This document shows, one piece after another, positions 1-64,000 of a DNA stretch of 64,000 bases (within the stretch, counting starts at the first letter, position 1; each line of letters starts with the position of its first letter). Source of the stretch: Amycolatopsis australiensis (GTDB lineage: Bacteria > Actinomycetota > Actinomycetes > Mycobacteriales > Pseudonocardiaceae); contig NZ_FPJG01000006.1 in NCBI RefSeq assembly GCF_900119165.1, positions 4,712,001 through 4,776,000 of the forward strand, given 5' to 3'. Position numbers and translations under genes: made by a program. The notes below the pieces were generated by a model that did no database searches, had not been told where the DNA came from, and saw only the letters and a list, made by a program, of their open reading frames with translations.

Positions 1-133
1 CTCTCAAGGCGAACTCGTCGGCCGCGCCCGGCAGCACGGTCCGCTCGAGGCCGGCCGCCGTCGTGTCGAGCCGGGGGATCACCTCTTCGACCAGCTCCGC
101 GTGCCCGGGCCGTCGAACCGTTCCCGGTCTCAC
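1..133 (-). CDS. Unknown protein, 5' end only (runs off window)
   Basis: This is the first 44 codons of a minus-strand gene that leaves the window on the left. It opens with a GTG at 133-131 that overlaps the TGA stop of the sortase gene (132-130), the coupled GTGA arrangement seen repeatedly in this window. The frame stays open and shows the expected G/C third-position bias. The visible start reads VRPGTVRRPGHAELVEEV and gives no recognisable domain. It would be the third gene of the sortase operon. Both the existence and the start are inferred from overlap and coding bias. Confidence 0.45.
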   Translation of the reverse strand, partial: MRPGTVRRPGHAELVEEVIPRLDTTAAGLERTVLPGAADEFALR

Positions 134-693
134 TTCTCGAGCGTGGCGTACACGATGACGTTGTCGAGGTAGTTGCGGTTCTTCGCGTCGTACGGGCCGC
201 CGCAGGTGATCAGCCGCAGCTCGGGGCGCGTTGTGTTGCCGTACACGGCTTCCGTGGGGAACTCGCGTTTCGCGACCTGGTCGACCTTCGTCACCTTGAA
301 GGTCAGCCGGCCGCCGTCGGCGCGGTCGACGTGCACCGCGTCGCCGGGCTTCAGCTCGTGCAGCCGCCAGAAGATGCCCTTGCGGTGGTCGCCGTCGATG
401 TGGCCGAGGAGCACCGCCGGCCCGGCTTCGCCGGGTGTCGGGCCGTATTCGTACCAGCCGGCCTGCAGCGGCTGGTCGACCGGCGGCACCTCGACCGTGC
501 GGTCCGGATTGAGGCCCAGCGGCACCAGTGTCGACTTGGCACCGATGGCGGGCACGTCGAGCGCGGTCGGCAGGGACCGCGTCAGGCCGGCGGCCGCGGG
601 GGCGGGCGGCGGCGGTGCGGCGGGAGTGGCCGTCGCTCCGCAGCCGGCGAGCAGCAGCGCGGAAACGGCGGCGAGAAGCGCGCGGCGCAGCAT
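130..693 (-). CDS. Class F sortase, lipoprotein
   Basis: This is a 187-residue sortase-fold transpeptidase expected to act outside the membrane. Residues 1-18 form a lipoprotein signal ending in the lipobox LLAGC (Cys18), followed by an Ala/Pro-rich linker to about residue 40. The catalytic set is visible: His98 in LLGHIDG, Cys164 in LITCGG and an Arg at 173 in NRNYLDNV. The length is normal for class F sortases of actinobacteria. A lipobox instead of a transmembrane anchor is the notable detail. The gene lies 4 bp downstream of a secreted protein whose C-terminus carries a PQTGD motif, its probable substrate. Class F sortases are poorly characterised, so the attachment target is not predictable. 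Confidence 0.88.
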   Translation of the reverse strand: MLRRALLAAVSALLLAGCGATATPAAPPPPAPAAAGLTRSLPTALDVPAIGAKSTLVPLGLNPDRTVEVPPVDQPLQAGWYEYGPTPGEAGPAVLLGHIDGDHRKGIFWRLHELKPGDAVHVDRADGGRLTFKVTKVDQVAKREFPTEAVYGNTTRPELRLITCGGPYDAKNRNYLDNVIVYATLEK

Positions 694-697
694 CGGC

Positions 698-1465
698 TCA
701 GTTCCCGGCGAGGCTGCCGTCGCCGGTCTGCGGCGCGCCGGCGGGGACGACGACGACCTGGCCGGGCCCGCCCGGCCGCGGCGGCGCCTCGGGCGCGGGT
801 TCCTTCGACGGGCCGCAGGCGACCGAGGCGAGCTTGACGTCGCCGGTGCCGAGCGCGCCGGTGGCCGTGCCGCCCAGCAGCTTGATGTGCAGGGCAGTCA
901 CCTCGAGCGTGCCGTCGTAGCGCTGGAGCTGCTCGTTGACCGTCACTTCGGCGACGCCGGGGATCCCGAGCTTCTGGTTGGGTGACGTCGCGGCGGGCAG
1001 CGTGCCGAGCCGGCCGAGGTTCACCCCGGCGAGGTCGCTGCTGCCCGTGACGTCGCCGCCTGCCGACGCGCAGCGGGCACTGACCAGCCGGATCGACGGC
1101 ACGCGGCCGGCGGCCGGGGCGAGCAGCGGAAGCGTCGCCTCCACGACACTCGCCTTGGCGGCCACGGATCCGGGGCCGCCGACGACCGAGCTGCCGATCG
1201 CCTTGGCGGTCACGACACCCCGGAGCGGGACGTCGGCGACGCTCGCCGACGACGGGCCGCCACTGCCGGACTCGGCGAGCCTGCCGGTGCCGACGGTGAT
1301 CCCGCGGCCGCCGGTCAGGACGCCCGGCAGCAGCGAGACGTCGGCGGACGCGCCGTAGGCGGACCCGGTGACGGCGTCGTCCGCGGCCGCGACACCGGCC
1401 GTTCCGGCCAGCACGGCGACGGTCACCCCGGCCAGGCTCCCGGCTCGGAGCAGGGTCGTGCGCAT
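698..1465 (-). CDS. Secreted choice-of-anchor-type protein with C-terminal PQTGD
   Basis: A 255-residue exported protein with a classical signal peptide (Met1 to about Ala28, ending VAAADD). The body is Gly/Ser/Val/Ala-rich and probably beta-stranded. Two cysteines, in SARCAS and SVACGP, may pair. After a Pro-rich stretch the chain ends in PQTGDGSLAGN. That resembles a sortase signal but lacks the hydrophobic helix and basic tail of a standard LPXTG anchor. From family knowledge, such 'choice-of-anchor P' proteins sit beside class F sortases in actinobacteria, as here. The start has a good ribosome site (AAAGGA) just upstream. It is the first gene of the operon; the role at the cell surface is unknown. 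Confidence 0.75.
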   Translation of the reverse strand: MRTTLLRAGSLAGVTVAVLAGTAGVAAADDAVTGSAYGASADVSLLPGVLTGGRGITVGTGRLAESGSGGPSSASVADVPLRGVVTAKAIGSSVVGGPGSVAAKASVVEATLPLLAPAAGRVPSIRLVSARCASAGGDVTGSSDLAGVNLGRLGTLPAATSPNQKLGIPGVAEVTVNEQLQRYDGTLEVTALHIKLLGGTATGALGTGDVKLASVACGPSKEPAPEAPPRPGGPGQVVVVPAGAPQTGDGSLAGN

Positions 1466-1797
1466 GAAGAAGTCCTTTCACCGCGGGGGAAACGGGAGAC
1501 GCCGCGGCGGGACGTGGCCCGGCGGCGGGGAAAGCCCGGCCACGCTATCAAAATCGCCGGTCCGGGCAAGGATTCCCGGCGGCGGCGGCGTTCCCCGCGA
1601 TGCGCGAAACGTGATGCCCGGCCGGCCGGGCACCACGAAGCGGTCACCGGCCGGGGCGGATTTCCGTGCGGCGCCGACGCCCGGTAGCGCGCGTTGCGGC
1701 ATTCGAGGGGCACCGGCCGCCGAGCAGACACGGACGGGTGATTACCTGGACGGGCGGCCTCGACCACGCACCGTCATGTGACGACCACGGCCCCGCC
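1466..1797 (-). other. 332-bp intergenic region with a candidate promoter
   Basis: No gene is supported here. For the leftward secreted-protein/sortase operon there is a candidate promoter on the minus strand: TTGCCC (1569-1564), a 16-bp spacer and TAGCGT (1547-1542). This implies a leader of about 70 nt before the start at 1465. The short AT-rich run around 1545-1556 is unusual for the region and supports the assignment. The rest, up to the stop of the membrane-protein gene at 1798, shows nothing I recognise. Confidence 0.35.
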
Positions 1798-2292
1798 TCA
1801 CGCCCGATAGGGCCCGTGGTTCCCGATGTCCGGGCTCACGCGCGGCGCCGGCCCGCTCTGCCCGGGGACCGGCGTGACGGCCGGTTGCTCGATCCCGGTC
1901 TCGCCGACCGGCTGGACGTACACCTCGGTCGCCGTCCGGTCGGGTTCGCGGTCCTGGAAGTGGGTCTCGACGATGTGGTCCTGACGGCGGCGGCCGAGCA
2001 CGGCCAGCGTCAGCGCGTGGGCGACGGCCAGCAGGAGGAGGAACACGCCCAGCCGGCCGACCAGCGCGGCCGTCGAGCCCGACCACCCCGGGCCCACCAC
2101 CGAAAGCAGCGCGAGCACGCCGAAGGCGACGAGGTGGAAGACCGTCACCACCATCCACGCCATCGAGCCGGTCCCCTCACCGCCGTCCGGCCCGCTCAGG
2201 TAGCGGCGGCCGCCGCGGTAGAGGATCTGGCCGTCCGCCACCACGAAGATCAGTCCGATGATCAGGAACCCGGGGAGTTCGTTGTCGGGCAT
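1798..2292 (-). CDS. Small integral membrane protein
   Basis: A 164-residue protein with three likely membrane helices: about residues 8-21 (GFLIIGLIFVVAD), 44-66 (WMVVTVFHLVAFGVLALLSVV) and 74-98 (ALVGRLGVFLLLLAVAHALTL). A hydrophilic, Pro-rich cytoplasmic or external tail of about 65 residues follows. I do not recognise the family. The start is secure because a strong purine-rich ribosome site, GAGGAGGAGACG, directly precedes the ATG. It is divergent from the LLM oxidoreductase at 2413, sharing a 120-bp promoter region, but nothing ties the two functionally. Confidence 0.7.
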   Translation of the reverse strand: MPDNELPGFLIIGLIFVVADGQILYRGGRRYLSGPDGGEGTGSMAWMVVTVFHLVAFGVLALLSVVGPGWSGSTAALVGRLGVFLLLLAVAHALTLAVLGRRRQDHIVETHFQDREPDRTATEVYVQPVGETGIEQPAVTPVPGQSGPAPRVSPDIGNHGPYRA

Positions 2293-2380
2293 CGTCTCCT
2301 CCTCTTTCGCACGGAGTACCCGGCGACGGCGGCGCGACGGCGGACTTCACCGGATCGAGCGATCGGCTCGCGCGCCCCTT

Positions 2381-2405
2381 CCTGGAGGAACTCCAGGTTT
2401 ACGAT
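2381..2405 (+). promoter_or_regulatory. Palindromic operator plus -10 for a leaderless start
   Basis: The perfect inverted repeat CCTGGAGGAACTCCAGG (2381-2397, 7-bp arms) is followed by TACGAT at 2400-2405, a good -10. The start codon ATG lies at 2413, exactly seven bases further on, so transcription probably starts at the A of the ATG. No Shine-Dalgarno precedes it other than the GGAGG inside the palindrome, which is too far away. A palindrome between -35 and -10 is the MerR-family arrangement, but the -35 at the 19-bp spacing (CCCCTT) is poor. Confidence 0.4.
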
Positions 2406-2412
2406 CACGATC

Positions 2413-3252
2413 ATGCGATTCGCCATCAAGACCTCACCCCAGGACACGGCCTGGGCGGACATGCTCGCGGTCTGGCAGGCCGCCGACGAGATCGAGCTGT
2501 TCGAGTCCGCCTGGACGTTCGACCACTTCTACCCGATCTTCTCCGACCCGACCGGCCCCTGCCTGGAAGGCTGGGTCACGCTGACCGCCCTCGCGCAGGC
2601 CACGAAGCGGCTCCGGCTCGGCACCCTCGTCAGCGGGATCCACTACCGCCACCCCGCGCTGCTGGCCAACATGGCCGCGACGCTCGACATCGTCTCCGGC
2701 GGACGGCTGGAGATCGGCATCGGCGCCGGCTGGAACGAAGAGGAGTCCGGCGCCTACGGCATGCGGCTCGGCTCGGTGAAGGAGCGCAGCGACCGGTTCG
2801 AGGAAGCCTGCGAGGTGATCGTCGGGCTGCTCACCCGGGAGGCGACGACGTTCCAGGGCGAGCACTACCAGCTGACCGACGCGCGATGCGAGCCGAAGCC
2901 CGTGCAGAAGCCGCACCCGCCGATCTGCATCGGCGGCAGCGGCGAGAAGCGCACACTGCGCACGGCCGCGAAGTACGCCCAGCACTGGAACTTCGTCGGC
3001 GGGACGCCCGAGGAGTTCGCCCGCAAGCGTGACGTGCTGCACCGCCACTGCGCGGACATCGGCCGCGACCCGGCCGAAATCACGCTGTCCTCGCACGTCC
3101 GGCTCGGCGCGGACGGCGACTACGCGAAGGTCGCCGCGGAGGCGGAGGCGCTCGGCGAAGCGGGTCTGGACCTCGCCATCGTCTACCTGCCGCCGCCGCA
3201 CACCCCGGCCGTGCTGGAGCCGCTGGCGAAGGCGCTCGAGCCGCTGCGCTGA
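2413..3252 (+). CDS. LLM class F420-dependent oxidoreductase
   Basis: A 279-residue luciferase-like monooxygenase-fold (TIM barrel) protein. Visible family signatures are the N-terminal FAIKTSPQ and FDHFYPIF, the RLRLGTLVSG strand and ATLDIVSGGRLEIGIGAGWNEEE. KPVQKPHPPICIGGSGEKRTL completes them, typical of F420-using members in actinobacteria. It probably transfers hydride between F420 and an organic substrate, which cannot be predicted. I chose the ATG at 2413 because homology begins at the second residue and a -10 box is placed for leaderless initiation there. Upstream codons in the same frame lack any family similarity. Confidence 0.85.
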   Translation: MRFAIKTSPQDTAWADMLAVWQAADEIELFESAWTFDHFYPIFSDPTGPCLEGWVTLTALAQATKRLRLGTLVSGIHYRHPALLANMAATLDIVSGGRLEIGIGAGWNEEESGAYGMRLGSVKERSDRFEEACEVIVGLLTREATTFQGEHYQLTDARCEPKPVQKPHPPICIGGSGEKRTLRTAAKYAQHWNFVGGTPEEFARKRDVLHRHCADIGRDPAEITLSSHVRLGADGDYAKVAAEAEALGEAGLDLAIVYLPPPHTPAVLEPLAKALEPLR

Positions 3253-3408
3253 GCGGGCCGGGGCCGCGCCGGCGTGCGCGGCCCCGGCGCTCACCCGGCC
3301 GTGCGGGTGGATCACCCGGCCGGGGCGCCGCGAATTGCGGGGTCCGGGACCCGGTGGCAGCGTCGGGCGCACCGAGCTGTTTCCCGCCACGGAACCCAGG
3401 AGCCGGCC

Positions 3409-3705
3409 ATGACCACCACCGAGATGCCCGCCGTGCACGAATGCACGGTCAGCGGCTGTTCCTACAACCACGACGGCTGCCACGCCTTCGCGATCACCGT
3501 CGGCGGCGACGACGGCGCCGCCGACTGCGGCACCTTCGTCCCGCTGAACACGAAAGGCGGCCTGGACCGCGTGGTGGCTCAGGTGGGCGCCTGCTCGCGC
3601 ACCGACTGCCGGCACAACTCGTCGCTCGAATGCACCGCGTCGAGCGTCCGGGTGGGGCCGGGCGAGGGCGGGCACGCCGCCAACTGCCTGACCTTCACGC
3701 GGTAG
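3409..3705 (+). CDS. DUF1540 domain protein, two Cys-rich repeats
   Basis: A 98-residue soluble protein made of two copies of the DUF1540 metal-binding-like motif. The first has CTVSGCSYNHDGCHAFAITV with a closing CGTF. The second has CSRTDCRHNSSLECTASSV with a closing CLTF. The eight Cys and adjacent His residues suggest metal binding. Family function is unknown; small tandem DUF1540 proteins are common in actinobacteria. The ATG at 3409 has a purine-rich stretch (CCAGGAGCC) just upstream. It converges with and overlaps by 11 bp the peptidase gene on the other strand. Confidence 0.8.
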   Translation: MTTTEMPAVHECTVSGCSYNHDGCHAFAITVGGDDGAADCGTFVPLNTKGGLDRVVAQVGACSRTDCRHNSSLECTASSVRVGPGEGGHAANCLTFTR

Positions 3706-4582
3706 CGCCCAGCGCGGTCTCGATGACTTCCCGGCTGTCCACCAGCAGCGCGTCGGCGGGCGTGTGGCCGGTGGCGGCCAGGTAGGCGTCGACGAGGCGG
3801 TTGCCGGCCGCGTACCCGGCGCCGGCCGGCAGCCCGACCGGCGCCGCGCCGTAGCGGACGGCGGTCGCGTCGCCGTGCACCCACGCGGTGAAGTTCCGCA
3901 TGCCGGTGACACCGAGGCCGCTGACGACCTTCGCGAACACGGCGTCGTCGCCCAGGTGCGGCACGCCCATCCGGGTGTAGCCGAGTTCGTCGCCGTAGAG
4001 CTGACGCGCGAACGCGTCCGCGAGCCCTTCGGAGACCACCTGCTCGCCGACGGTGACCGTCGCGGGGTCCCACCCCACCGCGCCCTCGGCGTAGCGGAGG
4101 TTGTGGTGCAGTTCGTGGACGGCCGTCGCCTCCAGCCGCGCCAGGTTCTCGGGATACGGCCACAGGTTGAGGAACAGGTACCCGGGCACGCTGCCGTTCG
4201 CGGTCAACCCCAGCGCCGGGCCCATGAAGTGCTCGTCCCCGGGATCGCCGAGGACGAGCAGGACGGTGATGTCCGGCACCGTGATGCCGGGGGTCGCGGC
4301 GACCTGCACGGCGACGGCGTCGTCGAGCGCCCGCCGGATCCGGTTCCACGCGCCGGCGTCGTGCAGCGCTTCCAGCGCCTCGAGGCATCGCTCGCCGTCG
4401 CGGTCGAGCGGGAAGCCCGAGCCCATCCGGTGCATCGCCACCAGGTCGACGTCCCCGGGAAAGTACCGGTACAGGCCGGCGGCGGGCCGGAGCATCGCGC
4501 GCAGCAGCCCCGGCCGGTCGGCGGCGGGCGCGCGCAGGACCTCCCGCATGGCCGGGTAGGTGTCGAGAACGGTGATCGTCAT
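3695..4582 (-). CDS. DUF2268-type putative Zn-dependent peptidase
   Basis: A 295-residue cytosolic protein of the DUF2268 putative zinc protease family. The zinc motif HELHH occurs in TAVHELHHNLRY, and a downstream Glu in SEGLADAFARQLYG could be the third ligand. The family is only bioinformatically defined as a peptidase. The ATG at 4582 is chosen over upstream codons because the -10 of a MerR-type promoter lies seven bases before it, making the mRNA leaderless, and because upstream sequence is promoter. Expression is probably induced by a MerR/TipA-like activator not in this window. Its 3' end overlaps the convergent DUF1540 gene. Confidence 0.8.
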   Translation of the reverse strand: MTITVLDTYPAMREVLRAPAADRPGLLRAMLRPAAGLYRYFPGDVDLVAMHRMGSGFPLDRDGERCLEALEALHDAGAWNRIRRALDDAVAVQVAATPGITVPDITVLLVLGDPGDEHFMGPALGLTANGSVPGYLFLNLWPYPENLARLEATAVHELHHNLRYAEGAVGWDPATVTVGEQVVSEGLADAFARQLYGDELGYTRMGVPHLGDDAVFAKVVSGLGVTGMRNFTAWVHGDATAVRYGAAPVGLPAGAGYAAGNRLVDAYLAATGHTPADALLVDSREVIETALGATA

Positions 4583-4589
4583 GCCGGCG

Positions 4590-4620
4590 ACGCTAATCTC
4601 TCCAGCGGCTGGAGAGTCAA
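4590..4620 (-). promoter_or_regulatory. MerR-type promoter, leaderless, for the DUF2268 gene
   Basis: Read on the minus strand, TTGACT (4620-4615) and TAGCGT (4595-4590) are separated by 19 bp. A perfect dyad, CTCTCCAG-CGG-CTGGAGAG (4598-4616), sits between them. An over-long 19-bp spacer filled by an operator palindrome is the hallmark of promoters activated by MerR-family proteins. The start codon of the downstream gene follows the -10 by seven bases, so the transcript should be leaderless. Confidence 0.75.
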
Positions 4621-4661
4621 GGGTCGTTTGGTGCCTGGGCCGGCCGGGTAGCCGAGCCCGC

Positions 4662-5069
4662 ATGCCCGGACGTGAAGACTTGCCCAGCACGCTGCTGCGG
4701 TCCCCGCGCAAGGCGCAGGACACCTGGGTGGCCGCGCACGACTCGGCGCTGCGGACGTACGGCCCCGGCAGGCGAGCGCAGCAGACGGCCTACGCGGCGT
4801 TGAAGCACTCTTTCGAGAAGGTCGGCGACCATTGGGAGCCGAAGCCGGAGCGAGGCCCCTCCGACGAACAGGCGGCCGGCGGCGCGGGCCGGCCGGCCCG
4901 GCCGACACGCGGCGGGGTAAACGCGACGGCGAGCCGGCAGCACCTGTACGAGCGGGCCAAACAGCTCGGTATCCCGGGGCGGTCCCGAATGTCCAAAGAG
5001 GATTTGGTGACCGCGCTGGAGAAGGAGAGCCGGCGACGCACCGCTCGCGCCCGGCGCTCGGGCGAGTAG
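4662..5069 (+). CDS. chaB: ChaB family protein with C-terminal Rho-N/SAP-like motif
   Basis: A 135-residue protein. Residues 1-55 (LPSTLLRSPRKAQDTWVAAH, then HDSAL, YAALKHSFEKVGDHWEP) match the ChaB fold, a small domain named after the E. coli cation-transport regulator. After a Pro/Gly linker, residues 88-125 (ASRQHLYERAKQLGIPGRSR, then MSKEDLVTALE) resemble the Rho N-terminal/SAP helix-extension-helix nucleic-acid-binding motif, a combination frequent in actinobacteria. The exact role is not established. The ATG at 4662 is chosen because ChaB similarity begins immediately. The gene is divergent from the peptidase and its 5' region abuts the MerR-type promoter. Confidence 0.8.
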   Translation: MPGREDLPSTLLRSPRKAQDTWVAAHDSALRTYGPGRRAQQTAYAALKHSFEKVGDHWEPKPERGPSDEQAAGGAGRPARPTRGGVNATASRQHLYERAKQLGIPGRSRMSKEDLVTALEKESRRRTARARRSGE

Positions 5070-5488
5070 CGGCGCGGGTCCGGCGTGGCCGCATTGGGGA
5101 GCTGGCGCGCACGGGTCCGCATGGCGGCGCCTGGGGAACCCGCGCCGCCGCGCCCGGCGGCTAGCGCCGAGAGGTTTGCATGCCGGCGCCTGGAGAACCG
5201 CGCCGCCCGACCGGCACCCGGCCGCTCGGGGAGTGGCGGTGCTGGTTGGGTGTGGTGGTGCTGGGGAGCTGGCGCGCACCGCCCGGCGCTCGGGTGAGTG
5301 GCGGCGCGGGTCCGGCGTGGCGGCACCTAGAGAACCGGCGCCGCCCGGCGCTCGGGCGGCCGGCCGCGCGGGTTCGGCGTGGCGGCGCTGGAGAACTGGC
5401 GCCGCCGACCCGCGTCCCGGCGGCCGGCCGAGAGGTTTCCCATGCCGGCGCCAAGCCGACCCCGCGCCACCCGGCGCTCCGACCGGCG
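5050..5488. repeat. Degenerate GC-rich tandem array, about 65-bp unit
   Basis: The 419-bp gap between the convergent ChaB and phosphoesterase genes is filled by 6-7 imperfect copies of a unit. Its core reads roughly CGGGTCCGGCGTGGCGGCG, then TGGAGAACTGGCGCCGCC, then CGGCGCTCGGG. Recognisable copies begin near 5073, 5112, 5178, 5242, 5305, 5367 and 5437, so spacing is mostly 62-70 bp. The array starts inside the last codons of chaB (CGGCGCTCGGG at about 5052-5062). Several open frames cross it, but they change frame between copies and resemble nothing, so I annotate no gene here. Confidence 0.7.
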
Positions 5489-6220
5489 TCAGCGGCGAGC
5501 GGCCAGTCGCGCGGGGTTCAGCTCGTACAGCGCGTACGCCTTGCGGATCACCGGCTGGGCCACGTTCCGCACCCGCACCCCGCCGGGGGTCACGCCCTGC
5601 TCGCAGCCGAAGTGCGCGTGGCCGTGCAGCGCCAAGTCCGCGCCCACCTCGTCGATCGGCTCGCACAGCAGGTAGGACCCGAGGAACGGGTGGATCTCCG
5701 GTGGCTCGCCGTGCAGCGTCCCGGGGATCGGCGCGTAGTGCGTGAGCGCGACCACCACGTCGGTGTCCAGCGAAGCCAGCGCGGACCGCAGCGCGTCGGC
5801 CGACGCCATCGTCGTTTCGACGAACGCCTTCATCTCCCGCTCGCCGAACCGGCTGGCGCACTTGCCGGCGAAGCCGCCGCCGAAGCCCTTCACGCCCGCG
5901 ACGCCCAGCGACCCGTCCGGCAGGTCGAACCGCGCGCTCGTGCCCTCCAGCATCACCACGCCCGCCTCGCCGAGCAGCTCCGCGATCCCTTCGGCCTCGT
6001 CGCTGTGGTGGTCGTGGTTGCCGAGCACCGCGGCGATCGGCACGCCCAGCCCGGTCAGCTCGTCGGCCACCACGCGGGCCTCCGCGCACGTGCCGTGCCG
6101 GGTCAGGTCGCCGGCCAGCAGCAGGACGTCGGCGGTGCCCGCCAGGTGTTCCAGCGCGGGGCGCAGCAGGCCCCGCGAATCTTCTCCGAGGTGCACGTCC
6201 CCGACGGCGGCGATCCTCAT
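5489..6220 (-). CDS. Metallophosphoesterase
   Basis: A 243-residue calcineurin-like phosphoesterase without a signal peptide. All metal motifs are present: GDVHLG (residues 7-12), AGDLTRHG, LGNHDHHSD, LTHYAPIPGT and the closing LHGHAHFG. Substrates of such stand-alone bacterial enzymes range from nucleotides to phospholipids and cannot be read from sequence. The ATG overlaps the TGA of the preceding nucleotidyltransferase/BON gene (6217-6220), so the two are translationally coupled. They may act together on a common target. Confidence 0.85.
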   Translation of the reverse strand: MRIAAVGDVHLGEDSRGLLRPALEHLAGTADVLLLAGDLTRHGTCAEARVVADELTGLGVPIAAVLGNHDHHSDEAEGIAELLGEAGVVMLEGTSARFDLPDGSLGVAGVKGFGGGFAGKCASRFGEREMKAFVETTMASADALRSALASLDTDVVVALTHYAPIPGTLHGEPPEIHPFLGSYLLCEPIDEVGADLALHGHAHFGCEQGVTPGGVRVRNVAQPVIRKAYALYELNPARLAARR

Positions 6221-7026
6221 CGGCTGATCTCCTCCGCGCTCGCCGGTTCGCGGACGTCGGCGACCCGGACGTCGTTGTGCACCAGCTCCCCGGTCAGGTA
6301 CTCGGCGACGACGGCGTCCACCTCCGCCTTCCGCGCGGGGCAGGTCACCTCGCCGGTCAGGTGGACGTGCTCGCCGCGCACCGTCACGTGCACGCCCAGC
6401 TCGGCGGTGCGGGGATCTTCGGCGAGGGCCCGGCTGAGGCGGGCGACGAGGTATTGCGGCGGTTCCGGCACGAGTGCCTCCTTCGGGTCGATCACGGACA
6501 GGTCGCCGAGCAGGCTCAGGAACGCCCGCGCGTACGGCGACGCCGACACCTGGACGGCGACCTCCGTCCAGTTCACCTGCTCGCGCAGGTCGCGGGCGAT
6601 CCGCAGCAGCGGCTCGAAGTCGCAGCGGTGCGCGTCGAGCACCAGCAGCTTGTCCACGAGCAGGTCGGTCCCGGACAGGACCGGCGCCGCGGTCGGCCCG
6701 ACCCGCATCAGCGCCGCGCGGTCGAGCAGCTCGTCGGTCACCGGCCGGTGGTTGGGCCGGTGGATCAGGTCGACCAGGACGTCGCCGTCGTAGACCTTCG
6801 TCAGCCAGTCCTCCGGCGGGTGCGCGCGGCGCAGCCCGGCCGCGGTGAGGACCTGCGCGGCCCGCTCCGTGTCGCCGGGCTTGAGGAACAGGTCGACGTC
6901 GTGGTCGGACGGCGGTCCGCCACGGGCGTACACGGCCAGCCCGCCGGCGACGGCGAACCGGATCCCGGTCCCGTCCAGGGCGGTCACCACGCGCGTCAGG
7001 CTCTGGAGAAGGGCGTCCGGTCCCAT
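6217..7026 (-). CDS. Nucleotidyltransferase-fold protein with C-terminal BON domain
   Basis: A 269-residue protein. The N-terminal half resembles the minimal nucleotidyltransferase fold: AVAGGLAVYARGG followed by DHDVDLFL carries the helix and the Asp pair expected of the active site. Residues from about 185 onward (LSRALAEDPRTAELGVHVTV, then HLTGEV and VAEYLTGELVHNDVRVADV) form a BON domain, normally a lipid- or ligand-binding module. This combination is uncommon but recurs in actinobacteria. The ATG at 7026 begins the homologous region; the longer upstream reading is antisense to the MBL gene. It is cotranscribed with the phosphoesterase through a 4-bp overlap. Confidence 0.75.
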   Translation of the reverse strand: MGPDALLQSLTRVVTALDGTGIRFAVAGGLAVYARGGPPSDHDVDLFLKPGDTERAAQVLTAAGLRRAHPPEDWLTKVYDGDVLVDLIHRPNHRPVTDELLDRAALMRVGPTAAPVLSGTDLLVDKLLVLDAHRCDFEPLLRIARDLREQVNWTEVAVQVSASPYARAFLSLLGDLSVIDPKEALVPEPPQYLVARLSRALAEDPRTAELGVHVTVRGEHVHLTGEVTCPARKAEVDAVVAEYLTGELVHNDVRVADVREPASAEEISR

Positions 7027-7067
7027 GCGTGCCCGGTTACCCGGTCCGCGGCGGCTCAACCGGCGAC

Positions 7068-7874
7068 TCAGAGCGTCAGGTACTCGCCGCGCTGCAGCAG
7101 CTGGACGCGGGTGGGCGGATTGCGGACCCGGACTTCCTCGAGGAAGTTCGACACGGGCGAGTGGAACAGGCCGTAGTCGTCGAAGTGGACCGGCACCGCG
7201 CGGCGCGGCTCGAGGAGGTTCAGCAGCTCGACGCCGCCGCGGTGGTCGAGGCTGACGAGGACGCCGAAGGCCCGCGTCCCGCCGAGGTGCACGACCGCGA
7301 GGTCGAGGTCGGGGAAGTGCTCGCGGATGGTTTCGAGGTCGTCGTGCAGCACGGTGTCGCCGCTGACGTAGATCCGCAGTGGGGCCGCGTCCGCGGTGGC
7401 GCGATACTCGAGCACGCTGCCCATGACCGGCGGCAGGATCCGCTGCATCAGCCCGGGCGCGTGCTTCGCGGGAACGGCGGTCACGGTCAGCTGCGCGTCG
7501 CCGTCGGTGAAGGTCTCGGCCGTCCACGTCGGCAGCGGAAGCGGGGCGTGGAAGCCGCGGCGGAGCAGCCGGGTGGCGGCGTGCTCGGTGGTCAGGATCG
7601 GCGTGTCGCGCGGCAGCTCGCGGGCGGCGATCCGGTCGAAGTGGTCGCCGTGCAGGTGCGAGAGCACGACGGCGGTCAGCGGCGGCAGCTCCACCGGCTG
7701 CAGCGCGGGTTCGGTGCGGCGCCGGGAGAACATGCCCTGGCCGAAGTAGGACCACTGGCCGCGGTGGAGGAAGTTGGGGTCGGTGAGGAGGGTGAACGGG
7801 CCCAGCCGCAGCACCGTCGTCGCGGTCCCGACGAACATGAGGGAATTCCCGGCGGGAGGGTCGAACGGAGACAT
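7068..7874 (-). CDS. MBL-fold metallo-hydrolase
   Basis: A 268-residue metallo-beta-lactamase-fold protein of the UlaG-like/Zn-dependent hydrolase group. The zinc signature HLHGDH occurs in LSHLHGDHFDRI. Further ligands are suggested by the Asp in YVSGDTVLHDD and the His in AVPVHFDDYG near the C-terminus. There is no export signal. The substrate is unknown; several relatives hydrolyse lactones or phosphate esters. The start at 7874 (MSPFDPP) is preceded by AAAGGACC at suitable spacing and fits the family, whereas the upstream in-frame extension is Arg/Pro-rich and unlike the family. Confidence 0.85.
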   Translation of the reverse strand: MSPFDPPAGNSLMFVGTATTVLRLGPFTLLTDPNFLHRGQWSYFGQGMFSRRRTEPALQPVELPPLTAVVLSHLHGDHFDRIAARELPRDTPILTTEHAATRLLRRGFHAPLPLPTWTAETFTDGDAQLTVTAVPAKHAPGLMQRILPPVMGSVLEYRATADAAPLRIYVSGDTVLHDDLETIREHFPDLDLAVVHLGGTRAFGVLVSLDHRGGVELLNLLEPRRAVPVHFDDYGLFHSPVSNFLEEVRVRNPPTRVQLLQRGEYLTL

Positions 7875-7954
7875 CGGCTGGGTCCTTTCGCCGGGCGTTT
7901 CGGGTGCGGCTACCCGGCGGCGCGGGAGCTGACCGGGTGGGCGTGACGCCCGGA

Positions 7955-8272
7955 TCACGACACGGACTGCGTTGCCGGCGCGACGATTTCGGCCAGGCCG
8001 AGCCGGGCGAGCTTGCCGGCCACCGCGGGCGAGGGGGAGACGATCACCCGGTAGTCGCGGTCCCGCAGGTGGGGCAGCAGCACGGCGACGGCTTCGGTGG
8101 TGAAGTGGTCGACGCCGGTCAGGTCGACGAGCACGGCCGGGACACCGGCGGCGGCCGCGGCCGCCAGTGCGGCCGCGAAGTCGTCCTCCGCCGGCGCGCC
8201 CTGCGCGCGCACGGTCATCGTCCCGGCCTCGGGGTCGGTCACCTCGACCACGCCGTCGTGGGCACTGCTCAT
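7955..8272 (-). CDS. STAS-domain protein (anti-anti-sigma-like)
   Basis: A 105-residue single STAS domain: VVEVTDPEAGTMTVRAQG, then AVLVDLTGVDHFTTEAVAVL and a C-terminal VIVSPSPAVAGKLARLGLAEI. These proteins normally bind anti-sigma kinases and are switched by phosphorylation of a Ser in a DSSG-like motif. Here that position reads HFTTEA, so a Thr could take the role or the switch could be lost. It lies 16 bp downstream of an unknown gene on the same strand. No anti-sigma kinase gene is adjacent. Confidence 0.75.
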   Translation of the reverse strand: MSSAHDGVVEVTDPEAGTMTVRAQGAPAEDDFAAALAAAAAAGVPAVLVDLTGVDHFTTEAVAVLLPHLRDRDYRVIVSPSPAVAGKLARLGLAEIVAPATQSVS

Positions 8273-8288
8273 CGGGGCCTCCTGGCGG

Positions 8289-8762
8289 TCAGCGCGTGAA
8301 GCAGCTCAGCGACGGCAGGGCCGCCGCCGAACGGTCCGACAGTTCCACGAGCCACACGAGCAGGTGGCTCACCACGCCGATGACCTCTTCGGCCGTGCCG
8401 CGGGTGGCCAGCTCGACGTGGATGGCCCGGCTCGCCTCGTCGCCGCCGAGGGCCGCCAGCAGGGCCCGCAGGGCGGCCAGCGGCCCCGGCGGCAGCCGGT
8501 CGACCTCGACCGGACGCGCGTCGCCGTCCGCCACGACGACGGTGAAGACGGCCTCGGACCCGGCCGGCTGCCGCGCCTGGATCACCGACGCGCACCGGGC
8601 GACGAGATCCTCGACGATCCCGGCGGCCGCGTGGACCGAATCGGCGCGGGCCAGCACGTAGAGCGCGTCGGCGACGTCGTCGTACGCCCCGGCCATCGCG
8701 GCCTCGGCCAGCTCGGCCGTGAACCGCCGGGACGGCGTGTCCGCGTCTGGGTTCTGCGTCAT
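8289..8762 (-). CDS. Hypothetical protein
   Basis: A 157-residue soluble, Ala-rich and probably helical protein that I do not recognise. Notable short segments are VADALYVLARADSV, AAGIVEDLVARCASVIQ and EVIGVVSHLLVWLVELSD; the last could pack as an amphipathic helix. It sits between a small Cys-containing protein and a STAS gene on the same strand with gaps of 36 and 16 bp, so it is probably cotranscribed. A link to STAS-based signalling is possible but only positional. Confidence 0.65.
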   Translation of the reverse strand: MTQNPDADTPSRRFTAELAEAAMAGAYDDVADALYVLARADSVHAAAGIVEDLVARCASVIQARQPAGSEAVFTVVVADGDARPVEVDRLPPGPLAALRALLAALGGDEASRAIHVELATRGTAEEVIGVVSHLLVWLVELSDRSAAALPSLSCFTR

Positions 8763-8798
8763 CCGCCCGAGATACCCGCCGGGGACGCGGCTAACCGG

Positions 8799-9116
8799 TC
8801 ACTGCGGTTCCGGCAGCGCGAAGAGGGTGTGCTGGTGCGGGTCGTCGGGTTCGCCGCCGAGCCGCAGGCACTTGCGGCAGTTGACCGGGTCGCTGGTCGG
8901 CGTGATCTCGCCGGCGGCGCCGAGGCCGGACCACCCCTGGTGGCAGGCGGGCGCGGGCAGCGTGAGCTCGTCGAGCCACGGCACCCACGCGACCCGGTGG
9001 GCGATGCCGGACCGGCCGATGTGCAGCCGCATCCCGGTGAAGAGCCGCTGCTGCGCGGCGGCGAACCGCGCGGGATCGACGCGCGTGACGGGGAACAGCG
9101 GGATCGGTTCGCTCAC
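8799..9116 (-). CDS. Small CxxC protein, hypothetical
   Basis: A 105-residue protein beginning at GTG 9116 (VSEPIPLFPVTRVDPARFAA). Codons further upstream are low-complexity and unlikely. It contains ACHQGWSGLG, then NCRKCLRLGGEP and HQHTLFALPEP. The His and three Cys residues could make a single zinc site. Short proteins with this W-x-C-H/C-x-x-C layout are common hypotheticals in Pseudonocardiaceae. It heads the leftward run that continues with the 157-residue unknown and the STAS gene. Confidence 0.6.
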   Translation of the reverse strand: MSEPIPLFPVTRVDPARFAAAQQRLFTGMRLHIGRSGIAHRVAWVPWLDELTLPAPACHQGWSGLGAAGEITPTSDPVNCRKCLRLGGEPDDPHQHTLFALPEPQ

Positions 9117-9321
9117 CGGCCCAGTATGCGGGGCCAGGCGTGTGTGCGCGGTGGCCGGCCGGTCGGGGGGCGTGCCGCCCGGCCACCGCGACACAGATCG
9201 AGAGGGGACCGCGCCGCGGGAATGACGGCCCGGCCGCGAGTTCACCGGTTCGGGTGACGTATACCTGCCTCGACCCGTGCCGGAACCGGCGGGCTCGGTG
9301 GTGTCCGGCCGGTGTCGTCGC

Positions 9322-11331
9322 TCAGCCGGCGGACAGCCAGTCGAGATTGACGCTGCCGGTGTCGCCGGCTTCGTACGACAGCGTGACCACCGGGTCCCGG
9401 CCGGTGAGCGGGACGTCGGCGAAGGTCACCGTGCCCCAGGCGTCCCAGCTGCCGGACACCTTCGGGAAGCTCACTTGGCGCAGCGGCCGCCCGTCCACCG
9501 ACAGCGTCATCGTGCGGGTGTCGTTGTTGGCGTTGGCGTAGCGCACGGTGATCGCGGCCGATGCGGCGTCGGCGGAGGTGCGGTGCAGCGTGAACGACGA
9601 CGCGGCGCCCTGTGCCCAGAGCCCGTCGAGGAACGCGCGGCCGGAGTAGCCGCTGTGGTTGACGTTCGTCTTCACGCCGCCGGTGTTGAGCGCGTCCTCG
9701 GCCTCCAGGTGCGCGGGTGCCGGGCAGCCGTCGACGGTGCCCGCGGTGTCGGGGCAGCGGTCGCGGGCGTCGGGCACGTGGTCGCCGTCCCGGTCGCCGT
9801 CGGCCGCGCCGGTGAGGGTGATGGCGACGGTGTGGTCGCCGCTGAGCGTGGCCGGGACGGCGTTGCCGGGCGCCGGCCTGCCGTCGACGGTGAACGAGGC
9901 GATCCTGGTGCCGGCGCCGTGCAGCGCGATCGTCAGGTTCGCCGCGCGGTAGCGGAGGTTCCGCAGGGTGACGTCACCCCAGCCCGCGGGGAGGTCGGGT
10001 GCGAACGCCAGGCCGCGGCCGGTGAAGGTCAGCCCGAAGAGGCCGCTGTGGATCATGTCGAGGAACGCCGTGGCCGACCACGTCTGGTCGGGTTCGGAGC
10101 CCCAGTGGAACTTCACGGTGTCGCCGAGCCGCTGCCAGCCGCCGTCGACGACGCCGGTGGTGCCGTTGTAGATCTCCCAGAACCCGCTGTTGTTGCCGGC
10201 GAGCTTCGCCAGGCGCGCCACCTCGGAGGCGAACGCGCTCTGTTCCCCTTGCCCGGCCAGCGCTTTCGCCCACAGTCCCTGCACGAGGGGCCACACGATC
10301 GCGTTGTGCCGTCCGGGTTGCGCGTCCGAGTAGCGGTCCCAGTTCGGAAAGGTGTCGGGCATGCCCCAGGTCATTTCCCTGGCGTGGGCGACGATCGACC
10401 GGGCCTGCGCCGGGTTCGCGATGCCGAAGAGCAGGGCGAACGCCAGCCCGGAGCCCTCCTGGTAGGCGCCGGCGGCGCCGTCGGCGAGCAGCTGGTAGTC
10501 GTACAGGCCGGTCTTGGGGTTCCAGAAGTACCGGTTGATGGCGGCCTTGAGCGCGGCGGCCCTGGTCCGGTAGCCGGCGACCTCCCGGCCCGGGCGGCCC
10601 AGCCGTTCGGCCATGTTCGCGGCGTTGACGTAGGCGGCGTAGTAGACCGCGTTGGTGCTGAGGTACATCCCGCCGGCAACGCCGGGCCAGGGCATGCTCC
10701 CGGTGCTGACCGACTCGGTCGCGTCGGCGGGTGGCGCGGGGTAGCCGGCGATGCCGTCGTTGAAGAAGGACGCGCCGGTGAAGAGCCCGTACGCGGCGTT
10801 GTAGCCGGCGGTGGTGGCGTGTTCGCGGACGGTCAGGGTGTTCGCCGTGGTCCGGTAGGCGTCGGCGAGGAACCCGCTGTCGCCGGTGACGAGGTAGTGC
10901 TGCCAGGCGGCGGTGACCCAGATGACCTGGTCCCACTGCTGGTCGTCCTGCTGGACGCGCAGGGCGCCACCGGCGTCCTTGTCGACGACGGCCCAGAGCG
11001 TGTTCTCGGCGAGGGCGGGGGAGAGGAGGCTGGTGGCGTTCCAGCTGTTGACGGAAGCGTCCCGGGTCCAGGGCTGGCTGTACCCGCCGCCGGCGCGGAC
11101 GAGGCCGACGGAGGGGTCGAGCAGGCCGCTCCGGTCGTACTTCGCGTCGTAGGCCATGGTGTTGGTGCGGAGCAGGTTGTCCAGGGCTTCGGTGTAGGCG
11201 GTGCCGAGAAGCGCCTGGCTCGTGGGGTTCGCGAAGTCGAGCTGCGGCGGCGCCTGGCTCGCGGACGCGGTGGCGGCGGTCACGGCACCGCTGGCGATCA
11301 TGACCGCGACGAGGGTGGAACGAACTCTCAT
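9322..11331 (-). CDS. Secreted modular glycoside hydrolase with TSP3 calcium repeat and CBM
   Basis: A 669-residue exported enzyme. Residues 1-25 are a signal peptide (SGAVTAATASAS). Residues about 30-490 form an (alpha/alpha)6-barrel of the MGH1/GH63-like type. They contain QPWTRDASVNSWNATSLL, QQWDQVIWVTAAWQHYL, SGLAFALLFGIANPAQA, PGRHNAIVWPLVQGLWA and GSEPDQTWSATAFLDMIHS. A short acidic calcium-binding stretch (DGDRDGDHVPDARDRCPDT) of thrombospondin type 3 style then links to a C-terminal beta-sandwich. That sandwich begins LEAEDALNTGG and ends NLDWLSAG, typical of CBM6/35. It likely acts on alpha-linked oligosaccharides outside the cell. The start at 11331 follows AAGGGG and fits the signal peptide. 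Confidence 0.8.
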   Translation of the reverse strand: MRVRSTLVAVMIASGAVTAATASASQAPPQLDFANPTSQALLGTAYTEALDNLLRTNTMAYDAKYDRSGLLDPSVGLVRAGGGYSQPWTRDASVNSWNATSLLSPALAENTLWAVVDKDAGGALRVQQDDQQWDQVIWVTAAWQHYLVTGDSGFLADAYRTTANTLTVREHATTAGYNAAYGLFTGASFFNDGIAGYPAPPADATESVSTGSMPWPGVAGGMYLSTNAVYYAAYVNAANMAERLGRPGREVAGYRTRAAALKAAINRYFWNPKTGLYDYQLLADGAAGAYQEGSGLAFALLFGIANPAQARSIVAHAREMTWGMPDTFPNWDRYSDAQPGRHNAIVWPLVQGLWAKALAGQGEQSAFASEVARLAKLAGNNSGFWEIYNGTTGVVDGGWQRLGDTVKFHWGSEPDQTWSATAFLDMIHSGLFGLTFTGRGLAFAPDLPAGWGDVTLRNLRYRAANLTIALHGAGTRIASFTVDGRPAPGNAVPATLSGDHTVAITLTGAADGDRDGDHVPDARDRCPDTAGTVDGCPAPAHLEAEDALNTGGVKTNVNHSGYSGRAFLDGLWAQGAASSFTLHRTSADAASAAITVRYANANNDTRTMTLSVDGRPLRQVSFPKVSGSWDAWGTVTFADVPLTGRDPVVTLSYEAGDTGSVNLDWLSAG

Positions 11332-11490
11332 GCGCAACCCCTTTTTAGGCGCATTGCACCACGCGAGACGGGGTTTTCCCGGGATGGCGGCGATCCTGTC
11401 CGTTCTTGTCGGCGGTTCGACGTGTCCGCTTTGCCGGATTTCTCGGCGGAGGTGGTGGCCGCACGGGCCGCGGAGCTGCATACTGCGACC

Positions 11491-11523
11491 ATGGCGCGAG
11501 CGAAAGCGGAGGTGACGCGGTGA
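11491..11523 (+). CDS. Possible 10-codon leaderless upstream ORF
   Basis: ATG at 11491 opens a ten-residue frame (MARAKAEVTR) whose TGA (11521-11523) overlaps the GTG start (11520-11522) of the next gene. CATACT at 11479-11484 lies six bases before the ATG and could be the -10 of a leaderless transcript. If so, ribosomes would enter here and be handed to the membrane-protein frame by termination-reinitiation. There is no independent evidence that the peptide is made. Confidence 0.3.
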   Translation: MARAKAEVTR

Positions 11524-11945
11524 GCCCCCGGGAGGGGCCGTCCCGCCCGAAGTTCGGCCGGATCGACCCGTATTGCCTGATGGCGGTGCTGCCGGTCCTG
11601 CTGGTGGCGGGGATCCTGGGTGCGCTGGTCAACGTGCTGCTGGGAGTGGGCTGCGCGGTATTCGCGGCGCTGATCTTGCTGTTCGATTCGTGGGCCAACC
11701 GTCCACTGCCGCGCCCGGTGAGCGAACCCCGCCCGCGCCCGGCGGCGGCGCGCGCCCGCCCACCGGCGCGCCCGCGCCCACCGGCGGTTCGGGAGCGAGA
11801 GCGCGCCCAGCCGGCGCCTTGGGCACAAGGTCCGGACCGCGCCCAGGGTCCGGCTCGGGCTCCGGCGCGGCGCACGGCTCCGCCGCCACCGCGCCCGCAG
11901 GCACCCCGGATGCGGCAGGCGCCGCGAAGCGCACCCTACGGCTGA
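11520..11945 (+). CDS. Membrane protein with Pro/Arg-rich tail
   Basis: A 141-residue protein starting at GTG 11520 (VSPREGPSRPKFGRIDPYC). One hydrophobic stretch of about 40 residues (LMAVLPVLLVAGILGALV, then NVLLGVGCAVFAALILLF) probably makes two membrane helices. The remaining 75 residues are a disordered, basic, Pro/Arg/Ala-rich cytoplasmic tail ending QAPRMRQAPRSAPYG. The family is typical of uncharacterised actinobacterial membrane proteins. Upstream it overlaps the stop of a ten-codon frame; downstream a tandem repeat begins almost at its stop codon. Confidence 0.6.
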   Translation: MSPREGPSRPKFGRIDPYCLMAVLPVLLVAGILGALVNVLLGVGCAVFAALILLFDSWANRPLPRPVSEPRPRPAAARARPPARPRPPAVRERERAQPAPWAQGPDRAQGPARAPARRTAPPPPRPQAPRMRQAPRSAPYG

Positions 11946-11956
11946 GCCGGGGTTCG

Positions 11957-12205
11957 GCTGGGCGCAAGCTGCGCCCTGGGCGGCGGGGAGTGTCGGCCGG
12001 GTGCCTGAGGGCTGTGGGGGTCTTGGGGCGGCGCAGGGGCTTCGCTGGGGCGGTGGGGAGTGTCGGACCGGCGCCTGAGGGCTGTGGCGGTCTTGGAGCG
12101 GCGCAGGGGCTTCGCCTGGGGCGTTGGGGATTGTCGGCCGGGCGCCTGAGGGCTGTGGATGGTCTTGGGGCGGCGCAAGGGCATCGCCCGGGGCTGCCGG
12201 AAGCG
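11957..12205. repeat. Tandem repeat, 70-71-bp unit, 3.5 copies
   Basis: The 365-bp gap between convergent genes (11945 and 12311) holds a well-conserved direct repeat. Copies begin with TGTCGG at 11991, 12061 and 12132 (periods 70 and 71 bp), with a partial copy before and a decaying one after. Each unit runs GCCTGAGGGCTGTGG, GTCTTGGGGCGGCGCA, GGGGCTTCG and TGGGGAGTGTCGG. Copies differ by a few substitutions. There is no gene with the right frame across it, and no hairpin-plus-T-run terminator is evident. The flanks share a CCCTACGGCTG motif at about 11934 and 12217. Confidence 0.8.
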
Positions 12206-12310
12206 GCAGACCCGTGCCCTACGGCTGCGGTGGGCCGGGGTCAGCACAAGTCCCCACCCGCACCGCCTCCCCGGAGACCAAACCAGCACCGTCCTAACCG
12301 GACACCGCGC

Positions 12311-12736
12311 TCAAAAGGCCCCCATGTCCAGCGAAAGCCACCGCTCAGGCCGCAGGAAAACCACGACATGCTCCCCGATCCGAGTCCGCTCGAACTCCAG
12401 ATACGCACCGACCTTCTCCGCCGGCAAGTACCGCGCCGCCATCTCGTGCGCGCGCTCCGGGGTGTCCGGCTCGATCCGCGTCACCGGACCTTCCACCGAG
12501 ACGTACCGAACCGTCGGTGCCGTCCGTTGTGCCATCAAGCCGAACCGGCCCGCCGCCTTGATCGCGCGCATCTTGCGGGACTCCGGCAGTGTGCGCACCC
12601 ACAGCTCGCCGCCCGGGTTGTACTGGTACCACAACGGGATGGTCAGCGGTGCGCGGTCCGGCCGCTCCACCACCGACAGGGCGCCGATGTGGGGTTCTGC
12701 CAGGAACTGCTCTCTTTCCTCTGCCGAAAGTGCCAT
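12311..12736 (-). CDS. PPOX-class F420-dependent pyridoxamine oxidase-like protein
   Basis: A 141-residue split-barrel flavin/deazaflavin reductase-fold protein. Family segments are LSAEEREQFLAEPHIGALSV, PLTIPLWYQYNPGGELWV, KMRAIKAAGRFGLMAQ and TVRYVSVEGPVT. It ends in a helix and EHVVVFLRPERWLSLDMG. Small PPOX proteins of this type in actinobacteria bind F420 or FMN and reduce quinones, biliverdin or xenobiotics; the natural substrate here is unknown. The ATG at 12736 starts at the first family residue. It lies 74 bp downstream of the Cys-rich 43-codon gene on the same strand. Confidence 0.85.
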   Translation of the reverse strand: MALSAEEREQFLAEPHIGALSVVERPDRAPLTIPLWYQYNPGGELWVRTLPESRKMRAIKAAGRFGLMAQRTAPTVRYVSVEGPVTRIEPDTPERAHEMAARYLPAEKVGAYLEFERTRIGEHVVVFLRPERWLSLDMGAF

Positions 12737-12810
12737 GCCGCGGACGCTACCGGCCACCACCGACAAAACCGCGGTCCCGGCGCGGCACAACCCGCGCCGG
12801 GGCCGCGGAT

Positions 12811-12942
12811 TCACTGGCAGGCTTCGCAGTCCGGGTCGTCGATGCGGCAGGCCGCGCCGTCGGTGAGCGGGAAGTCGAAGTCGTCCAGTGCCGGGACCAC
12901 CGGTGTGGTCGATGCTTCTTCCGTTGTCGTCGTGGTGGACAT
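12811..12942 (-). CDS. 43-residue peptide with Cys-rich tail (possible peptide-product precursor)
   Basis: A 43-residue frame with a strong ribosome site (AGGGAGG) just before its ATG. It reads as a Thr-rich N-terminus (MSTTTTTEEAS), an acidic/aromatic middle (LDDFDFPLTDG) and a tail (ACRIDDPDCEACQ) holding all three cysteines. Leader-like plus Cys-tail architecture resembles precursors of ribosomally made peptides, or a small metal-binding protein. No lanthipeptide, YcaO or radical-SAM maturase lies nearby; the next gene downstream is a PPOX oxidoreductase. Coding is supported by the ribosome site and G/C bias, while function is unknown. Confidence 0.55.
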   Translation of the reverse strand: MSTTTTTEEASTTPVVPALDDFDFPLTDGAACRIDDPDCEACQ

Positions 12943-13043
12943 GGCCCTCCCTGGGGGTTCGAACGGTTCCTATCCCTGTGTAGCGCCCAAGATCGCCGCG
13001 CATTCCGTGACGCACGGCACATCCGGTGTGCTAGCTTCCCGGC

Positions 13044-13640
13044 ATGCGCCTCGCCTTCGCCCGGACGCTCGCCCTCTTCGCCTCCCTCCTCCTGCTCACC
13101 CTGGCCTCCCCGCCGGCGAACGCCGCGTCCGGCTGTGAATGCGCGACGCCGTCCGTCGACCGGTTCCAGCAGTGGCTCGCCAGCGGGGAAGGCACCACCG
13201 TCCCGGCCACCGGGAACATCCTCGTCCGGGAAAAGCACGGGTACGCCGCGAAAATCGAGTTCCGCGACGTCGAATGGCACGTCGCGGTCGTCTGGCTCGG
13301 CAACCGGTTCGACGCGCAGGCCGACCTGTCCCACTCGGCCGGCTTCCGGCTGACCTACCGCGCGACCGACGACCTCTACGTGCAGCTGCGCCCGGCCTCC
13401 CACTGGAGCGGCGGGGACAAGTGGCTCACCCGGGTACCGTCGACCGGCGGGAAGCTCGTCACGCGGTTCTTCAGCTTCAAGCCACGGGACTGGACGTCGC
13501 TGCCGGAGCTGGGCACGCCGGCGTACTCGTTCACGTCCGCGCTCACCGAGGCCCGCGGCCTGGTCTTCGTCGGCAAGACGCCCAACCGCCTCGAGTTCCG
13601 CGGCCTGCGCATCGACGGCTACCGTCCGCCCTGCCGGTGA
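13044..13640 (+). CDS. Secreted protein, hypothetical
   Basis: A 198-residue exported protein. Residues 1-28 are a signal peptide (LLLLTLASPPANA). The mature protein starts SGCECATPSVDRFQQWL and is predicted beta-rich, with the Cys pair near the N-terminus and one at the very end (RPPCR) that may form disulphides. I see no catalytic motif. A TAGCTT hexamer at 13032-13037 lies six bases before the ATG, consistent with leaderless initiation. It is divergent from the Cys-peptide gene and converges with the STAS gene at 13652. Confidence 0.7.
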   Translation: MRLAFARTLALFASLLLLTLASPPANAASGCECATPSVDRFQQWLASGEGTTVPATGNILVREKHGYAAKIEFRDVEWHVAVVWLGNRFDAQADLSHSAGFRLTYRATDDLYVQLRPASHWSGGDKWLTRVPSTGGKLVTRFFSFKPRDWTSLPELGTPAYSFTSALTEARGLVFVGKTPNRLEFRGLRIDGYRPPCR

Positions 13641-13651
13641 ACGGCCCGGGC

Positions 13652-13999
13652 TCAGCCGTGGGCCGCGACGGCGGCTTCGATCGTCGGGTAGGCCGGGAAG
13701 AAGTCCGCCAGCCCGGTCAACGCGAACGTCCGGGCGAGCCGGGACGGCACGCCCACCAGCGCGATCTCCGCCGAAGCCGCCTCGGCCGCGTTCCGGGCCG
13801 CGATGAGCGCCGAAATCCCGCTGGAGTCGCAGAACGTCACCCCGGCCAGCTCCACCACCAGCAGCTGCCCGGCGGCGAGGCTCAGCTCCGCGATCCCGGC
13901 TCGCAGTCGGGGCGCCGTCGCCACGTCGAGCTCCCCGCCGACGGTCACGATCGGGCCGCTCCGGGCCGTCCGGGTGGAAACGGTGAACGGGTTCGTCAC
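13652..13999 (-). CDS. STAS-domain anti-sigma factor antagonist
   Basis: A 115-residue STAS protein with the canonical switch motif. GPIVTVGGELDVATAPRLR precedes VVELAGVTFCDSSGISALI, in which the DSSG serines are the usual phosphorylation site. It is the last gene of a three-gene cassette: its GTG overlaps the stop of the PAS-PP2C phosphatase (GTGA at 13996-13999). Expected role: when dephosphorylated by that phosphatase it binds an anti-sigma kinase and frees a sigma factor. Neither kinase nor sigma partner is encoded next to it. Confidence 0.88.
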   Translation of the reverse strand: MTNPFTVSTRTARSGPIVTVGGELDVATAPRLRAGIAELSLAAGQLLVVELAGVTFCDSSGISALIAARNAAEAASAEIALVGVPSRLARTFALTGLADFFPAYPTIEAAVAAHG

Positions 14000-15222
14000 G
14001 ACGGGTGCCCTTCCGGCGGCGGGACGCTGAACGCGAGCAGCGCGGTGTCGTCTTCGACGCCGTCGCCGAAGCCGGCCAGCAGGCCGGTGACCGCCTCGAC
14101 CACCGCCGGCGCGGTGGCCGGCGTGCGGCCGGTCAGGTCGGCCCGCAGGTGTTCTTCGCTGTAGCGGGCGCGCCCGCGCGTGCGGGCTTCGGTCAGCCCG
14201 TCGGTGTACAGCAGCATCGTGTCCCCGGCGGCGAGGAGCACTTCCGCCGACGCGAACCGCGCGTCGGGAAGGGCGCCGACCAGCTGACCGCCCGGGAGCG
14301 GGACGAACGACGCCGATCCGTCGGCCCGCAGCACCAGGGCGGGCGGGTGCCCGCCGCTCGCGAGGGTGACCGTCGCGGTGCCGCGGCCGGGGCGGATGCG
14401 GCCGTGCACGACCGTGCAGTACCGCGGGTCGGCGCCGTGGAACTCGTGGTGCAGCACGGTGTTGAGGGTGCCGAGCGCGGCGGTCGGGTCCGGGTCGTGG
14501 ACCGCGGCCGCCCGCAGCGTGTAGCGCGCCAGCGACGTCACCACCGCCGCCGGGGCGCCCTTGCCCGAGACGTCGCCGAGGAAGAACCCCCACGTGCCGC
14601 CGCCCAGCGGGAACAGGTCGTAGAAGTCGCCGCCCACCTCGTCGGCCGACGCGGGGTGGTAGTACGCCGCGACCTGCATGCCCGGCACCTCGGCCAGGGC
14701 GGGCGGCAGCAATGTCTGCTGCAGCGTCCTCGCCAGCCGCTGCACCCGGTCGCGTTCGCGTTCGGCCTCGTCGCGCGCCCGCAGCAGCTCCTGCTCGTAG
14801 GCGCGCCGGTCGCGAGCGTCGAACACCGTCGTGCGGATGAGCTGCGCCTGGCCGCCGGCGCCGGTCTTGACGACCGATGTGACCAGCACCGGCAGCCGGT
14901 CGCCGCTCGCCGTCTTCAGCTCGAACGCGACGCCGTTGAGTTCGCCCTGCATGCGCAGCAGCGGCGCGAAGTGCGTTTCGTGGTACAGCCGGCCGCCGAC
15001 GGTGAGCAGGTCGGAGAACCGGCGGCGCCCGACGACGTCCGCGCGGTCCAAGCCCAGCCAGCCGAGCAGCGTCGCGTTGATCTTCGCGATCGTGCCGTCC
15101 AGCAACGTCGAGAGGTAGCCGCACGGCGCGTTCTCGTAGAGGTCCTCCGCGCTGTCCTCCAGCAACGCGGAGAACGCGGGATCGGCGTCCTCCCGGCCAC
15201 CTGCCCCGGCTCCGCACATCAT
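13996..15222 (-). CDS. PAS-PP2C phosphatase, RsbP-like
   Basis: A 408-residue cytosolic protein. Residues about 20-145 form a PAS domain (YENAPCGYLSTLLDGTIAKI, then GWLGLDRADVVGRRRFSDLL). A short coiled coil follows (YEQELLRARDEAERERDRVQ). The C-terminal 230 residues are a SpoIIE/PP2C phosphatase with EVGGDFYDLFPL, FLGDVSGKGAPAA, LASGGHPPALVL, YTDGLTEAR and the closing DDTALLAF. PP2C metal-binding Asp residues are all present. The gene overlaps the alpha/beta hydrolase before it (ATGA) and the STAS gene after it. This exactly parallels Bacillus RsbP, which needs the hydrolase RsbQ for activation. Confidence 0.88.
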   Translation of the reverse strand: MMCGAGAGGREDADPAFSALLEDSAEDLYENAPCGYLSTLLDGTIAKINATLLGWLGLDRADVVGRRRFSDLLTVGGRLYHETHFAPLLRMQGELNGVAFELKTASGDRLPVLVTSVVKTGAGGQAQLIRTTVFDARDRRAYEQELLRARDEAERERDRVQRLARTLQQTLLPPALAEVPGMQVAAYYHPASADEVGGDFYDLFPLGGGTWGFFLGDVSGKGAPAAVVTSLARYTLRAAAVHDPDPTAALGTLNTVLHHEFHGADPRYCTVVHGRIRPGRGTATVTLASGGHPPALVLRADGSASFVPLPGGQLVGALPDARFASAEVLLAAGDTMLLYTDGLTEARTRGRARYSEEHLRADLTGRTPATAPAVVEAVTGLLAGFGDGVEDDTALLAFSVPPPEGHPS

Positions 15223-16019
15223 GAACCGCTCACGAACTCCATGATCGCGCGGGCGGTCGCCTCCGGCGCGCTGAGCTGCGGGCAGTGCCCGTTCGCCGCG
15301 AGCGTCACCAGCCGGCTGCCCGCGATCCGCTCGTGCGTGAACCGCCCGACCTCGCGCGGGGCGATGGCGTCCTCGGCGCACTCGACGATCAGCGTCGGCA
15401 CGGTCACCCCGGCCAGGTCGGCGCGGTTGTCGGACAGGAACGTGGCCCGCGCGAAGACCCGGGCGATCGCCGGATCGGTGCGGCAGAAGCTGTTCGTCAG
15501 CTCCGCACCCAGCTCCGGGCGGTCCGGGTTGCCCATGATCACCGGCGCCATCGCCGCCGACCAGCCGAGGTAGTTGGACTCCAGCGCTTCGAGCAGCTCG
15601 TCGATGTCCTCGCGGCTGAACCCGCCGCGGTACCCCTCGTCGTCGATGTAGCGGGGCGACGGCGTGAGCAGCACCAGCTTCGCGAACCGGTCCGGCTCGC
15701 GGTTGGCGGCCAGCACCGCGATCATCGCGCTGACCGAATGGCCCACCAGCACGACGTCGCGCAGCTCGAGCTCGTGGCAGATGGCGAGGACGTCCTCGGC
15801 ATACCCGTCGAGGGTGCCGTAGCGCTGCGCGGTCCAGGCCGACAGGTCGGAGCGTCCGGCGCCGGTGTGGTCGAACAGCACGACGCGGTACCGCTCGGCC
15901 AGGCTCGGGACGAGCAGGCGCCACAGGTTCTGATCACAGCCGAAGCCGTGGGCGAGCAGCACCGCGGTCCCGTCTTCCCGGCCGGTGACGACGACGTTGT
16001 TCCTGGTGCGCATGTTCAC
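15219..16019 (-). CDS. Alpha/beta hydrolase, RsbQ/KAI2-like
   Basis: A 266-residue alpha/beta hydrolase. The nucleophile is Ser95 in VGHSVSAMI, the acid Asp lies in ECAEDAIAP and the His in AANGHCPQLS. The oxyanion region LLAHGFGCDQNLW and VLFDHTGAGRSDLSAW are diagnostic for the RsbQ/KAI2/D14 group. In Bacillus subtilis RsbQ supplies a small hydrophobic cofactor to the PAS domain of RsbP during energy stress. The stop overlaps the start of the RsbP-like gene. The start is GTG 16019 (AGGA seven bases upstream) or ATG 16013. Confidence 0.88.
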   Translation of the reverse strand: MNMRTRNNVVVTGREDGTAVLLAHGFGCDQNLWRLLVPSLAERYRVVLFDHTGAGRSDLSAWTAQRYGTLDGYAEDVLAICHELELRDVVLVGHSVSAMIAVLAANREPDRFAKLVLLTPSPRYIDDEGYRGGFSREDIDELLEALESNYLGWSAAMAPVIMGNPDRPELGAELTNSFCRTDPAIARVFARATFLSDNRADLAGVTVPTLIVECAEDAIAPREVGRFTHERIAGSRLVTLAANGHCPQLSAPEATARAIMEFVSGS

Positions 16020-16259
16020 CGGGCCATCCTGCCACCCCGGCCGGCGACCGGACCGATTCGCTGTCCGGTTGTTGCACGCACGACGGGGCTCAGGCGAATT
16101 GCCCGGTACCTATCTTTTGTCCTGTCCGACGAAAGTCGGTACCGCCCGCCCCGGCCCCGGACCACCCTCGGCGCACCGGACGACCGGTTACCCCCTCCGA
16201 CCGGGACCGGCGCGGCCATCCTTCGCGCCGGTTCTTCCCCGTGAAAGCGAGTCACCAGC

Positions 16260-17351
16260 ATGCGCACGAAACGTTCGCTCACCCGCTTCGCCATCCCGTT
16301 GCTGGCCGCCGCCGCGGCGGCCGGCTTCCTGATGAGCCCGGCCGCCGCGACCACAGTCGACGGCTACTCGCCCGAAGTGCAGCACGACGCCGTCACGTCC
16401 CTGATGGCCGACGCCGGGATCAGCGAGTCCGCCGCACTTTCGTTCCTGCGCGCGCAGGCCGCCGGCGTCGAAACCGTGCACCGCGTCACCGCCGCCCTCG
16501 GCGCCCGCGCCGCCGACGGGTACCTCGACGCCGCGGCCGAACCCGTCGTGAACGTGCTCGACCAGGCGGCCGCCGCGCAGGTCACCGCGGCCGGTGCCCA
16601 GGCCCGGCTGGTCAAGCACTCCAGCGCGGCGCTGGCGGAGGCGCAGGACACGCTGCGGGCGCTGCCCGCGGTCGCGCACACGTCGATCGGCCTCGACCCG
16701 AAGGCGAACCAGGTGGTCCTGACCGTGGCGGACGCGGCCGAGAACACCGGCGCCCTGCTGCGGGCGGCCGCCTCGCTCGGCGACCGCGTCCGGGTCGAGC
16801 GCGTCCCCGGCGAGATGCACCTGGCGATCTACGACGGCGAGGCCATCACCGGCGGCGGTGTCCGCTGCTCGGTCGGCTTCAACACCAACCGCGGCGGCCA
16901 GAACTACATCGTCGACGCCGGTCACTGCACCCGCGCCGTGGCGCAGTGGAACGTGGGCCCGTCCCAGGGCTCGAGCTTCCCGGGCAACGACTACGGCCTG
17001 ATCCGCAACACGACCGGCAGCGCGCCCGGCGCGGTCACCTTGTGGAACGGCTCGACGCAGCGGATCACCGCCGCCGGCACCGCGACGGTCGGCCAGCGGA
17101 TCAGCAAGAGCGGCAGCACCACGCACCTGACGTCGGGCACGGTGCAGGCCACGAACGTCACGGTGAACTACGCCGAAGGCTCGGTGTCGCAGCTGATCCA
17201 GACGAGCGCGCTGGTCAACCCGGGCGACTCCGGCGGGTGCCTGTTCGCCGGCAGCACCGGGCTCGGCATCACGTCCGGCAAGGGCAGCGGGACGTCGTTC
17301 TTCCAGCCCGTCGGCGAGGCGCTGAGCGCCTACGGCGTCACGCTGAACTGA
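16260..17351 (+). CDS. Secreted S1 family serine protease (streptogrisin/alpha-lytic type)
   Basis: A 363-residue preproprotease. Residues 1-30 are a signal peptide (MSPAAA). A pro-domain of about 160 residues with the usual repeats (LPAVAHTSIGLDPKANQVVL) follows. The chymotrypsin-fold mature enzyme begins near IYDGEAITGGGVRCSVGF. The triad is His in VDAGHC, Asp in GNDYGLI and Ser in NPGDSGGCL, with a Cys pair typical of the alpha-lytic group (RCS...GHC and SGGC). The pro-domain acts as an intramolecular chaperone in this family. The start has CGTGAAAGCGAG upstream. No regulator is adjacent; the gene is divergent from the rsbQ-like gene. Confidence 0.92.
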   Translation: MRTKRSLTRFAIPLLAAAAAAGFLMSPAAATTVDGYSPEVQHDAVTSLMADAGISESAALSFLRAQAAGVETVHRVTAALGARAADGYLDAAAEPVVNVLDQAAAAQVTAAGAQARLVKHSSAALAEAQDTLRALPAVAHTSIGLDPKANQVVLTVADAAENTGALLRAAASLGDRVRVERVPGEMHLAIYDGEAITGGGVRCSVGFNTNRGGQNYIVDAGHCTRAVAQWNVGPSQGSSFPGNDYGLIRNTTGSAPGAVTLWNGSTQRITAAGTATVGQRISKSGSTTHLTSGTVQATNVTVNYAEGSVSQLIQTSALVNPGDSGGCLFAGSTGLGITSGKGSGTSFFQPVGEALSAYGVTLN

Positions 17352-17357
17352 CCGGCG

Positions 17358-17624
17358 TCAGTCGCGGCGGCTGCGGCCGAAGATCAGCCGGTAGCCGGCC
17401 AGGATGATCAGCGCGCCGAGGATCGCCAGGCCCCACGTGCGCAGGTCGAAGAACGTGCCGAGCTGCGTGTGGAACAACGTCTTGCCCACCCAGCCGCCGA
17501 CGAACGCGCCGGCGATGCCGAGCAGGACCGTGATGATGCAGCCACCGGGGTCCCTGCCCGGCATGAGGGCCTTCGCGATCAGTCCCGCGATGAGCCCGAG
17601 CACGATCCAGCCGATGACGCCCAC
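17358..17624 (-). CDS. GlsB/YeaQ/YmgE family stress-response membrane protein
   Basis: An 88-residue, three-helix membrane protein of the transglycosylase-associated/GlsB family. It begins VGVIGWIVLGLIAGLIAKAL and continues with PGRDPGGCIITVLLGIAGA, VGGWVGKTLFH and LAILGALIILAGYRLIFG. The Gly-rich helices and the PGRDPGG loop are diagnostic. The family is linked to general envelope stress, with no known biochemical activity. The GTG start at 17624 fits the family N-terminus. It lies seven bp from the stop of the convergent protease gene. Confidence 0.85.
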   Translation of the reverse strand: MGVIGWIVLGLIAGLIAKALMPGRDPGGCIITVLLGIAGAFVGGWVGKTLFHTQLGTFFDLRTWGLAILGALIILAGYRLIFGRSRRD

Positions 17625-17820
17625 GGGTGCCTCCGTCCGCCTGTTTTCCCCGCCTGTCTTCCCGAGGGCCCAGGATGGCAGGCGGACGGTCCCGGGGCGC
17701 GGCGGGCCACGCCCGGGTGACCCGGATCTCAGGCGCCTGCTCCGTCCGGGCGACGAGGCGTAACGACCCGGTCGCTGTCGGGGACTTCCGGTGCGGTGAC
17801 CCGACGAGCGGAGGCCGCGG

Positions 17821-18981
17821 ATGAAGATCGACCTGTTCAACGAGATCCAGAACCCGCGCCCGTGGCCGGACGGGCACGAGCAGCTGCGGTTCCGGCAGGC
17901 GATCGAGCAGGCCGTGCTCGCCGACGAGCTGGGCTACGGCTGCTGGTGGCAGGTCGAGCACCACGGCGCGGGGGAGTTCAGCCTGTCGTCCGCGCCCGAG
18001 CTGATGCTGGCGGCGCTGTCCCAGCGCACGAGCCGGATCCGGCTCGGCCACTCGGCCGTGCTGGCGCCGGGCCGGTTCAACCACCCGATCCGCGTCGCCG
18101 AGCGCGCGGCGACGCTCGACCACCTCAGCGGCGGCCGCGTCGAGCTGGGCCTGACCCGCTCGACCATCCCCGAGTGGCGCCTGTTCGGCATCGAGCCGGA
18201 CGAAGCCCGCGCCCAGACGCAGCAGGCGTTCGAGATGGTGCCGAAGATGTGGACGTCCGAACGGTTCTCCTACGAGAGCGACGCCTACCGCGTCGACGAC
18301 GTCCCGATCGGCCCGAAGCCGCTGCAGCGGCCGCACCCGCCGCTCTGGCAGGCGGCGGCGAGCCCGGCGTCGTTCGAGGAGGCGGGCCGGCGCGGGGTCG
18401 GCGTGCTGGGCACGACGATGTGGGAGTCGCTGGACCGCGCGGGCCGCCTGATCGGCCTGTACCGGGCGGCCGCGGCGCAGTGCACGGCACCGGTAGGGGC
18501 GTTCGTGAACGACCAGGTCGGGTTCTTCACGTTCGTCCATTGCGCGGACACCGACGAAGAGGCGATGCGCAACGGCGCGGCGGCGGCCGCGGCCTGGTAC
18601 ACGGTGACGGCGTTGACGTTCTTCGAAGCGGCGACGGAGTTCGTCCGCCAGAACGCCCGCAACGAAGAGCTGAAGCGGTCGCCGGGCCTGACGGGCGAGT
18701 TCCTCCGCGAGGAGGCGGCGAACGCCCCGTCGGCGGCGAACCTGCTGATCGCCCGCATCCTTCAGGGCGAGCAGGTCGCCGACGACGAGGTCTTCGAGGT
18801 CCTGAGCGCGCAGGACTCGCTGATCGTGGGCAGCCCCCAGACGTGCCGCAAGAAGCTGCGTGCGTACGCCGACCTGGGCATCGACCGGATGATGTGCCTG
18901 CAGCAGATCGGCGGCATCCCGCACGAGAAGGTGCTGAAGAGCATCCGGCTGATCGGGGAGCTGATCCCGGAGCTGGCCTGA
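17821..18981 (+). CDS. LLM class flavin-dependent oxidoreductase
   Basis: A 386-residue luciferase-like monooxygenase. Family segments include MKIDLFNEIQNPRPWPDG, CWWQVEHHGAGEFSL, SRIRLGHSAVLAPGRFNHP, ERAATLDHLSGGRVELGL and PLQRPHPPLWQAAASPASF. It ends with GSPQTCRKKLRAYADLGIDR. The size is normal for the bacterial-luciferase alpha-like group, and it probably needs a reduced flavin supplied by a separate reductase. The ATG is preceded by GCGGAGG (about 17809). It stands alone between the convergent GlsB gene and a propeller-like gene, so the substrate cannot be guessed from context. Confidence 0.88.
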   Translation: MKIDLFNEIQNPRPWPDGHEQLRFRQAIEQAVLADELGYGCWWQVEHHGAGEFSLSSAPELMLAALSQRTSRIRLGHSAVLAPGRFNHPIRVAERAATLDHLSGGRVELGLTRSTIPEWRLFGIEPDEARAQTQQAFEMVPKMWTSERFSYESDAYRVDDVPIGPKPLQRPHPPLWQAAASPASFEEAGRRGVGVLGTTMWESLDRAGRLIGLYRAAAAQCTAPVGAFVNDQVGFFTFVHCADTDEEAMRNGAAAAAAWYTVTALTFFEAATEFVRQNARNEELKRSPGLTGEFLREEAANAPSAANLLIARILQGEQVADDEVFEVLSAQDSLIVGSPQTCRKKLRAYADLGIDRMMCLQQIGGIPHEKVLKSIRLIGELIPELA

Positions 18982-19191
18982 CAGCCACCCCGAACCGCAC
19001 TGTCCGAAGTGGACCTCGGCTGGCGCGGTGCGGTGAGGCCGGCGTGCAGGAAGGCCGGCGCGGCCCACAAGCAGGCAGACGGGGACCCCGGCGACGCCGG
19101 AACGACCGCCCATGGCGCGCACGGCAACGGGCCCGCGCGACGCCGCCTGCCGGGCCGAGACCATGCGCCCGCCGGCACCAGCAGGACGGCG

Positions 19192-19236
19192 GTCAGGCGA
19201 CCCCGGGGCGGACGGGCCGCCTCGGGGTCGCCTGAC
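19192..19236. terminator. Bidirectional hairpin terminator
   Basis: GTCAGGCGACCCCG (19192-19205) is repeated perfectly inverted as CGGGGTCGCCTGAC (19223-19236), with a 17-base loop that itself can pair partly. It stands between the LLM gene ending at 18981 and the convergent gene ending at 19266. The 14-bp perfect stem and this position support termination for either direction. A T-run is lacking, as is usual in such GC-rich genomes. Confidence 0.75.
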
Positions 19237-19265
19237 TGTCCGAATCATCCGATTGTGACAGGCTG

Positions 19266-20459
19266 TCAGCCGTCGTAGGCCGCCTGCTCCACCGCGAAGA
19301 CGTTCCGGTTGCCCACCCCCTCCTGCAGGGTCCACAGCAGGTCGGCGGCGGTGTCGTCCTCCCAGTACGAGATGCTCTCGCCGCTGCTCACCCAGCTGTA
19401 GGTGGCCGGGCCGGCCGACGGCGTCCAGTAGTAGAGCTTCTTCTGTCCGGACGAGTTGAACCACCACCGGCCGTTGTGCGACGCGACGCCGTTGAGGTTG
19501 TACCAGGGCAGCTGCAGCGCCTGGCTCGCCGTCGTCGTCGCGGCGAACACGCCGGTCGAGGCGAACGGGTAGCGGATGGCCCGCGGCGCGCGGTTCGGGT
19601 AGGCCGTGCACCCGGACTGGCAGGTGTACTCCGTCATGACGATCGACTTGCTGACCCGATCCAGGGAGATCGACGACCACGCCAGGTTCGTGCCCGACGT
19701 CGTCTTCGACGTGATCGTGCCGACCTGCGGCAGGACGTACGCGTAGTTGTGGGCGTAGTAGACCGTCGGCGACTGGCGGCCGATCTGGTCCGCCGTCCCG
19801 CCGGTGTCGGTCTTGAGGATCTTGCGCATGTCGAACACCCGCATGCCGTGCCCGGTGTCGGCGACGTAGAGGTAGTCGCCGTACCAGGACACGCCGCCGG
19901 CGTGGATCGGGATGTCCTTGAAGTCGGGGGCCGCCGCGGTGCCGGTCGGCTCGACCAGCAGGACCTTGCGGTACTTGTTCGGGTACGTCGCGTCCCAGTC
20001 GACCAGGGTGATCCGGCTGCGGGCCTGGTCGCCGTCGCAGCCGTCCTTGGTGTACCAGCTGACCAGGACGAGCTGGTGGCCGTCGTAGTTGCCGCCGTTG
20101 GCGGTGCCGACCGCGTCCCGGCTGGTCGTGATGCCCTGCGGGTAGTTCGCGCAGTCGGAGTTGTCGCCGCTGTCGAACCGGAAGCCGCCGGAGAGGCCGG
20201 CGACCGAGAACGTGGACGGCAGCGCCGTGCGGTCGTGGTTCGCGTTGTCCATCACCGTGTGCACGGCCGCGGTGCCCAGCGCCGACACCAGGGCGGCGTT
20301 GACGGTGTCGAACTGGTGGTAGTCGGCGGTCAAGGTGTATTGCGAGGCGGGCAGGGCGCCCGGCCCGGCCGCGGCGCGGGCCGCCGCCGGAGCGACGAGC
20401 AGGCCCGCGAGGATTCCGGCCGCGACGGCGGCTCGCGTGCAACGACGGCGCAGTGACAT
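19266..20459 (-). CDS. Secreted propeller-like protein, paralogue of 46326-47573
   Basis: A 397-residue exported protein. A signal peptide ends near AARAAAG (residue 32). The mature part has the spaced aromatic, DTG-containing strands of a beta-propeller. Segments shared with the gene at 46326 are PQGITTS-DA, HAGGVSWYGDYLYVADTGHG followed by MRVFDMRKIL, SSISLDRVSKSIVMTEY, and NLNGVASHNGRWWFNSS. Cys pairs (GDNSDCANY and TCQSGCTAY) probably form disulphides. I know no biochemical activity for this family. The ATG has a GGGGGTCTC ribosome site; the gene converges with the terminator at 19192. Confidence 0.75.
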   Translation of the reverse strand: MSLRRRCTRAAVAAGILAGLLVAPAAARAAAGPGALPASQYTLTADYHQFDTVNAALVSALGTAAVHTVMDNANHDRTALPSTFSVAGLSGGFRFDSGDNSDCANYPQGITTSRDAVGTANGGNYDGHQLVLVSWYTKDGCDGDQARSRITLVDWDATYPNKYRKVLLVEPTGTAAAPDFKDIPIHAGGVSWYGDYLYVADTGHGMRVFDMRKILKTDTGGTADQIGRQSPTVYYAHNYAYVLPQVGTITSKTTSGTNLAWSSISLDRVSKSIVMTEYTCQSGCTAYPNRAPRAIRYPFASTGVFAATTTASQALQLPWYNLNGVASHNGRWWFNSSGQKKLYYWTPSAGPATYSWVSSGESISYWEDDTAADLLWTLQEGVGNRNVFAVEQAAYDG

Positions 20460-20687
20460 GAGACCCCCAGTAGTCCGATCATCGCCGGGTCACACGCTAG
20501 GGCCGTGGTGGGTGAATCCGCAACACCCCGCCGTCTCGGATCGAGACCGGCGAGGACGGACGGCGGACCGTCCACTGTGGCCGGCTAGTACTTTCCGCCT
20601 ATCCCGGAGTCGCCGAAGTTCCGATGTGCGCGCGGGCGCGGTGGGCGATGGTGGACCCACCAGCCCGACGTCCGTGAGGAGACTCCC

Positions 20688-20936
20688 ATGCACCCGGCCG
20701 CCCTGATCCACGGCCACGAGCAGGCCTGGTCGTGGCTCGTGCTCGGCGTGACCGCCGCCGCCCTGCTCGCCTTCGCCGGGCTCTTCGTCGCCGCGCTGGT
20801 CAGCATCCTCGGCTCGCGGCTGAGCGGGGGCATGAAGCTGGCCTGGGTGATCTTCGCCTTCTGCGCGCCGTTCCTGGGCAGCCTGCTGTGGTTCGCCTTC
20901 GGCCGCCGCGACGCCGCCGAGCCGGTGCGCCGATGA
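20688..20936 (+). CDS. PLDc_N domain membrane protein
   Basis: An 82-residue protein with two membrane helices (SWLVLGVTAAALLAFAGLFV and MKLAWVIFAFCAPFLGSLLW). A GR motif at the end matches the phospholipase-D N-terminal transmembrane domain found alone in many actinobacteria. It has no catalytic part. A good ribosome site (GAGGAGA) precedes the ATG. The stop overlaps the start of the ABC ATPase (ATGA at 20933-20936), so it is the first gene of a five-gene exporter/two-component operon and may be an accessory subunit. Confidence 0.8.
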   Translation: MHPAALIHGHEQAWSWLVLGVTAAALLAFAGLFVAALVSILGSRLSGGMKLAWVIFAFCAPFLGSLLWFAFGRRDAAEPVRR

Positions 20937-21838
20937 TCGTCGCCGAAGGACTGACGAAGACCTATCCCGGCGGCGGCGGGGTCGAGGACCTGTCCTTCAC
21001 CGTCCGGCCCGGGGTCGTGACCGGCTTCCTGGGCCCGAACGGCGCCGGCAAGTCGACGACCATCCGGCTGATGCTCGGCCTGACCCGCGGGCGGGGGCGC
21101 ACCACCTTCGGCGGCCGGACCTACGCCGAGGTGCCGGGGCCGCTGCGGACGGTGGGCGTGCTCACCGACGCCGCGGCCGTGCACCCCGCGCGGCCGGCCG
21201 CCGCGCACCTGCGGATGGTCGCCGCGGGCGGCGGGCTGCCCGCCCGGCGCGTGCGCGAGGTGCTCGCGGCCGTCGGCCTGGAGTCCGTCGCGCGCCGGCC
21301 CGCCGGCCGGTTCAGCCTCGGCATGAAGCAACGGCTCGGCCTGGCCACCGCGTTGCTCGGCGACCCGGAGTACCTGATCCTCGACGAGCCGGCCACCGGG
21401 CTCGACCCGGAAGGGGTGCGGTGGATCCGCGCCCTGCTGCGGCGGCTGGCGGGGGAGGGCCGCACGATCCTCGCGTCCTCGCACCTGCTGGCCGAGATGT
21501 CGGTGCTCGCCGACGACCTGGTCGTCATCGGCGCCGGGCGCCTCGTCTCCGCCGGTCCGCTGGCGGAGTTCGTCCGGCGGCACGCCCGCGCCGACGTCGT
21601 GGTCCGCGCCGACGACGCCAGCGTGCTGATGGTCGCGCTGGCCCGTGACGGCCTGCGCGTGCGCCAGGAGGCCGCCGGCGAGCTGGTGGTCGAGACGGCC
21701 GACACCGGCCGGGTCGCCGCGGTCGCCGGCCACGCCGGGGTCGGGGTGCGCGAGCTGTTCGTGCGGCGCAGCGGGCTGGAAGACGCCTTCCTCGCCGCGA
21801 CCGCGGCCGCCGTCCGGCACCGGGGTGAGCTGCCGTGA
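20933..21838 (+). CDS. ABC exporter ATP-binding protein
   Basis: A 301-residue ABC ATPase. Walker A is GPNGAGKST, the signature region is FSLGMKQRLGLATALLGDP, Walker B is YLILDEPATGLDPEG and the switch His is in ASSHLLAEM. The C-terminal 90 residues are the extra domain typical of bacitracin/daunorubicin-type drug-export ATPases. It pairs with the permease that starts in its stop codon (21835). With a histidine kinase and response regulator following, the set resembles antimicrobial-sensing and export systems. The substrate is unknown. Confidence 0.9.
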   Translation: MIVAEGLTKTYPGGGGVEDLSFTVRPGVVTGFLGPNGAGKSTTIRLMLGLTRGRGRTTFGGRTYAEVPGPLRTVGVLTDAAAVHPARPAAAHLRMVAAGGGLPARRVREVLAAVGLESVARRPAGRFSLGMKQRLGLATALLGDPEYLILDEPATGLDPEGVRWIRALLRRLAGEGRTILASSHLLAEMSVLADDLVVIGAGRLVSAGPLAEFVRRHARADVVVRADDASVLMVALARDGLRVRQEAAGELVVETADTGRVAAVAGHAGVGVRELFVRRSGLEDAFLAATAAAVRHRGELP

Positions 21839-22518
21839 AGAACGCGCTGGCCTACGAATGGGTCCGGGCGCGCTCGCTGGGGTCGACGTGGCTGCTCGTG
21901 GCCGGCGCCGGCGTGCTGCAGTTCGCCTCGGGCCTGTACTGGGGCCTCAAGCGCGACCTCGGTGACCTCGACGCGTTCACCTCGGCGTTCGGGCCGGCCG
22001 ACCGGCTCGGCGCGCTGCTGGTCGCGGCCGCCGGCGTCGCCGCGTTCGGCTCCGACCACCAGCACGGCACGCTCGCGACCACCCGGCTGGTGCTGCGCTC
22101 GCCGCTCCGGATCGTCGCGGCGCGGGCACTGGTCACCGCCGGGCTGGGGCTGCTCACCGGGGTGGTCATGGTGGTGCTGACGGCCGCCGGGGTGCGCACC
22201 GGCGGCGGTGCCCTGCCCGCCGGCGCGGGGGCGGCGGGCCGGGCGGTGGCCGGTGTGCTCGCGCTGACCGTCCTTTCCGGACTCGCCGGGGTCGCGCTCG
22301 GCGGGTTGCTGCGGCACACCGGGCTCGCCGTCGGCGTGTTCGCGGTGTGGGCGTTCGTCGCGGAGACGACGCTGGCGGCGCTCGCCCACGTGCCGGTGAC
22401 CGTCCTGCCGTTCGGCGGTACGGCGCTGTCCGCCCCGGCGGGGACGGCGGTGTTCGCGGTCGTCGTGGTGCTCGCGCTGGGCGCGGCGGCGGTCACCCTG
22501 GCTCGCCGTGACGGCTGA
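21835..22518 (+). CDS. ABC exporter permease
   Basis: A 227-residue membrane protein with about six helices, starting at GTG 21835 (overlap GTGA with the ATPase). Segments such as LLVAGAGVLQFASGLYWG, GALLVAAAGVAAFGSD, GLGLLTGVVMVVLTAAGV, VLALTVLSGLAGVALGGLL and VFAVVVVLALGAAAVTLA are the helices. The cytoplasmic HQHGTLATTRLVL loop corresponds to the coupling region of ABC-2-type permeases. It is short for a permease, which is usual for this exporter class. It would work as a dimer with the adjacent ATPase. Confidence 0.85.
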   Translation: MKNALAYEWVRARSLGSTWLLVAGAGVLQFASGLYWGLKRDLGDLDAFTSAFGPADRLGALLVAAAGVAAFGSDHQHGTLATTRLVLRSPLRIVAARALVTAGLGLLTGVVMVVLTAAGVRTGGGALPAGAGAAGRAVAGVLALTVLSGLAGVALGGLLRHTGLAVGVFAVWAFVAETTLAALAHVPVTVLPFGGTALSAPAGTAVFAVVVVLALGAAAVTLARRDG

Positions 22519-22536
22519 CGCGGTGCGGCCTAACCT
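22508..22536 (+). promoter_or_regulatory. Internal promoter for the histidine kinase
   Basis: GTGACG (22508-22513), a 17-bp spacer and TAACCT (22531-22536) lie at the end of the permease gene. The ATG of the kinase follows the -10 by seven bases (22544). This supports a leaderless transcript for the kinase/regulator pair, independent of the exporter genes upstream. Confidence 0.5.
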
Positions 22537-22543
22537 GATCACG

Positions 22544-23677
22544 ATGAAGCGGTGGCTGAGCTGGTGGGACGGCCGCGTCGCCCTGCTGGCGCTCGACGTC
22601 GCGGTGGCGGCGGGCACGATCGCGTTCAGCCTGGGCAGCGGCGACCCGCGTGACCCGCACCCGGCGCTCTACGTCCCGGCGGTGATCGGCTCGGCGCTGG
22701 CGCTGCTGGCGCGGCGGCGGTGGCCGTTCGTGGTGCTGCTCGTCGCGGTGGCGTGCCTGCCGGCCGGGGTGACGCTGCTGCCGCTGACGGTGGCCGTCTA
22801 CTCGGTCGCGGCACGCCACGGCGTCAGCCTCCGGACCGGGGCCGCTGTGGTCGTGTGCGCCGTGGCCGGAAACGTCCTGGCGGTGCTGCGCGAGCCGGTG
22901 GGGCTGACCACGATCGTGCTCGTCGTCGGCTTCTTCGTGCTCGGCCCGGTGCTGGCCGGGCTGTGGATGCACCAGCGCGCCGCGCTGCTGGCCGTGCTGC
23001 GGGAACGCGCGGAGGAGGCCGAGCGCACCCGGACGCTGCTGGCCGACCAGGCCGTCTTCGCCGAACGGCGGCGGATCGCGCGGGAGATGCACGACGTCGT
23101 CGCCCACCGCGTCACCGCGGTCGCGTTGCAGGCCGGCGCGCTGTCGCTGCGGGCCCCGGACGAGCGGACCGGGCAGGCGGCCGAGACGATCCGGGCGACC
23201 AGCGCCGTCGCGCTGGACGAGCTGCGCGGCATCCTGCGGGTCCTGCGGGACGACGCCCCCGCCGCGGACGCGGGCCCGGGGGTGCTGGCGTCGCTGGAGG
23301 ACCTCGTCGGCGAGGTCGCGGCGACCGGCGCGCGGGTCGAGCTGACGCTGCCGGACCCGCTGCCCGCGGTGCCGGACCAGGTCGGCCGGGCCGTCTACCG
23401 GGTGGTGCAGGAGTCGCTGACCAACGCGGCCAAGCACGCGCCGCACGCGGCGGTCGAGGTCCGGCTGGCCGTCTCCGGCGATCGGCTCGCGGTCGAGGTG
23501 ACCAACCGGCTGACCCCGCACCGCAGCACGGTCCCGGGATCCGGCTACGGCCTGGTGGGCATGCGCGAACGGGTCGAGCTGGCGGGCGGCGACCTACGCA
23601 CCGGCCCGACCGGTGACGGCCGGTTCCAGGTGCTGGCGCGGTTTCCGGTGGGCCCGCTGGCGGAGGAGGGACCGTGA
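22544..23677 (+). CDS. NarL-type sensor histidine kinase
   Basis: A 377-residue membrane sensor kinase. The N-terminal 140 residues contain five to six helices (DVAVAAGTIAFSLG, LYVPAVIGSALALLA, FVVLLVAVACLPAGV, AAVVVCAVAGNVLAVL, TTIVLVVGFFVLGPVLAGLW). The HisKA_3 box is REMHDVVAHRVTAVALQ, with the phospho-His in EMHD, and the ATPase has VQESLTNAAKHAPHA and GYGLVGMRERVEL. I chose ATG 22544 because a -10 lies seven bases before it; a GTG at 22508 would add 12 residues. It is coupled to the response regulator by GTGA overlap and probably controls the adjacent exporter. Confidence 0.88.
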   Translation: MKRWLSWWDGRVALLALDVAVAAGTIAFSLGSGDPRDPHPALYVPAVIGSALALLARRRWPFVVLLVAVACLPAGVTLLPLTVAVYSVAARHGVSLRTGAAVVVCAVAGNVLAVLREPVGLTTIVLVVGFFVLGPVLAGLWMHQRAALLAVLRERAEEAERTRTLLADQAVFAERRRIAREMHDVVAHRVTAVALQAGALSLRAPDERTGQAAETIRATSAVALDELRGILRVLRDDAPAADAGPGVLASLEDLVGEVAATGARVELTLPDPLPAVPDQVGRAVYRVVQESLTNAAKHAPHAAVEVRLAVSGDRLAVEVTNRLTPHRSTVPGSGYGLVGMRERVELAGGDLRTGPTGDGRFQVLARFPVGPLAEEGP

Positions 23678-24318
23678 CGGTCAAGGTCGTGCTGCTGGAG
23701 GACGAGGAGCTGGTCCGCAGCGGCATCCGGATGATCCTCGAGTCCGCCGACGACGTCGAGGTGGTCGCGGAGGACACCGACGGTTCGCGCGCGGTCGAGC
23801 TGACCGACCGGCACCGGCCCGACGTCGTGCTGACCGACGTGCAGATGCCGAAGGTCGACGGCCTCGAGGTGGTCAAGCGGCTGGCGGCGCACCCGGCGGC
23901 CCCGGCGGTGGTCGTGCTGACGACCTTCGACGTCGACGAGTACGTGTACACGGCGCTGCGGCACGGCGCAGCCGGGTTTCTGCTGAAGGACACGCCACCG
24001 CGCGAGCTGGTCACGGCGGTGCGGGTGGCGGCCCGCGGCGAGGCGATGCTGTCGCCGAAGATCACCAAGCGGCTGCTCGCGGACTTCGCTTCCGCGGGCG
24101 GCAGTGCCCGGGCCCGCGCGCGGCTGGCGGAGCTGACGCCGCGTGAGCACGACGTGGCCGTCCACATCGGACGCGGGCTGGGCAACGCCGAAATCGCCCG
24201 GCGGCTGGCGGTGAGCGAGTCGACCGTGAAGGTCCACATCGGACACATCATGGCCAAGCTGGCGGTGGCGAACCGCACTCAGGTGGCCATCATCGTCCAC
24301 GAGGCGGGGCTGGGCTAG
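23674..24318 (+). CDS. NarL/FixJ response regulator
   Basis: A 214-residue regulator. The receiver domain has the acidic pair in LLEDEELVRSG, the phospho-Asp in VVLTDVQMPKVDG, Thr in VVLTTFD and Lys in FLLKDTPP. The C-terminal LuxR-type HTH reads LTPREHDVAVHIGRGLGNAE and VSESTVKVHIGHIMAKL. It begins at a GTG inside the kinase stop. It probably activates the upstream exporter operon in response to the kinase. Its last 29 bp overlap the convergent PadR gene. Confidence 0.92.
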   Translation: MTVKVVLLEDEELVRSGIRMILESADDVEVVAEDTDGSRAVELTDRHRPDVVLTDVQMPKVDGLEVVKRLAAHPAAPAVVVLTTFDVDEYVYTALRHGAAGFLLKDTPPRELVTAVRVAARGEAMLSPKITKRLLADFASAGGSARARARLAELTPREHDVAVHIGRGLGNAEIARRLAVSESTVKVHIGHIMAKLAVANRTQVAIIVHEAGLG

Positions 24319-24865
24319 CCCGGCGGTCGAGGATCTTCAGCGACCGCTCGCACCAGCGCAGGTTCTCCCGCTCGAACGCCAGCCCGCGCATCAGCGTCAG
24401 GTACGGCCCGACCCGCTCGGCCTCGGCCAGGTAGTCGTCTTCGAAGCGGCCGTCCAGCAGGCCCGCCCGGAGCCGTTCGTAGCGGGCGATCTTGGCCTCG
24501 GCGCGGGCCATCCGGTCTTCGAGGGCGCGGCGGACCGCGGCGTCGTCGCCGGCGTCGACGGCCTGGACCTGGATCAGCAGCTCGTCGCGGATCACGCCCG
24601 GCCGCGGCGGGGCCGCGGTGAACTCGCGCAACGCCCGGCGGCCCGCCTCGGTCAGCGAGAACAGCCGCTTGTCCGGCCGCTTCTCCTGGCGGACCAGCCG
24701 GGCGCGCACCAGGCCGTTCGCCGCCATCCGGTCCAGCTCGCGGTAGAGCTGCTGGGGCGTCGCCGGCCAGAAGTTCGCCACCGACGCGTCGAACCCCTTC
24801 GCCAGGTCGTAGCCCGACGCTTCGCCTTCGAGCAGTGCCGCCATCAGCGCGTGACGCAATGCCAT
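24290..24865 (-). CDS. PadR family transcriptional regulator
   Basis: A 191-residue regulator with an N-terminal winged HTH (ALMAALLEGEASGYDLAKGF, QQLYRELDRMAANGLVRARL and DKRLFSLTEAGRRALREF). A C-terminal helical dimerisation region follows, ending RENLRWCERSLKILDRRA. This is the longer PadR/Vir-type class. It begins six bp after the stop of the SnoaL-like gene and is probably cotranscribed. An AACTAGTT palindrome lies between its start and that stop, and another copy lies upstream of the SnoaL-like gene, suggesting autoregulation. Confidence 0.9.
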   Translation of the reverse strand: MALRHALMAALLEGEASGYDLAKGFDASVANFWPATPQQLYRELDRMAANGLVRARLVRQEKRPDKRLFSLTEAGRRALREFTAAPPRPGVIRDELLIQVQAVDAGDDAAVRRALEDRMARAEAKIARYERLRAGLLDGRFEDDYLAEAERVGPYLTLMRGLAFERENLRWCERSLKILDRRASPAPPRGR

Positions 24866-24869
24866 AGTG

Positions 24870-24877
24870 AACTAGTT
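24870..24877. promoter_or_regulatory. AACTAGTT palindrome, candidate PadR site (proximal)
   Basis: The palindrome AACTAGTT, within GAACTAGTTG, is four bases upstream of the padR start codon and overlaps the TAG stop of the SnoaL-like gene. An identical core occurs at 25280-25287. Repetition of an AT-richer palindrome at both ends of the same small operon is the reason for calling it. Confidence 0.4.
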
Positions 24878-25261
24878 GAGTGCTTCGCGCTGGATCTGGT
24901 CGAACTGCGCCGCCATCGCCGCCGACAGTGCCTGCGCGGCCGAGAGCGGCCGGACCATCACCGTGAACTCGTCGATCAGGCCGTCGTCGTCGAAGTGCAG
25001 GAAGTCGCAGCCCTCGACCCGCGTGTCGCCGATCCGGGCCTCGAAGACGAGCGCGTGGTCACGCCCTTCGCCGCCGCTCAGCTCGCGTACGTACCGGAAG
25101 TCCTCGAAAACCCGCAGGACGCCGCGCAGGATCGCGGCGGTGATGGCTTTGCCGGGGTAGGGCTTGAACGCCACCGGGCTGCGGAAGACGACGTTCTCCG
25201 CCAATGCCGCGGCCATGGCGTCGGGATCACGGGCCTCGACGGCCTTCCGGAAGCTGGTCAT
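24872..25261 (-). CDS. SnoaL/NTF2-like protein
   Basis: A 129-residue protein of the NTF2-like fold: FRKAVEARDPDAMAAALAEN, VVFRSPVAFKPYPGKAI, GVLRVFEDFRYVRELSG, GCDFLHFDDDGLIDEFTVMV and a C-terminal helix. The fold serves as polyketide cyclase, isomerase or simple binding protein, and no residues here decide between these. The start MTSFRKA (25261) follows GTGAGGT; an ATG four codons upstream is also possible. It precedes the padR gene by six bp. Confidence 0.8.
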   Translation of the reverse strand: MTSFRKAVEARDPDAMAAALAENVVFRSPVAFKPYPGKAITAAILRGVLRVFEDFRYVRELSGGEGRDHALVFEARIGDTRVEGCDFLHFDDDGLIDEFTVMVRPLSAAQALSAAMAAQFDQIQREALN

Positions 25262-25278
25262 GCCGTACCTCACCTATT

Positions 25279-25288
25279 CAACTAGTTG
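25279..25288. promoter_or_regulatory. CAACTAGTTG palindrome, candidate PadR operator (distal)
   Basis: A perfect 10-bp palindrome 18 bp upstream of the SnoaL-like start codon, in a locally AT-richer stretch between it and the decayed MFS gene. It shares the AACTAGTT core with the site at 24870. It is placed to control both the leftward SnoaL-padR operon and the formerly intact rightward transporter. Confidence 0.45.
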
Positions 25289-25309
25289 TCTATCTGGCCT
25301 CAGCGTAGG

Positions 25310-26086
25310 GCGTGCGGGCCAGCCTGGCCAGCCCGATGAAAGGCCTGGCGATCCTCCCGTCTGCTTCGGCTTCGCCCGCTACGGCTTGTTCCTGCCGCGG
25401 TTCCAGGCCGAGTTCGGTGGGTTCGGCCGGTGCGCTGGGCGCTGTCACCAGCGCGGTTACCTGGGCGGGCCGGCCGCGCGCGGCGTGGTCGTCGGGGCGG
25501 TTCGGCGCCCGGCGGCCGCTCGCGGCGTGCGGGTCGTTCGCCGGGCGGTCTGGACGGCGTTCGCGGCCGTGACGGCGTGGAACCCGCGGGTGCTGCCCGC
25601 GGCACCCCGGGCGGCCACGCCGGGACCGGCGAAGCTGTTCTCGCGGCCCGGCGCGGGACGGCTGCTCGTGGCGTGCGGGTCGTTCGCCGGGCTGGCCCGG
25701 CGCCGGCCGGGTGAGCGCGTCGCTGCTGTGGACGCTCATCGGTGTCGCGGGAACCGCCGGGCTGGCCACGGGCGCGGTCGTCCGGCGGGTGGGACTGCGC
25801 CGCGCGTACTTCGGCGCCGAGCCGGTGACGGCCGCGGCGAGCGGGCTGTTCGCGGTGCCGGACGGCGGATGCGCCGTGGTCACCGGCGTGCTCTACGGCG
25901 CGGGGTTCATGATCGGCGGTGCGCTGCTGCCCCTGTGGAGCGCGGCCCTGTTCAGCCTGGTGACCGTGTTCACCACCGCCGGCGCGCGATCGGCCCGGCT
26001 TCGTCGCGGACCTCGCGGGCCTGGCGGTGGCGTTCGCGCTGGTGCTGGCGCTGGCGAGCACCGTGGTGTACCCGGGAATGGAGTGA
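25310..26086 (+). pseudogene. Decayed YbfB/YjiJ-type MFS transporter
   Basis: Fragments of one transporter appear in order but in different frames. The N-terminal CFGFARYGLFLPRFQAEFG spans about 25363-25420. SAGALGAVTSAVTWAGRP follows about 25425-25480, then AAVTAWNPRVLPAAPRAA near 25570-25620. Next come WTLIGVAGTAGLATGAVVRR and the following helices through GVLYGAGFMIGGALLPLW at about 25728-25940. GFVADLAGLAVAFALVLALA then runs to the stop at 26086. At least three frame changes and internal deletions remove most helices, so no functional carrier can be made. An intact gene would be about 1.2 kb. It was probably the target of the neighbouring PadR regulator. The 5' limit is approximate. Confidence 0.7.
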
Positions 26087-26088
26087 CG

Positions 26089-26274
26089 ATGGACTTCGTC
26101 GGCGGCCTGGTGTGCCTAGGCTTCGCCAACACGGCCGGGCCGCGCCGGTCGCGGCCGGACCAGCCGTCCGTCGACCACCTCGCCGGGCCGGTGGACCTGG
26201 TCGCCTCGTGCGAGCGGACGGGCAGCATCGGCGCCAACCGCGCCCGGCAGCTGGGAAAGAAGCACCGGCCCTGA
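26089..26274 (+). pseudogene. Truncated ABATE/CGNR-type regulator
   Basis: A 61-residue frame (MDFVGGLVCLGFANTAGPRR, then DHLAGPVDLVASCERTG and ANRARQLGKK). It matches only the N-terminal ABATE domain of CGNR zinc-finger regulators, whose usual length is about 190 residues. The central part and the CGNR zinc finger are absent, and the consensus LDF is changed to LGF. It begins three bases after the end of the decayed transporter. I regard it as a second remnant in the same decaying segment. Confidence 0.55.
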
Positions 26275-26284
26275 CCGCGCACCG

Positions 26285-27880
26285 CTAAGCGTTCGCCTCG
26301 CGGGGCTGGTAGCGGGCGCGCAACGCCTTCTTGTCCGGCTTGCCCAGCCCCGTCATCGGCAGCGCGTCGGCCACGACCACCTGCTTCGGCACGTGCACCG
26401 GCCCCTTGCGCTCCCGCACCGCCGCCTGGATCTCGCTCGTCAGCCGCTCGATGGCCGCCTCGTCGCGGCCGGCGTCGTCGCGCAGCACCACCACCGCCGT
26501 CACCGCCTCGCCCCACTTCTCGTCCGGGGTGCCGATCACGCCCACTTGCGCCACCGCCGGGTGCTCGGCCACGACGTCCTCGACCTCGCGCGGGAACACG
26601 TTGAACCCGCCGGTGACGATCATGTCCTTCACGCGGTCGACGATGAACCAGAAGCCGTCCTCGTCCTCGCGGGCGACGTCGCCGGTGTGCAGCCAGCCGT
26701 CGCGGAACGTCTCCGCCGTGACCCCCGGGAGGTTCCAGTACCCGGCGGCCAGCAGCGGGCCCGCCACGCAGATCTCGCCCGGCTCGCCCGGCGGCACCGG
26801 GTTGCCGTCCTGGTCCAGCAGCGCCGTGCGCAGGAACGCCGACGGCCGCCCGCAGGAGGCGAGCCGCGCGTCGTCGTGGTCGCCTTTCGCCAGGTAGCTG
26901 ATCGCCATCGGGGCCTCGGACTGGCCGTAGTACTGGGCGAAGATCGGCCCGAACCGGTCGATCGCCTCGCGCAGCCGCACCGGGTTGATCGACGCCGCGC
27001 CGTAGTACACCGTCTGCAGCGACGAGAGGTCACGCGTCCGCGAGTCGGGGTGGTCCAGCAGCGCGTACAGCATCGTCGGCACCAGCATGGTCGCCGTGAT
27101 CCGCTGCTCCTCGATGATCCGCAGGACCTCGCCGGGGTCGAACTTCGGCACGACGACCAGGGAACCGCCCTTCAGCAGCGTCGGCGCGAAGAACGCCGCG
27201 CCGGCGTGGGACAGCGGCGTGCAGATGAGGAACTTCGGCGCCGCCGGCCACTCCCACTCGGCCAGCTGGATCTGGGTCATCGTCGCCATCGCCTGCGCCG
27301 TGCCCATCACGCCCTTGGGCTTGCCGGTCGTCCCGCCGGTGTAGGTGATCGAGACGACCTGGTCCGGCGGCAGGTCGGCCGGCGCCAGCGGGCGCGGCTC
27401 GAAGGCCGCGGCCGCCGCGGTCAGGTCCCGGCCGACGTGGGCCAGTGGCTCGGGCACCGGCCCGATCGTGAGCACCTGCGTGAGGCCGGGCACCTTGCCG
27501 AGCAGGCCGAGCGCGCGGTCGACGAAGGCGGGCACCGGGTCGATGATCAACGTCGTGATGCCGGCGTCGGCGAGGATGTAGGCGTGGTCGTCGAGCGAGC
27601 CGAGCGGGTGCAGCGCCGTCCGCCGGGACCCCTGCAGCTGGCCGGCGGCGATGATCAGCAGGACCTCGGGCCGGTTCAGCGACAGCAGCGCCACCGCCGC
27701 GCCCGTCCCGGCCCCGAGCTGTTCGAAGGCCTGGGCGTACTGGCTGACCTGCTCGGCGGTCCGGCCGCCGGTCATCGTGGTCTCGCCCAGCACCAGCACC
27801 GGCGCGTCCCGGTGGCGCTTCAGGGCGGAGACGACCAGATGCCCGAGGTGGTTCGGATACCGCATCGCCTGCTCGTCCAT
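26285..27880 (-). CDS. Acyl-CoA synthetase (FadD-like AMP-binding enzyme)
   Basis: A 531-residue adenylate-forming enzyme. Core motifs are the P-loop YTGGTTGKPKGVMG, YYGQSEAPMA, GWLHTGDVAREDEDGFWFI, DRVKDMIVTGGFNVFP and the catalytic Lys in LPMTGLGKPDKKAL near the C-terminus. It converts a fatty or aromatic acid to its CoA thioester. The start at 27880 is preceded by GGAAGGGACC; an ATG 15 bases upstream has no site. An AACACGTT-containing dyad 26-44 bp before the start resembles KstR-type operators, hinting at a lipid or steroid acid. It is monocistronic. Confidence 0.88.
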   Translation of the reverse strand: MDEQAMRYPNHLGHLVVSALKRHRDAPVLVLGETTMTGGRTAEQVSQYAQAFEQLGAGTGAAVALLSLNRPEVLLIIAAGQLQGSRRTALHPLGSLDDHAYILADAGITTLIIDPVPAFVDRALGLLGKVPGLTQVLTIGPVPEPLAHVGRDLTAAAAAFEPRPLAPADLPPDQVVSITYTGGTTGKPKGVMGTAQAMATMTQIQLAEWEWPAAPKFLICTPLSHAGAAFFAPTLLKGGSLVVVPKFDPGEVLRIIEEQRITATMLVPTMLYALLDHPDSRTRDLSSLQTVYYGAASINPVRLREAIDRFGPIFAQYYGQSEAPMAISYLAKGDHDDARLASCGRPSAFLRTALLDQDGNPVPPGEPGEICVAGPLLAAGYWNLPGVTAETFRDGWLHTGDVAREDEDGFWFIVDRVKDMIVTGGFNVFPREVEDVVAEHPAVAQVGVIGTPDEKWGEAVTAVVVLRDDAGRDEAAIERLTSEIQAAVRERKGPVHVPKQVVVADALPMTGLGKPDKKALRARYQPREANA

Positions 27881-27905
27881 CCCGGTCCCTTCCACGGCGC
27901 GCGAC

Positions 27906-27924
27906 TAGAACACGTTACTGTTCT
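27906..27924. promoter_or_regulatory. KstR-like dyad upstream of the acyl-CoA synthetase
   Basis: TAGAACACGTTACT (27906-27919) matches seven of the eight fixed positions of TNNAACNNGTTNNA, the mycobacterial KstR consensus as I recall it. An overlapping dyad, AGAACA-N6-TGTTCT, spans 27907-27924. Placement 26-44 bp upstream of the start codon suits a TetR-family operator. A different TetR regulator of lipid genes is equally possible. Confidence 0.4.
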
Positions 27925-27982
27925 GCACACTGTACCGCCCGGACGCAAGGGTTGTGCCGCTCGACAGCAACTGGAACGAGTT

Positions 27983-29371
27983 TCAGGGAATCGGCGCCGC
28001 CTGTGCGCGGGCGACCGCCTCGGCGTAGTCGGCGGGCAGGAGGTACCCGGCCTGCCGGGCCCGGTCGGCCGCCGCTGTGAACTTCGCGACGTAGGTGGCG
28101 TGGTCCGGGTACAGCCGCTGGATCCGCGCCGCGCTCAGCGGGGTCGTCGTGCCCAGCAGCAGGCAGGCTCCCGGCACGTTGCCGCCGCTGTTGTTGGGCC
28201 CGTACGCCGCCAGCGGCGCGTCCAGGTCCGGCAGCCGGACGCCGCCCAGCGCGTTCTGGTCGGCGTCGCGCACGACGATGGCGCCCAGGAGCAAGGAGAT
28301 CGGGGGAGCCGGCGGCGGGGCCGCGCCGCCGCGGGCCCAGCGGTCCAGGTGCGCGAAGGCCGCGTTCTCCGCGTACCGGAACGTCATGCTGTTCACCGGC
28401 TTGTCGCACGTCGTCGGCGCGCCGTCGTTGATCGACTTGTCGCGCGCGTTGGCCGCGTTGTAGAGGTTCAGGCCGTACTGGTCCGCGTGGGCGGTGCCGG
28501 CCACCTCCCACGTCCGCACGCGGGCGGTGTCCTGCCGGACCGAGGCCGACGCGACCACGTCCGTCTCCGACTGCAGGACGAACACCGGAATGCCGAGATC
28601 GGTGCGGATGTACGCGGACAGCGGCCCGAGGACTCCTTCGCCGATCGGCGCCGCGGACGCCGCCCGGCCGTGGATCATCAGGCCGTCGTAGCCGCCGCGC
28701 ACCGGCTGGACGGCGTTCGCGTAGGTGGTCAGCCGCAGCGCGGACTGCGAGTGCCCGGTGCCGAGCACGACCGACGGCGTGCGGCCGCCCAGCAGCTCGG
28801 GATGCGTCCGGACCGCCTGCGCGGCCTGCGAAAACACGTCGTAGGACAGCGCGTCGGACCCCAGGTTCACGGCGCCGTACCGGGCGGGGTCGAGGGTCTT
28901 CAGCTTGTCGGCCCCGGCCTTCTGCGTCGTCACCCCGACGTAGGCGTAGCCGGCCCGCAGGAACTGCTCGTACGACTGGGAGAAGTCGACCGGGATGTCG
29001 ACGCCGAAGCTGACGTTGAGCCATTCGACGACGACCGTGCCGGTGAACCGCGCGGGGTCGCTCGGCCGGACCACGACCAGCCGTGTGGTGTACGGGTTGC
29101 CGGTGGTGGCGACGTGCGTGGCCCAGCGGCCGTCGGCGGTCCACAGGCCGTCCTGGGCGTAGGTGTCGGCTTCACCCGAAAGCAGGTACTCCTGCTCGAC
29201 GTAGCCATGGGCGGCGAGGTCGAGGAGGCCCTGCGCGCCGCTGACCGGCCAGCCGCGGCCGGCGTTCGCGGGCACGGCCGTCACCGTGGGCGCCGGGGCG
29301 GCTCCGGCCGCGGCGGGGCTCACCAGGGCCGGGAGGAGCAAGGTCAGCAGCAGGCACACGAATCGGCGCAC
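27983..29371 (-). CDS. Secreted alpha/beta hydrolase-domain protein
   Basis: A 462-residue exported protein. The GTG start at 29371 follows GGAGG at nine bases, and residues 1-28 are the signal peptide (VCLLLTLLLPALVSPAAAGA). The body matches the 'alpha/beta hydrolase domain' family (Abhydrolase_10). It shows VVEWLNVSFGVDIPVDFSQS, the nucleophile Ser in GTGHSQSALRL, VFVLQSETDVVASASVRQD with a candidate acid, and the His in VAGTAHADQYG. The substrate is unknown. It is divergent from the membrane-tethered sigma factor, with 291 bp between the starts. Confidence 0.82.
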   Translation of the reverse strand: MRRFVCLLLTLLLPALVSPAAAGAAPAPTVTAVPANAGRGWPVSGAQGLLDLAAHGYVEQEYLLSGEADTYAQDGLWTADGRWATHVATTGNPYTTRLVVVRPSDPARFTGTVVVEWLNVSFGVDIPVDFSQSYEQFLRAGYAYVGVTTQKAGADKLKTLDPARYGAVNLGSDALSYDVFSQAAQAVRTHPELLGGRTPSVVLGTGHSQSALRLTTYANAVQPVRGGYDGLMIHGRAASAAPIGEGVLGPLSAYIRTDLGIPVFVLQSETDVVASASVRQDTARVRTWEVAGTAHADQYGLNLYNAANARDKSINDGAPTTCDKPVNSMTFRYAENAAFAHLDRWARGGAAPPPAPPISLLLGAIVVRDADQNALGGVRLPDLDAPLAAYGPNNSGGNVPGACLLLGTTTPLSAARIQRLYPDHATYVAKFTAAADRARQAGYLLPADYAEAVARAQAAPIP

Positions 29372-29662
29372 GAGGGACAACCTCCTGGTCGGCTGGACCG
29401 TCCACATCGGACAGAGACGGGACCGCCGCGGGACGGCCACCGCCCTTCGTCTCTACCGGCACGGGGCCGCGCCGGCAACGACGTGCCCGCGCGCCGGGAC
29501 GAACCCGGGCCGAAGTGCTCAGCCACCTGACAAGACGCGGGTACGGGATACTCAGTGCGGAAGAAAGCGGGCTTTCCGCGCCGGAACCTTGCGCGGAGCC
29601 CGGCGGTGGACGAATATCGCGGGACGTTCTGCACGTGCAAGCGCACGGGCGAGGGGGTGTGG

Positions 29663-30925
29663 GTGACCGAGGTGGCGCCGGCGGTGGCCGGGACGACGGA
29701 CGTCCCGAGCGACGCGGTCTTGATCCGGGCGGTGCGCGGCGGGGACATCGCGGCGTACGGCGAGCTCTACGACCGGCACCTGCTCGCCGCCCGCCGGGTG
29801 GCGGCGGCGATCGCGTCGGACGAGGCGGAGCGGGACGACCTCATCGCCGAAGGGTTCACCCGGGTCCTGCGGATCCTGCGCTCGGGGGAGGGCCCGACCG
29901 AGGAGTTCCGGCCGTACCTGCTCGCGACCATCCGGAACACGATGATCAGCTGGCGGCGGCGCGACTCGGCGCTGTCGCTGGTCGCCGAGGTGCCCGACGT
30001 CCTGCCGGGCGAGGGCAGCGACGAGCCGGTCGGCAGCCGGATGCACGCCACCGTCGCCGCGGACGCGTTCGCGAGCCTGCCCGAGCGGTGGCGGACGGTG
30101 CTGTGGCGGACCGAGATCGAAGGCGAGTCGCCCGCCCGGATCGCCGCGGACCTGGGGATGACGCCGAACGGCGTCGCCGCGCTGGCCTACCGTGCCCGGG
30201 AAGGGCTGCGCCAGGCCTATCTCGACCAGCACGTCCCGGCGGCCCGGCGGCGCACCTGCCGGATCGTGTCCGGCCAGCTCGCCCGGTGGGTGCGTGACGG
30301 CGTCGGTGACCACAAGGCCCACCGGATCACCACGCACCTGGACCGCTGCGCGGACTGCCGGAAGCTGGCCACCGGCCTGCGCGAGCTCAACGAGGAACTG
30401 CCCGCCGCCGTCGCCCCGCTCATCCTGGGCGTCCCGGTCGTGACGCACTGGCTGTCCGCGACCGGCTCCGTCGCCTCGTCCGGCGCCGCCACCGGCGCCG
30501 GGGCCTCCGCCCTGTCGTGGGCGACGGCGGTGAAGGTGGCCGCCGCCGGTGCCGCGCTGGTCACGACGGTGACCATCGGCGCCGGCACGTCCGCCGGGCC
30601 GCCACCGCCGATCCGGGAGGGGGAGGGCGCGACGCAGCCGGTCGAGACGTGGGTGCCGCCGCGGAGCCCGGCGCCGTCGTCGTCCGGGCCGGTCACCCCG
30701 AGTGCCGCCTCGGGTTCGCCGGCGACCTCGGTGCCGTCCGCGGAGACGACCGGCGAGCAGCCGCCGGGCCGGTCCGCCGGGCCGGGCGTCCCGGCGACGC
30801 CGGAAAAGCCCGACGTCGCGGCCGACCCGCCCAAGGGCAAGCCGTCGGAGCAGGCGGGCAAGCGCCAGAACGAGGACAAGACGCACCCGCCCAAGCCGAC
30901 GAACACGGACAAGCCCGAAGGCTGA
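29663..30925 (+). CDS. ECF-type sigma factor fused to zinc-finger, membrane helix and external tail
   Basis: A 420-residue fusion. Residues 15-90 are sigma region 2 (AVLIRAVRGGDIAAYGELYD, FRPYLLATIRNTMISWRRR). Residues 130-185 are region 4 (FASLPERWRTVLWRTEIEG, SPARIAADLGMTPNGVAALA). Then comes HRITTHLDRCADCRKL (His225, Cys229, Cys232), the HxxxCxxC zinc motif of anti-sigma factors. One membrane helix follows near 286-307 (TAVKVAAAGAALVTTVTIGA), then a Pro/Ser/Lys-rich external tail of 110 residues. It looks like sigma and anti-sigma in one chain, with activity likely gated by proteolysis or a conformational signal. The GTG at 29663 has GAGGGGG before it; a GTG at 29555 would add 36 residues. 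Confidence 0.85.
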   Translation: MTEVAPAVAGTTDVPSDAVLIRAVRGGDIAAYGELYDRHLLAARRVAAAIASDEAERDDLIAEGFTRVLRILRSGEGPTEEFRPYLLATIRNTMISWRRRDSALSLVAEVPDVLPGEGSDEPVGSRMHATVAADAFASLPERWRTVLWRTEIEGESPARIAADLGMTPNGVAALAYRAREGLRQAYLDQHVPAARRRTCRIVSGQLARWVRDGVGDHKAHRITTHLDRCADCRKLATGLRELNEELPAAVAPLILGVPVVTHWLSATGSVASSGAATGAGASALSWATAVKVAAAGAALVTTVTIGAGTSAGPPPPIREGEGATQPVETWVPPRSPAPSSSGPVTPSAASGSPATSVPSAETTGEQPPGRSAGPGVPATPEKPDVAADPPKGKPSEQAGKRQNEDKTHPPKPTNTDKPEG

Positions 30926-30948
30926 CCCGGCCCCCGGCGCGGGCCGGG
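30926..30948. terminator. Hairpin between convergent genes
   Basis: CCCGGCCC (30926-30933) pairs perfectly with GGGCCGGG (30941-30948) across a seven-base loop, directly after the sigma-fusion stop codon. The convergent dehydrogenase-like gene ends at 30957. A T-run is absent, but position and stability support a bidirectional terminator. Confidence 0.6.
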
Positions 30949-30956
30949 CCTCCCGG

Positions 30957-33260
30957 TCAGCAGGGCTGGAGCAGCCAGCAGAGCCGGTACTTCGCCTGGT
31001 AGGTCGCCGAAGCCGCCGGGGCGACGATGTTCTGCGTCCGCGGCCCGCCGTGCGCCCAGCTCGAGAAGGCGTACTTGAGGTTCAGCGGCGGCAGGTTCTG
31101 CGGGCTGTCCGCGCTGATCGAGTTGACCGACCCGGCGATCACCGTCCGGGAGAACGGCGTGCGCTGCTGCGTCCCGCCGACGGTGAGCAGCGCCTGGTCC
31201 GGGCTAGACGTGAAGCTCAGCGTCACCGTCTTCGGCTGCAGGTCGATCGTCTTGGACCCGGTCCGGCCGGTCGAGTCCGTCGCTGTCAGCGTGAGCTGCA
31301 GGTACGACGGGTACTCGTGGTCGGGCGCGGTGAACGTGCCCGCCGCGACGCCCGGGAAGTCCTGGACGTTGTGCGTGTGGCAGGTCCCGTTGGCCGCGCA
31401 GTGCCGGATCGCGAGCCGCCACGACAGTGCCGAGGGCGGCAGCTCGCCGTCCTGGGCGTCGACCGCGCGGCCGGAGAACGCCACGGTCTGGCCCACCGAC
31501 CAGGTCAGCGACGCGGCGGGGGAGTCGATCACCGGCACCGGGTCGAGGCCGGCCGGGGTCCCGGCGGTCACCCGGACCGTCGTCGTCGCCGTCGCGCCGT
31601 GGGAGTCGGTCACGCGCAGCCCGGCGTCGACCACCGCGGCAGCGGTGTAGGTCCAGGTGGGCCGCGGGTCCGCCGAGTCGTCGTAGGCGCCGTCGGCGTC
31701 GAGGTCCCACGCGTAGGACAGCACGTCCCCGGCGTCGGGGTCGGTGGAACCGGTGCCGTCGAACCGGACGGTCAGCGGCGCCGGCCCGCTGGACGGCATC
31801 GCCGTGGCCGAAGCGACCGGTGGCCGGTTCGTGCCGCCCTGATGGCTCACGCGACGCAGCTCGCCGCTGCCCAGCGCGACGTAGAAGAGGTCGCCGCCGG
31901 GCCCGGTGAGCAGCTGCACCGGCACGTTGGCGCCGGTCACGAACGGCACCAGGCGGCTCGGGCTCGGCTGGCCGCCGATCTGCTGCATCGCCCAGATGCA
32001 GCCGCGTGACGAGTCCGCGAAGAACAGCGCGCCGGCGTACTCGGCGGGGTAGTTGCTGCCCGATTCGAACGCGATCCCGCTGATCGAGGAGCCGCCGGTG
32101 GGACACGGGTCACCCGCCACGACCTTGGCGGCGTGGTTGTAGGCGTAGAACGGCGCGGTCTGCCCGCCGGCGGCGTAGAGCGACTCGCACCGGTCGAGGT
32201 TCGCCCCGTCGTAACCGGCCTGCCGGGCGTTGCCCTCGAAACAGGGCCAGCCGAAGTTCTCCGCCACGGCGTCCCCGGCGTCGGCCACGCGGTTGATCTC
32301 CTCCCAGGTGTTCCAGCCGACGTCGCCCGCCCACAGCTCGCCGGTCCCGGGCCGGAACCCGAACCGGAACTGGTTGCGCGCGCCGTAGGCGATCACGCGC
32401 CGGGCGTTGGCGTCGGCGCTGCCCGCGAAGGGATTGCCGGGCAGGCCCTCGCCGGTGTCGGGGTCGAGGCGCAGCAGCGTGCCGTTGAGCAGCACGGGCT
32501 GCCCGGCCGGGCGGCGCGGCGACTGCGAGCGCAGCGCACCCCCTTCGGCCGACGGCGGCGCCAGGTTCGTGCCGGCGGGCGCGGGCGGGTCGGCGCAGGG
32601 GTTGCCGACCTGGCCGTAGTCGGCGAAGTTGAAGCTCGCGCCGTCGCCGCCACCCGCGTACAGGGCGCCGTCCGGGCCGAAGGCCAGCGCGCCGACCGAG
32701 TGACTCGGGAACTGCTGGCACCAGCCGGTGACCAGCGGTTTCTCGCTCACGGCCGTCCCGGCGGCCCCCATGGTGAGCTGCGAGATCCGGCCGGTCACCA
32801 CGCAGCCCCGGTCGGTGGCGCCCGGCGGGGACGGGCAGGTGTCACCCCACTGTGGCGAGGTTCCGCCCGGCAGCGCGTCGAGGGTGTAGGAGACGTAGAC
32901 GTACGGCCGGGCGGGGAACGCGGGATCGACGGCCAGGCCCAGCAGGCCGCGGTCCCAGAAGTCCTGGGTCGGCGCCCGCAGGTCGGCGAACACCGACGGC
33001 ACCGGGTCGGCGAGCGAGTCGAACACCTTGACCAGGCCGCTCTTTTCGGCGACGAACACCCGGCCGTCGGGCGCGAACGCCGCGGCGGTCGGGGAGGTCA
33101 GGCCGCCGATCGCGACGGTGTCGGTGAACCCGGCGGGCACGGCGGCGGCGGGCGCCGCGGCGGCGACGGCCGCAGCGAGGGCGCCGGCGAGCGGCACCAC
33201 CACCGCGGCCGCCAGTGCTCGGCGCGATCTTCGCGGGACGGCGAAACGGCGAGAACCCAT
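30957..33260 (-). CDS. Secreted glucose/sorbosone dehydrogenase-type propeller with PKD domain
   Basis: A 767-residue exported protein. The signal peptide covers residues 1-40 and begins with a twin-arginine-like cluster (MGSRRFAVPRRSRR). Residues 45-480 form a six-bladed sorbosone/glucose dehydrogenase propeller: GLTSPTAAAFAPDGRVFVAE, DRGLLGLAVDPAFP, ALAFGPDGALYAGGGDGASF, AYGARNQFRFGFRPGTGELW, GDVGWNTWEEINRV and GFVAFVTGAN-like strands. A PKD domain (PLTVRFDGTGSTDPDAGDVL) and further beta-sandwich modules follow to the Cys at the end. Relatives use PQQ with calcium. The ATG at 33260 follows AGGAG. Confidence 0.85.
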   Translation of the reverse strand: MGSRRFAVPRRSRRALAAAVVVPLAGALAAAVAAAAPAAAVPAGFTDTVAIGGLTSPTAAAFAPDGRVFVAEKSGLVKVFDSLADPVPSVFADLRAPTQDFWDRGLLGLAVDPAFPARPYVYVSYTLDALPGGTSPQWGDTCPSPPGATDRGCVVTGRISQLTMGAAGTAVSEKPLVTGWCQQFPSHSVGALAFGPDGALYAGGGDGASFNFADYGQVGNPCADPPAPAGTNLAPPSAEGGALRSQSPRRPAGQPVLLNGTLLRLDPDTGEGLPGNPFAGSADANARRVIAYGARNQFRFGFRPGTGELWAGDVGWNTWEEINRVADAGDAVAENFGWPCFEGNARQAGYDGANLDRCESLYAAGGQTAPFYAYNHAAKVVAGDPCPTGGSSISGIAFESGSNYPAEYAGALFFADSSRGCIWAMQQIGGQPSPSRLVPFVTGANVPVQLLTGPGGDLFYVALGSGELRRVSHQGGTNRPPVASATAMPSSGPAPLTVRFDGTGSTDPDAGDVLSYAWDLDADGAYDDSADPRPTWTYTAAAVVDAGLRVTDSHGATATTTVRVTAGTPAGLDPVPVIDSPAASLTWSVGQTVAFSGRAVDAQDGELPPSALSWRLAIRHCAANGTCHTHNVQDFPGVAAGTFTAPDHEYPSYLQLTLTATDSTGRTGSKTIDLQPKTVTLSFTSSPDQALLTVGGTQQRTPFSRTVIAGSVNSISADSPQNLPPLNLKYAFSSWAHGGPRTQNIVAPAASATYQAKYRLCWLLQPC

Positions 33261-33380
33261 CACGAACTCCTGGTGCAGCGGGGACCGGACCGTCCCGTAT
33301 GGCGTGAGAAGTCCGAGTTCTGTTACGCCGACGACCCCGGATGCACACCAAAAGCCCAACGGTTCCGGTGGAAACAAATG

Positions 33381-33402
33381 TATGATAACGTTGGAACTAT
33401 CA
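33381..33402 (+). promoter_or_regulatory. AT-rich promoter and dyad upstream of the NmrA reductase
   Basis: TATGAT at 33381-33386 is an excellent -10 in an unusually AT-rich island (about 33365-33410). It overlaps an inverted repeat, TGATA (33383-33387) and TATCA (33398-33402), spaced by ten bases, a geometry used by HxlR and other winged-helix repressors. The site lies 30-50 bp before the start codon of the reductase at 33432. The regulator is not adjacent. Confidence 0.45.
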
Positions 33403-33431
33403 GTGGTAACAGGCGATGGAGAAGGTCGTTC

Positions 33432-34298
33432 ATGATCGTCATCACCGGCGGAACGGGGAAACTCGGTTCCGCGATCGTCGAGCAGCTCCTGCGTCGCGTA
33501 CCGGCCGGGCAGATCGGCGTCAGCGTGCGGGACCCCGAACGGGCCGGTGTCCTCGCCGGCCGGGGGGTGCGCGTCCGGCGCGGCGACTTCGCCGACCCCG
33601 GCTCGCTGGCCGAGGCGTTCGCGGGTGCGTCGCAGGTCCTCGTCGTCTCGACCGACTCGACCGGCGAAACGGCCGTCGCGCACCACCTGGCGGCGTTCGA
33701 AGCCGCGCGCGCCGCGGGTGCCGGGCGCGTGTTGTACACCAGTCATCAGGGCGTGGCGGAGGACTCCGTCTTCGCGCCGATGCCCGACCACGCCGCCGCC
33801 GAGCGGCACCTGGCTTCGGCGGGGACGCCGTTCACGGCGCTGCGCAACGGTTTCTACGCGAGCACGGTCCCGCTGCTGCTCGGGCGGGCGCTGGAAACCG
33901 GCGAGCTGGTCGCGCCCGCCGACGGTCCGGTGTCCTGGACCGCGCACGCCGACCTCGCCGAAGCCGCGGCGATCATCCTCGCCGGCGAAGGCGGGTTCGA
34001 CGGTCCGACACCGCCGCTGACCGCGCCGGCCGCCCTCGACCTCGGCGACGTCGCGGGCATCCTGACCGAGCTCACCGGCCGGACCGTCCGCCGCGTCGTC
34101 GCCGGCGACGACGAGTGGGTGTCGGCCCTGGCCGGACAGGGCGTCCCCGCGGCGCAGGCCGGGATGCTGCTCGGCATGTTCCGCGCGGCCCGCCGTGGCG
34201 AGTTCGCCACGACCGCCCCGGACCTGGAAACACTGCTCGGCCGCCCGGCGACGCCGCTGCGCGCGGTCCTGCGCGATCACCTCGAACAGGCGGTGTGA
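33432..34298 (+). CDS. NmrA/QOR2-like NAD(P)-binding oxidoreductase
   Basis: A 288-residue Rossmann-fold protein. MIVITGGTGKLGSAIVEQLL carries the GxxGxxG dinucleotide site. Further family segments are RVRRGDFADPGSLAEAF, VLVVSTDSTGETAVAHHLAA, RVLYTSHQGVAEDS, FTALRNGFYASTVPLLL and SWTAHADLAEAAAIIL. The pattern matches the NmrA/quinone oxidoreductase 2 group, which senses or reduces quinones with NADPH. A ribosome site (GGAGAAGG) precedes the ATG. It is divergent from the dehydrogenase-like gene. Confidence 0.88.
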   Translation: MIVITGGTGKLGSAIVEQLLRRVPAGQIGVSVRDPERAGVLAGRGVRVRRGDFADPGSLAEAFAGASQVLVVSTDSTGETAVAHHLAAFEAARAAGAGRVLYTSHQGVAEDSVFAPMPDHAAAERHLASAGTPFTALRNGFYASTVPLLLGRALETGELVAPADGPVSWTAHADLAEAAAIILAGEGGFDGPTPPLTAPAALDLGDVAGILTELTGRTVRRVVAGDDEWVSALAGQGVPAAQAGMLLGMFRAARRGEFATTAPDLETLLGRPATPLRAVLRDHLEQAV

Positions 34299-34319
34299 TC
34301 AGGACGCGGAAGCCCGGGG

Positions 34320-34346
34320 AGCACCGCCGGTGACGTCCCCGGTGCT
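34320..34346 (+). terminator. Hairpin followed by TTT after the NmrA gene
   Basis: AGCACCG (34320-34326) and CGGTGCT (34340-34346) form a seven-bp stem with a 13-base loop, followed by TT. It lies 22 bp after the reductase stop and before the lacI promoter, as expected of a terminator insulating that operon. The stem is modest. Confidence 0.4.
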
Positions 34347-34358
34347 TTCCGTGCCGTG

Positions 34359-34388
34359 TTGACAGGTCCGCGCAGCGGGTGCGAGTAT
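34359..34388 (+). promoter_or_regulatory. Promoter of the LacI-controlled operon
   Basis: A perfect TTGACA (34359-34364) is followed by an 18-bp spacer and GAGTAT (34383-34388). Transcription would start near 34395, just upstream of two LacI-type operators (34403-34448), so a bound repressor would block initiation or early elongation. Confidence 0.5.
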
Positions 34389-34402
34389 CAGGATTAATCC
34401 CA

Positions 34403-34448
34403 TTGGAAACGTTTCCAACGCAAGGTTGCGTAGCTGGAAACGTTTCCA
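34403..34448. promoter_or_regulatory. Two LacI-family operators, 31 bp centre to centre
   Basis: TTGGAAACGTTTCCAA (34403-34418) is a perfect 16-bp palindrome and TGGAAACGTTTCCA (34435-34448) a perfect 14-bp one. Both carry the central CG of LacI/GalR-family sites. Their centres are 31 bp apart, three helical turns, so two repressor dimers would lie on the same DNA face. The CGCAAGGTTGCG inverted repeat lies between them. They immediately precede the LacI-type gene, implying autoregulation and control of the operon behind it. Confidence 0.85.
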
Positions 34449-34470
34449 AACACGCACACCGAGGAAGACG

Positions 34471-35475
34471 ATGACGTCAACACGCGCCACGCTGCTCCAG
34501 GTCGCGGAGCGCGCCGGGGTGTCCCTGGCCTCGACTTCGCGCGCGCTGCACGGCACCGGCGCCAGCCCGGCGATGGTCGAGCGGGTCCGCGCCGCGGCCG
34601 CCGAGCTCGGCTACAGCGCGGACGCCATCGGGCGGTCGCTGCGGCTGAAGAAGACTTTCCAGGTCGCCTTCGCCGTCGCCGACATCGGCAACCCCGTCTA
34701 CGTCGAGATGATGCGCGCCATCCACGAAGTCCTGGCGCCGCACGGCTACCGGGTCGTCGTGATGACCACCGGCGACACCGCGACGTCGACCACCGAGCTG
34801 GTCCGCAGCCTCAACAGCGGGTTCGTCGACGGCATGATCGTCAGCCCGCTGCGCACCGACGACCGGCTGATCCGCGAGATCCAGCAGGCGCCGGTGCCGG
34901 TCGTGGTGATCGGGCGGGCTCTCGACGACCGCGGCATCAGCTCCGTGTCCACCGACTCCGCGGGCGGCATCGGCGCGGCCGTCCGGCACCTGCACGCGAT
35001 CGGCCGCCGCCGGATCGGCTTCCTCAACGGCCCGCTCGACACGACGCCCGGTGCCTCGCGCCAGCGCGGTTTCGACGCCGCCACCGAGACCATCGCCTTC
35101 GACCGCGCCGACCAGGAGATCGCGGACGACTTCACGGTGAGCGCCGGTCTCGGCGCGGCCCGCCGGCTGCTCGCCCGCGGCGCGCTCGACGCGCTCGTCG
35201 CGGCGAACGACCTGCTCGCCATCGGCGCCATCCGCGCCGTGCGGGAGCGGGGCCTGTCGGTGCCGGAGGACGTCGCCGTGACCGGCATGGACGACACCGA
35301 GCTCGGCCGGGTCTTCCAGCCCAGCCTGACCAGCGTGTCCCTCGGCTCGACCGAACGCGGCCGCGCTGCCGCCCGGATCATGCTCGGCCTCGCCGACGAC
35401 CCGGACCACGAGGCACAGCAGATCACCGTCGGCCCGGAGCTGGTGGTGCGCGAGTCGACCGGAGGTGCGGCGTGA
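34471..35475 (+). CDS. LacI family transcriptional regulator
   Basis: A 334-residue regulator. Residues 4-50 are the LacI headpiece (TLLQVAERAGVSLASTSRAL, MVERVRAAAAELGYSADAI, GRSLRLKKT). The rest is the periplasmic-binding-protein-like effector domain (VAFAVADIGNPVYVEMMRAI, DGMIVSPLRTDDRLI, RRRIGFLNGPLDTTPG, ALVAANDLLAIGAIRAV, AVTGMDDTELGRVFQPSLTS). The ATG at 34471 follows GAGGAAG. The GTG of the first permease overlaps its stop. The effector is probably the imported compound or a sugar derived from it. Its likely operators lie just upstream. Confidence 0.93.
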   Translation: MTSTRATLLQVAERAGVSLASTSRALHGTGASPAMVERVRAAAAELGYSADAIGRSLRLKKTFQVAFAVADIGNPVYVEMMRAIHEVLAPHGYRVVVMTTGDTATSTTELVRSLNSGFVDGMIVSPLRTDDRLIREIQQAPVPVVVIGRALDDRGISSVSTDSAGGIGAAVRHLHAIGRRRIGFLNGPLDTTPGASRQRGFDAATETIAFDRADQEIADDFTVSAGLGAARRLLARGALDALVAANDLLAIGAIRAVRERGLSVPEDVAVTGMDDTELGRVFQPSLTSVSLGSTERGRAAARIMLGLADDPDHEAQQITVGPELVVRESTGGAA

Positions 35476-36416
35476 CCGCGACCCTGACGCGCCCGGCACC
35501 GCCGTCCGCCCGGCGCCGCCCGGCGCTCGCCCGCACCCGGCGGCGCGAGGCGATCGCGCTGGTGCTGCCGTCGCTGATCCCGATCCTCGTGCTCAGCGTC
35601 GCGCCGCTGGTCGTCGGGATCTTCCTGGCCTTCACCGACGCGCGCCTGGTCCGCCACCCCGACTACGGCTTCGCCGGCGTGGACAATTTCGCCGAGCTGG
35701 CCGGGAACTCGCTGTTCTGGGACTCGCTGCGGATCGGCATGATCTGGACCGTCGGCGTCACGCTGCTGCAGCTGGCCGCCGCGATGGGACTGGCCCTGCT
35801 GCTGAACTCGGGCCTGCGGCTGCAGGGCCTGACGCGGGTCCTCGCGCTGGTCCCGTGGGCGATGCCGCCGGTCGTCGTCGCGATCATGTGGCAGATGATC
35901 TACTCGGCCAACGGCGGCCCGCTCAACGCCTTCCTCGGCAGCGTCGGGCTGCCCGGCGACGTCAACTGGCTCGGCGACTTCTCGACCGCGCTGCCCGCGG
36001 TGATCGTCGTCGGGGTCTGGGTCGGCATGCCGCAGACGACCGTGACGCTGCTGGCCGGCCTGCAGCAGATCCCGGCCGAGCTGCACGAAGCCGCCGCGGT
36101 CGACGGCGCGGGCGCCTGGCGGCGGTTCACCGCGGTGACGTGGCCGAGCCTGCGCCCGATCGTCACGTCGATCACGTCGCTGAACTTCATCTGGAACTTC
36201 AACTCGTTCTCGCTGGTCTACGTGCTCACCGCGGGCGGGCCGGGCGGCAAGACGATGGTGCCGGTGCTGTTCATCTACCTGGAGGCGTTCAAGAACCGCG
36301 AGATCGGCTACGCCGCCGCGATGGGTCTCGTGCTCGTCGTCGTGGTGGTGCTCATCCTCGCCGTCTACCTGCGGTCGCAGTTCCGCGACGACCGCGCCAC
36401 CGGAAAGGGGCGCTGA
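35472..36416 (+). CDS. Sugar ABC transporter permease (MalF-type)
   Basis: A 314-residue inner-membrane permease with about six helices, starting at GTG 35472 in the lacI stop. The cytoplasmic EAA loop that contacts the ATPase is ELHEAAAVDGAGAWRRFTAV. Other family marks are PSLIPILVLSVAPLVVGIFL, VPWAMPPVVVAIMWQMI and VLTAGGPGGKTMVPVLFIYL. It pairs with the next gene and the lipoprotein at 37276 to form a carbohydrate importer. No ATPase is in the operon, so a shared MsiK-like ATPase elsewhere must energise it, as is common in actinomycetes. Confidence 0.92.
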   Translation: MTATLTRPAPPSARRRPALARTRRREAIALVLPSLIPILVLSVAPLVVGIFLAFTDARLVRHPDYGFAGVDNFAELAGNSLFWDSLRIGMIWTVGVTLLQLAAAMGLALLLNSGLRLQGLTRVLALVPWAMPPVVVAIMWQMIYSANGGPLNAFLGSVGLPGDVNWLGDFSTALPAVIVVGVWVGMPQTTVTLLAGLQQIPAELHEAAAVDGAGAWRRFTAVTWPSLRPIVTSITSLNFIWNFNSFSLVYVLTAGGPGGKTMVPVLFIYLEAFKNREIGYAAAMGLVLVVVVVLILAVYLRSQFRDDRATGKGR

Positions 36417-37243
36417 TGCGGGTCCTGGTGCGCCCGGCCCAGTACGCGGCCCTCGCGCTGTACATCCTGTTCCTCGGCTTTCCCTTGCTGTGGCTCGTTT
36501 CCGCCTCGGTGAAGTCGTCCGGCGAGCTGAACTCGCTGACGGTCAGCCTCCTGCCGGGCGAGTGGCACTGGGACAACTACGCCGAGGCGCTCGAGCGGCA
36601 GGGGCTCGTCCGGTCCGCCGCCAACAGCCTGGTCGTCGCGCTGGCGTCCACCGCGCTCTCGGTCGTCATCGCCGTGCCCGCGGCCTACGTGCTCGCACGG
36701 CTGAAAGGCAAGGTACGGGCCGCCGGCGTCGGCTGGATCCTCGTCAGCCAGGTGTTCCCGGTGGTGCTGATCATCCTGCCGCTGTTCCTCGTCCTGCGGA
36801 CGCTGGGCCTGGCCGACAACCTCGCCGGCCTGACCCTCGTGCACACGACCTACATGCTGCCGTTCGCTCTCTGGATGCTGCAGGGGTACGTCGCCGCGAT
36901 CCCGGTGGAGCTGGAGGAAGCGGGCGCGATGGACGGCGCGAGCCGGCTGACCGTGCTGCGCACGATCGTCTTCCCGCTGCTCGCCCCGGGTGTGGTCGCG
37001 ACGGCGATGTTCAGCTTCGTCTCGTCGTGGAACGAGTTCTTCTTCGCGCTGGTGCTGCTGCAGTCGCCGGAGAACTACACCCTGCCGATCACGCTCAACA
37101 TGTTCGTCGGCGGCGAGGGCAAGGTCGCCCTCGGTCCGCTCGCCGCGGGCGCCGTGCTCGCCGCCATCCCCAGCATCGTCTTCTTCGGCATCCTGCGCCG
37201 GAAGCTCACCAGCGGCCTGATGGCCGGGGCGGTGAAGGGATGA
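36416..37243 (+). CDS. Sugar ABC transporter permease (MalG-type)
   Basis: A 275-residue permease with six helices. Its EAA loop is ELEEAGAMDGASRLTVLRTI. SASVKSSGELNSL near the N-terminus and SSWNEFFFALVLLQSPENYT near the C-terminus are typical MalG-type segments. The ATG shares a base with the TGA of the first permease (TGATG). It is the second transmembrane subunit of the importer encoded by this operon. Confidence 0.92.
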   Translation: MRVLVRPAQYAALALYILFLGFPLLWLVSASVKSSGELNSLTVSLLPGEWHWDNYAEALERQGLVRSAANSLVVALASTALSVVIAVPAAYVLARLKGKVRAAGVGWILVSQVFPVVLIILPLFLVLRTLGLADNLAGLTLVHTTYMLPFALWMLQGYVAAIPVELEEAGAMDGASRLTVLRTIVFPLLAPGVVATAMFSFVSSWNEFFFALVLLQSPENYTLPITLNMFVGGEGKVALGPLAAGAVLAAIPSIVFFGILRRKLTSGLMAGAVKG

Positions 37244-37275
37244 ACTCCACCGAGAATCACTCGAAAGGTCGGTCG

Positions 37276-38556
37276 ATGAAGACACGACGCATGATTGCCG
37301 CCACCGCGCTGACGGTCGCCGGCCTGCTGCTCACCGCGTGCGGGGGCGGCGGCAGCGGGGACGGCGGAAGCGGGCCGGTCACCCTCACCTTCCAGTCGCT
37401 GTCCGATCAGCCCGCGGCGGTCGCCGCGACGCAGAAGATCGTCGGCGACTGGAACAAGGCCCACCCGCAGGTGCAGGTCAAGATCGTCCAGGCGGGCTGG
37501 GACGGCGTCTACGACAAGCTGATCACCCAGTTCAACGCGGGCAGCGCGCCGGACATCGTGCACTACGAGGCGGCCGGCGTCGTCCCGTTCGCCACCGACG
37601 GCTACCTCGCGGACCTGACGCAGTACCTGCCGGAGCCGAAGCGCGCGGACATCCCGAAGGGCGTCCTGGACTCGGTCACCGTCGACGGCAAGCTGATCGC
37701 CGTGCCGACCGAGCTGCAGTCCTACGTGGTCTTCGCGAACAAGACCCTGCTGCAGCAGGCGGGCGTCCCGATCCCGGCGACGCCCACGATGAGCTGGGAC
37801 CAGCTGCGCGAGATCGCCAAGGCGACCACCAAGGACGGCAAGTTCGGCCTCGGCTGGGGCCTGTCCAGCCCGACGGCGGCGTTCGTCGCGCTGGCCCCCG
37901 GGTTCGGCGGCAAGTACTTCGAGGGCACCGGCAAGGACGCGAAGCTGACCGTCGGCCAGGGCGAGCAGGCGCTGCCGCAGCTGGTGGACGCGATGGCGCA
38001 CCAGGACCACTCGATCCTGCCGGTCACGCTGACGCAGTCGGGGACCAAGGCGCTCGCGCCGTTCTACGCCGGCCAGGTGGCCATGACGGTCCAGGGTTCC
38101 TACCAGGCGGCCAACATCGCGAAGGACGCGCCGAAGGGCTTCGACTGGGTCGTGCTCCCGCCGCTGGCCGGCTCGGCCGGGCCCGCGCAGGCCGCCAACC
38201 CGCAGACGCTGTCGGTGAACAAGGACTCGGCGCACGTCAAGGAGGCCGCGGAGTTCGTCGACTTCTTCACGAGCACGGAGAACCTGGCCGCGATCAACGA
38301 GGCGGACGCGCTGATCCCGCCGACGACGTCCGCGCGGCAGGCGCTCACCACCAAGCTCGGCGGCAAGAACGGCTGGAACGAGATCCTCGCGTCGGGCCAG
38401 TACCTGACGTCGGCGCCCTACCTGTTCGCCGGCAAGTACGCGCAGTGGAAGGACACCGTCGCGACTCCGGCGTACCAGCAGTTCCTCGCCCAGAAGATCG
38501 ACGCCGCCGGGCTCGCGAAGCAGCTCGAAGACGGCTGGAAGAACGTCAGCAAGTGA
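37276..38556 (+). CDS. Sugar ABC transporter substrate-binding lipoprotein
   Basis: A 426-residue extracellular binding protein of the carbohydrate cluster. The lipobox LLLTAC precedes a Gly/Ser linker. Family segments are VTLTFQSLSDQPAAVAATQK, YDKLITQFNAGSAPDIVHYE, YLADLTQYLPEP, VPTELQSYVVFANKTLLQQA and AFYAGQ-like GQVAMTVQGSYQAANI. The ATG at 37276 follows GAAAGG; an ATG at 37240 overlapping the permease would add 12 hydrophilic residues ahead of the signal. The ligand is unknown, but the operon content points to a glycosylated small molecule. Confidence 0.92.
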   Translation: MKTRRMIAATALTVAGLLLTACGGGGSGDGGSGPVTLTFQSLSDQPAAVAATQKIVGDWNKAHPQVQVKIVQAGWDGVYDKLITQFNAGSAPDIVHYEAAGVVPFATDGYLADLTQYLPEPKRADIPKGVLDSVTVDGKLIAVPTELQSYVVFANKTLLQQAGVPIPATPTMSWDQLREIAKATTKDGKFGLGWGLSSPTAAFVALAPGFGGKYFEGTGKDAKLTVGQGEQALPQLVDAMAHQDHSILPVTLTQSGTKALAPFYAGQVAMTVQGSYQAANIAKDAPKGFDWVVLPPLAGSAGPAQAANPQTLSVNKDSAHVKEAAEFVDFFTSTENLAAINEADALIPPTTSARQALTTKLGGKNGWNEILASGQYLTSAPYLFAGKYAQWKDTVATPAYQQFLAQKIDAAGLAKQLEDGWKNVSK

Positions 38557-38569
38557 CAGGAGCGGATTG

Positions 38570-39724
38570 GTGACCTGGCTGGAAGACCGGGCCGTCGCGG
38601 TGATCACCGGTGCGGCCGTCGGGGACGCACTCGGCGGCGCCACCGAAGGGTGGACACCCGAGCAGATCGAACAGCGGCACGGTGGCCGGGTGACCGGTGT
38701 CGTCGGGCCGTGGTACCCGGACTGGCGGACCGCCCGCCCGATCGCGCCGTACCACAAGGGCGACGGGCACGTCACCGACGACACGCTCATGACGCGGGCG
38801 CTCGTCGAGGTGTACGCGAAGCGCCGCGCGCACCTCGACGCGTACGCGATGGCCGAGGACCTGGTGCCGCTGATGATCGGCGAACCGCGCTGGGTGCCGG
38901 AGCTGGAGTCGACCGCGCTGCTGCTGCAGCGGGTCTTCCTGGCGGAGAAGTGGATCGTCGCGAGACTCCACTACGGACACGTCGACCCGCGCGAAGCGGG
39001 CGTGGGCAACGTGGTCAACTGCGGCGCGGCGATGTACGTCGCCCCGGTGGGCGTCGTGAACGCGGGTGACCCCCGCGGCGCGTACGCCGAGGCGATCGAC
39101 CTGACCGGCGCGCACCAGTCCAGCTATGGCCGGGAGGCGGCGGGGGTGCTGGCCGCGATGGTGGCGGCCGCCGTCGCACCCGGCGCGTCGCTGGACGACG
39201 TCGTCACGGCCGCTCTGGACGTGGCCCACGACGGGACCGCGGCGGCGCTGCGCGCGGTCGTCGAGACCTTCGGCGGCCGGACCACCGCCCCGGCGACCGA
39301 CGACGAAGAACGTGCGCTCGCCGCGCTGGTCCGGGAGACGGTGGCGCCGTTCGACTCGGTGGGGCCGCACTACCGGGAGATGTCCTTGGATGCCCGGCGG
39401 CCTTCCCGGACGAAGTCCATCGAAGAGCTGCCCGCGGCGCTGGCGTTCGTGCTCGCGCACCGGGGCGACTTCCGCGGCGCGGTGCTGGCCGCGGTGAACT
39501 ACGGCCGGGACGCCGACTCGATCGCGGTGATGGCGGGCGCGCTGTGCGCCGGCCTGGGCGGCACCGCCGTCGTGCCGAAGGACTGGGTCGACACGATCGG
39601 CGAGGCCAGCCGCATGGACCTGCGCGAGACGGGGGAGCTGCTGGCCTCGGCGGCCGCCGACATCCTCCGGGCCGACCGGGACCGCGCCCGCGCCCGCGCC
39701 GCCTTCCTCGAGGAGACGGCGTGA
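38570..39724 (+). CDS. ADP-ribosylglycohydrolase family protein
   Basis: A 384-residue, all-helical protein of the DraG/ARH fold. The two metal-binding clusters are intact: TDDT in KGDGHVTDDTLMTRAL and DAD in NYGRDADSIAVMAGALCAGL. The opening GAAVGDALGGATEGW is typical. Known relatives remove ADP-ribose from arginine or other groups, but those in sugar-transport operons probably cleave ribosides or related N- or O-glycosides. It starts at GTG 38570 behind AGGAG. Its stop overlaps the GTG of a second, distinct family member. Confidence 0.9.
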   Translation: MTWLEDRAVAVITGAAVGDALGGATEGWTPEQIEQRHGGRVTGVVGPWYPDWRTARPIAPYHKGDGHVTDDTLMTRALVEVYAKRRAHLDAYAMAEDLVPLMIGEPRWVPELESTALLLQRVFLAEKWIVARLHYGHVDPREAGVGNVVNCGAAMYVAPVGVVNAGDPRGAYAEAIDLTGAHQSSYGREAAGVLAAMVAAAVAPGASLDDVVTAALDVAHDGTAAALRAVVETFGGRTTAPATDDEERALAALVRETVAPFDSVGPHYREMSLDARRPSRTKSIEELPAALAFVLAHRGDFRGAVLAAVNYGRDADSIAVMAGALCAGLGGTAVVPKDWVDTIGEASRMDLRETGELLASAAADILRADRDRARARAAFLEETA

Positions 39725-41387
39725 GGCTGACCTGGGCCCAGCCGGAGGACCTGCTGCCGCACGAGCTGGTGCAGTCGGCCGCGGAGGGCAAGGACATCAC
39801 GGCGGTCCGCCAGCGGTGGATCGCCGCGGGCGGCAACCCGGTCCCGCCGGTGAGCGGCGCAGGCCCGGCCGCGCCCGAGCTGCGGCCGCTGGCGCGGGCG
39901 CTGCTGGATGAACTGGAGGCGCTTGCCGCGCCCGCCGAGCCGGGTTGGGCCGGGACCGCAGCGCCTGCCGAGCCGGGGCGGCCCGGGACCGTGGCGCCCG
40001 CCGATCCTGAGTGGGCCAAGGCCCCGGCGCGCGCCGAGCCGCGGCCGCCCGGGACCGCTGCGTCCGCGAAGCCGGGGTCGGCAGAGACCGCGGCGGCCGC
40101 CGGGCCGAGGCGGGCCGGGACCGTGGCGGCCGCCGATCCTGAGTGGGCCAAGTCCGCGGTGCCCCCGAGCCGGGTTCGGCCTGGACCGCGGCGTCGGCCG
40201 ATCCTGAGTGGGCCAAGATCCCGGCGCGCGCCGAGCCGCGGCCGCCCGGGACCGCTGCGTCCGCGAAGCCGGGGTCGGCGGAGACCGTGGCGGTCGCCCA
40301 GCCGGGGTGGGCGGAGATCGCCGCGTTGCTGCCGCCCGCGCCGTCGCTGCCGCGTGGGTCGCGGGGGCGCGAGCTGGCCGCCTGGACCGGGCGGGCCGCC
40401 GGGTGCCTGCTCGGCAAGCCCGTGGAAAAGATCCCGCGGGAGGGCATCGAGGAGATCCTCCGCGCGACCGGCCGCTGGCCGCTGGCCGGGTGGTTCACCG
40501 CGGCCGGGCTGCCCGCCGACGTGGCCGCGCGGTGGCCGTGGAACCGGCGCTCGGCGCCGACGTCGCTGGCCGAGAACATCGACGGGATGCCCGAGGACGA
40601 CGACCTCAACTACCCGATACTGGCCCTTTCCCTGCTGGAGCGGCACGGCCGTGGGTTCACCACCGAGGACGTCGCCCAGCTGTGGCTGGACAATCTGCCG
40701 GCCGGGCGGGTGTTCACGGCCGAGCGCGCGGCGTACCGGAACCTCCTGGACGCGCGCCCGGACACCGCGACCCACCACAACCCGTTCCGCGAGTGGATCG
40801 GCGCGCTGATCCGCGCGGACGTGTTCGGCTGGGTGTCCCCGGGCGACGTGCGTTCGGCGGCCCGGCTGGCCTGGACGGACGCCCGCCTCAGCCACACGCG
40901 CAACGGGGTGTACGGCGCGATGTGGGCGGCGGGTCTCGCGTCGGCGGCGATGGTGTGCGACACGGTGGAGGAGGTGCTGGACGCGGCGTCGGCAGTGGTG
41001 CCGGCCGGGTCCGCGCTGGCCGCGGCGATCGGCTTCGGCCGTGACGCGGCTCGTTCGGGTGACGTCCGCGACGGCCTCGACCGCCTGCACGAGGCCTACG
41101 GCGGCCTGCACTGGGTGCACGTGCTGAACAACGCGGCGGTGATCGCGTACGCGCTCGCGAAGGGCGGCGGCGAGTTCGGGCCGAGCGTGTCGATCGCGGT
41201 GACGGCGGGCTGGGACACGGATTCGGCGGCCGCGACGGTCGGGGGAGTGGTGGGCGCGGTGAGCGGCGTGGACGAGTACTGGAGCAAGCCGCTGGACGAC
41301 CGGATAGCGACCTCGCTCCCGGGCGGCGAGCGCCGGATCACGGACCTGGCGGCCCGCACGGCGGCGCTGGCGGAGGGAGCGGCATGA
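39721..41387 (+). CDS. Second ADP-ribosylglycohydrolase family protein, frameshifted in a duplicated linker
   Basis: The gene starts at GTG 39721 (VRLTWAQPEDLLPHELVQSA) inside the previous stop. About 65 conserved residues precede an Ala/Pro/Glu-rich linker with the repeated motif ADPEWAK. The hydrolase domain (RELAAWTGRAAGCLLGKPVE, MPEDDDLNYPIL, SHTRNGVYGAMWAAGL, TAGWDTDSAAATVGGVVGAV) lies in a different frame that ends at 41387. The frames meet at a run of five C at 40162-40166, where one base appears lost; a -1 slip there restores one protein of about 556 residues. The cause may be mutation, sequencing error or slippage. If the frameshift is real, only a truncated N-terminal product is made. 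Confidence 0.75.
40000..40290. repeat. 197-bp direct duplication inside the hydrolase linker
   Basis: A block starting GATCCTGAGTGGGCCAAG at 40003 recurs at 40200, followed by about 70 nearly identical bases (CGGCGCGCGCCGAGCCGCGG and onward to GGTCGGC). The same 18-mer also occurs at 40135. The 197-bp offset is one short of a multiple of three. The two copies can encode the same peptide only if a base has been lost between them, which pinpoints the frameshift. Confidence 0.85.
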
Positions 41388-41500
41388 CCGCGCGGACGCT
41401 GGTCGGGGATGCCGGTGCGGCGGTCTGCCGGGCGGCGCAGGGCCGGGAGAGCGGCGCCGTGACCTGCGGCGCTGAGGTTCGAGCGGAGGGAGCGGCATGA
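41384..41500 (+). CDS. Possible 38-residue linker ORF between hydrolase and kinase
   Basis: ATG 41384 overlaps the stop of the hydrolase gene and its TGA (41498-41500) overlaps the ATG of the PfkB gene, giving ATGA junctions at both ends. The product, MTARTLVGDAGAAVCRAAQG and onward to AEGAA, resembles nothing. A 21-bp direct repeat (41370-41390 and 41483-41503) covers both junctions. The frame may therefore be a by-product of a local duplication and serve only to hand ribosomes to the next gene. Confidence 0.35.
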   Translation: MTARTLVGDAGAAVCRAAQGRESGAVTCGAEVRAEGAA

Positions 41501-42378
41501 CCGGGCGGGTCGTGGTCGTCGGGTCGGCGAATGTCGACCTCGCCGTCGATGTTCCGCGGCCGCCGCGAGGTGGGGAGACCGTTCTCGGGGGGCGGTTGCG
41601 GCGCAGTCCCGGAGGCAAGGGGGCCAACCAGGCCGTCGCCGCCGCCTGGGCCGGGGGTGCCGACACCACCTTCGTCGGCGCTCTCGGCGAAGACGAAGGT
41701 GCCGATCTCGTCCTCGTCTCGCTCGGGGGCGCCGGGGTCCGGACCGACCTCGTCGAACGGGCCGACGCGCCCACCGGGACCGCCTTCGTCACCGTCGCCC
41801 CGGACGGGGAGAACGCCATCGTCGTCGCCCCCGGCGCGAACGAGCACGTCCGCATCGGTGCCGCCCAGGCCGCACGGATCGCCGACGCCGACGTCGTCCT
41901 GGCCCAGCTCGAAATCCCCGTCGACGTCGTGGCGGCCGCCGCCGCGGCGCGCCGGCCCGGGGCGCTCATGATCCTCAACGCCGCGCCGGCCCGGGACCTG
42001 CCGGACTCGCTGTGGGAGGTGCTCGACGTGCTCGTGGTCAACGAGTACGAAGCCGCCGACCTCGCCGGCGAACCCGAGAAGCTGCTCAAGCGGGTGCCCG
42101 CCGTCGTCGTCACCCTCGGCCGCGACGGCTGCGTGGTGCTCCGCCGGGACAGCGAACCCGTGCGCGTGCCCGGGAGCAGCGTCGACGTCGTGGACACCAC
42201 CGGCGCCGGCGACACCTTCTGCGGCGTCCTCGCCGCGGCACTCGCCCAGGGGCGGACGTTGCCCGAGGCGGCCCGCCACGCGGGCGTGGCCGCCGCGCTC
42301 GCCGTCACGCGGCCGGGCGCCCAGGCCGCCGTCCCCGCTGCCGACGAGGTCGCCGCGTCCGGAGGAAAGGCACCATGA
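41497..42378 (+). CDS. PfkB family carbohydrate kinase (ribokinase-like)
   Basis: A 293-residue sugar kinase. The substrate-binding signature is LRRSPGGKGANQAVAAAWAG and the ATP/catalytic signature is DTTGAGDTFCGVLAAALAQG with its catalytic Asp. SANVDLAVDVPRPPRGGET at the N-terminus and VNEYEAADLAG match ribokinases most closely. In this operon it probably phosphorylates the pentose released by the ADP-ribosylglycohydrolase-like enzymes. Its ATG overlaps the stop of the small linker frame. Its stop overlaps the ATG of the TIM-barrel fusion (42375-42378). Confidence 0.9.
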   Translation: MTGRVVVVGSANVDLAVDVPRPPRGGETVLGGRLRRSPGGKGANQAVAAAWAGGADTTFVGALGEDEGADLVLVSLGGAGVRTDLVERADAPTGTAFVTVAPDGENAIVVAPGANEHVRIGAAQAARIADADVVLAQLEIPVDVVAAAAAARRPGALMILNAAPARDLPDSLWEVLDVLVVNEYEAADLAGEPEKLLKRVPAVVVTLGRDGCVVLRRDSEPVRVPGSSVDVVDTTGAGDTFCGVLAAALAQGRTLPEAARHAGVAAALAVTRPGAQAAVPAADEVAASGGKAP

Positions 42379-44249
42379 CCTACCAGTTCGACCCGCTCGT
42401 CCCGCGGCCCATCGACCGGCCTGCCGAGGTGCGCGGCCCACTGTCCACATTGGACGACGCGAAGATCTTCGCCGCTCCCGCCGACCCGGCCGACCGGCCC
42501 GCGTGGCGCGAGACCCTCGAAGCCTGGCGCGAGGACGCCCGGCGCCGTCACGGCTACACGGGGGCCGCCTACGCCCGTCCCGGCGCGGCGTGGGCGGCGA
42601 CCTGCTTCACCGTCGCCCAGGTCTGGCTGTGGGACGAGCTGCTCTACTCCTTCGACGAGCACCGGTTCACGCCCGACCGCTTCCTCGCCGACGCCCGAGA
42701 CCGCTTCGGTGGTCTCGACGCCGTCGTGCTGTGGCACGCCTACCCGGTGATCGGGCTCGACGACCGCAACCAGTGGGACTTCTACCGCGACGTCCCCGGG
42801 CTCGCGGAACTCGTCGAAGCCCTGCACGACCACGGCTTGCACGTCTTCGTCGACTACAACCCCTGGGACGTCGGTACCCGCCGCGGCGCAGCCGACCTCA
42901 CCGAGCTGGCCGCGCTCGTCGCCGACCTGAAGGCGGACGGCGTCTTCCTCGACACGCTCAAGAAAGCCGAGCCGGACTTCGTGGAACGCCTCGAAGCGGC
43001 CCGGCCCGGGATCGTCCTCGAAGGCGAGTCCAAGCTGCCGGTCGAGCGGATCGAGGACCACGCGGCGTCGTGGGCCCAGTTCTTCGCCGACTCGCCCGTG
43101 CCGGGCGTCCTGCGCGCGCACTTCTACGAGCGGCGGCACATGCAGCACCACGTCCGCCGCTGGCACCGCGACCACAGCGAAGAGCTGCAGTCGGCGTGGC
43201 TCAACGGCGTCGGCGTCATGGTGTGGGAGGTCGTCTTCGGCGTGTGGGTCGGCTGGTCGCGCCGCGACGCCGCGACCGTCCGCCGCATGGTCACGCTCCA
43301 GCGCGCCGCCGCGGACCTGCTCCTGCACGGCGAGTGGACGCCGCTGGCCGAGCTCCCGCCGGAGGCGGAAGCGGCGGGCGTCTACGCGTCGAGCTGGCGG
43401 CGCGACGGCGTGACCCTGTGGACCCTCGTCAACCGCAGCGACACCGACTACCACGGCCCGCTGCCCGGAGCGGACCTTCTCGGCGGCGTCCCGGCCCGCG
43501 GCATCGGCGCCTCCGCCGAAGGCTGGCGGCCGGATCTGCCCGAGCTGCCGCACGATCCCGACGCGCGGTTCCCGCACCGGCTCGCGCGCCGCGTCAGTCC
43601 ACAAAGGACCACCGGAACGCCTTCGCAGGACACGGTCGTCGTCCCGGCCGGACCGTACGTGCTGACCGTCCGGTACCGCGCCCGCGAGACCGGCATGTAC
43701 CAGGGAGCGCCCTATGTGGACGAATGGAAGCCGCTGCCGCCGCGGTTGCACGACGCCCGCACGCTGCAGCGCGAAGGCGAGCTGGCCACGGCCGTCGCGG
43801 TCGCGGCCACCGAGGTGACGAACGCGGAGTTCGCCGAGTTCGTCGCCGCCACCGGCTACCGGCCCGCGAACCCGCACCGCTTCCTCGCGCACCCGGGTGC
43901 CCCGGATGAGCCGGTGACCTACGTCGACCTCGACGACGCGCGGGCGTACTGCGGGTGGCGCGGTGGCCGGCTGCCCACCGAGGACGAGTGGCAGCTCGCC
44001 GGGGAGACCGGCGCGCTGCGGCGCGGCACGCCCGCGGTGTGGAACTGGACCGAAAGCGAGCACACCGACGGCCGGACCCGGTTCGTGATGCTCAAGGGCG
44101 GCAGCGACTACCGCGCGGAGGGCTCCGAGTGGTACGTCGAAGGCGGCCGGAAGGAACCCGACTACACCGTGAAGCTCCTCCTGCCGGGCCTCGGCCTCGC
44201 GCGCAGCGCGACGGTCGGCTTCCGCTGCGCCTGGGAGGTGACGGCGTGA
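42375..44249 (+). CDS. TIM-barrel glycosidase-like protein fused to SUMF1-like domain
   Basis: A 624-residue cytosolic fusion. The first about 440 residues look like a TIM-barrel hydrolase: DAVVLWHAYPVIGLDD, ALHDHGLHVFVDYNPWDVG, DLKADGVFLDTLKKAEPDF, GIVLEGESKLPVERIEDH, GVGVMVWEVVFGVWVGWSRR, then a beta-sandwich. From about 475 a SUMF1/FGE-like domain follows: VAATEVTNAEFAEFVAATGY, YVDLDDARAYCGWRGGRLPT, EDEWQLAGETG and GFRCAWEV. The catalytic cysteine site of true FGE (GGSW-x-C) reads GGSDYRAEG, so it should not be a formylglycine generator and may only bind ligand. A ribosome site GAGGAAAGG precedes the ATG. Confidence 0.75.
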   Translation: MTYQFDPLVPRPIDRPAEVRGPLSTLDDAKIFAAPADPADRPAWRETLEAWREDARRRHGYTGAAYARPGAAWAATCFTVAQVWLWDELLYSFDEHRFTPDRFLADARDRFGGLDAVVLWHAYPVIGLDDRNQWDFYRDVPGLAELVEALHDHGLHVFVDYNPWDVGTRRGAADLTELAALVADLKADGVFLDTLKKAEPDFVERLEAARPGIVLEGESKLPVERIEDHAASWAQFFADSPVPGVLRAHFYERRHMQHHVRRWHRDHSEELQSAWLNGVGVMVWEVVFGVWVGWSRRDAATVRRMVTLQRAAADLLLHGEWTPLAELPPEAEAAGVYASSWRRDGVTLWTLVNRSDTDYHGPLPGADLLGGVPARGIGASAEGWRPDLPELPHDPDARFPHRLARRVSPQRTTGTPSQDTVVVPAGPYVLTVRYRARETGMYQGAPYVDEWKPLPPRLHDARTLQREGELATAVAVAATEVTNAEFAEFVAATGYRPANPHRFLAHPGAPDEPVTYVDLDDARAYCGWRGGRLPTEDEWQLAGETGALRRGTPAVWNWTESEHTDGRTRFVMLKGGSDYRAEGSEWYVEGGRKEPDYTVKLLLPGLGLARSATVGFRCAWEVTA

Positions 44250-45454
44250 GCGTCTCCCGCGATCCTTCCGCCGGCGCCCTCGCCGGCCTGCGTGTCGTCG
44301 ACGCGTCCACGCTCTTCGCCGGCCCGATGGCCGCGATGCACCTGGGCGACATGGGCGCCGACGTCGTCAAGGTCGAGCACCCGCGCAAACCCGATCCCTC
44401 GCGCACCCACGGCGCCGCGAAGGACGGCGTCAACCTGTGGTGGAAGACCCTCGGCCGGAACAAGCGCACGATCACCGCCGACCTCGGCAGCGAAGGCGGC
44501 CGCGAGGTCTTCCTCGCGCTCGCCGCGACGGCGGACGTCGTCATCGAGAACTTCCGCCCCGGCACCCTCGAACGCTGGCGGCTCGGCTACGACGAGCTGG
44601 CGAGCTGGAACCCGAAGCTGGTGCTCGCCCGCGTCACCGGGTTCGGGCAGCTCGGCCCGTACCGGACCCGGCCCGGCTTCGGCACGCTCGCCGAGGCGAT
44701 GAGCGGGTTCGCCGCGAGCACGGGTGAACCGGACGGGCCGCCGACGCTGCCGCCGTTCGGGCTGGCCGACGGCGTCGCGTCGCTGGCCACGGCCTACGCG
44801 ATCATGGTCGCGCTCACCGCGCGCGAGCGGACCGGCCGCGGGCAGGTCGTCGACACCGCGATCATCGAGCCGATGCTGGCCATGCTCGGCCCGCAGATCA
44901 CCCGCTGGGACCAGCTGCGCACCGTCCAGCCGCGCACCGGCAACCGGTCGGCCAACAACGCGCCGCGCAACACCTACCGCACCAGCGACGGCCAGTGGGT
45001 CGCGGTGTCCACGTCGGCCCAGTCGGTGGCCGAACGCGTGATCCGGCTGGTCGGGCGGCCCGACCTGGTGGACGAGCCGTGGTTCGCCAGTGGCGCCGAG
45101 CGGGCGCGGCACGCCGACGAACTCGACGAAGCCGTCGGCAAGTGGATCGGGCAGCGCACGCGCGAGGAGGTCGTCGCCGCGTTCGAGGCGGCGCAGGCGG
45201 CGGTCGCGCCGATCTACGACGCGGCCGACATCGTCGCGGACCCGCAGTTCCGGGCGCTCGGCACGATCCACGAGATCGACGACGCCGACTTCGGGCCGAT
45301 GCTCATGCAGGGCCCGCTGTTCCGGCTGTCGGACCACGACGGCGTCATCGGCTTCACCGGCCGCCCGCACGGCGCGGACACCGACGCGGTGCTCGACGAG
45401 CTGGGCTTTTCGCCCGAAAGAGTGGCCGAACTGCGCCGGCGGGGTGCGGTGTGA
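44246..45454 (+). CDS. CaiB/BaiF-family CoA transferase
   Basis: A 402-residue class III CoA transferase. Marks are LRVVDASTLFAGPMAAMHLG, DMGADVVKVEHPRKPDPSR, RNKRTITADLGSEGGREVF, VVIENFRPGTLERW, GQLGPYRTRPGFGTLAEAMS and the likely catalytic Asp in PFGLADGVASL. It moves CoA from an acyl-CoA donor to a carboxylic acid. It starts at GTG 44246 in the stop of the TIM-barrel fusion and is followed by a CitE-type lyase. The pair suggests activation then C-C cleavage of a small hydroxy-acid produced by the operon. Confidence 0.9.
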   Translation: MSVSRDPSAGALAGLRVVDASTLFAGPMAAMHLGDMGADVVKVEHPRKPDPSRTHGAAKDGVNLWWKTLGRNKRTITADLGSEGGREVFLALAATADVVIENFRPGTLERWRLGYDELASWNPKLVLARVTGFGQLGPYRTRPGFGTLAEAMSGFAASTGEPDGPPTLPPFGLADGVASLATAYAIMVALTARERTGRGQVVDTAIIEPMLAMLGPQITRWDQLRTVQPRTGNRSANNAPRNTYRTSDGQWVAVSTSAQSVAERVIRLVGRPDLVDEPWFASGAERARHADELDEAVGKWIGQRTREEVVAAFEAAQAAVAPIYDAADIVADPQFRALGTIHEIDDADFGPMLMQGPLFRLSDHDGVIGFTGRPHGADTDAVLDELGFSPERVAELRRRGAV

Positions 45455-46266
45455 CCCCGCCGCTGACGTTCCTCTACACCCCGGCCGACCGCCCGGACCG
45501 GGTGCGGAAGGCGTTCGCGTCGGCGGCCGACGTCGTGCTCGTCGACCTCGAGGACGCCGTCGCCCCGGCACGCAAGGCCGAAGCCCGCGAGAACGTCCGG
45601 CGGCTGCTCGCCGCGGTGTCCCGGCCGGTGCAGGTGCGGGTCAACCACCCGAGCACCCCGTGGCACGCCGCCGACCTCACGGCGGTCGCGGACCTGCCAC
45701 CCGCGGTCGGGGTGCGGCTGCCGAAGGTCGAGGCGCCGGAGGAGATCGCGGCCGTCGAGCGGGCGCTGCCGGGCCGCGCGCTGCACCCGCTGATCGAGTC
45801 GGCGCTCGGGGTGGAACGGGCGCTGGCGATCGCCACGGCGTCGCCGATGATCGCGTCGATCGGGCTCGGCGAGGCCGACCTGCGCTCGGACCTGGGTGTC
45901 GCCGACGACGCCGGGCTGACGTGGGCGCGCAGCCGCGTGATCGTCGCGGCGCGGGCGGCCCGGCTCGCGCCGCCCGCGATGTCGGCCTACGCGAACGTCC
46001 GCGACCTCGAGGGGCTCGCGGCGTCGTGCCGGGCCGGCCGCGCGCTGGGCTTCCGCGGCCGCACGGCGATCCACCCGAGCCAGCTGGAAACCATCAGGAC
46101 GGCGTTCCTGCCGACACCGCAGGAGGTGTCCCGGGCGCGCGAGGTGATCGCGCGCGTCGCGGACGCGACCGCGGCGGGGGTGGGCGCGATCGCCTTGCCG
46201 GACGGCACATTTCTCGACGTCGCCATGGTCGAGCAGGCGCGGACGGTGCTCGCGCTCGCCGACTAG
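45451..46266 (+). CDS. HpcH/HpaI aldolase / CoA-ester lyase (CitE-like)
   Basis: A 271-residue TIM-barrel lyase. TFLYTPADRPDRVRKAFAS, DVVLVDLEDAVAPARKAEAR, VRVNHPSTPWHAADL, LPKVEAPEEI, LIESALGVERALAI, IGLGEADLRSDLG and GRTAIHPSQLETI are the family motifs. The Arg, Glu and Asp residues needed for Mg and CoA-ester binding are present. Relatives cleave malyl-, citramalyl- or beta-methylmalyl-CoA. It starts in the CoA-transferase stop, so the two likely act in sequence. It is the last gene of the LacI operon; only 59 bp separate it from the next, unrelated gene. Confidence 0.9.
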   Translation: MTPPLTFLYTPADRPDRVRKAFASAADVVLVDLEDAVAPARKAEARENVRRLLAAVSRPVQVRVNHPSTPWHAADLTAVADLPPAVGVRLPKVEAPEEIAAVERALPGRALHPLIESALGVERALAIATASPMIASIGLGEADLRSDLGVADDAGLTWARSRVIVAARAARLAPPAMSAYANVRDLEGLAASCRAGRALGFRGRTAIHPSQLETIRTAFLPTPQEVSRAREVIARVADATAAGVGAIALPDGTFLDVAMVEQARTVLALAD

Positions 46267-46325
46267 TACAAGAGCCGCGCGGGGCGTGTACGGATTTTGG
46301 ACCCGCGTGTGGCGCACTGGCGTCC

Positions 46326-47573
46326 ATGCGAACTCCGAAGGTGCTCCTCCTCGCGCTGGCCGTGGCGGCCGGCGCACTGGCGCTGCCCGGCACGGCGAGT
46401 GCCGCCTACAGCGACCCGCTGACGACGACGGCCAAGCAGAACCTGGTGTGGCACGCGACGCCCGCCGCGGCCCTGACCGCGCTGGACGACGCGCTGCCGA
46501 ACGTCAGCCTCAACACCGTGGTCAACGACACGAGCTACGCGATGACCGGCTGCACGAGCGCGGAAAAGGCCGCGCTGCCCAAGGCACCGGTGGCGGCGAA
46601 GGCGCTGTGCTGGGACGCCGACCGCGCGGGGACGACGACGTGGAGCCCGCAGGGCATCACGACGTCCGGCGACGCGGACGACGACGGCCTGTGGGGCGCG
46701 GACAAGATCATCCTGTCCGGCTGGCACGGCACCGACGCGCTCGGCCGCTACAACGACGCCCGCATCCAGGCGATCGACTACGACGATCCGGCGTCACCGG
46801 CGTACCGGATGTTCTACCTGGCCGTGCCGAACAGCACCGGCGGCAGCTTCACCGCGGCGCAGGCACATGTGGGCGGGATGGCCTGGTACGGCGACAAGAT
46901 CTACGTGACGGCCGTGGGCAACACGTCGACCGCGATCCGGGTGTTTTCCACCAAGCACATCCTGCAGATGACCGACACGACGTCGAACGCGATCGGCAGG
47001 ACTCCGGGTGGCTATGCGGCGTACACGTACAAGTACGCGATGATGCAGATCGGGTACTACACGTACGCGGGCGGCACGTGCAGCATGGCGTCCGACACCG
47101 GCGTGCCGTGCTTCTCGTCGATGTCGCTGGACCGCACCACGAGCCCGGCGTCGATCGTGACGACGGAGTACTTCTCGGACCAGAGCCTGCACGGCCGCCT
47201 CTACCGCTACCCGACGGGCACGGACTACCTGCTGGCGGCCGCATCGGGCACGGTGGCGGCGACGGAGGCGGTCCGCAGCTCGGTGGGCAACATGCAGGGA
47301 GTGCTGTCCCACGACGGCAAGTGGTACGTGGCCCACAGCTCGGCGACGACCAACGGCCAGCTGTGGAAGCAGACGACAACGGCGAGCACGTCGGCGACCT
47401 GCGGCACGCCCGCGACGACGGCGTGCTGGGCACTCCACCCGGAGGCGCTGACGTACGACTGGTCGACGGGCCTGGTGTGGTCCCAGTCGGAGTGGTCGAC
47501 GGCCGACTGCGCCGTCCAGGGCCAGACGTGCGGGCGGGCGGTGTTCGCGGTGCCGCTGTCCGCGCTGGGCTGA
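46326..47573 (+). CDS. Secreted propeller-like protein, paralogue of 19266-20459
   Basis: A 415-residue exported protein; the signal peptide ends at TASAA (residue 27). Shared signatures with the protein at 19266 are SPQGITTSGDADDDG, HVGGMAWYGDKIYVTAVG, IRVFSTKHILQM, FSSMSLDRTTSPASIVTTEY and VGNMQGVLSHDGKWYVAHSS. Six to eight Cys occur in likely disulphide pairs (MTGCTSAEK, GTCSMASDTGVPCF, DCAVQGQTC). Activity is unknown. It ends one base before the convergent ArsR-type gene at 47575. Confidence 0.75.
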   Translation: MRTPKVLLLALAVAAGALALPGTASAAYSDPLTTTAKQNLVWHATPAAALTALDDALPNVSLNTVVNDTSYAMTGCTSAEKAALPKAPVAAKALCWDADRAGTTTWSPQGITTSGDADDDGLWGADKIILSGWHGTDALGRYNDARIQAIDYDDPASPAYRMFYLAVPNSTGGSFTAAQAHVGGMAWYGDKIYVTAVGNTSTAIRVFSTKHILQMTDTTSNAIGRTPGGYAAYTYKYAMMQIGYYTYAGGTCSMASDTGVPCFSSMSLDRTTSPASIVTTEYFSDQSLHGRLYRYPTGTDYLLAAASGTVAATEAVRSSVGNMQGVLSHDGKWYVAHSSATTNGQLWKQTTTASTSATCGTPATTACWALHPEALTYDWSTGLVWSQSEWSTADCAVQGQTCGRAVFAVPLSALG

Positions 47574-47574
47574 C

Positions 47575-48555
47575 TCAGGCGAGCAGGGACGTTCCGAGCG
47601 CGGTGATGCCGTGGACCACGTGGCGCCCGGAACGTTCCCGCTCGGCGAGCCCGGCTTCCCGCAGGACACGCAGGTGCTGCGACACGGCGCTGGGCGTGAC
47701 GCCGAGCGCGCGGGCGAGCTCGGTCGTGGTCGCGGGGGAGCGGAGAGCTTCGAGAAGCCCGGCCCGCGCCCGCCCGAGCAGGCGGACGACGGCGTCCGGC
47801 GGCGGCCGCGTGCCCGCCGTCCACAGGGCGCCGCGTCCGCGGGCGGGATACCGGACAGTGGTCTGCGTCGACGTGCTCTTCTTGACCAGCACGTGCGGTG
47901 AGCCCAGCACGACGGGCATCAGGACGAGGCCGCCGGGTCCCCGGTTCACGACGCGGTCGGCGCGCCACCGGTCGCCGGTCAGCAGAAGCCTGCCGTCCTG
48001 CCAGCGCAGGTCCGGGTGCAGGCCGGTGAACAGCGTGCCGGCGCCGCCCGCGGCGAGTGTCCGGGCGCGGTGGGCGACGTCGGCGTCGAGGACGGCCCGG
48101 ATCCTCGGCCAGTGCGGCGCGACCAGCCGCTCGTAGGCGGTCCGCAGCTCGTCGGCGATCGCCTTCAGCCCGGCGGCCGGGTGCGCGGCGAGCTCGGCGA
48201 TCAGGCCGCGCTGCTCCCGGCCGAACACGCGGCCGAGGCTGGCCCGGACCTGGCGCGCGGTCGTGCGGCGCAGGGCGGCGAGATCGTCGTCGATGGACGG
48301 GCCGGAGTCCCGCGGAGCCGGGACGAGGAACTCCGGCCAGCCGGGCCGGTCGCCCACGATCAGCGGCCAGGTCCACGGCAGGGAAAGCGGGGAGCGGGCG
48401 AGGCGGTCTTCCGCCCAGCGCCGCCACGGCAGCGTGCTCGCCTGCCGGTCGCGGCCGCCCAGCTGCTGCAGGCACGCCACCGTCTCCGACAGCGGCGAGA
48501 TCGCGAACCGGGTGGCGGCCAGCTCGGCGACGCCGAGTTCGATCGTCCAGGCCAT
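47575..48555 (-). CDS. DUF5937/ArsR-type winged-helix regulator
   Basis: A 326-residue regulator. The N-terminal 230 residues match the DUF5937 module (LGVAELAATRFAISPLSETV, LPWTWPLIVGDRPGWPEFLV, LFTGLHPDLRWQDGRLLL). The C-terminal 80 are an ArsR-type winged helix (LLEALRSPATTTELARALGV, TPSAVSQHLRVLREAGLAER, RSGRHVVHGIT). It is divergent from an MFS exporter gene. An imperfect dyad lies between them, so it probably represses both itself and the exporter. The inducer is unknown, though exporter context suggests a toxic small molecule. Confidence 0.85.
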   Translation of the reverse strand: MAWTIELGVAELAATRFAISPLSETVACLQQLGGRDRQASTLPWRRWAEDRLARSPLSLPWTWPLIVGDRPGWPEFLVPAPRDSGPSIDDDLAALRRTTARQVRASLGRVFGREQRGLIAELAAHPAAGLKAIADELRTAYERLVAPHWPRIRAVLDADVAHRARTLAAGGAGTLFTGLHPDLRWQDGRLLLTGDRWRADRVVNRGPGGLVLMPVVLGSPHVLVKKSTSTQTTVRYPARGRGALWTAGTRPPPDAVVRLLGRARAGLLEALRSPATTTELARALGVTPSAVSQHLRVLREAGLAERERSGRHVVHGITALGTSLLA

Positions 48556-48565
48556 GGCCTCGAGT

Positions 48566-48584
48566 ATGTAGCGCTCGGCTAAAT
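48566..48584. promoter_or_regulatory. Dyad between ArsR-type and MFS genes
   Basis: ATGTAGC (48566-48572), GCTCG and GCTAAAT (48578-48584) form an imperfect inverted repeat with six of seven bases paired. It lies 11 bp before the regulator start and 40 bp before the MFS start. Its AT-richness and placement suit an ArsR-family operator serving both directions. Confidence 0.45.
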
Positions 48585-48623
48585 CGTGTCCGGCCCCCGG
48601 CGGGCGCCCGAAGGATTCCGGGT

Positions 48624-49811
48624 ATGCCCCGGACCGACGCGAAGCTGCCTCCGGCGTACCGGCGGCTGTGGTGGGCCAGCGGCATCGACAACCTCGGCAC
48701 CGGCGCGTTCACCGCGGCCGTCCCGCTGCTGACCGTCACGGTCACGCGCGACCCACGGCTCGTGGCGCTCGTGTCGGCGGCGGCGTACCTGCCGTGGCTG
48801 CTGGTGGCCCTGCCCGCCGGAGCGCTGGCCGACCGCCACGACCGGGCCGGCCTGATGTGGCGCGCGCAGGCGGTCCAGGCGGCGCTGGCCGGCACCGCCG
48901 CGGTGCTGACCGCTTGCGGCGCGGCCGGCGTCCCGCTCCTGGCCGTCACGGCGTTCGGGCTCGGCGCGGCCGACGTCGTGTTCGGCACGGCGGCGCAGGC
49001 GATCCTGCCGGACCTCGTCGCGAAGCCGATGTTGCCGCGGGCCAACGGCGGCCAGCAGGCGATCACGACGATCACCGGGCAGTTCGCCGGGCCACCGTTG
49101 GGAAGCCTGCTGTTCGGCGTGACGGCGGCGCTGCCGTTCGGGCTCGACGCCGTCTCGTTCGCCGTGTCCGCGGCGGTGGTGGCGACCCTGCCGCGGACCG
49201 CCGGGAGCCTCCGGACGCGCCCGGTTGTCCGGGACGGCCTCGCGTGGCTCCTGCGGCACCGGCTGCTGCGCACCCTCGCCCTCTTGCTCGGTGTCAACAC
49301 CTTCTGCGGGCAGCTCGCCAACGCCACCCTGGTCCTGCTCGTCACCCAGCTCGTCCACCCGGACGCGCGGGGTTACGGCCTGCTGCTGGCCGGCGCGGCC
49401 CTCGGCAGCGTGCTCGGCGGCCTGGTGAACGCGCGTGTCGTCGCCGCGGTCGGCTCCCGGCCGGCGCTGGTCACCGCGCTGGCGGTGAACGCCGGCGCGT
49501 TCGCCGGCATCGGCTTGAGCCGGGACGCGGTGATGCTCGGCGCTTTCCTCGCCGTGAACGGGTTCGTGACGACGCTCTGGAACGTCGTGACGGTCGGCCT
49601 CCGCCAGCAGTTCGTGCCGTCCGCCCTGCTCGGCCGGGTCACGAGCGCGTACCGGCTGCTCGGCTGGGGGCTGATCCCGGCGGGCACGCTGGCCGGCGGC
49701 CTGGTGGCCCACGAGCTCGGGCTGCGGGCGCCGTACCTGGTGGCGGCGGCCATCCGCGGGATCGCGCTCGCCGTCGCCCTGCCCGTACTGCTGCGACCCC
49801 ACCAGAACTAG
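48624..49811 (+). CDS. MFS transporter (enterobactin exporter-like)
   Basis: A 395-residue, roughly 12-helix carrier. LPPAYRRLWWASGIDNLGTG at the start and the motif A-like LPAGALADRHDRAGLMWRAQ are characteristic of the EntS/MFS_3 group. RVTSAYRLLGWGLIPAGTLA near the C-terminus is also typical. Such proteins export siderophores, macrolides or other small compounds. The ATG follows GAAGGATTCC. It is divergent from the DUF5937/ArsR-type regulator. Its end overlaps by four bp the convergent zinc-ribbon gene. Confidence 0.88.
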   Translation: MPRTDAKLPPAYRRLWWASGIDNLGTGAFTAAVPLLTVTVTRDPRLVALVSAAAYLPWLLVALPAGALADRHDRAGLMWRAQAVQAALAGTAAVLTACGAAGVPLLAVTAFGLGAADVVFGTAAQAILPDLVAKPMLPRANGGQQAITTITGQFAGPPLGSLLFGVTAALPFGLDAVSFAVSAAVVATLPRTAGSLRTRPVVRDGLAWLLRHRLLRTLALLLGVNTFCGQLANATLVLLVTQLVHPDARGYGLLLAGAALGSVLGGLVNARVVAAVGSRPALVTALAVNAGAFAGIGLSRDAVMLGAFLAVNGFVTTLWNVVTVGLRQQFVPSALLGRVTSAYRLLGWGLIPAGTLAGGLVAHELGLRAPYLVAAAIRGIALAVALPVLLRPHQN

Positions 49812-50008
49812 CCGCCCGGATGGCCGCACGCGTACACCGGCGCCGAAGCCAGCCGCACGCATGCCGGGCACTGGTGCAACGGCCTTTCGCGGCGGCCGAA
49901 GTACGGGTGCTTCGCTCCGCAAAGTGCCGTGAGCACCTCGCCCGGCTTCGGGTCCGGGTGGCAGCGGGGGCAGTACGCGTGCGCCGCGCGTTCGACGTCC
50001 GTGCTCAT
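49808..50008 (-). CDS. Small zinc-ribbon protein
   Basis: A 66-residue protein with three metal-binding knuckles: YCPRCHPDP, ALCGAKHPYFG and HQCPACVRLASAP, then ACGHPGG. The Cys/His set could hold two zinc ions. This is a common small actinobacterial family without known function. Its ATG overlaps the stop of the DUF6010 gene (ATGA at 50005-50008), so the two are coupled. No similarity is seen beyond the metal sites. Confidence 0.7.
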   Translation of the reverse strand: MSTDVERAAHAYCPRCHPDPKPGEVLTALCGAKHPYFGRRERPLHQCPACVRLASAPVYACGHPGG

Positions 50009-50418
50009 GCTTCGCGGGATACCCGCCGTTCGCCGTGGCCAATCCGGGTCCACACCGAACGGCCGCCGGTGAAGCACCAGATCGCGATCACCGGGTCGCA
50101 GATCGCGCAGCCGAACGACGAGCCGTGCGCGAACGGCAGGATCGGCTGGCCCTTCAGGTGGTGGACGACGTCCCACGCGGTGTGCAGCAGCCAGCCGATC
50201 CCGATGAACGTCCACGAGTCGAGGCCGCGGAACGCCACGTAGGTCGTCACCGCGCAGAACACCAGCTCCCACGGGCCCAGCGCGCCGCCGGACAGGTAGG
50301 CCGCGCCGGCGCCGCCCACCATCAGTGCGTTGAACTTCCGGCGGTGCGGCTCGGTGATGAGGGAGTTGAGAGCGACGTAAACGAGGCCGATGACGATCGG
50401 CGCCAGCACTGCGATCAT
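50005..50418 (-). CDS. DUF6010 family membrane protein
   Basis: A 137-residue protein with four likely membrane helices: MIAVLAPIVIGLVYVALNSL, LMVGGAGAAYLSGGALG, ELVFCAVTTYVAFRGL and FIGIGWLLHTAWDVVHHL. Conserved His residues (HTAWDVVHHL) and GSSFGCAICDPVIAIWC are the features of DUF6010. His-rich membrane segments of this kind could bind a metal or haem, but function is unknown. It is the first gene of a two-gene unit with the zinc-ribbon protein and is divergent from the amidohydrolase cluster. Confidence 0.8.
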   Translation of the reverse strand: MIAVLAPIVIGLVYVALNSLITEPHRRKFNALMVGGAGAAYLSGGALGPWELVFCAVTTYVAFRGLDSWTFIGIGWLLHTAWDVVHHLKGQPILPFAHGSSFGCAICDPVIAIWCFTGGRSVWTRIGHGERRVSREA

Positions 50419-50639
50419 GATCGATCACGGTAGGAACGCCCGCCGCGGGCGGCCAGTGGCTGTTCTGCCAGTCTCCGCCGAGTTCTCGCCAGCGACGCCG
50501 CTCCGTGAGATGGGGTCCGCGCCGGCGGGTTCGTCGCCGCGGATGAACCGCGCCGCCCCGGTTCGTCGCCGCCGACCAACGGCCCCGCCGGAAATCCGCT
50601 TACCGTCACCTCGACCGGCGACGACGAGGAGGCGGGCGG

Positions 50640-52112
50640 GTGCGGACACTCTTGCGGGGCGGCCGGGTGGTGGACCCGGGCAGCGGGTTCGACGGCGTCG
50701 CCGACGTGCTCCTCGACGGCGGCCGCGTCGAAGCGACCGGGCCCGGGCTCGACGCGCCGGACGCCACCGAAGTCGACGTCACCGGGCTCGTCGTCGGGCC
50801 CGGGTTCGTCGACCTGCACAGCCACGTGCACTCGATCGCCGGGCAGCGGCTGCAGGCCATGGACGGCGTCACCACCGCCCTCGACCTCGAAGCCGGGCTG
50901 ATGCCGATCGACCGCGCCTACGCCGAGGCCGCCGCGGCCGGGCGGCCGCTGCACTACGGCTTCTCCGCCTCCTGGGGTGCCGCGCGGGCCAAGGTGCTCG
51001 CCGGCATCGAGCCCGACGCGAACATCGACAGCGGGCTGGCGGTGCTCGGAAACCCGCAGTGGCAACGGAGTTCGTCGAAGCAGGAACTGGCGGCCTGGCT
51101 GTCCCTTCTGGACGGAGAGCTGGCCGCAGGTGCGCTGGGCATCGGTGTCCTGATGGGCTACGCGCCGGCGACCGACCCCGGCGAGTTCCTGGCCGTCGCG
51201 CACCTCGCCGCGATGGCCGGGGTGCCGACCTACACGCACGTGCGGGAGCTGGTCGAGGTCGACCCGGCCACCCCGGTCGACGGCTCGGCCGAGATCGCCG
51301 TCGCGGCCGGGGAGACCGGGGCCGCGATGCACCACTGTCACGTCAACAGCACCTCCGGCCACCACATCGACCGGGTCCTCGCCACGCTCGACACCGCCCG
51401 CCGCGAAGGCTCGCGCGTCACCGTCGAGGCCTACCCGTACGGCGCGGGCAGCACGGCCGTCGGTGCCGCGTTCATCGATCCGGAACGCCTGCGGCTCAAG
51501 GGACTCCGGCCGTCCAGCGTGGTCATCCTGGAGACCGGGGAGCGCGTGCGCGACGAAGCACGCCTTCGCCGGCTACGGCAGGAAGACCCGGGTGCGCCGT
51601 GCCTGCTGGAGTTCCTCGACGAGACCGACCCCCGCGACCGCGCGCTGCTGCACCGGGCGCTCGCGTTCCCCGACGCCGTCGTCGCCAGCGACGCGATGCC
51701 CGTGTACTGGACGGACGGCCGCACCGAAAGCACCGGATGGCCGCTGCCGCCGGGCGGCTCGACGCACCCGCGGACCGCGGGCACCTTCGCGAAGACGCTG
51801 CGCCTGATGGTCCGCGAAACCGGGGTGTGGAGCTGGCTCGAAGCGTTCCGCCGCTGCGCGTACCTGCCGTCGCGGCTGCTCGACGACGTCGCGCCCGGCG
51901 CCCGCCGGAAGGGGCATCTCGGCGCCGGAGCCGACGCCGACATCGTGGTCCTCGATCCCGCCCGGATCACCGACACCGCCACCTACGCCGAGCCCACCCG
52001 CCCGTCGGCCGGCGTCCGGTACCTCTACGTCGCGGGAGTTCCCGTTGTGAGTGAAGGAAAACTCGACCCCGAAGCCCTGCCCGGGCGTCCCCTGCGGGGT
52101 GAGCCGAGGTGA
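50640..52112 (+). CDS. Amidohydrolase, N-acyl-D-amino-acid deacylase family
   Basis: A 490-residue amidohydrolase. Zinc ligands are suggested by GFVDLHSHVHS, YTHVREL, MHHCHVNSTSGHHIDRVLA and the Asp in ASDAMPVYWT. The N- and C-terminal beta-sandwich is typical of D-aminoacylases and dihydroorotase-like enzymes (ADADIVVLDPARITD). In this cluster it probably removes N-acyl groups or opens modified D-amino acids. GTG 50640 is preceded by GAGGCGGGC. Its stop overlaps the GTG of the M20 peptidase gene. Confidence 0.82.
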   Translation: MRTLLRGGRVVDPGSGFDGVADVLLDGGRVEATGPGLDAPDATEVDVTGLVVGPGFVDLHSHVHSIAGQRLQAMDGVTTALDLEAGLMPIDRAYAEAAAAGRPLHYGFSASWGAARAKVLAGIEPDANIDSGLAVLGNPQWQRSSSKQELAAWLSLLDGELAAGALGIGVLMGYAPATDPGEFLAVAHLAAMAGVPTYTHVRELVEVDPATPVDGSAEIAVAAGETGAAMHHCHVNSTSGHHIDRVLATLDTARREGSRVTVEAYPYGAGSTAVGAAFIDPERLRLKGLRPSSVVILETGERVRDEARLRRLRQEDPGAPCLLEFLDETDPRDRALLHRALAFPDAVVASDAMPVYWTDGRTESTGWPLPPGGSTHPRTAGTFAKTLRLMVRETGVWSWLEAFRRCAYLPSRLLDDVAPGARRKGHLGAGADADIVVLDPARITDTATYAEPTRPSAGVRYLYVAGVPVVSEGKLDPEALPGRPLRGEPR

Positions 52113-53230
52113 TCGACGACATCGAGACGCTCGTCCGGTGCGAGTCCCCGTCGGCCGACCACGCGGCCGTCGCCCGCAGTGCCGAAGCCGTCGCCGGGAT
52201 CGGGCGCCGTCTCCTCGGAGCCGAGCCGGAACGCATCGTCGTCGACGGCTGCACGCATCTGCGCTGGCGGTTCGGCGACGGCCCGCCGCGTCTGCTGCTG
52301 CTCGGCCACCACGACACCGTGTGGCCGCTGGGCTCCCTGCGCACGCATCCCTTCGAGGTCCGCGACGGCGTCCTGCGCGGTCCGGGCTGTTTCGACATGA
52401 AGGCCGGTGTGGTGATGGCCCTGCACGCCGCCGCGGCCCTGCCGGACCGGGACGGCTTGGCGATCCTCGTCACCGGCGACGAGGAGATCGGCTCACCGTC
52501 GTCGCGGACCCTGATCGAGGAGGAGGCCAAAACCTGCGACGCGGTCTTCGTGCTCGAAGCCGCGGCCGGCGGCGGCGCCCTGAAGACGCGCCGGAAAGGC
52601 GTTTCCCTGTACCGGATCCAGATCGAGGGCCGCGCCGCGCACGCCGGGCTCGAGCCGGAAAAGGGCGTCAACGCCGGGATCGAGCTGGCGCACCAGATCC
52701 TCGCGGTGGCCGCGCTCGCCGACCCGGCGCGCGGCACCACCGTCGTCCCGGCCGCGGCGAGCGCCGGCACCACGACCAACACCGTGCCCGCCGCGGCGAG
52801 CGTCGCGGTCGACGTGCGGGTGTGGGACGCGGCCGAACAACGGCGGGTCGACGAGGCCGTCCGCGGCCTGCGCCCGCACCTGCCCGGTGCGAAGATCCGC
52901 GTCGACGGCGGGATCAACCGGCCGCCCTTGGACGCGCAGGCGTCGTCGGAGCTGTTCGCGCTGGCGAACGAACTCGCGGCCGGGACGCTCACCGAGGCGG
53001 CCGTCGGCGGCGCCTCCGACGGCAACTTCACCGCGGGACTGGGCATCCCGACCCTCGACGGCCTCGGCGCGGCCGGCGGCGGCGCCCACGCCGACGACGA
53101 GCACGTGCTCGTCGCCGAGCTGCCCCGCCGCACCGCGTTGCTGGCCGCGCTCGCCGAAACCGTGCTGGCGCGGGGAAGTTCGTCCGCGCCGACGAACGCG
53201 CGGGGCGAAACCGGTACGGCACAACGGTGA
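52109..53230 (+). CDS. M20 family metallopeptidase / N-acyl-amino acid desuccinylase-like
   Basis: A 373-residue co-catalytic zinc hydrolase. Metal ligands are in LLLGHHDTVWP (His/Asp), GPGCFDMKAG (Asp), VTGDEEIGSPSS (Glu-Glu) and GGAHADDEHV (His). The lid domain runs KGVSLYRIQIEGRAAHAGLE and onward. It resembles carboxypeptidase G2. In Geobacillus a member of this superfamily is the L-desuccinylase of the D- to L-amino acid pathway, and the next two genes are the matching GNAT and racemase. It starts at GTG 52109 in the amidohydrolase stop. Confidence 0.88.
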   Translation: MIDDIETLVRCESPSADHAAVARSAEAVAGIGRRLLGAEPERIVVDGCTHLRWRFGDGPPRLLLLGHHDTVWPLGSLRTHPFEVRDGVLRGPGCFDMKAGVVMALHAAAALPDRDGLAILVTGDEEIGSPSSRTLIEEEAKTCDAVFVLEAAAGGGALKTRRKGVSLYRIQIEGRAAHAGLEPEKGVNAGIELAHQILAVAALADPARGTTVVPAAASAGTTTNTVPAAASVAVDVRVWDAAEQRRVDEAVRGLRPHLPGAKIRVDGGINRPPLDAQASSELFALANELAAGTLTEAAVGGASDGNFTAGLGIPTLDGLGAAGGGAHADDEHVLVAELPRRTALLAALAETVLARGSSSAPTNARGETGTAQR

Positions 53231-53262
53231 CCCGCCGCGCGCGTCCGGAGAGGATCGTCGAC

Positions 53263-54144
53263 GTGACAGAAGTCGTGACGAACACAGCCCCGCCGCTGCG
53301 GGACGAGGCGGCCGCCGCCGCGGCCGCCGCCGCCACGGCCTCGGGGGTCGAAGTCCGGACCCTGGCCGAGGTCGCCGACCTGACCGCCGTGACGCGGCTC
53401 TTCGAGTCGATCTGGCGCCCGGCCCCCGGCAACCCGCCCGTGACGGCCGAGCTGCTGCGGGCCATGGTCTCGGCGGGCAACTACGTGGCGGGCGCGTTCG
53501 ACGGGCCCGAACTGCTCGGCGCCTGCTTCGGGTTCTTCGGCGGGCCCGGGAAAGGGGGACTGCACAGCCACATCGCGGGCGTCGCGACGGCGGGCCACGG
53601 CCGCGGCATCGGCTTCGCGCTCAAGCTGCACCAGCGCGCGTGGGCGCTGCGCCAGGACGTCACGTCGATCTCCTGGACGTTCGACCCGCTGGTGCGGCGC
53701 AACGCCCACTTCAACCTGACCAAGCTCGCCGCGCGCCCGCAGCGGTACCTGCCCGACTTCTACGGCCCGATGCACGACGGCATCAACGGCGCGGGCGACA
53801 GCGACCGCCTCATGGTCGCCTGGGACCTGGCGAGCCCGCCGGTCCGGGCGGCCGCGGCGGGCGTCCCCGCCCGGCTGGACGCGGTGTCGCTGCGCGACCG
53901 GGGTGCCGCGGTCGCGCTGGCCGCGGACGCCGGTGGCGCGCCGGTCACCGGGCCCGCGGACGCACCGCTCGTGCTCGTCGCCGTGCCGCCCGACATCGAG
54001 GCGCTCCGGCGTGCCGACCCGGAACGCGGCCGGGCGTGGCGGGTCGCGTTGCGGGACGTGCTCGGCGGGTTGCTGGCCGGGGGCGCCTCGGTCACCGGAT
54101 TCGATCGTGCCGGCTGGTACGTCGTGGCGAAGGAGCAGGCGTGA
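53263..54144 (+). CDS. COG3375-type GNAT acyltransferase (D-amino acid N-succinyltransferase candidate)
   Basis: A 293-residue GNAT-fold protein. EVRTLAEVADLTAVTRLFES, PVTAELLRAMVSAGNYVAGA, GGLHSHIAGVATAGHGRGIG, FALKLHQRAWAL and SWTFDPLVRRNAHFNLTKL are the hallmarks of COG3375. In Geobacillus kaustophilus its counterpart succinylates D-amino acids so that the racemase can act. GTG 53263 has GGAGAGG upstream. GTG 53227, overlapping the M20 stop, is an alternative that would add 12 residues. Confidence 0.82.
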   Translation: MTEVVTNTAPPLRDEAAAAAAAAATASGVEVRTLAEVADLTAVTRLFESIWRPAPGNPPVTAELLRAMVSAGNYVAGAFDGPELLGACFGFFGGPGKGGLHSHIAGVATAGHGRGIGFALKLHQRAWALRQDVTSISWTFDPLVRRNAHFNLTKLAARPQRYLPDFYGPMHDGINGAGDSDRLMVAWDLASPPVRAAAAGVPARLDAVSLRDRGAAVALAADAGGAPVTGPADAPLVLVAVPPDIEALRRADPERGRAWRVALRDVLGGLLAGGASVTGFDRAGWYVVAKEQA

Positions 54145-55262
54145 AACTCACTGGTGTGGAACTCCTCCGCGTCCGGATGCCGCTCGTGGCGCCGTTCCGG
54201 ACGTCGTTCGGCACGCAGGCCGAACGCGAGCTGCTGCTCCTGCGCGCGGTGACGTCGGAAGGCGAAGGCTGGGGCGAGTGCGGTGCGATGGTCGATCCGC
54301 TGTACTCGTCGGAATACGTCGACGGTGTCGAGCACGTGCTGCGGACCTTCCTCGTGCCCGCGCTGCTGGCCGCCGGCGACCTCACCGCGAACAAGGTCGC
54401 GCCGCTGCTGGCGAAGTTCAAGGGCCACCGGATGGCCAAGGGCGCGCTGGAGATGGCGGTGCTGGACGCGCAGCTGCGCGCGCACGGCGTTTCGTTCGCC
54501 ACGGCGCTCGGGTCCACCAGCGACTCGGTGCCGTGCGGGGTGTCCGTGGGCATCATGGAGACGATCCCGCAGCTGCTGGACGTCGTCGGCGGCTACCTGG
54601 ACGCCGGGTACCTGCGGATCAAGCTCAAGATCGAGCCGGGCTGGGACGTCGAGCCGGTGCGCGCGGTCCGCGAACGCTTCGGCGGCGACATCCTGCTCCA
54701 GGTCGACGCGAACACCGCGTACACGCTCTCCGACGTGCCGCAGCTGCAGCGGCTCGACCCGTTCGAGCTGCTGCTCATCGAGCAGCCACTCGAAGAGGAG
54801 GACGTGCTGGGCCACGCCGAGCTGGCCAAGCACATCCGGACGCCGATCTGCCTGGACGAGTCGGTCGTCTCCGCCCGGTCGGCCGCCGACGCGATCCGGC
54901 TCGGCGCCTGCCGGATCGTCAACATCAAGCCGAGCCGCGTCGGCGGGTACCTGGAGGCGCGGCGGGTGCACGACGTCTGCGCCGCGCACGGCGTGCCGGT
55001 GTGGTGCGGCGGGATGATCGAGACCGGGCTGGGCCGCGCGGCCAACGTGGCGCTGGCGTCCCTGCCCGGGTTCACCCTGCCGGGCGACACGTCGGCGTCC
55101 GACCGGTTCTACCGCACGGACATCACCGAGCCGTTCGTGCTCGAAGCCGGGCGGCTGCCCGTGCCGTCCGGCCCGGGACTGGGTGTCACGCCGATCGCCG
55201 AGCGGCTGGCCGAGGTGACGACCGCGAAGTCGTGGCTCGGGGCCGCCCGGTCCATCGCCTGA
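54141..55262 (+). CDS. N-acylamino acid racemase / N-succinylamino acid racemase (enolase superfamily)
   Basis: A 373-residue muconate-lactonising-enzyme-subgroup enolase. The catalytic Lys in RIKLKIEPGWD, metal ligands in LLQVDANTAY, LLIEQPLEEED and CLDESVVSA, and the second Lys in VNIKPSRVGG are all present. The length and nearly every segment match, from memory, the Amycolatopsis sp. TS-1-60 NAAAR. It epimerises N-acyl (best N-succinyl) amino acids; o-succinylbenzoate synthase activity is also known in the family. Its GTG start follows AGGAG. It is the racemase step of the cluster. Confidence 0.92.
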   Translation: MKLTGVELLRVRMPLVAPFRTSFGTQAERELLLLRAVTSEGEGWGECGAMVDPLYSSEYVDGVEHVLRTFLVPALLAAGDLTANKVAPLLAKFKGHRMAKGALEMAVLDAQLRAHGVSFATALGSTSDSVPCGVSVGIMETIPQLLDVVGGYLDAGYLRIKLKIEPGWDVEPVRAVRERFGGDILLQVDANTAYTLSDVPQLQRLDPFELLLIEQPLEEEDVLGHAELAKHIRTPICLDESVVSARSAADAIRLGACRIVNIKPSRVGGYLEARRVHDVCAAHGVPVWCGGMIETGLGRAANVALASLPGFTLPGDTSASDRFYRTDITEPFVLEAGRLPVPSGPGLGVTPIAERLAEVTTAKSWLGAARSIA

Positions 55263-55572
55263 ACGGTCCACAACGGACGGAGTCGCCATGGAGACAGCAC
55301 GGGAAGTGATCAGCCGCCGGGTGGCGGCGGCGGCCGGGCGCGCCCGCGCGCTCGCGGCCGGGACGGCGGTCCTCACCTCGCGCATCTTCGTCATGGGCGC
55401 CGTCGGGCGCGCGGCCGTCCGGGCCGTCCTGCCCCGCTGGCGGCGCCCGGGCCTTCGTCCGCCGCGATGAAAGTTTCCCCGGGTCTCGTCGGATTCGACG
55501 AACCGGCGGCCCCGGCCGCCGCCCTAGCATCCCCGCATCGCCGGTTCCCCCATCGTCGGACGAGAGGCAACC
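55263..55572 (+). other. 310-bp gap with one weak small ORF
   Basis: Between the racemase gene and the serine hydrolase I see one 60-codon frame (55288-55470, METAREVISRRVAAAAGRAR and onward, Arg/Ala-rich). It has GGACGGAG upstream of the ATG but no similarity. The remaining 100 bp before 55573 contains GACGAGAGGC as a ribosome site for the next gene and presumably its promoter. No clear terminator or operator is visible. Confidence 0.4.
55288..55470 (+). CDS. Possible 60-residue basic protein
   Basis: A short frame downstream of the racemase. It encodes an Arg/Ala-rich product with an amphipathic helix and a moderately hydrophobic middle (TAVLTSRIFVMGAVGRAAVR). GGAG lies at a workable distance before the ATG. 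I cannot match it to anything. It could be a small membrane-associated protein or a chance frame in this GC-rich DNA. Confidence 0.3.
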   Translation: METAREVISRRVAAAAGRARALAAGTAVLTSRIFVMGAVGRAAVRAVLPRWRRPGLRPPR

Positions 55573-56949
55573 ATGTCGAAACTCCCCGAACTCGCCGCCT
55601 GGCTCGAACGCCGGCTTCCCGCCCTGCTCGCCGAGCACCAGGTGCCCGGCGCGTCCGTGGCCGTGTACGCCGGTGGCGAGATCGCCGACCACGCGGCCGG
55701 CGTGCTCAACAAGGCCACCGGCGTCGAAGCCGACGTCGACTCGCTGTTCCAGATCGGGTCCATCACCAAGATCTGGACCACGACGCTCGCGATGCAGCTG
55801 GTCGACGAGGGCGTGCTCGACCTCGACCGGCCGGTGCGCGAGTACCTGCCGGAGTTCGCGCTGGCCGACGCGGACGCCGCCGCGCGGATCACCGTGCGGC
55901 AGCTGACGTGCCACACCTCCGGCTTCGAAGGCGACATCTTCACCGACACCGGCCGCGGCGACGACTGCGTCGAGAAGCTGGTCGCCACCCTCGCCGACGT
56001 GCCGCAGCTGTTCGCTCCCGGCGAGATGTTCTCCTACAACAACGCCGCCTTCTGCGTCCTGGGCCGGGTCGTGGAGGTGCTGCGCGGCAAGCCGTTCAAC
56101 ACCTGCCTGGCCGAGCACCTGTTCGTCCCCTTGGGACTGACGCACGCCGCGCCGAGCCCGTACGAGGCCATCCGGTTCCGGGCCGCGCTGGGCCACCTGA
56201 CGCCCGGGCCGGGCGCCGACCCGGAGCCCGCGGGCAGCTGGGCGCTGACGCCGTCGAACGCCCCGGCCGGGGCGATGCTCGCGATGCGGCCGCGTGACCT
56301 CGTGACCTTCGCCGGCATGCACCTGCGCGACGGCGAAGGTCCGGACGGCACCCGCGTGCTGAGTGCCGGCAGCGCCCGCGCGATGCGGGAACGCCAGGTC
56401 GAGCTGCCCGACCTCGGCCTGATGGGCCGGGCGTGGGGGCTGGGCTGGTCGCTCTACGACGAGACGGTCATCGGCCACGACGGCGGCACCATCGGCCAGT
56501 CGGCGTTCCTGCGGCTCGCGCCCGGGCACGACGTCGCGGTGGCGCTGCTGACCAACGGCGGCAACCCGATGCCCGTCTACGCCGAGGTCGTCGGGCACGT
56601 CCTGAAGGAGCTGACCGGCATCGAGCTGCCCCCGCTGCCGGTGCCGGACCCGGGCGCGCCGCGCGTCGACGCCACGCGGTACGTGGGCGAGTACTCCTCC
56701 TCCGTCGCGGACATCGTGGTCAGCCAGGACGACGACGGCCGCGTCTGGGTCGAGCGGGTCCCGAAGGGCATCTTCGCCGAGCTGGCCAAGCCGGAGAAGA
56801 CCGAGCTGCTCCCGCTCAACGGCGACACGCTGATCCTGGCCGAGCCGACGCAGGGGATGTACCTGCCGCACGCGTTCGTCGGCGACGACGGCACCGGGCG
56901 CGCGCTCTACCTGCACACCGGCCGCGCCGACCGGCGGGTGAGCGCGTGA
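55573..56949 (+). CDS. Serine hydrolase, beta-lactamase class C / D-aminopeptidase family
   Basis: A 458-residue penicillin-binding-fold hydrolase without a signal peptide. The SxxK motif is SITK (QIGSITKIW), the YxN motif YNN (MFSYNNAAFCVLG) and the third box HDGG (VIGHDGGTIGQSA). A C-terminal lipocalin-like domain from about 350 (RYVGEYSSSVADIVVSQD) is typical of the S12 D-aminopeptidase/esterase group. Cytosolic location argues against a resistance beta-lactamase. In this cluster it likely cleaves D-residue peptides. Its stop overlaps the GTG of the next serine hydrolase. Confidence 0.85.
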   Translation: MSKLPELAAWLERRLPALLAEHQVPGASVAVYAGGEIADHAAGVLNKATGVEADVDSLFQIGSITKIWTTTLAMQLVDEGVLDLDRPVREYLPEFALADADAAARITVRQLTCHTSGFEGDIFTDTGRGDDCVEKLVATLADVPQLFAPGEMFSYNNAAFCVLGRVVEVLRGKPFNTCLAEHLFVPLGLTHAAPSPYEAIRFRAALGHLTPGPGADPEPAGSWALTPSNAPAGAMLAMRPRDLVTFAGMHLRDGEGPDGTRVLSAGSARAMRERQVELPDLGLMGRAWGLGWSLYDETVIGHDGGTIGQSAFLRLAPGHDVAVALLTNGGNPMPVYAEVVGHVLKELTGIELPPLPVPDPGAPRVDATRYVGEYSSSVADIVVSQDDDGRVWVERVPKGIFAELAKPEKTELLPLNGDTLILAEPTQGMYLPHAFVGDDGTGRALYLHTGRADRRVSA

Positions 56950-57836
56950 ACAGCGCCGAAGCGGCGATCGATGCCGTCTTCACCGGCGCGGGCGCGCGGG
57001 GTTTCGTGCACGCGCGGGAAATCGGCGGCACGGCCGAAGTCGGCGTCGGCGCGGACGACCCCGTGGTGCTCGCGTCGGTGTTCAAGATCCCGGTCGCCGT
57101 CGCCTACGCCAGGGAGGTCGTCGCGGGACGGCTCGACGAGACCGCCCGGACCCGCGTCGGGAAGCGCTACCGCACCGGCGGGATCGGCACGGCGGGCTGC
57201 GCGGACGACGTCGAGATGTCCTGGCGCGACCTCGCGCTGTTCATGCTGACCATGAGCGACAACGCCGCCACCGACGTCGTCTACCACCGCGTCGGCCAGG
57301 CGGCCGTCGACCGCGTCCTCACCGGCCTCGGCTTGCGTCGCACCCGGCTGATCGGGTGCTGCGAAGACCTTTTCGCGTCCGTGCTCGCCGACCTCGGCGC
57401 CGCCGAAGACGCCGACCTCGACGCCGTGTTCGCCGCGGCCACCCCGGACCAGACGGCGAAGCTCGCGGTGCTCGACCCGGCGCGGACGACGGCGTCCACG
57501 CCCCGGGAGATCACCACGCTCCTCGAGGCCATCTGGACCGACCGGGCCGGCGACCCGGCGGCGTGCGAACGCGTGCGGTCGATGATGGCGCGCCAGATCT
57601 GGCCGCACCGGATGTCGTCCGGCTTCGCCTCGGACGTCGCCGTCGCCGCCAAGACCGGCACCCTGCCGTCGGTGCGCAACGAGGCCGGCGTCGTGACCTT
57701 CCCGGACGGCCGCCGGTTCGCCGTCGCGGTCTTCACCCGCGCCCACTCCTTCGCCGAGCGGCAGCCCGCCGTCGACGCCGCGATCGGCGAGGCCGCCCGC
57801 CTCGCCGTCGATCACCTGCGAAAGGCAACCCCATGA
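56946..57836 (+). CDS. Serine hydrolase, class A beta-lactamase-like, cytosolic
   Basis: A 296-residue class A-type fold. The SxxK box is SVFK (ASVFKIPVAVAY), the SDN box is in MLTMSDNAATDVVY and the KTG box in VAAKTGTLPSV. There is no signal peptide. The omega-loop Glu region is not obvious, so beta-lactam hydrolysis is doubtful; amidase or peptidase action is likelier. It is translationally linked to the S12 hydrolase before it and to the peptide-binding protein after it (ATGA at 57833-57836), which places it in peptide catabolism. Confidence 0.82.
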   Translation: MNSAEAAIDAVFTGAGARGFVHAREIGGTAEVGVGADDPVVLASVFKIPVAVAYAREVVAGRLDETARTRVGKRYRTGGIGTAGCADDVEMSWRDLALFMLTMSDNAATDVVYHRVGQAAVDRVLTGLGLRRTRLIGCCEDLFASVLADLGAAEDADLDAVFAAATPDQTAKLAVLDPARTTASTPREITTLLEAIWTDRAGDPAACERVRSMMARQIWPHRMSSGFASDVAVAAKTGTLPSVRNEAGVVTFPDGRRFAVAVFTRAHSFAERQPAVDAAIGEAARLAVDHLRKATP

Positions 57837-59425
57837 CCAAGACACGGACCGCCGCGGTCCTGCTCGGGGTCCTCGCGCTGGCCGCGACCGGCTGCGGGGG
57901 ACCGGGCGGCGGCACGAGCGCCGGGGACGGCACCCCGGTGGACGGCAAGACGTTCAGCCTCGCCATCGGCTCGGACCCCGGCACCATCGACCCGCACATG
58001 ACGGTGTTCTCGGTGGCCATCCAGCTCGACCTGTTCCTCTACGACTCGCTGCTCGGGCAGTCCGCCGACGGCAAGCCGGTCGCCGGGCTGGCAAGCAAGT
58101 GGGACGCCACCACGACCAGCGCGACGTTCACCCTCCGCCAGGGCGTCACCTGCTCGGACGGCGGCCCGCTGACCGCCGCCGACGTCGCCGCCAACGTGAA
58201 CTTCGTCGGCGACCCGGCCAACAAGTCGCCGATCGCCGGGCTGACCATCGCCCCCGGCACCAAGGCGACCGCGGACGAGGCCACCCGCACGGTCACCGTC
58301 ACCAGCGGGAAGCCGGACGCGTTCCTGCTCCGCAACGTCGGTTCGCTGCCGATCGCCTGCGCCAAGGGGCTGAGCGACCGCAAGCTGCTGGCCAAGGGGG
58401 AGAGCGGCACCGGCATGTTCGCGATCACCGAAGCCGTCCCCAACGACCACTACACGCTCACCCGCCGCAAGGACTACACGTGGGGTCCCGGCGACTGGAA
58501 GGCGGAACCGGGCCTGCCGGACAAGGTCGTCGTCCGGGTCGTCCCGAACACGACGACCGCGGCGAACCTGCTGCTGTCCGGGGAACTGAACGCGGCCGCG
58601 ATCAACGGGCCCGACCGCCAGCGCCTGGAGGCGCGCAAGCTGTTCCACGCCGACTACCTCGCGCCGCTGGGCGAGCTCTTCTACAACCAGGCCGCGGGCC
58701 GGCCCGGCCAGGACGAAGCCGTGCGCCGCGCGCTCACCCAGGCCCTCGACCTGGGGCAGCTGGGGAAGGTGCTGACCAACGGTGCCGGCAAGCCGTCGCA
58801 GGGCATGATCACCGCCGAGCCGAAGGTCTGCTCCGGCGACACCGTCACCGGCAACCTGCCCGCCCACGACCCGGCCGCCGCGGCGGCCGCGCTGGACGCG
58901 GCGGGCTGGGTGAAGGGCGCCGACGGCGTCCGCGCCAAGAACGGCAAGCGGCTCACGCTCACCGTCCTCTACGGCACCCAGCTCGGCCCGACGATGGCGC
59001 CCACCGCCGAGCTGGCGCAGCAGACGTGGAAGAGCCTCGGCGCCGAGGTCACGCTCAAGGGCGTCGACAGCCCGGGGCTGAACCAGGCGCTGTTCGGCAC
59101 CGGTGAGTGGGAGGTGTCGATGGGACCGGTCGGGTTCGCGCTGCCGAGCCAGCTGGTGCCGTTCGTCTCCGGCCCGGCCGCGCCGGACGGGACGAACTTC
59201 GCCCACATCGCCAACCCCGCCTACGAGCAGGCGGCCCAGCGCGCGGCGGCCAAGGCGGGCGAGGCGAGCTGCCCGGACTGGAACGAGGCGGAGACGGCGC
59301 TGGTCAAGCGGGTCGACGCGGTGCCGTACGTCGACTCCGTCGTCCCGACCTACGCCAGCGGCGCGAAGTTCACCTTCAGCCAGGGCAGCATGATGCCGTC
59401 GTCGATCCGGATGTACGCGAAGTGA
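57833..59425 (+). CDS. Peptide ABC transporter substrate-binding lipoprotein (SBP_bac_5)
   Basis: A 530-residue extracellular binding protein of the oligopeptide/nickel family. The lipobox LAATGC is near residue 20. Family segments are FSLAIGSDPGTIDPHMTVFS, DLFLYDSLLGQSADGKPVAG, GVTCSDGGPLTAADVAANVN and the C-terminal KRVDAVPYVDSVVPTYAS. It delivers peptides to the permeases encoded next. Its stop overlaps the GTG of the first permease. Confidence 0.9.
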   Translation: MTKTRTAAVLLGVLALAATGCGGPGGGTSAGDGTPVDGKTFSLAIGSDPGTIDPHMTVFSVAIQLDLFLYDSLLGQSADGKPVAGLASKWDATTTSATFTLRQGVTCSDGGPLTAADVAANVNFVGDPANKSPIAGLTIAPGTKATADEATRTVTVTSGKPDAFLLRNVGSLPIACAKGLSDRKLLAKGESGTGMFAITEAVPNDHYTLTRRKDYTWGPGDWKAEPGLPDKVVVRVVPNTTTAANLLLSGELNAAAINGPDRQRLEARKLFHADYLAPLGELFYNQAAGRPGQDEAVRRALTQALDLGQLGKVLTNGAGKPSQGMITAEPKVCSGDTVTGNLPAHDPAAAAAALDAAGWVKGADGVRAKNGKRLTLTVLYGTQLGPTMAPTAELAQQTWKSLGAEVTLKGVDSPGLNQALFGTGEWEVSMGPVGFALPSQLVPFVSGPAAPDGTNFAHIANPAYEQAAQRAAAKAGEASCPDWNEAETALVKRVDAVPYVDSVVPTYASGAKFTFSQGSMMPSSIRMYAK

Positions 59426-60399
59426 CCACCGCGGTGGCACCCCGCGCCCGCGGCGGCCCGTGGCCGGCGTTCGCCGCGCGGCGGCTGGCCCGGTTCGCCG
59501 TCTCGCTGTGGGCGCTGCTCACCGCCGCGTTCCTGATGATCCACCTGGTCCCCGGCGACCCGGTGCGGGCGGCGCTCGGCATGACCGCGCCCGCCGACCT
59601 GGTGGCGGCGAAGCGGGCCGCGCTCGGCCTGGACGACCCGCTGTGGGTGCAGTACGGGCACTACCTGCGCGGCCTGGTGACCGGCGACCTCGGGACGTCG
59701 ATGGTGGGCGGGCAGCCGGTGGCGCAGGTGATCGGCGACCGGCTGCCGGCGACCCTGCAGCTGGCGGTCCTGGCCTTCGCCGTGGTGGTCGTCGTCGCGG
59801 TCCCGGCCGGTGTCGGCTTCGCGGTGCTCACCCGCGGCGGCCGCCGCCGGGGCGCGGAGCTGGGGTTCACGTCGGTGAGCGTGTTCCTCGCCGCGATCCC
59901 CGAGTTCCTGATCGCGGTCGGCCTGGTCGCGCTGCTCGCCGTCGGGCTCGGCTGGTTCCCGGTGGCGGGCGGCGACGACGCGAGCGCGTACGTCCTGCCG
60001 GTCGCGGCGCTGGCGGTCGGGCCGTCGGCGGTGCTCGCCCGGATGATCCGGGTGGAGCTGCTCGCGGTGCTGGGCGCCGACTTCGTCCGCACCGCGCGGG
60101 CGAAGCGGCTGCCGGCGCGGCTGGTCTACGTCCGGCACGCGCTGCCGAACGCGCTGACCGCGACGCTCACCCTGGGCGGGCTGATGCTGACCGGGCTGGT
60201 GGCGGGCACGGTGCTGGTGGAGAACGTGTTCGCCTGGCCGGGCCTCGGCTCGACGATCGTCCAGTCGATCCTGACCAAGGACTACCCGCTGGTGCAGGGA
60301 ATCGTGCTGGTCTACGGCGTCGGCGTGCTGCTGGTGAACCTGCTGGTCGACGTCGTCCTCGGGCTGCTCGACCCCCGCTCGACGATCCGGGAGAGCTGA
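59422..60399 (+). CDS. Peptide ABC transporter permease (DppB-type)
   Basis: A 325-residue six-helix permease. Typical marks are LLTAAFLMIHLVPGDPVRAA, LGLDDPLWVQYGHYLRGLVT, GDLGTSMVGGQPVAQVIGDR, the EAA-like loop DFVRTARAKRLPARLVYVRH and AGTVLVENVFAWPGLGSTIV. It starts at GTG 59422 within the stop of the binding protein. It pairs with the permease half of the next gene. Confidence 0.92.
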   Translation: MTTAVAPRARGGPWPAFAARRLARFAVSLWALLTAAFLMIHLVPGDPVRAALGMTAPADLVAAKRAALGLDDPLWVQYGHYLRGLVTGDLGTSMVGGQPVAQVIGDRLPATLQLAVLAFAVVVVVAVPAGVGFAVLTRGGRRRGAELGFTSVSVFLAAIPEFLIAVGLVALLAVGLGWFPVAGGDDASAYVLPVAALAVGPSAVLARMIRVELLAVLGADFVRTARAKRLPARLVYVRHALPNALTATLTLGGLMLTGLVAGTVLVENVFAWPGLGSTIVQSILTKDYPLVQGIVLVYGVGVLLVNLLVDVVLGLLDPRSTIRES

Positions 60400-60400
60400 G

Positions 60401-62305
60401 ATGGCACGACGACGCGGTTCGGTCTGGGCGGCGGCCGTGCGCACGCCGGTGGGCGCCTGCTCGGCGCTGCTGCTGGCGGCGGTCGTGGTGCTGGCGGTGC
60501 TCGCGCCGATCCTCTGGGGCGACGCGGCCGCGGCGATCGACACCGACGCGATCGGCCAGGGCCCGTCCGGGGCGCACCCGTTCGGCACCGACTCGCTCGG
60601 CCGCGACCTGTTGTTCCGCACGCTCGTGGCCACGCGGCTGTCCATCGGGCTGGCGGTGCTCGCCACGGCGATCGGTGTCGTCGCCGGCGTCGTCCTCGGG
60701 ACGCTGCCCGCCGTGCTGCCGCGGTGGGCGGGCCGGCTGCTGACCGCCGTGGTCAACATCGCCGTCGCGTTCCCCGGGCTGCTGCTGGCGTTGTTCCTCG
60801 CGGTGATCTTCGGCGTGGGCACCCAGGGCGCGGTGCTGGCGATCGGGTTCGCGGTGGCGCCCGCGTTCGCCCGGCTCGTGCAGACGCTGTCGGCGTCGGT
60901 GAGCGGACGCGACTTCGTCGCGGCGGCGCGGGTTTCCGGTGTCGGCCGGATCCGGCTGCTCGCCCGGCACGTGCTGCCGAACATCGGCGAGCCGCTCGTC
61001 GTGAACGCGACGATCGGGGCGGGTTCGGCGCTGCTCGCCTTCGCCGGGCTGTCGTTCCTCGGGATCGGCGTGCAGGCGCCGGACTACGACTGGGGACGCC
61101 TGCTGCGGGAAGGCCTCGACGGCATCTACGTGAACCCGGTCGCGGCGCTCGCGCCCTGCGCCGCGGTGGTCCTGGCCGGGCTGTCGTTCAACCTGGCCGG
61201 GGAGACCGTGGCCGCGGTGGTCGGCCTGCGCACCCGGGCGACGCGGCGCGCGGCCGGTCCGCTGCCCGCGCCCCGCCCGTCGGCGGCGGAAACCCCCGAT
61301 GCCGGCGCGGTGCTCGTGGTCGAGAACCTCCAGGTGGCCTTCCCGGGACCGGGCGGCTGGATCGTGCCGGTCCGCGGGGTGAGCTTCAGCGTCCGCGCCG
61401 GGGAAGCGATCGGGGTCGTCGGCGAGTCCGGCTCCGGCAAGAGCCTGACCGCGCTGGCCGTGTCCCGCCTGATCGAAGCGCCCGGCGTCGTCACCGCCGA
61501 CCGGCTGGAGTTCGGCGGCAAGCCGCTGGCGGACGCGTCGGACCGCGAGCTCGGCACGGCGCTGGCGATGGTGTTCCAGGACCCGATGACGTCGTTCAAC
61601 CCGGCCCGGCGCGTCGGCCGGCAGCTGGCCGAGGTGTCCGAGCAGCACCACGGCCTGTCGCGGCGCCAGGCGTTCGCCCGCGCGGTCGACCGGCTCGCCG
61701 CGGTGCGCGTCCCGGCCGCGGCGCGGCGGGCCCGCCAGTACCCGCACGAGTTCTCCGGCGGCATGCGGCAGCGGGCGATGATCGGCATGGGCCTGATGGG
61801 TGAGCCGAAGCTGGTCATCGCCGACGAGCCGACGACCGCGCTCGACGTCACCGTGCAGCGGCAGGTGCTGCGCCTGCTCGCCCGCACGCGGGAGACCGAA
61901 GGCGCGGCGATCCTGCTGATCAGCCACGACATCGCCGTGGTTTCCCAGACGTGCGAACGGATGCTGGTGATGTACGCCGGGCGCGTCGTGGAAGACCTGC
62001 CGACCGCGGCGCTGCCGGACGCGGCCCGGCACCCGTACACGCGGGCGCTGCTGGCCACGACGGTCGACCTCGAAACCGACCGCGAGGCGGCACTGGCCGT
62101 GATCCCCGGCCGCCCGCCCGAGCCGGACCAGGTGCCGCCGGGCTGCGCGTTCGCCGCCCGCTGCCCGCTGGCGAGCGACCGCTGCCGCGCCGAGGACCCG
62201 GTCCTCGCGCCGATGGCGCACGGCCACCGGGTCGCCTGCTGGCACCCGCACGAGACCGCGGTGACCGTCCTTTCCGGACAGTCGCGAGAGGAGGGTGCCG
62301 CGTGA
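60401..62305 (+). CDS. Peptide ABC transporter permease-ATPase fusion (DppC-DppD)
   Basis: A 634-residue fusion of two subunits usually encoded separately. Residues 1-275 are a DppC-like permease (HPFGTDSLGRDLLFRTLVAT, DFVAAARVSGVGRIRLLARH, LSFLGIGVQAPDYDWGRLL). After a Pro/Ala linker, residues from about 303 are a DppD-like ATPase: Walker A GESGSGKS, signature FSGGMRQRAMIGMGLM, Walker B LVIADEPTTALD. The C-terminal oligopeptide ABC motif CAFAARCPLASDRC may hold an iron-sulphur or zinc site. It starts one base after the previous stop and ends overlapping the second ATPase gene. Confidence 0.92.
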   Translation: MARRRGSVWAAAVRTPVGACSALLLAAVVVLAVLAPILWGDAAAAIDTDAIGQGPSGAHPFGTDSLGRDLLFRTLVATRLSIGLAVLATAIGVVAGVVLGTLPAVLPRWAGRLLTAVVNIAVAFPGLLLALFLAVIFGVGTQGAVLAIGFAVAPAFARLVQTLSASVSGRDFVAAARVSGVGRIRLLARHVLPNIGEPLVVNATIGAGSALLAFAGLSFLGIGVQAPDYDWGRLLREGLDGIYVNPVAALAPCAAVVLAGLSFNLAGETVAAVVGLRTRATRRAAGPLPAPRPSAAETPDAGAVLVVENLQVAFPGPGGWIVPVRGVSFSVRAGEAIGVVGESGSGKSLTALAVSRLIEAPGVVTADRLEFGGKPLADASDRELGTALAMVFQDPMTSFNPARRVGRQLAEVSEQHHGLSRRQAFARAVDRLAAVRVPAAARRARQYPHEFSGGMRQRAMIGMGLMGEPKLVIADEPTTALDVTVQRQVLRLLARTRETEGAAILLISHDIAVVSQTCERMLVMYAGRVVEDLPTAALPDAARHPYTRALLATTVDLETDREAALAVIPGRPPEPDQVPPGCAFAARCPLASDRCRAEDPVLAPMAHGHRVACWHPHETAVTVLSGQSREEGAA

Positions 62306-63234
62306 GCGCACTGGAGTTCGACGTGGTGAGCGTCCGCTACGGCGGGCTGACCGCGGTCGACGGGGTCAGCCTGACCGTCCCGTCCGGGCAGGTCGTCGGC
62401 CTGGTCGGCGAGTCCGGCTCCGGCAAGTCGACGCTGGCGCGGGCGGCGGTCGGGCTCGCGCCGGTCAGTGCCGGCCGGGTGCTGCTCGACGGCACCGACG
62501 TGCGGCGGCTGCCCCGGCGCCGCCCGCTGCAGATGGTGTTCCAGGACCCGTATTCGTCGCTGGACCCGCGGATGGCCATCGGCGAGTCGATCACCGAGGC
62601 CATGCCCCGCGGGACTTCGCGCGCGGCGCGGCGGGCCGAGGTGACGCGGCTGCTCGAGCTGGTGAACCTGGACCCGGAACGCGCCGCCATGCTGCCCGGC
62701 CAGCTCTCCGGCGGCCAACGCCAGCGCGTGGCGCTCGCCCGCGCGCTCGCCGGGCAGCCGAAGGTGCTGATCGCCGACGAGATCACCTCGGCGCTGGACG
62801 TCTCGGTGCAGGGCGCCGTGCTCAACCTGGTCCGGGACGTGCAACGGCGGCTGGCGCTGTCGATGCTGTTCATCTCGCACAACCTCGCCGTCGTGCGGTA
62901 CGTCAGCGACATCGTCGCGGTGATGTACCTCGGCCGGATCGTCGAAGCCGGGCCCGCGGAGCAGGTGCTGTCGGACCCGCGGCACCCGTACACGCGGGAC
63001 CTGCTGGCCGCGGCGCCCTCGGCGCACCGCCGCCTGCTCGACGACACCGGCGACGACGCGCTCGCCGACACCGAACCGGCCGACCCGCACCACCCGCCCG
63101 CCGGCTGCCGCTACCACCCGCGGTGCCCGATCGGCCCGCTCGTGCACACCGACCGCACCGTCTGCACCCAGGCCGACCCGGCCGACGGCGCCGCGCACCG
63201 GCCGCACCGCGCGGCCTGCCACTTCGCCGCGTGA
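62302..63234 (+). CDS. Peptide ABC transporter ATP-binding protein (DppF-type)
   Basis: A 310-residue ABC ATPase. Walker A is GESGSGKST, the Q-loop MVFQDPYSSLDPRM, signature LSGGQRQRVALARAL, Walker B VLIADEITSALDV and switch ISHNLAVVRYV. The family-specific tail CRYHPRCPIGPLVHTDRTVC carries the Cys set. It starts at GTG 62302 inside the fusion stop. It would form the heterodimeric ATPase with the DppD part of the fusion. Confidence 0.92.
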   Translation: MSALEFDVVSVRYGGLTAVDGVSLTVPSGQVVGLVGESGSGKSTLARAAVGLAPVSAGRVLLDGTDVRRLPRRRPLQMVFQDPYSSLDPRMAIGESITEAMPRGTSRAARRAEVTRLLELVNLDPERAAMLPGQLSGGQRQRVALARALAGQPKVLIADEITSALDVSVQGAVLNLVRDVQRRLALSMLFISHNLAVVRYVSDIVAVMYLGRIVEAGPAEQVLSDPRHPYTRDLLAAAPSAHRRLLDDTGDDALADTEPADPHHPPAGCRYHPRCPIGPLVHTDRTVCTQADPADGAAHRPHRAACHFAA

Positions 63235-63261
63235 GACCCGTTATCCCACAAGGAGACCCGC

Positions 63262-64000
63262 ATGACCCGACGCCTCGGCCTCGACGACCTGTACACGCTG
63301 GAGTTCCCCGAGCAACCGGCGATCTCGCCCGACGGCACCCGCATCGTGTACGTGCTGCGCACCGCCGACCGCGACCGGGACGAGGACACCCGGTCGCTCT
63401 GGCAGGTGCCGGCGGCCGGGGACGGCGAGGCGCGCCGGCTCACCCGGGGCACGGCCGACGTCGCACCGGCGTTCGCCCCGGACGGCACGCGGCTCGCGTT
63501 CCTGCGCGCCCAGGACGGCCCGGCGCAGCTGTGGCTGCTGCCCGCCGACGGCGGCGAACCCGAGCAGGTCACCACGCTCCCGCTCGGCGCGGGCACCCCG
63601 GTGTGGCGCCCCGACGGCGCCGAGATCGCCTTCAGCGCCCCGGTCGACCTCGCCGCCGACGAAGGTGAGGACGACAGCGCGCGGGCCCGCCGCGCGAGCG
63701 CCCCGGTGGTCGCCGACCGGCTCGACTTCAAGGCCGACGGCGCCGGGCTGCTGCGCACGCTGCGCAAGCACGTCCACGTCCTCGACGTCGCCACCGGCGA
63801 GGTCCGGCAGGTCACGTCCGGCGACTGGCACGCGGGCGACCCGGCCTGGTCGCCGGACGGCACCCGGCTGGCCTTCCCGGCGGCCCGGGACGCCGACGCC
63901 GACCTGACCTTCCGATCGGGCGTCTACGTCCTCGAGCCCGGCGACCGCACCGCCGAACCGCGCCTGGCCGGTTCCGGCGAAGGCATGGCCGGGCCGGTCA
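63262..64000 (+). CDS. S9 family peptidase, N-terminal part (runs off window)
   Basis: The first 246 codons of a prolyl-oligopeptidase-family enzyme. RRLGLDDLYTLEFPEQPAIS and the repeated PDGT strands (AISPDGTRIVYVLR, FAPDGTRLAFLRAQDG, WRPDGAEIAFSAPV, WSPDGTRLAFPAARDA) form the TolB-like propeller that gates the active site. The catalytic alpha/beta-hydrolase domain must lie beyond 64000. There is no signal peptide, so it acts on imported peptides. AAGGAGACC precedes the ATG. Confidence 0.88.
   Translation, partial: MTRRLGLDDLYTLEFPEQPAISPDGTRIVYVLRTADRDRDEDTRSLWQVPAAGDGEARRLTRGTADVAPAFAPDGTRLAFLRAQDGPAQLWLLPADGGEPEQVTTLPLGAGTPVWRPDGAEIAFSAPVDLAADEGEDDSARARRASAPVVADRLDFKADGAGLLRTLRKHVHVLDVATGEVRQVTSGDWHAGDPAWSPDGTRLAFPAARDADADLTFRSGVYVLEPGDRTAEPRLAGSGEGMAGPV

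Follow-up and report, generated by a model that had tools for sequence, protein, structure and literature searches.

What does an operon degrade that places two ADP-ribosylglycohydrolase (ARH)-fold enzymes beside enzymes of CoA-ester metabolism? The window analysed here, a 64,000-nucleotide stretch of the Amycolatopsis australiensis genome, contains such a gene set at positions 34471-46266. It comprises ten plus-strand, mostly overlapping genes, which a Pfam profile search assigned to a LacI regulator, two ABC permeases, a solute-binding protein (SBP), two PF03747 proteins (ARH1 and ARH2), a PfkB kinase, a SUMF1-like protein, a PF02515 protein (CaiB) and a PF03328 protein (CitE). Our tentative reading, for which we infer both the compound and its linkage, is a LacI-repressed operon for the catabolism of an imported pentose-hydroxydicarboxylate conjugate.

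Five of the nine junctions (LacI/PermF, ARH1/ARH2, PfkB/SUMF-domain protein, SUMF-domain protein/CaiB and CaiB/CitE) are 4-nt ATGA or GTGA overlaps, and the two permease genes, PermF and PermG, overlap by 1 nt (TGATG). The PermG/SBP junction is a 4-nt overlap if the SBP starts at ATG 37240 and a 32-nt gap if it starts at 37276, and SBP and ARH1 are separated by about 10 nt. The earlier note described ten consecutive overlapping genes, which agrees with the common strand and with most junctions; the exception is ARH2, which is split across two frames and lies 109 nt before PfkB. At this junction 83 of 103 relatives show a 4-nt overlap, whereas the window alone carries a private 113-bp stretch (41384-41496).

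The two LacI operators reported ahead of the gene set were located as perfect copies of TGGAAACGTTTCCA at 34404-34417 and 34435-34448. No further exact or one-mismatch site was found in a search of the 9.3-Mb genome; a regulon with distant members is ruled out, since the operators are confined to the operon. Upstream of lacI, at least one operator-like site is present in 68 of 71 relatives, compared with 7 of 1420 shuffled regions (nine of the 80 collected loci are absent from this count). Paired sites with up to three mismatches are found in 60 of the 71, and in 46 of these 60 they are spaced by 31-35 bp. The position of the operators suggests that the LacI-family repressor (34471-35475; PF00356, PF13377) is local and autoregulatory.

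PermF (35472-36416; PF00528; top NCBIfam matches UgpA, GlcT and MalF) and PermG (36416-37243; PF00528; top matches GlcU and MalG) are CUT1-type permeases, the latter starting at ATG 36416 (36413 in the homology searches). They are followed by the sugar-type SBP (37276-38556, alternative start ATG 37240; PF01547). The operon thus encodes the binding protein and both permeases of a CUT1 importer without an ATPase gene, and three OB_MalK-type proteins are encoded outside it in the same genome. Compared with solved structures, the SBP retrieved sugar-type binding proteins as best chains (E 7e-25 and weaker), general sugar-binding matches that give no pointer to the ligand.

Both ARH proteins match PF03747, with 159.5 bits for ARH1 and 145.5 bits for the catalytic part of ARH2 (cut-off 26.2). 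ARH1 (38567-39724, likely start GTG 38570) contains TDDT and DADS motifs, and its residues E27, T70, D71, D72, D315, D317 and S318 are invariant in 122/122 sequences. The catalytic part of ARH2 (40143-41387) has a divergent ADP-ribosylglycohydrolase fold with an EDDD motif in place of the TDDT of ARH1, together with a DTDS motif; E95, D153, D154, D358 and D360 are invariant in 139/139 sequences. By the precedent of DraG/ARH3 we take the conserved acidic residues of both proteins to be dimetal-site ligands; in the alignment with solved ARHs, the C-terminal motif alone is clearly aligned. The two ADP-ribosylglycohydrolase-like enzymes previously noted are therefore confirmed as families, except that ARH2 is not a single open frame here. 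Its N-terminal part (39721-40142) begins at a GTG overlapping the ARH1 stop and differs in frame from the catalytic part. It includes some units of a plus-strand 33-bp tandem repeat array (39928-40312, about 12 units), in which a 32-bp unit near 40159-40190 marks the frame change. Two ARH2 anchors lie 653 nt apart in the window, a distance not divisible by 3, whereas in the 115 of 140 relatives' frames where both were detected they share one frame and are 90-137 aa apart. In the window as assembled, ARH2 is thus out of frame because of the private repeat array.

The ribokinase-like PfkB-family kinase (41497-42378; PF00294) shares 42% identity with E. coli RbsK. Its D14, K41, N44, E139 and D239 are conserved in 106/106 sequences. 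Counterparts of RbsK D16, K43, N46, E143 and D255 are present in 106/106 kinases and of N14 in 100/106, residues presumed to be ribose-contacting or catalytic in RbsK. The kinase scores 260.6 against the ribokinase equivalog TIGR02152 (NCBIfam), below its cut-off of 299.65. At a 42% identity threshold PfkB is absent from 10 of 66 relatives, nine of which miss nothing else, and it is also absent from two of eight Streptomyces-type loci; the kinase is therefore dispensable.

The SUMF-domain protein (42375-44249; searches used start 42369, two codons before the ATG) is composed of a ~450-aa N-terminal part and a C-terminal SUMF1-like domain (PF03781 at residues 467-565). It had been described as a TIM-barrel/SUMF1-like fusion. 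Its SUMF1-like half stands, whereas the putative TIM barrel matched no Pfam profile even at E 10, in either the window protein or one relative. The best PF03781 match extends from position 29 to position 138 of the 255-position profile, and an alignment of 30 sequences contains no cysteine in invariant or nearly invariant columns. A formylglycine-generating enzyme needs the full domain and an active-site cysteine pair, so this activity is ruled out. Moreover, no GH-family glycosidase profile of Pfam matched any of the ten genes.

The last two genes encode the CoA enzymes. CaiB (44246-45454; PF02515, 393.2 bits) is a class III CoA-transferase whose D175, conserved in 93/93 sequences, aligns with the D of VAMTDLATG in SUGCT and is presumably the catalytic aspartate. 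CitE (45451-46266; PF03328, 108.7 bits) is a CitE/RipC-like acyl-CoA lyase. Its E116 and R63 are conserved in 90/90 sequences and D143 in 89/90; we take E116/D143 to be Mg ligands and R63 the substrate arginine. The top NCBIfam match of CitE is the RipC/Ccl citramalyl-CoA lyase NF038242, at 157.7 bits and thus under the equivalog cut-off of 375. In a tree of 45 CaiB rows (two of them identical), the operon CaiBs of the importer form and of the Streptomyces-type form cluster with support of 79/86; the tree includes 25 operon CaiBs, one from the window and 24 chosen among the collected relatives, and omits L227.

Relatives were collected with the SUMF-domain protein, which biases the sample to complete operons, and operons without this protein are therefore under-counted. 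The best 80 of 219 confirmed loci were taken; 14 are short of flank, which leaves 66. Gene presence was scored at identity thresholds that we set at 33-55% depending on the gene. Most gene counts come from tblastn; neighbour clustering by a simple ORF caller was cluttered by antisense frames of the GC-rich DNA. All ten genes are kept in 55 of the 66 relatives and the order is colinear in 65, which answers the earlier call for a check of neighbourhood conservation and rules out a chance cluster of unrelated genes. The relatives with the operon span many actinobacterial genera. The case that the earlier note had set against its own proposal, a neighbourhood conserved without the CoA enzymes, was also looked for: 64 of 66 loci keep both. 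Among 20 extra stretches, all 13 Streptomyces-type and intermediate loci have the CoA pair, and the remaining seven (L152-L158) contain only distant ARH2 homologues (34-50% identity), with no ARH1, CaiB or CitE.

A family sample points the same way. In 26 of 29 ARH2 genomes a CaiB of the operon family lies within ~4 kb, and the other three (G129, G214 and G209) carry a GntR-CaiB-CitE sister pair, which adjoins the operon in G129. All three ARH1-ARH2 operons without a linked CoA pair thus have the sister pair, while sister-type CaiBs (at least 70% identity) are present in about 12 of 249 family genomes; the corresponding chance value, 9e-5, is post hoc and ignores kinship. Because the sister pair replaces the absent linked pair, the CoA enzymes belong functionally to the operon and are ruled out as passengers. 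At E 1e-100, no sister CaiB was detected in the L071 genome, whose operon locus is also without LacI and ARH1. We inspected 21 sister loci (L181 and 20 picked among 70 genomes with matches, leaving out G056 and G101 of the ~12). A DctM dicarboxylate-type transporter follows in seven and MmgE/PrpD plus a cyclase in ten; the 16 kb fetched around the sister pair of G209 (L213) contain no DctM.

Conservation, operators, replacement by the sister pair and conserved active sites together support the grouping of importer, ARHs, kinase and CoA enzymes into one catabolic unit, as first suggested. That the ten genes, CoA branch included, form one functional unit is highly probable, whereas we infer the specific chemistry, namely a ribosyl conjugate and the order of steps. 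Together with an ATPase from another locus, the SBP and both permeases would import a small glycoconjugate, in which ARH1 and ARH2, as metal-dependent small-molecule glycohydrolases, would cut an N- or O-glycosidic bond. Where present, the kinase would phosphorylate the freed ribose-like pentose, as its conserved ribokinase residues suggest. CaiB would then transfer CoA to the released acid, and CitE would split the resulting 3-hydroxyacyl-CoA, yielding an acyl-CoA together with either a 2-oxo acid or an aldehyde, both steps being predicted from conserved catalytic residues. We regard a small-molecule role of the ARHs as fairly likely, the sugar is probably ribose-like, and there is a reasonable case for a hydroxydicarboxylate as the acid. 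The acid may most plausibly be malate- or citramalate-like; as candidates we assume malate, citramalate, 3-hydroxy-3-methylglutarate or 2-alkylmalate.

Of the 69 loci in which CitE is followed by at least 3.5 kb of sequence, 17 carry a PF00756 esterase with beta-propeller repeats on the same strand, 65-1070 bp downstream of CitE, and one further copy lies on the opposite strand. In these relatives the esterase, probably secreted, may release the conjugate outside the cell. Its presence beside 17 operons is equally compatible with a sugar-acid ester, which the esterase and the SUMF-domain protein would dismantle. In that case the ARHs would cut a separate glycosidic bond within the sugar moiety, and the acid of the ester would be catabolised by CaiB/CitE. 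CUT1 importers mostly carry oligosaccharide-sized sugars, which would suit such a molecule. We nevertheless consider the ester unlikely, as most loci, including every Amycolatopsis locus fetched, lack the esterase. It also lies outside the ten conserved genes.

Several observations count against the pentose-hydroxydicarboxylate reading. No tool showed the substrate, the kinase is dispensable, and kinase and lyase both score below equivalog cut-offs. In addition, the Streptomyces-type form is importer-less, distant ARH2 homologues occur without ARH1/CaiB/CitE, and ARH2 is out of frame here. If true, this reading would widen the range of ARH-fold functions, caution against equating every PF03747 gene with de-ADP-ribosylation, and suggest that soil actinobacteria use a carbon source that has so far escaped notice. 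It also offers a testable metabolic role for a set of ARH homologues catalogued as uncharacterised hydrolases in work on ADP-ribosylation.

Among known systems, the closest are eight Streptomyces-type loci (L144-L151), which contain ARH1, ARH2, CaiB and CitE, PfkB in six, and further ARH genes in front. They are flanked by glutamate synthase/VIT genes on one side and LGT/DsbA/PLP (trp-type) genes on the other, and the stretches read contain no LacI, importer or SUMF-domain protein. By gene order, this form appears to correspond to Streptomyces coelicolor SCO2028-SCO2033. The flanks match SCO2026 (glutamate synthase), SCO2035 (disulfide oxidoreductase) and SCO2038 (trpX). Compared with the window operon, SCO2028-SCO2033-type loci are importer-less and have additional ARHs. 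In print, the ARH products of this region are given as uncharacterised, and those of SCO2028-2030 (PMC5087735) and SCO2028-2031 (PMC9411070) as putative hydrolases. This listing, the family name and the conserved metal motifs would fit ARHs that control the pathway by de-ADP-ribosylation of proteins, nucleic acids or a metabolite, the role presumed in the literature for the SCO2028-SCO2031 products. Such control is improbable here: the Pfam matches of the operon include no ADP-ribosyltransferase family, hence no partner for a DraT/DraG-like switch, and the ARHs are tied to CoA enzymes in 64/66 and 13/13 loci. Moreover, SCO2028 and SCO2030 were inactive on U-alpha-ADP-ribose (PMC13036486), although this is a single substrate. 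It is instead possible, though not the likelier case, that the ARH1/ARH2 families and their Streptomyces counterparts (SCO2028-SCO2031) form a metabolic branch of the superfamily. Its members would be metal-dependent small-molecule glycosidases that release the pentose of a hydroxydicarboxylate conjugate, and the acid would enter central metabolism via CoA transfer and retro-Claisen cleavage, a pathway not previously described.

A staphylococcal ARH-permease-ribokinase cassette (SERP2216-2218) resembles the window operon in combining an ARH, a ribokinase and a transporter (PMC3637587). As described there, it differs in that it has a single ARH, a permease of the cytosine/purine/uracil/thiamine/allantoin type, and neither CoA enzymes nor LacI. 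This nucleobase-type permease and the ribokinase-like kinase of the operon would favour salvage of nucleosides or ADP-ribose/NAD fragments, in which the ARHs free ribose for phosphorylation by the kinase, and an acid from the base or a second ligand is broken down by CaiB/CitE. We judge salvage to be quite unlikely, as none of the Pfam families matched by the operon is that of a base-degrading enzyme, a nucleotidase or a Nudix protein, the importer is CUT1-type, and relatives of the CoA pair lie in carboxylate-type clusters. Given the staphylococcal cassette, the earlier statement that such use of ARH folds matches no known pathway is somewhat overstated for an ARH beside a ribokinase. It holds for ARHs with CoA enzymes among the matches listed from the open-licence PMC literature: no description of an ARH together with CaiB/CitE was found there, nor any paper containing both 'ADP-ribosylglycohydrolase' and 'CaiB'.

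Two further known systems resemble the window operon in part. Itaconate/citramalate degradation uses a CoA-transferase, a hydratase and a Ccl/RipC lyase. The window operon shares with it a CoA-transferase and a CitE/RipC-type lyase in series but has no hydratase, a lyase far under the RipC cut-off and sugar genes alongside. With LacI-controlled CUT1 sugar-uptake operons it has in common the repressor, paired operators, SBP, two permeases and the lack of an ATPase gene; it differs from them downstream, where no GH profile matches and the enzymes are instead ARHs and CoA enzymes.

The ten plus-strand genes at 34471-46266 form one conserved, self-contained unit. Profile searches assign them to a LacI regulator, two BPD permeases, an SBP_bac_1 binding protein, two PF03747 proteins of the ADP-ribosylglycohydrolase (ARH) fold (ARH1 and ARH2), a PfkB kinase, a protein with a SUMF1-like C-terminus, a class III CoA-transferase (CaiB) and a CitE-like lyase. 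ATGA or GTGA overlaps join the genes at five junctions and a 1-nt overlap at a sixth. Two perfect palindromes, TGGAAACGTTTCCA, with starts 31 bp apart, lie directly before lacI and are the only such sites in the 9.31-Mb genome, also with one mismatch allowed, so the repressor appears dedicated to the operon. The earlier description of ten overlapping genes behind two LacI operators holds for the genes, the operators and the five overlaps of the 4-nt type, but ARH2 does not read as a single open frame in this sequence. A search for a sigma-70-type promoter found none, and terminator-like sites did not exceed the shuffled background. The flanking genes look unrelated to the operon: upstream lie genes for a GSDH/PKD and an NmrA-like protein, and downstream those for a probably secreted protein that matches no Pfam family, for an ArsR-type regulator and for an MFS protein. 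The operon holds no ATPase gene for its importer; three OB_MalK proteins encoded elsewhere in the genome could serve as candidates. Elsewhere in the window, a 70-bp tandem repeat (about three copies, 88% matches) occupies 11978-12194.

Conservation of the neighbourhood across actinobacteria, which the earlier note had proposed to check, is extensive. Relatives were collected with the SUMF-domain protein, and 66 of the best 80 of 219 loci came with enough flanking sequence (9 kb or more upstream, 4.5 kb or more downstream). At identity thresholds set by us, all ten genes are present in 55 of the 66, PfkB alone is missing in nine, CaiB and CitE are missing in one (L100), and one is a rump locus without lacI and ARH1 (L071). 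Gene order is kept in all of them except L105. The loci come from Amycolatopsis (the nearest named relatives by operon among the matches listed), Saccharopolyspora, Actinocrispum, Kibdelosporangium, Prauserella, Promicromonospora, Cellulosimicrobium, Oerskovia, Georgenia, Nocardiopsis, Cellulomonas, Microbacterium, Kribbella, Glycomyces and others. Among the 71 lacI genes for which 250 bp upstream were available, 68 are preceded by one or more operator-like sites (up to three mismatches) and 60 by two, spaced 31-35 bp in 46; shuffled regions gave 7/1420. The system is patchy, since ARH2 occurs in 29/249 genomes of the family (E <=1e-40) and 16/396 of the phylum (E <=1e-10), own genome counted in both.

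The predicted catalytic residues are conserved across the operon enzymes in alignments of the collected homologues. ARH1 keeps E27, T70, D71, D72, D315, D317 and S318 in 122/122, and ARH2 keeps E95, D153, D154, D358 and D360 in 139/139 and D152 in 138/139. In PfkB, D14, K41, N44, E139 and D239 are kept in 106/106 and N12 in 100/106; CaiB keeps D175 in 93/93, and CitE keeps E116 and R63 in 90/90 and D143 in 89/90. The kinase shares 42% identity with E. coli RbsK, yet stays under the ribokinase cut-off, and the lyase best fits RipC and CitE with a score far under both cut-offs. FGE was considered for the SUMF-like domain and is unlikely, since no conserved cysteine was found in the alignment. 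The same genome has other ARH genes on contig C6 (L166 and L167): one adjoins a PfkB kinase 33% identical to that of the operon, and ARH matches also occur in two frames, 972 and 747 aa long, that lie side by side.

The ARH2 copy in the window is damaged or misassembled. It starts at GTG 39721 (+ strand), and its catalytic domain lies in another frame, from 40143. The linker contains an array of about twelve 33-bp tandem units (39928-40312, + strand), one of which measures 32 bp where the frame changes, and codon-position GC places the switch in the same interval. No comparable array is present in five close relatives tested, one of which (L040) has only 1.9 copies of an 18-bp repeat. Both ARH2 anchors lie in a single frame in 115 of 140 collected relatives' frames, the remainder having an anchor not matched by the search pattern or a cut frame. 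The catalytic domain in the window reaches 90% identity to relatives and retains every metal-ligand residue. Also unusual is the 113-bp stretch between ARH2 and PfkB (41384-41496), with a duplicated junction, GGAGGGAGCGGCATGACCG; relatives have a 4-nt overlap here in 83/103, and their longest gap is 95 nt.

Ten of the phylum ARH2 matches belong to one other genus of the class, taken to be Streptomyces by gene order. Eight such loci (L144-L151) all contain ARH1, ARH2, CaiB and CitE, six also PfkB, and LacI, importer and SUMF-domain genes are not in the stretches read. At least one additional ARH frame precedes ARH1-ARH2 in seven of the eight; Pfam confirms it in L145 (ARHa) and L147 (ARHb), the latter locus having both. 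L159, from another genus, encodes within an importer-type operon a 676-aa fusion with two PF03747 stretches, showing 67% identity to ARHa in its N half and 59% to ARHb in its C half; in L160 and L161 a frame of similar size occupies the same position and falls in the same cluster. A single locus can thus carry four ARH domains with one CoA pair. At the second metal motif ARHb (L147:7599-8846 and the C half of the fusion) reads VADS or LADS and the others DxDS/T, which suggests a non-catalytic or altered ARH, though the family match is kept.

CaiB and CitE are present in 13/13 loci (L144-L151 and L159-L163). In a tree of 45 rows (two identical, L227 left out), 25 of them operon CaiBs from the window and 24 picked relatives, those of both architectures group together (support 79/86) and separately from the remaining CaiBs. 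Seven further stretches (L152-L158) lack ARH1, CaiB and CitE and contain just an ARH2 homologue of greater distance (34-50% identity), so proteins like ARH2 function in other settings as well; in L157 it lies beside a PfkB kinase and two proteins that match no Pfam family. An unlinked importer related to that of the operon (SBP 38-40%, PermF 59-62%) is encoded in four of nine genomes with a Streptomyces-type locus, the other five having distant binding proteins only, and the substrate may thus come from inside the cell too. An APH-family gene adjoins one of these importers (L179, among L177-L180).

The operon is associated with a CaiB-CitE pair also in genomes that lack the linked one. By coordinates, a CaiB of the operon family lies within about 4 kb of ARH2 in 26 of 29 family-sample places. 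The three exceptions, G129, G214 and G209 (the genome of L100, with identical coordinates), all have a sister-type CaiB-CitE pair, accompanied by a GntR-type regulator in divergent orientation; the pair of G129 is convergent with the SUMF-domain gene and adjoins it. Sister-type CaiBs (>=70% identity) occur in about 12/249 genomes, so 3/3 is unlikely by chance (9e-5, a post hoc value that ignores kinship). The genome of L071 has none, but this is the rump locus, which has lost lacI and ARH1 too.

Among 21 sister loci, with Pfam run on representatives and the others assigned by similarity, 18 have CitE next to CaiB, seven have a DctM-family permease behind (not L213, the locus of G209), 11 carry a GntR-type regulator, and 10 a cyclase-family gene together with MmgE/PrpD. 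Both DctM and MmgE/PrpD are commonly associated with the metabolism of di- and tricarboxylates; the acid is therefore most likely a hydroxylated di- or tricarboxylate of small size, imported in free form in the sister-pair genomes and within a conjugate here. The clusters L220, L221, L223-L229 and L231, with CaiB, mostly with CitE, beside cyclase and MmgE/PrpD and in some cases an MFS transporter, are a separate carboxylate pathway.

In the proposed route, the importer would bring in a sugar conjugate, the ARHs would cut its glycosidic bond, the kinase would phosphorylate a ribose-like pentose, and CoA would be transferred to a hydroxydicarboxylate ahead of retro-Claisen cleavage. A probably secreted PF00756 esterase, which carries beta-propeller repeats and a signal-like N-terminus, lies behind CitE on the same strand in 17 of the 69 loci that have CitE and at least 3.5 kb of downstream sequence, and on the opposite strand in one more, in Cellulosimicrobium, Oerskovia, Georgenia and a few other genera; its position beside the operon hints at a polymer- or ester-bound source, and sugar and acid may themselves be joined by an ester. 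One example is L061:14174-16693, with 17 other loci having it near the operon end.

All protein families of the operon are already known. ARH, ribokinase and permease together have been described in staphylococci (PMC3637587), but no description of ARH together with CaiB was found in the open-licence PMC literature. The earlier note's view that such a use of ARH folds matches no known pathway is thus somewhat overstated, and we file the operon as a catabolic one under LacI control, distinguished by its unusual set of hydrolases and its CoA branch. The Streptomyces-type loci are bordered by glutamate synthase and VIT genes on one side and LGT, DsbA-like and PLP genes on the other. These neighbours match SCO2026, SCO2035 and SCO2038 of S. 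coelicolor, given in the respective papers as glutamate synthase (PMC3087709), disulfide oxidoreductase (PMC6593405) and trpX (PMC5036795). Equated by gene order, the Streptomyces-type ARH genes are very probably the DraG homologues of the SCO2028 region. Two papers list SCO2028-2030 (PMC5087735) and SCO2028-2031 (PMC9411070) as uncharacterised DraG homologues, and a further one reports that SCO2028 and SCO2030, when expressed, did not act on U-alpha-ADP-ribose (PMC13036486). A group of putative ADP-ribosyl hydrolases in a model organism thereby gains a testable metabolic hypothesis.
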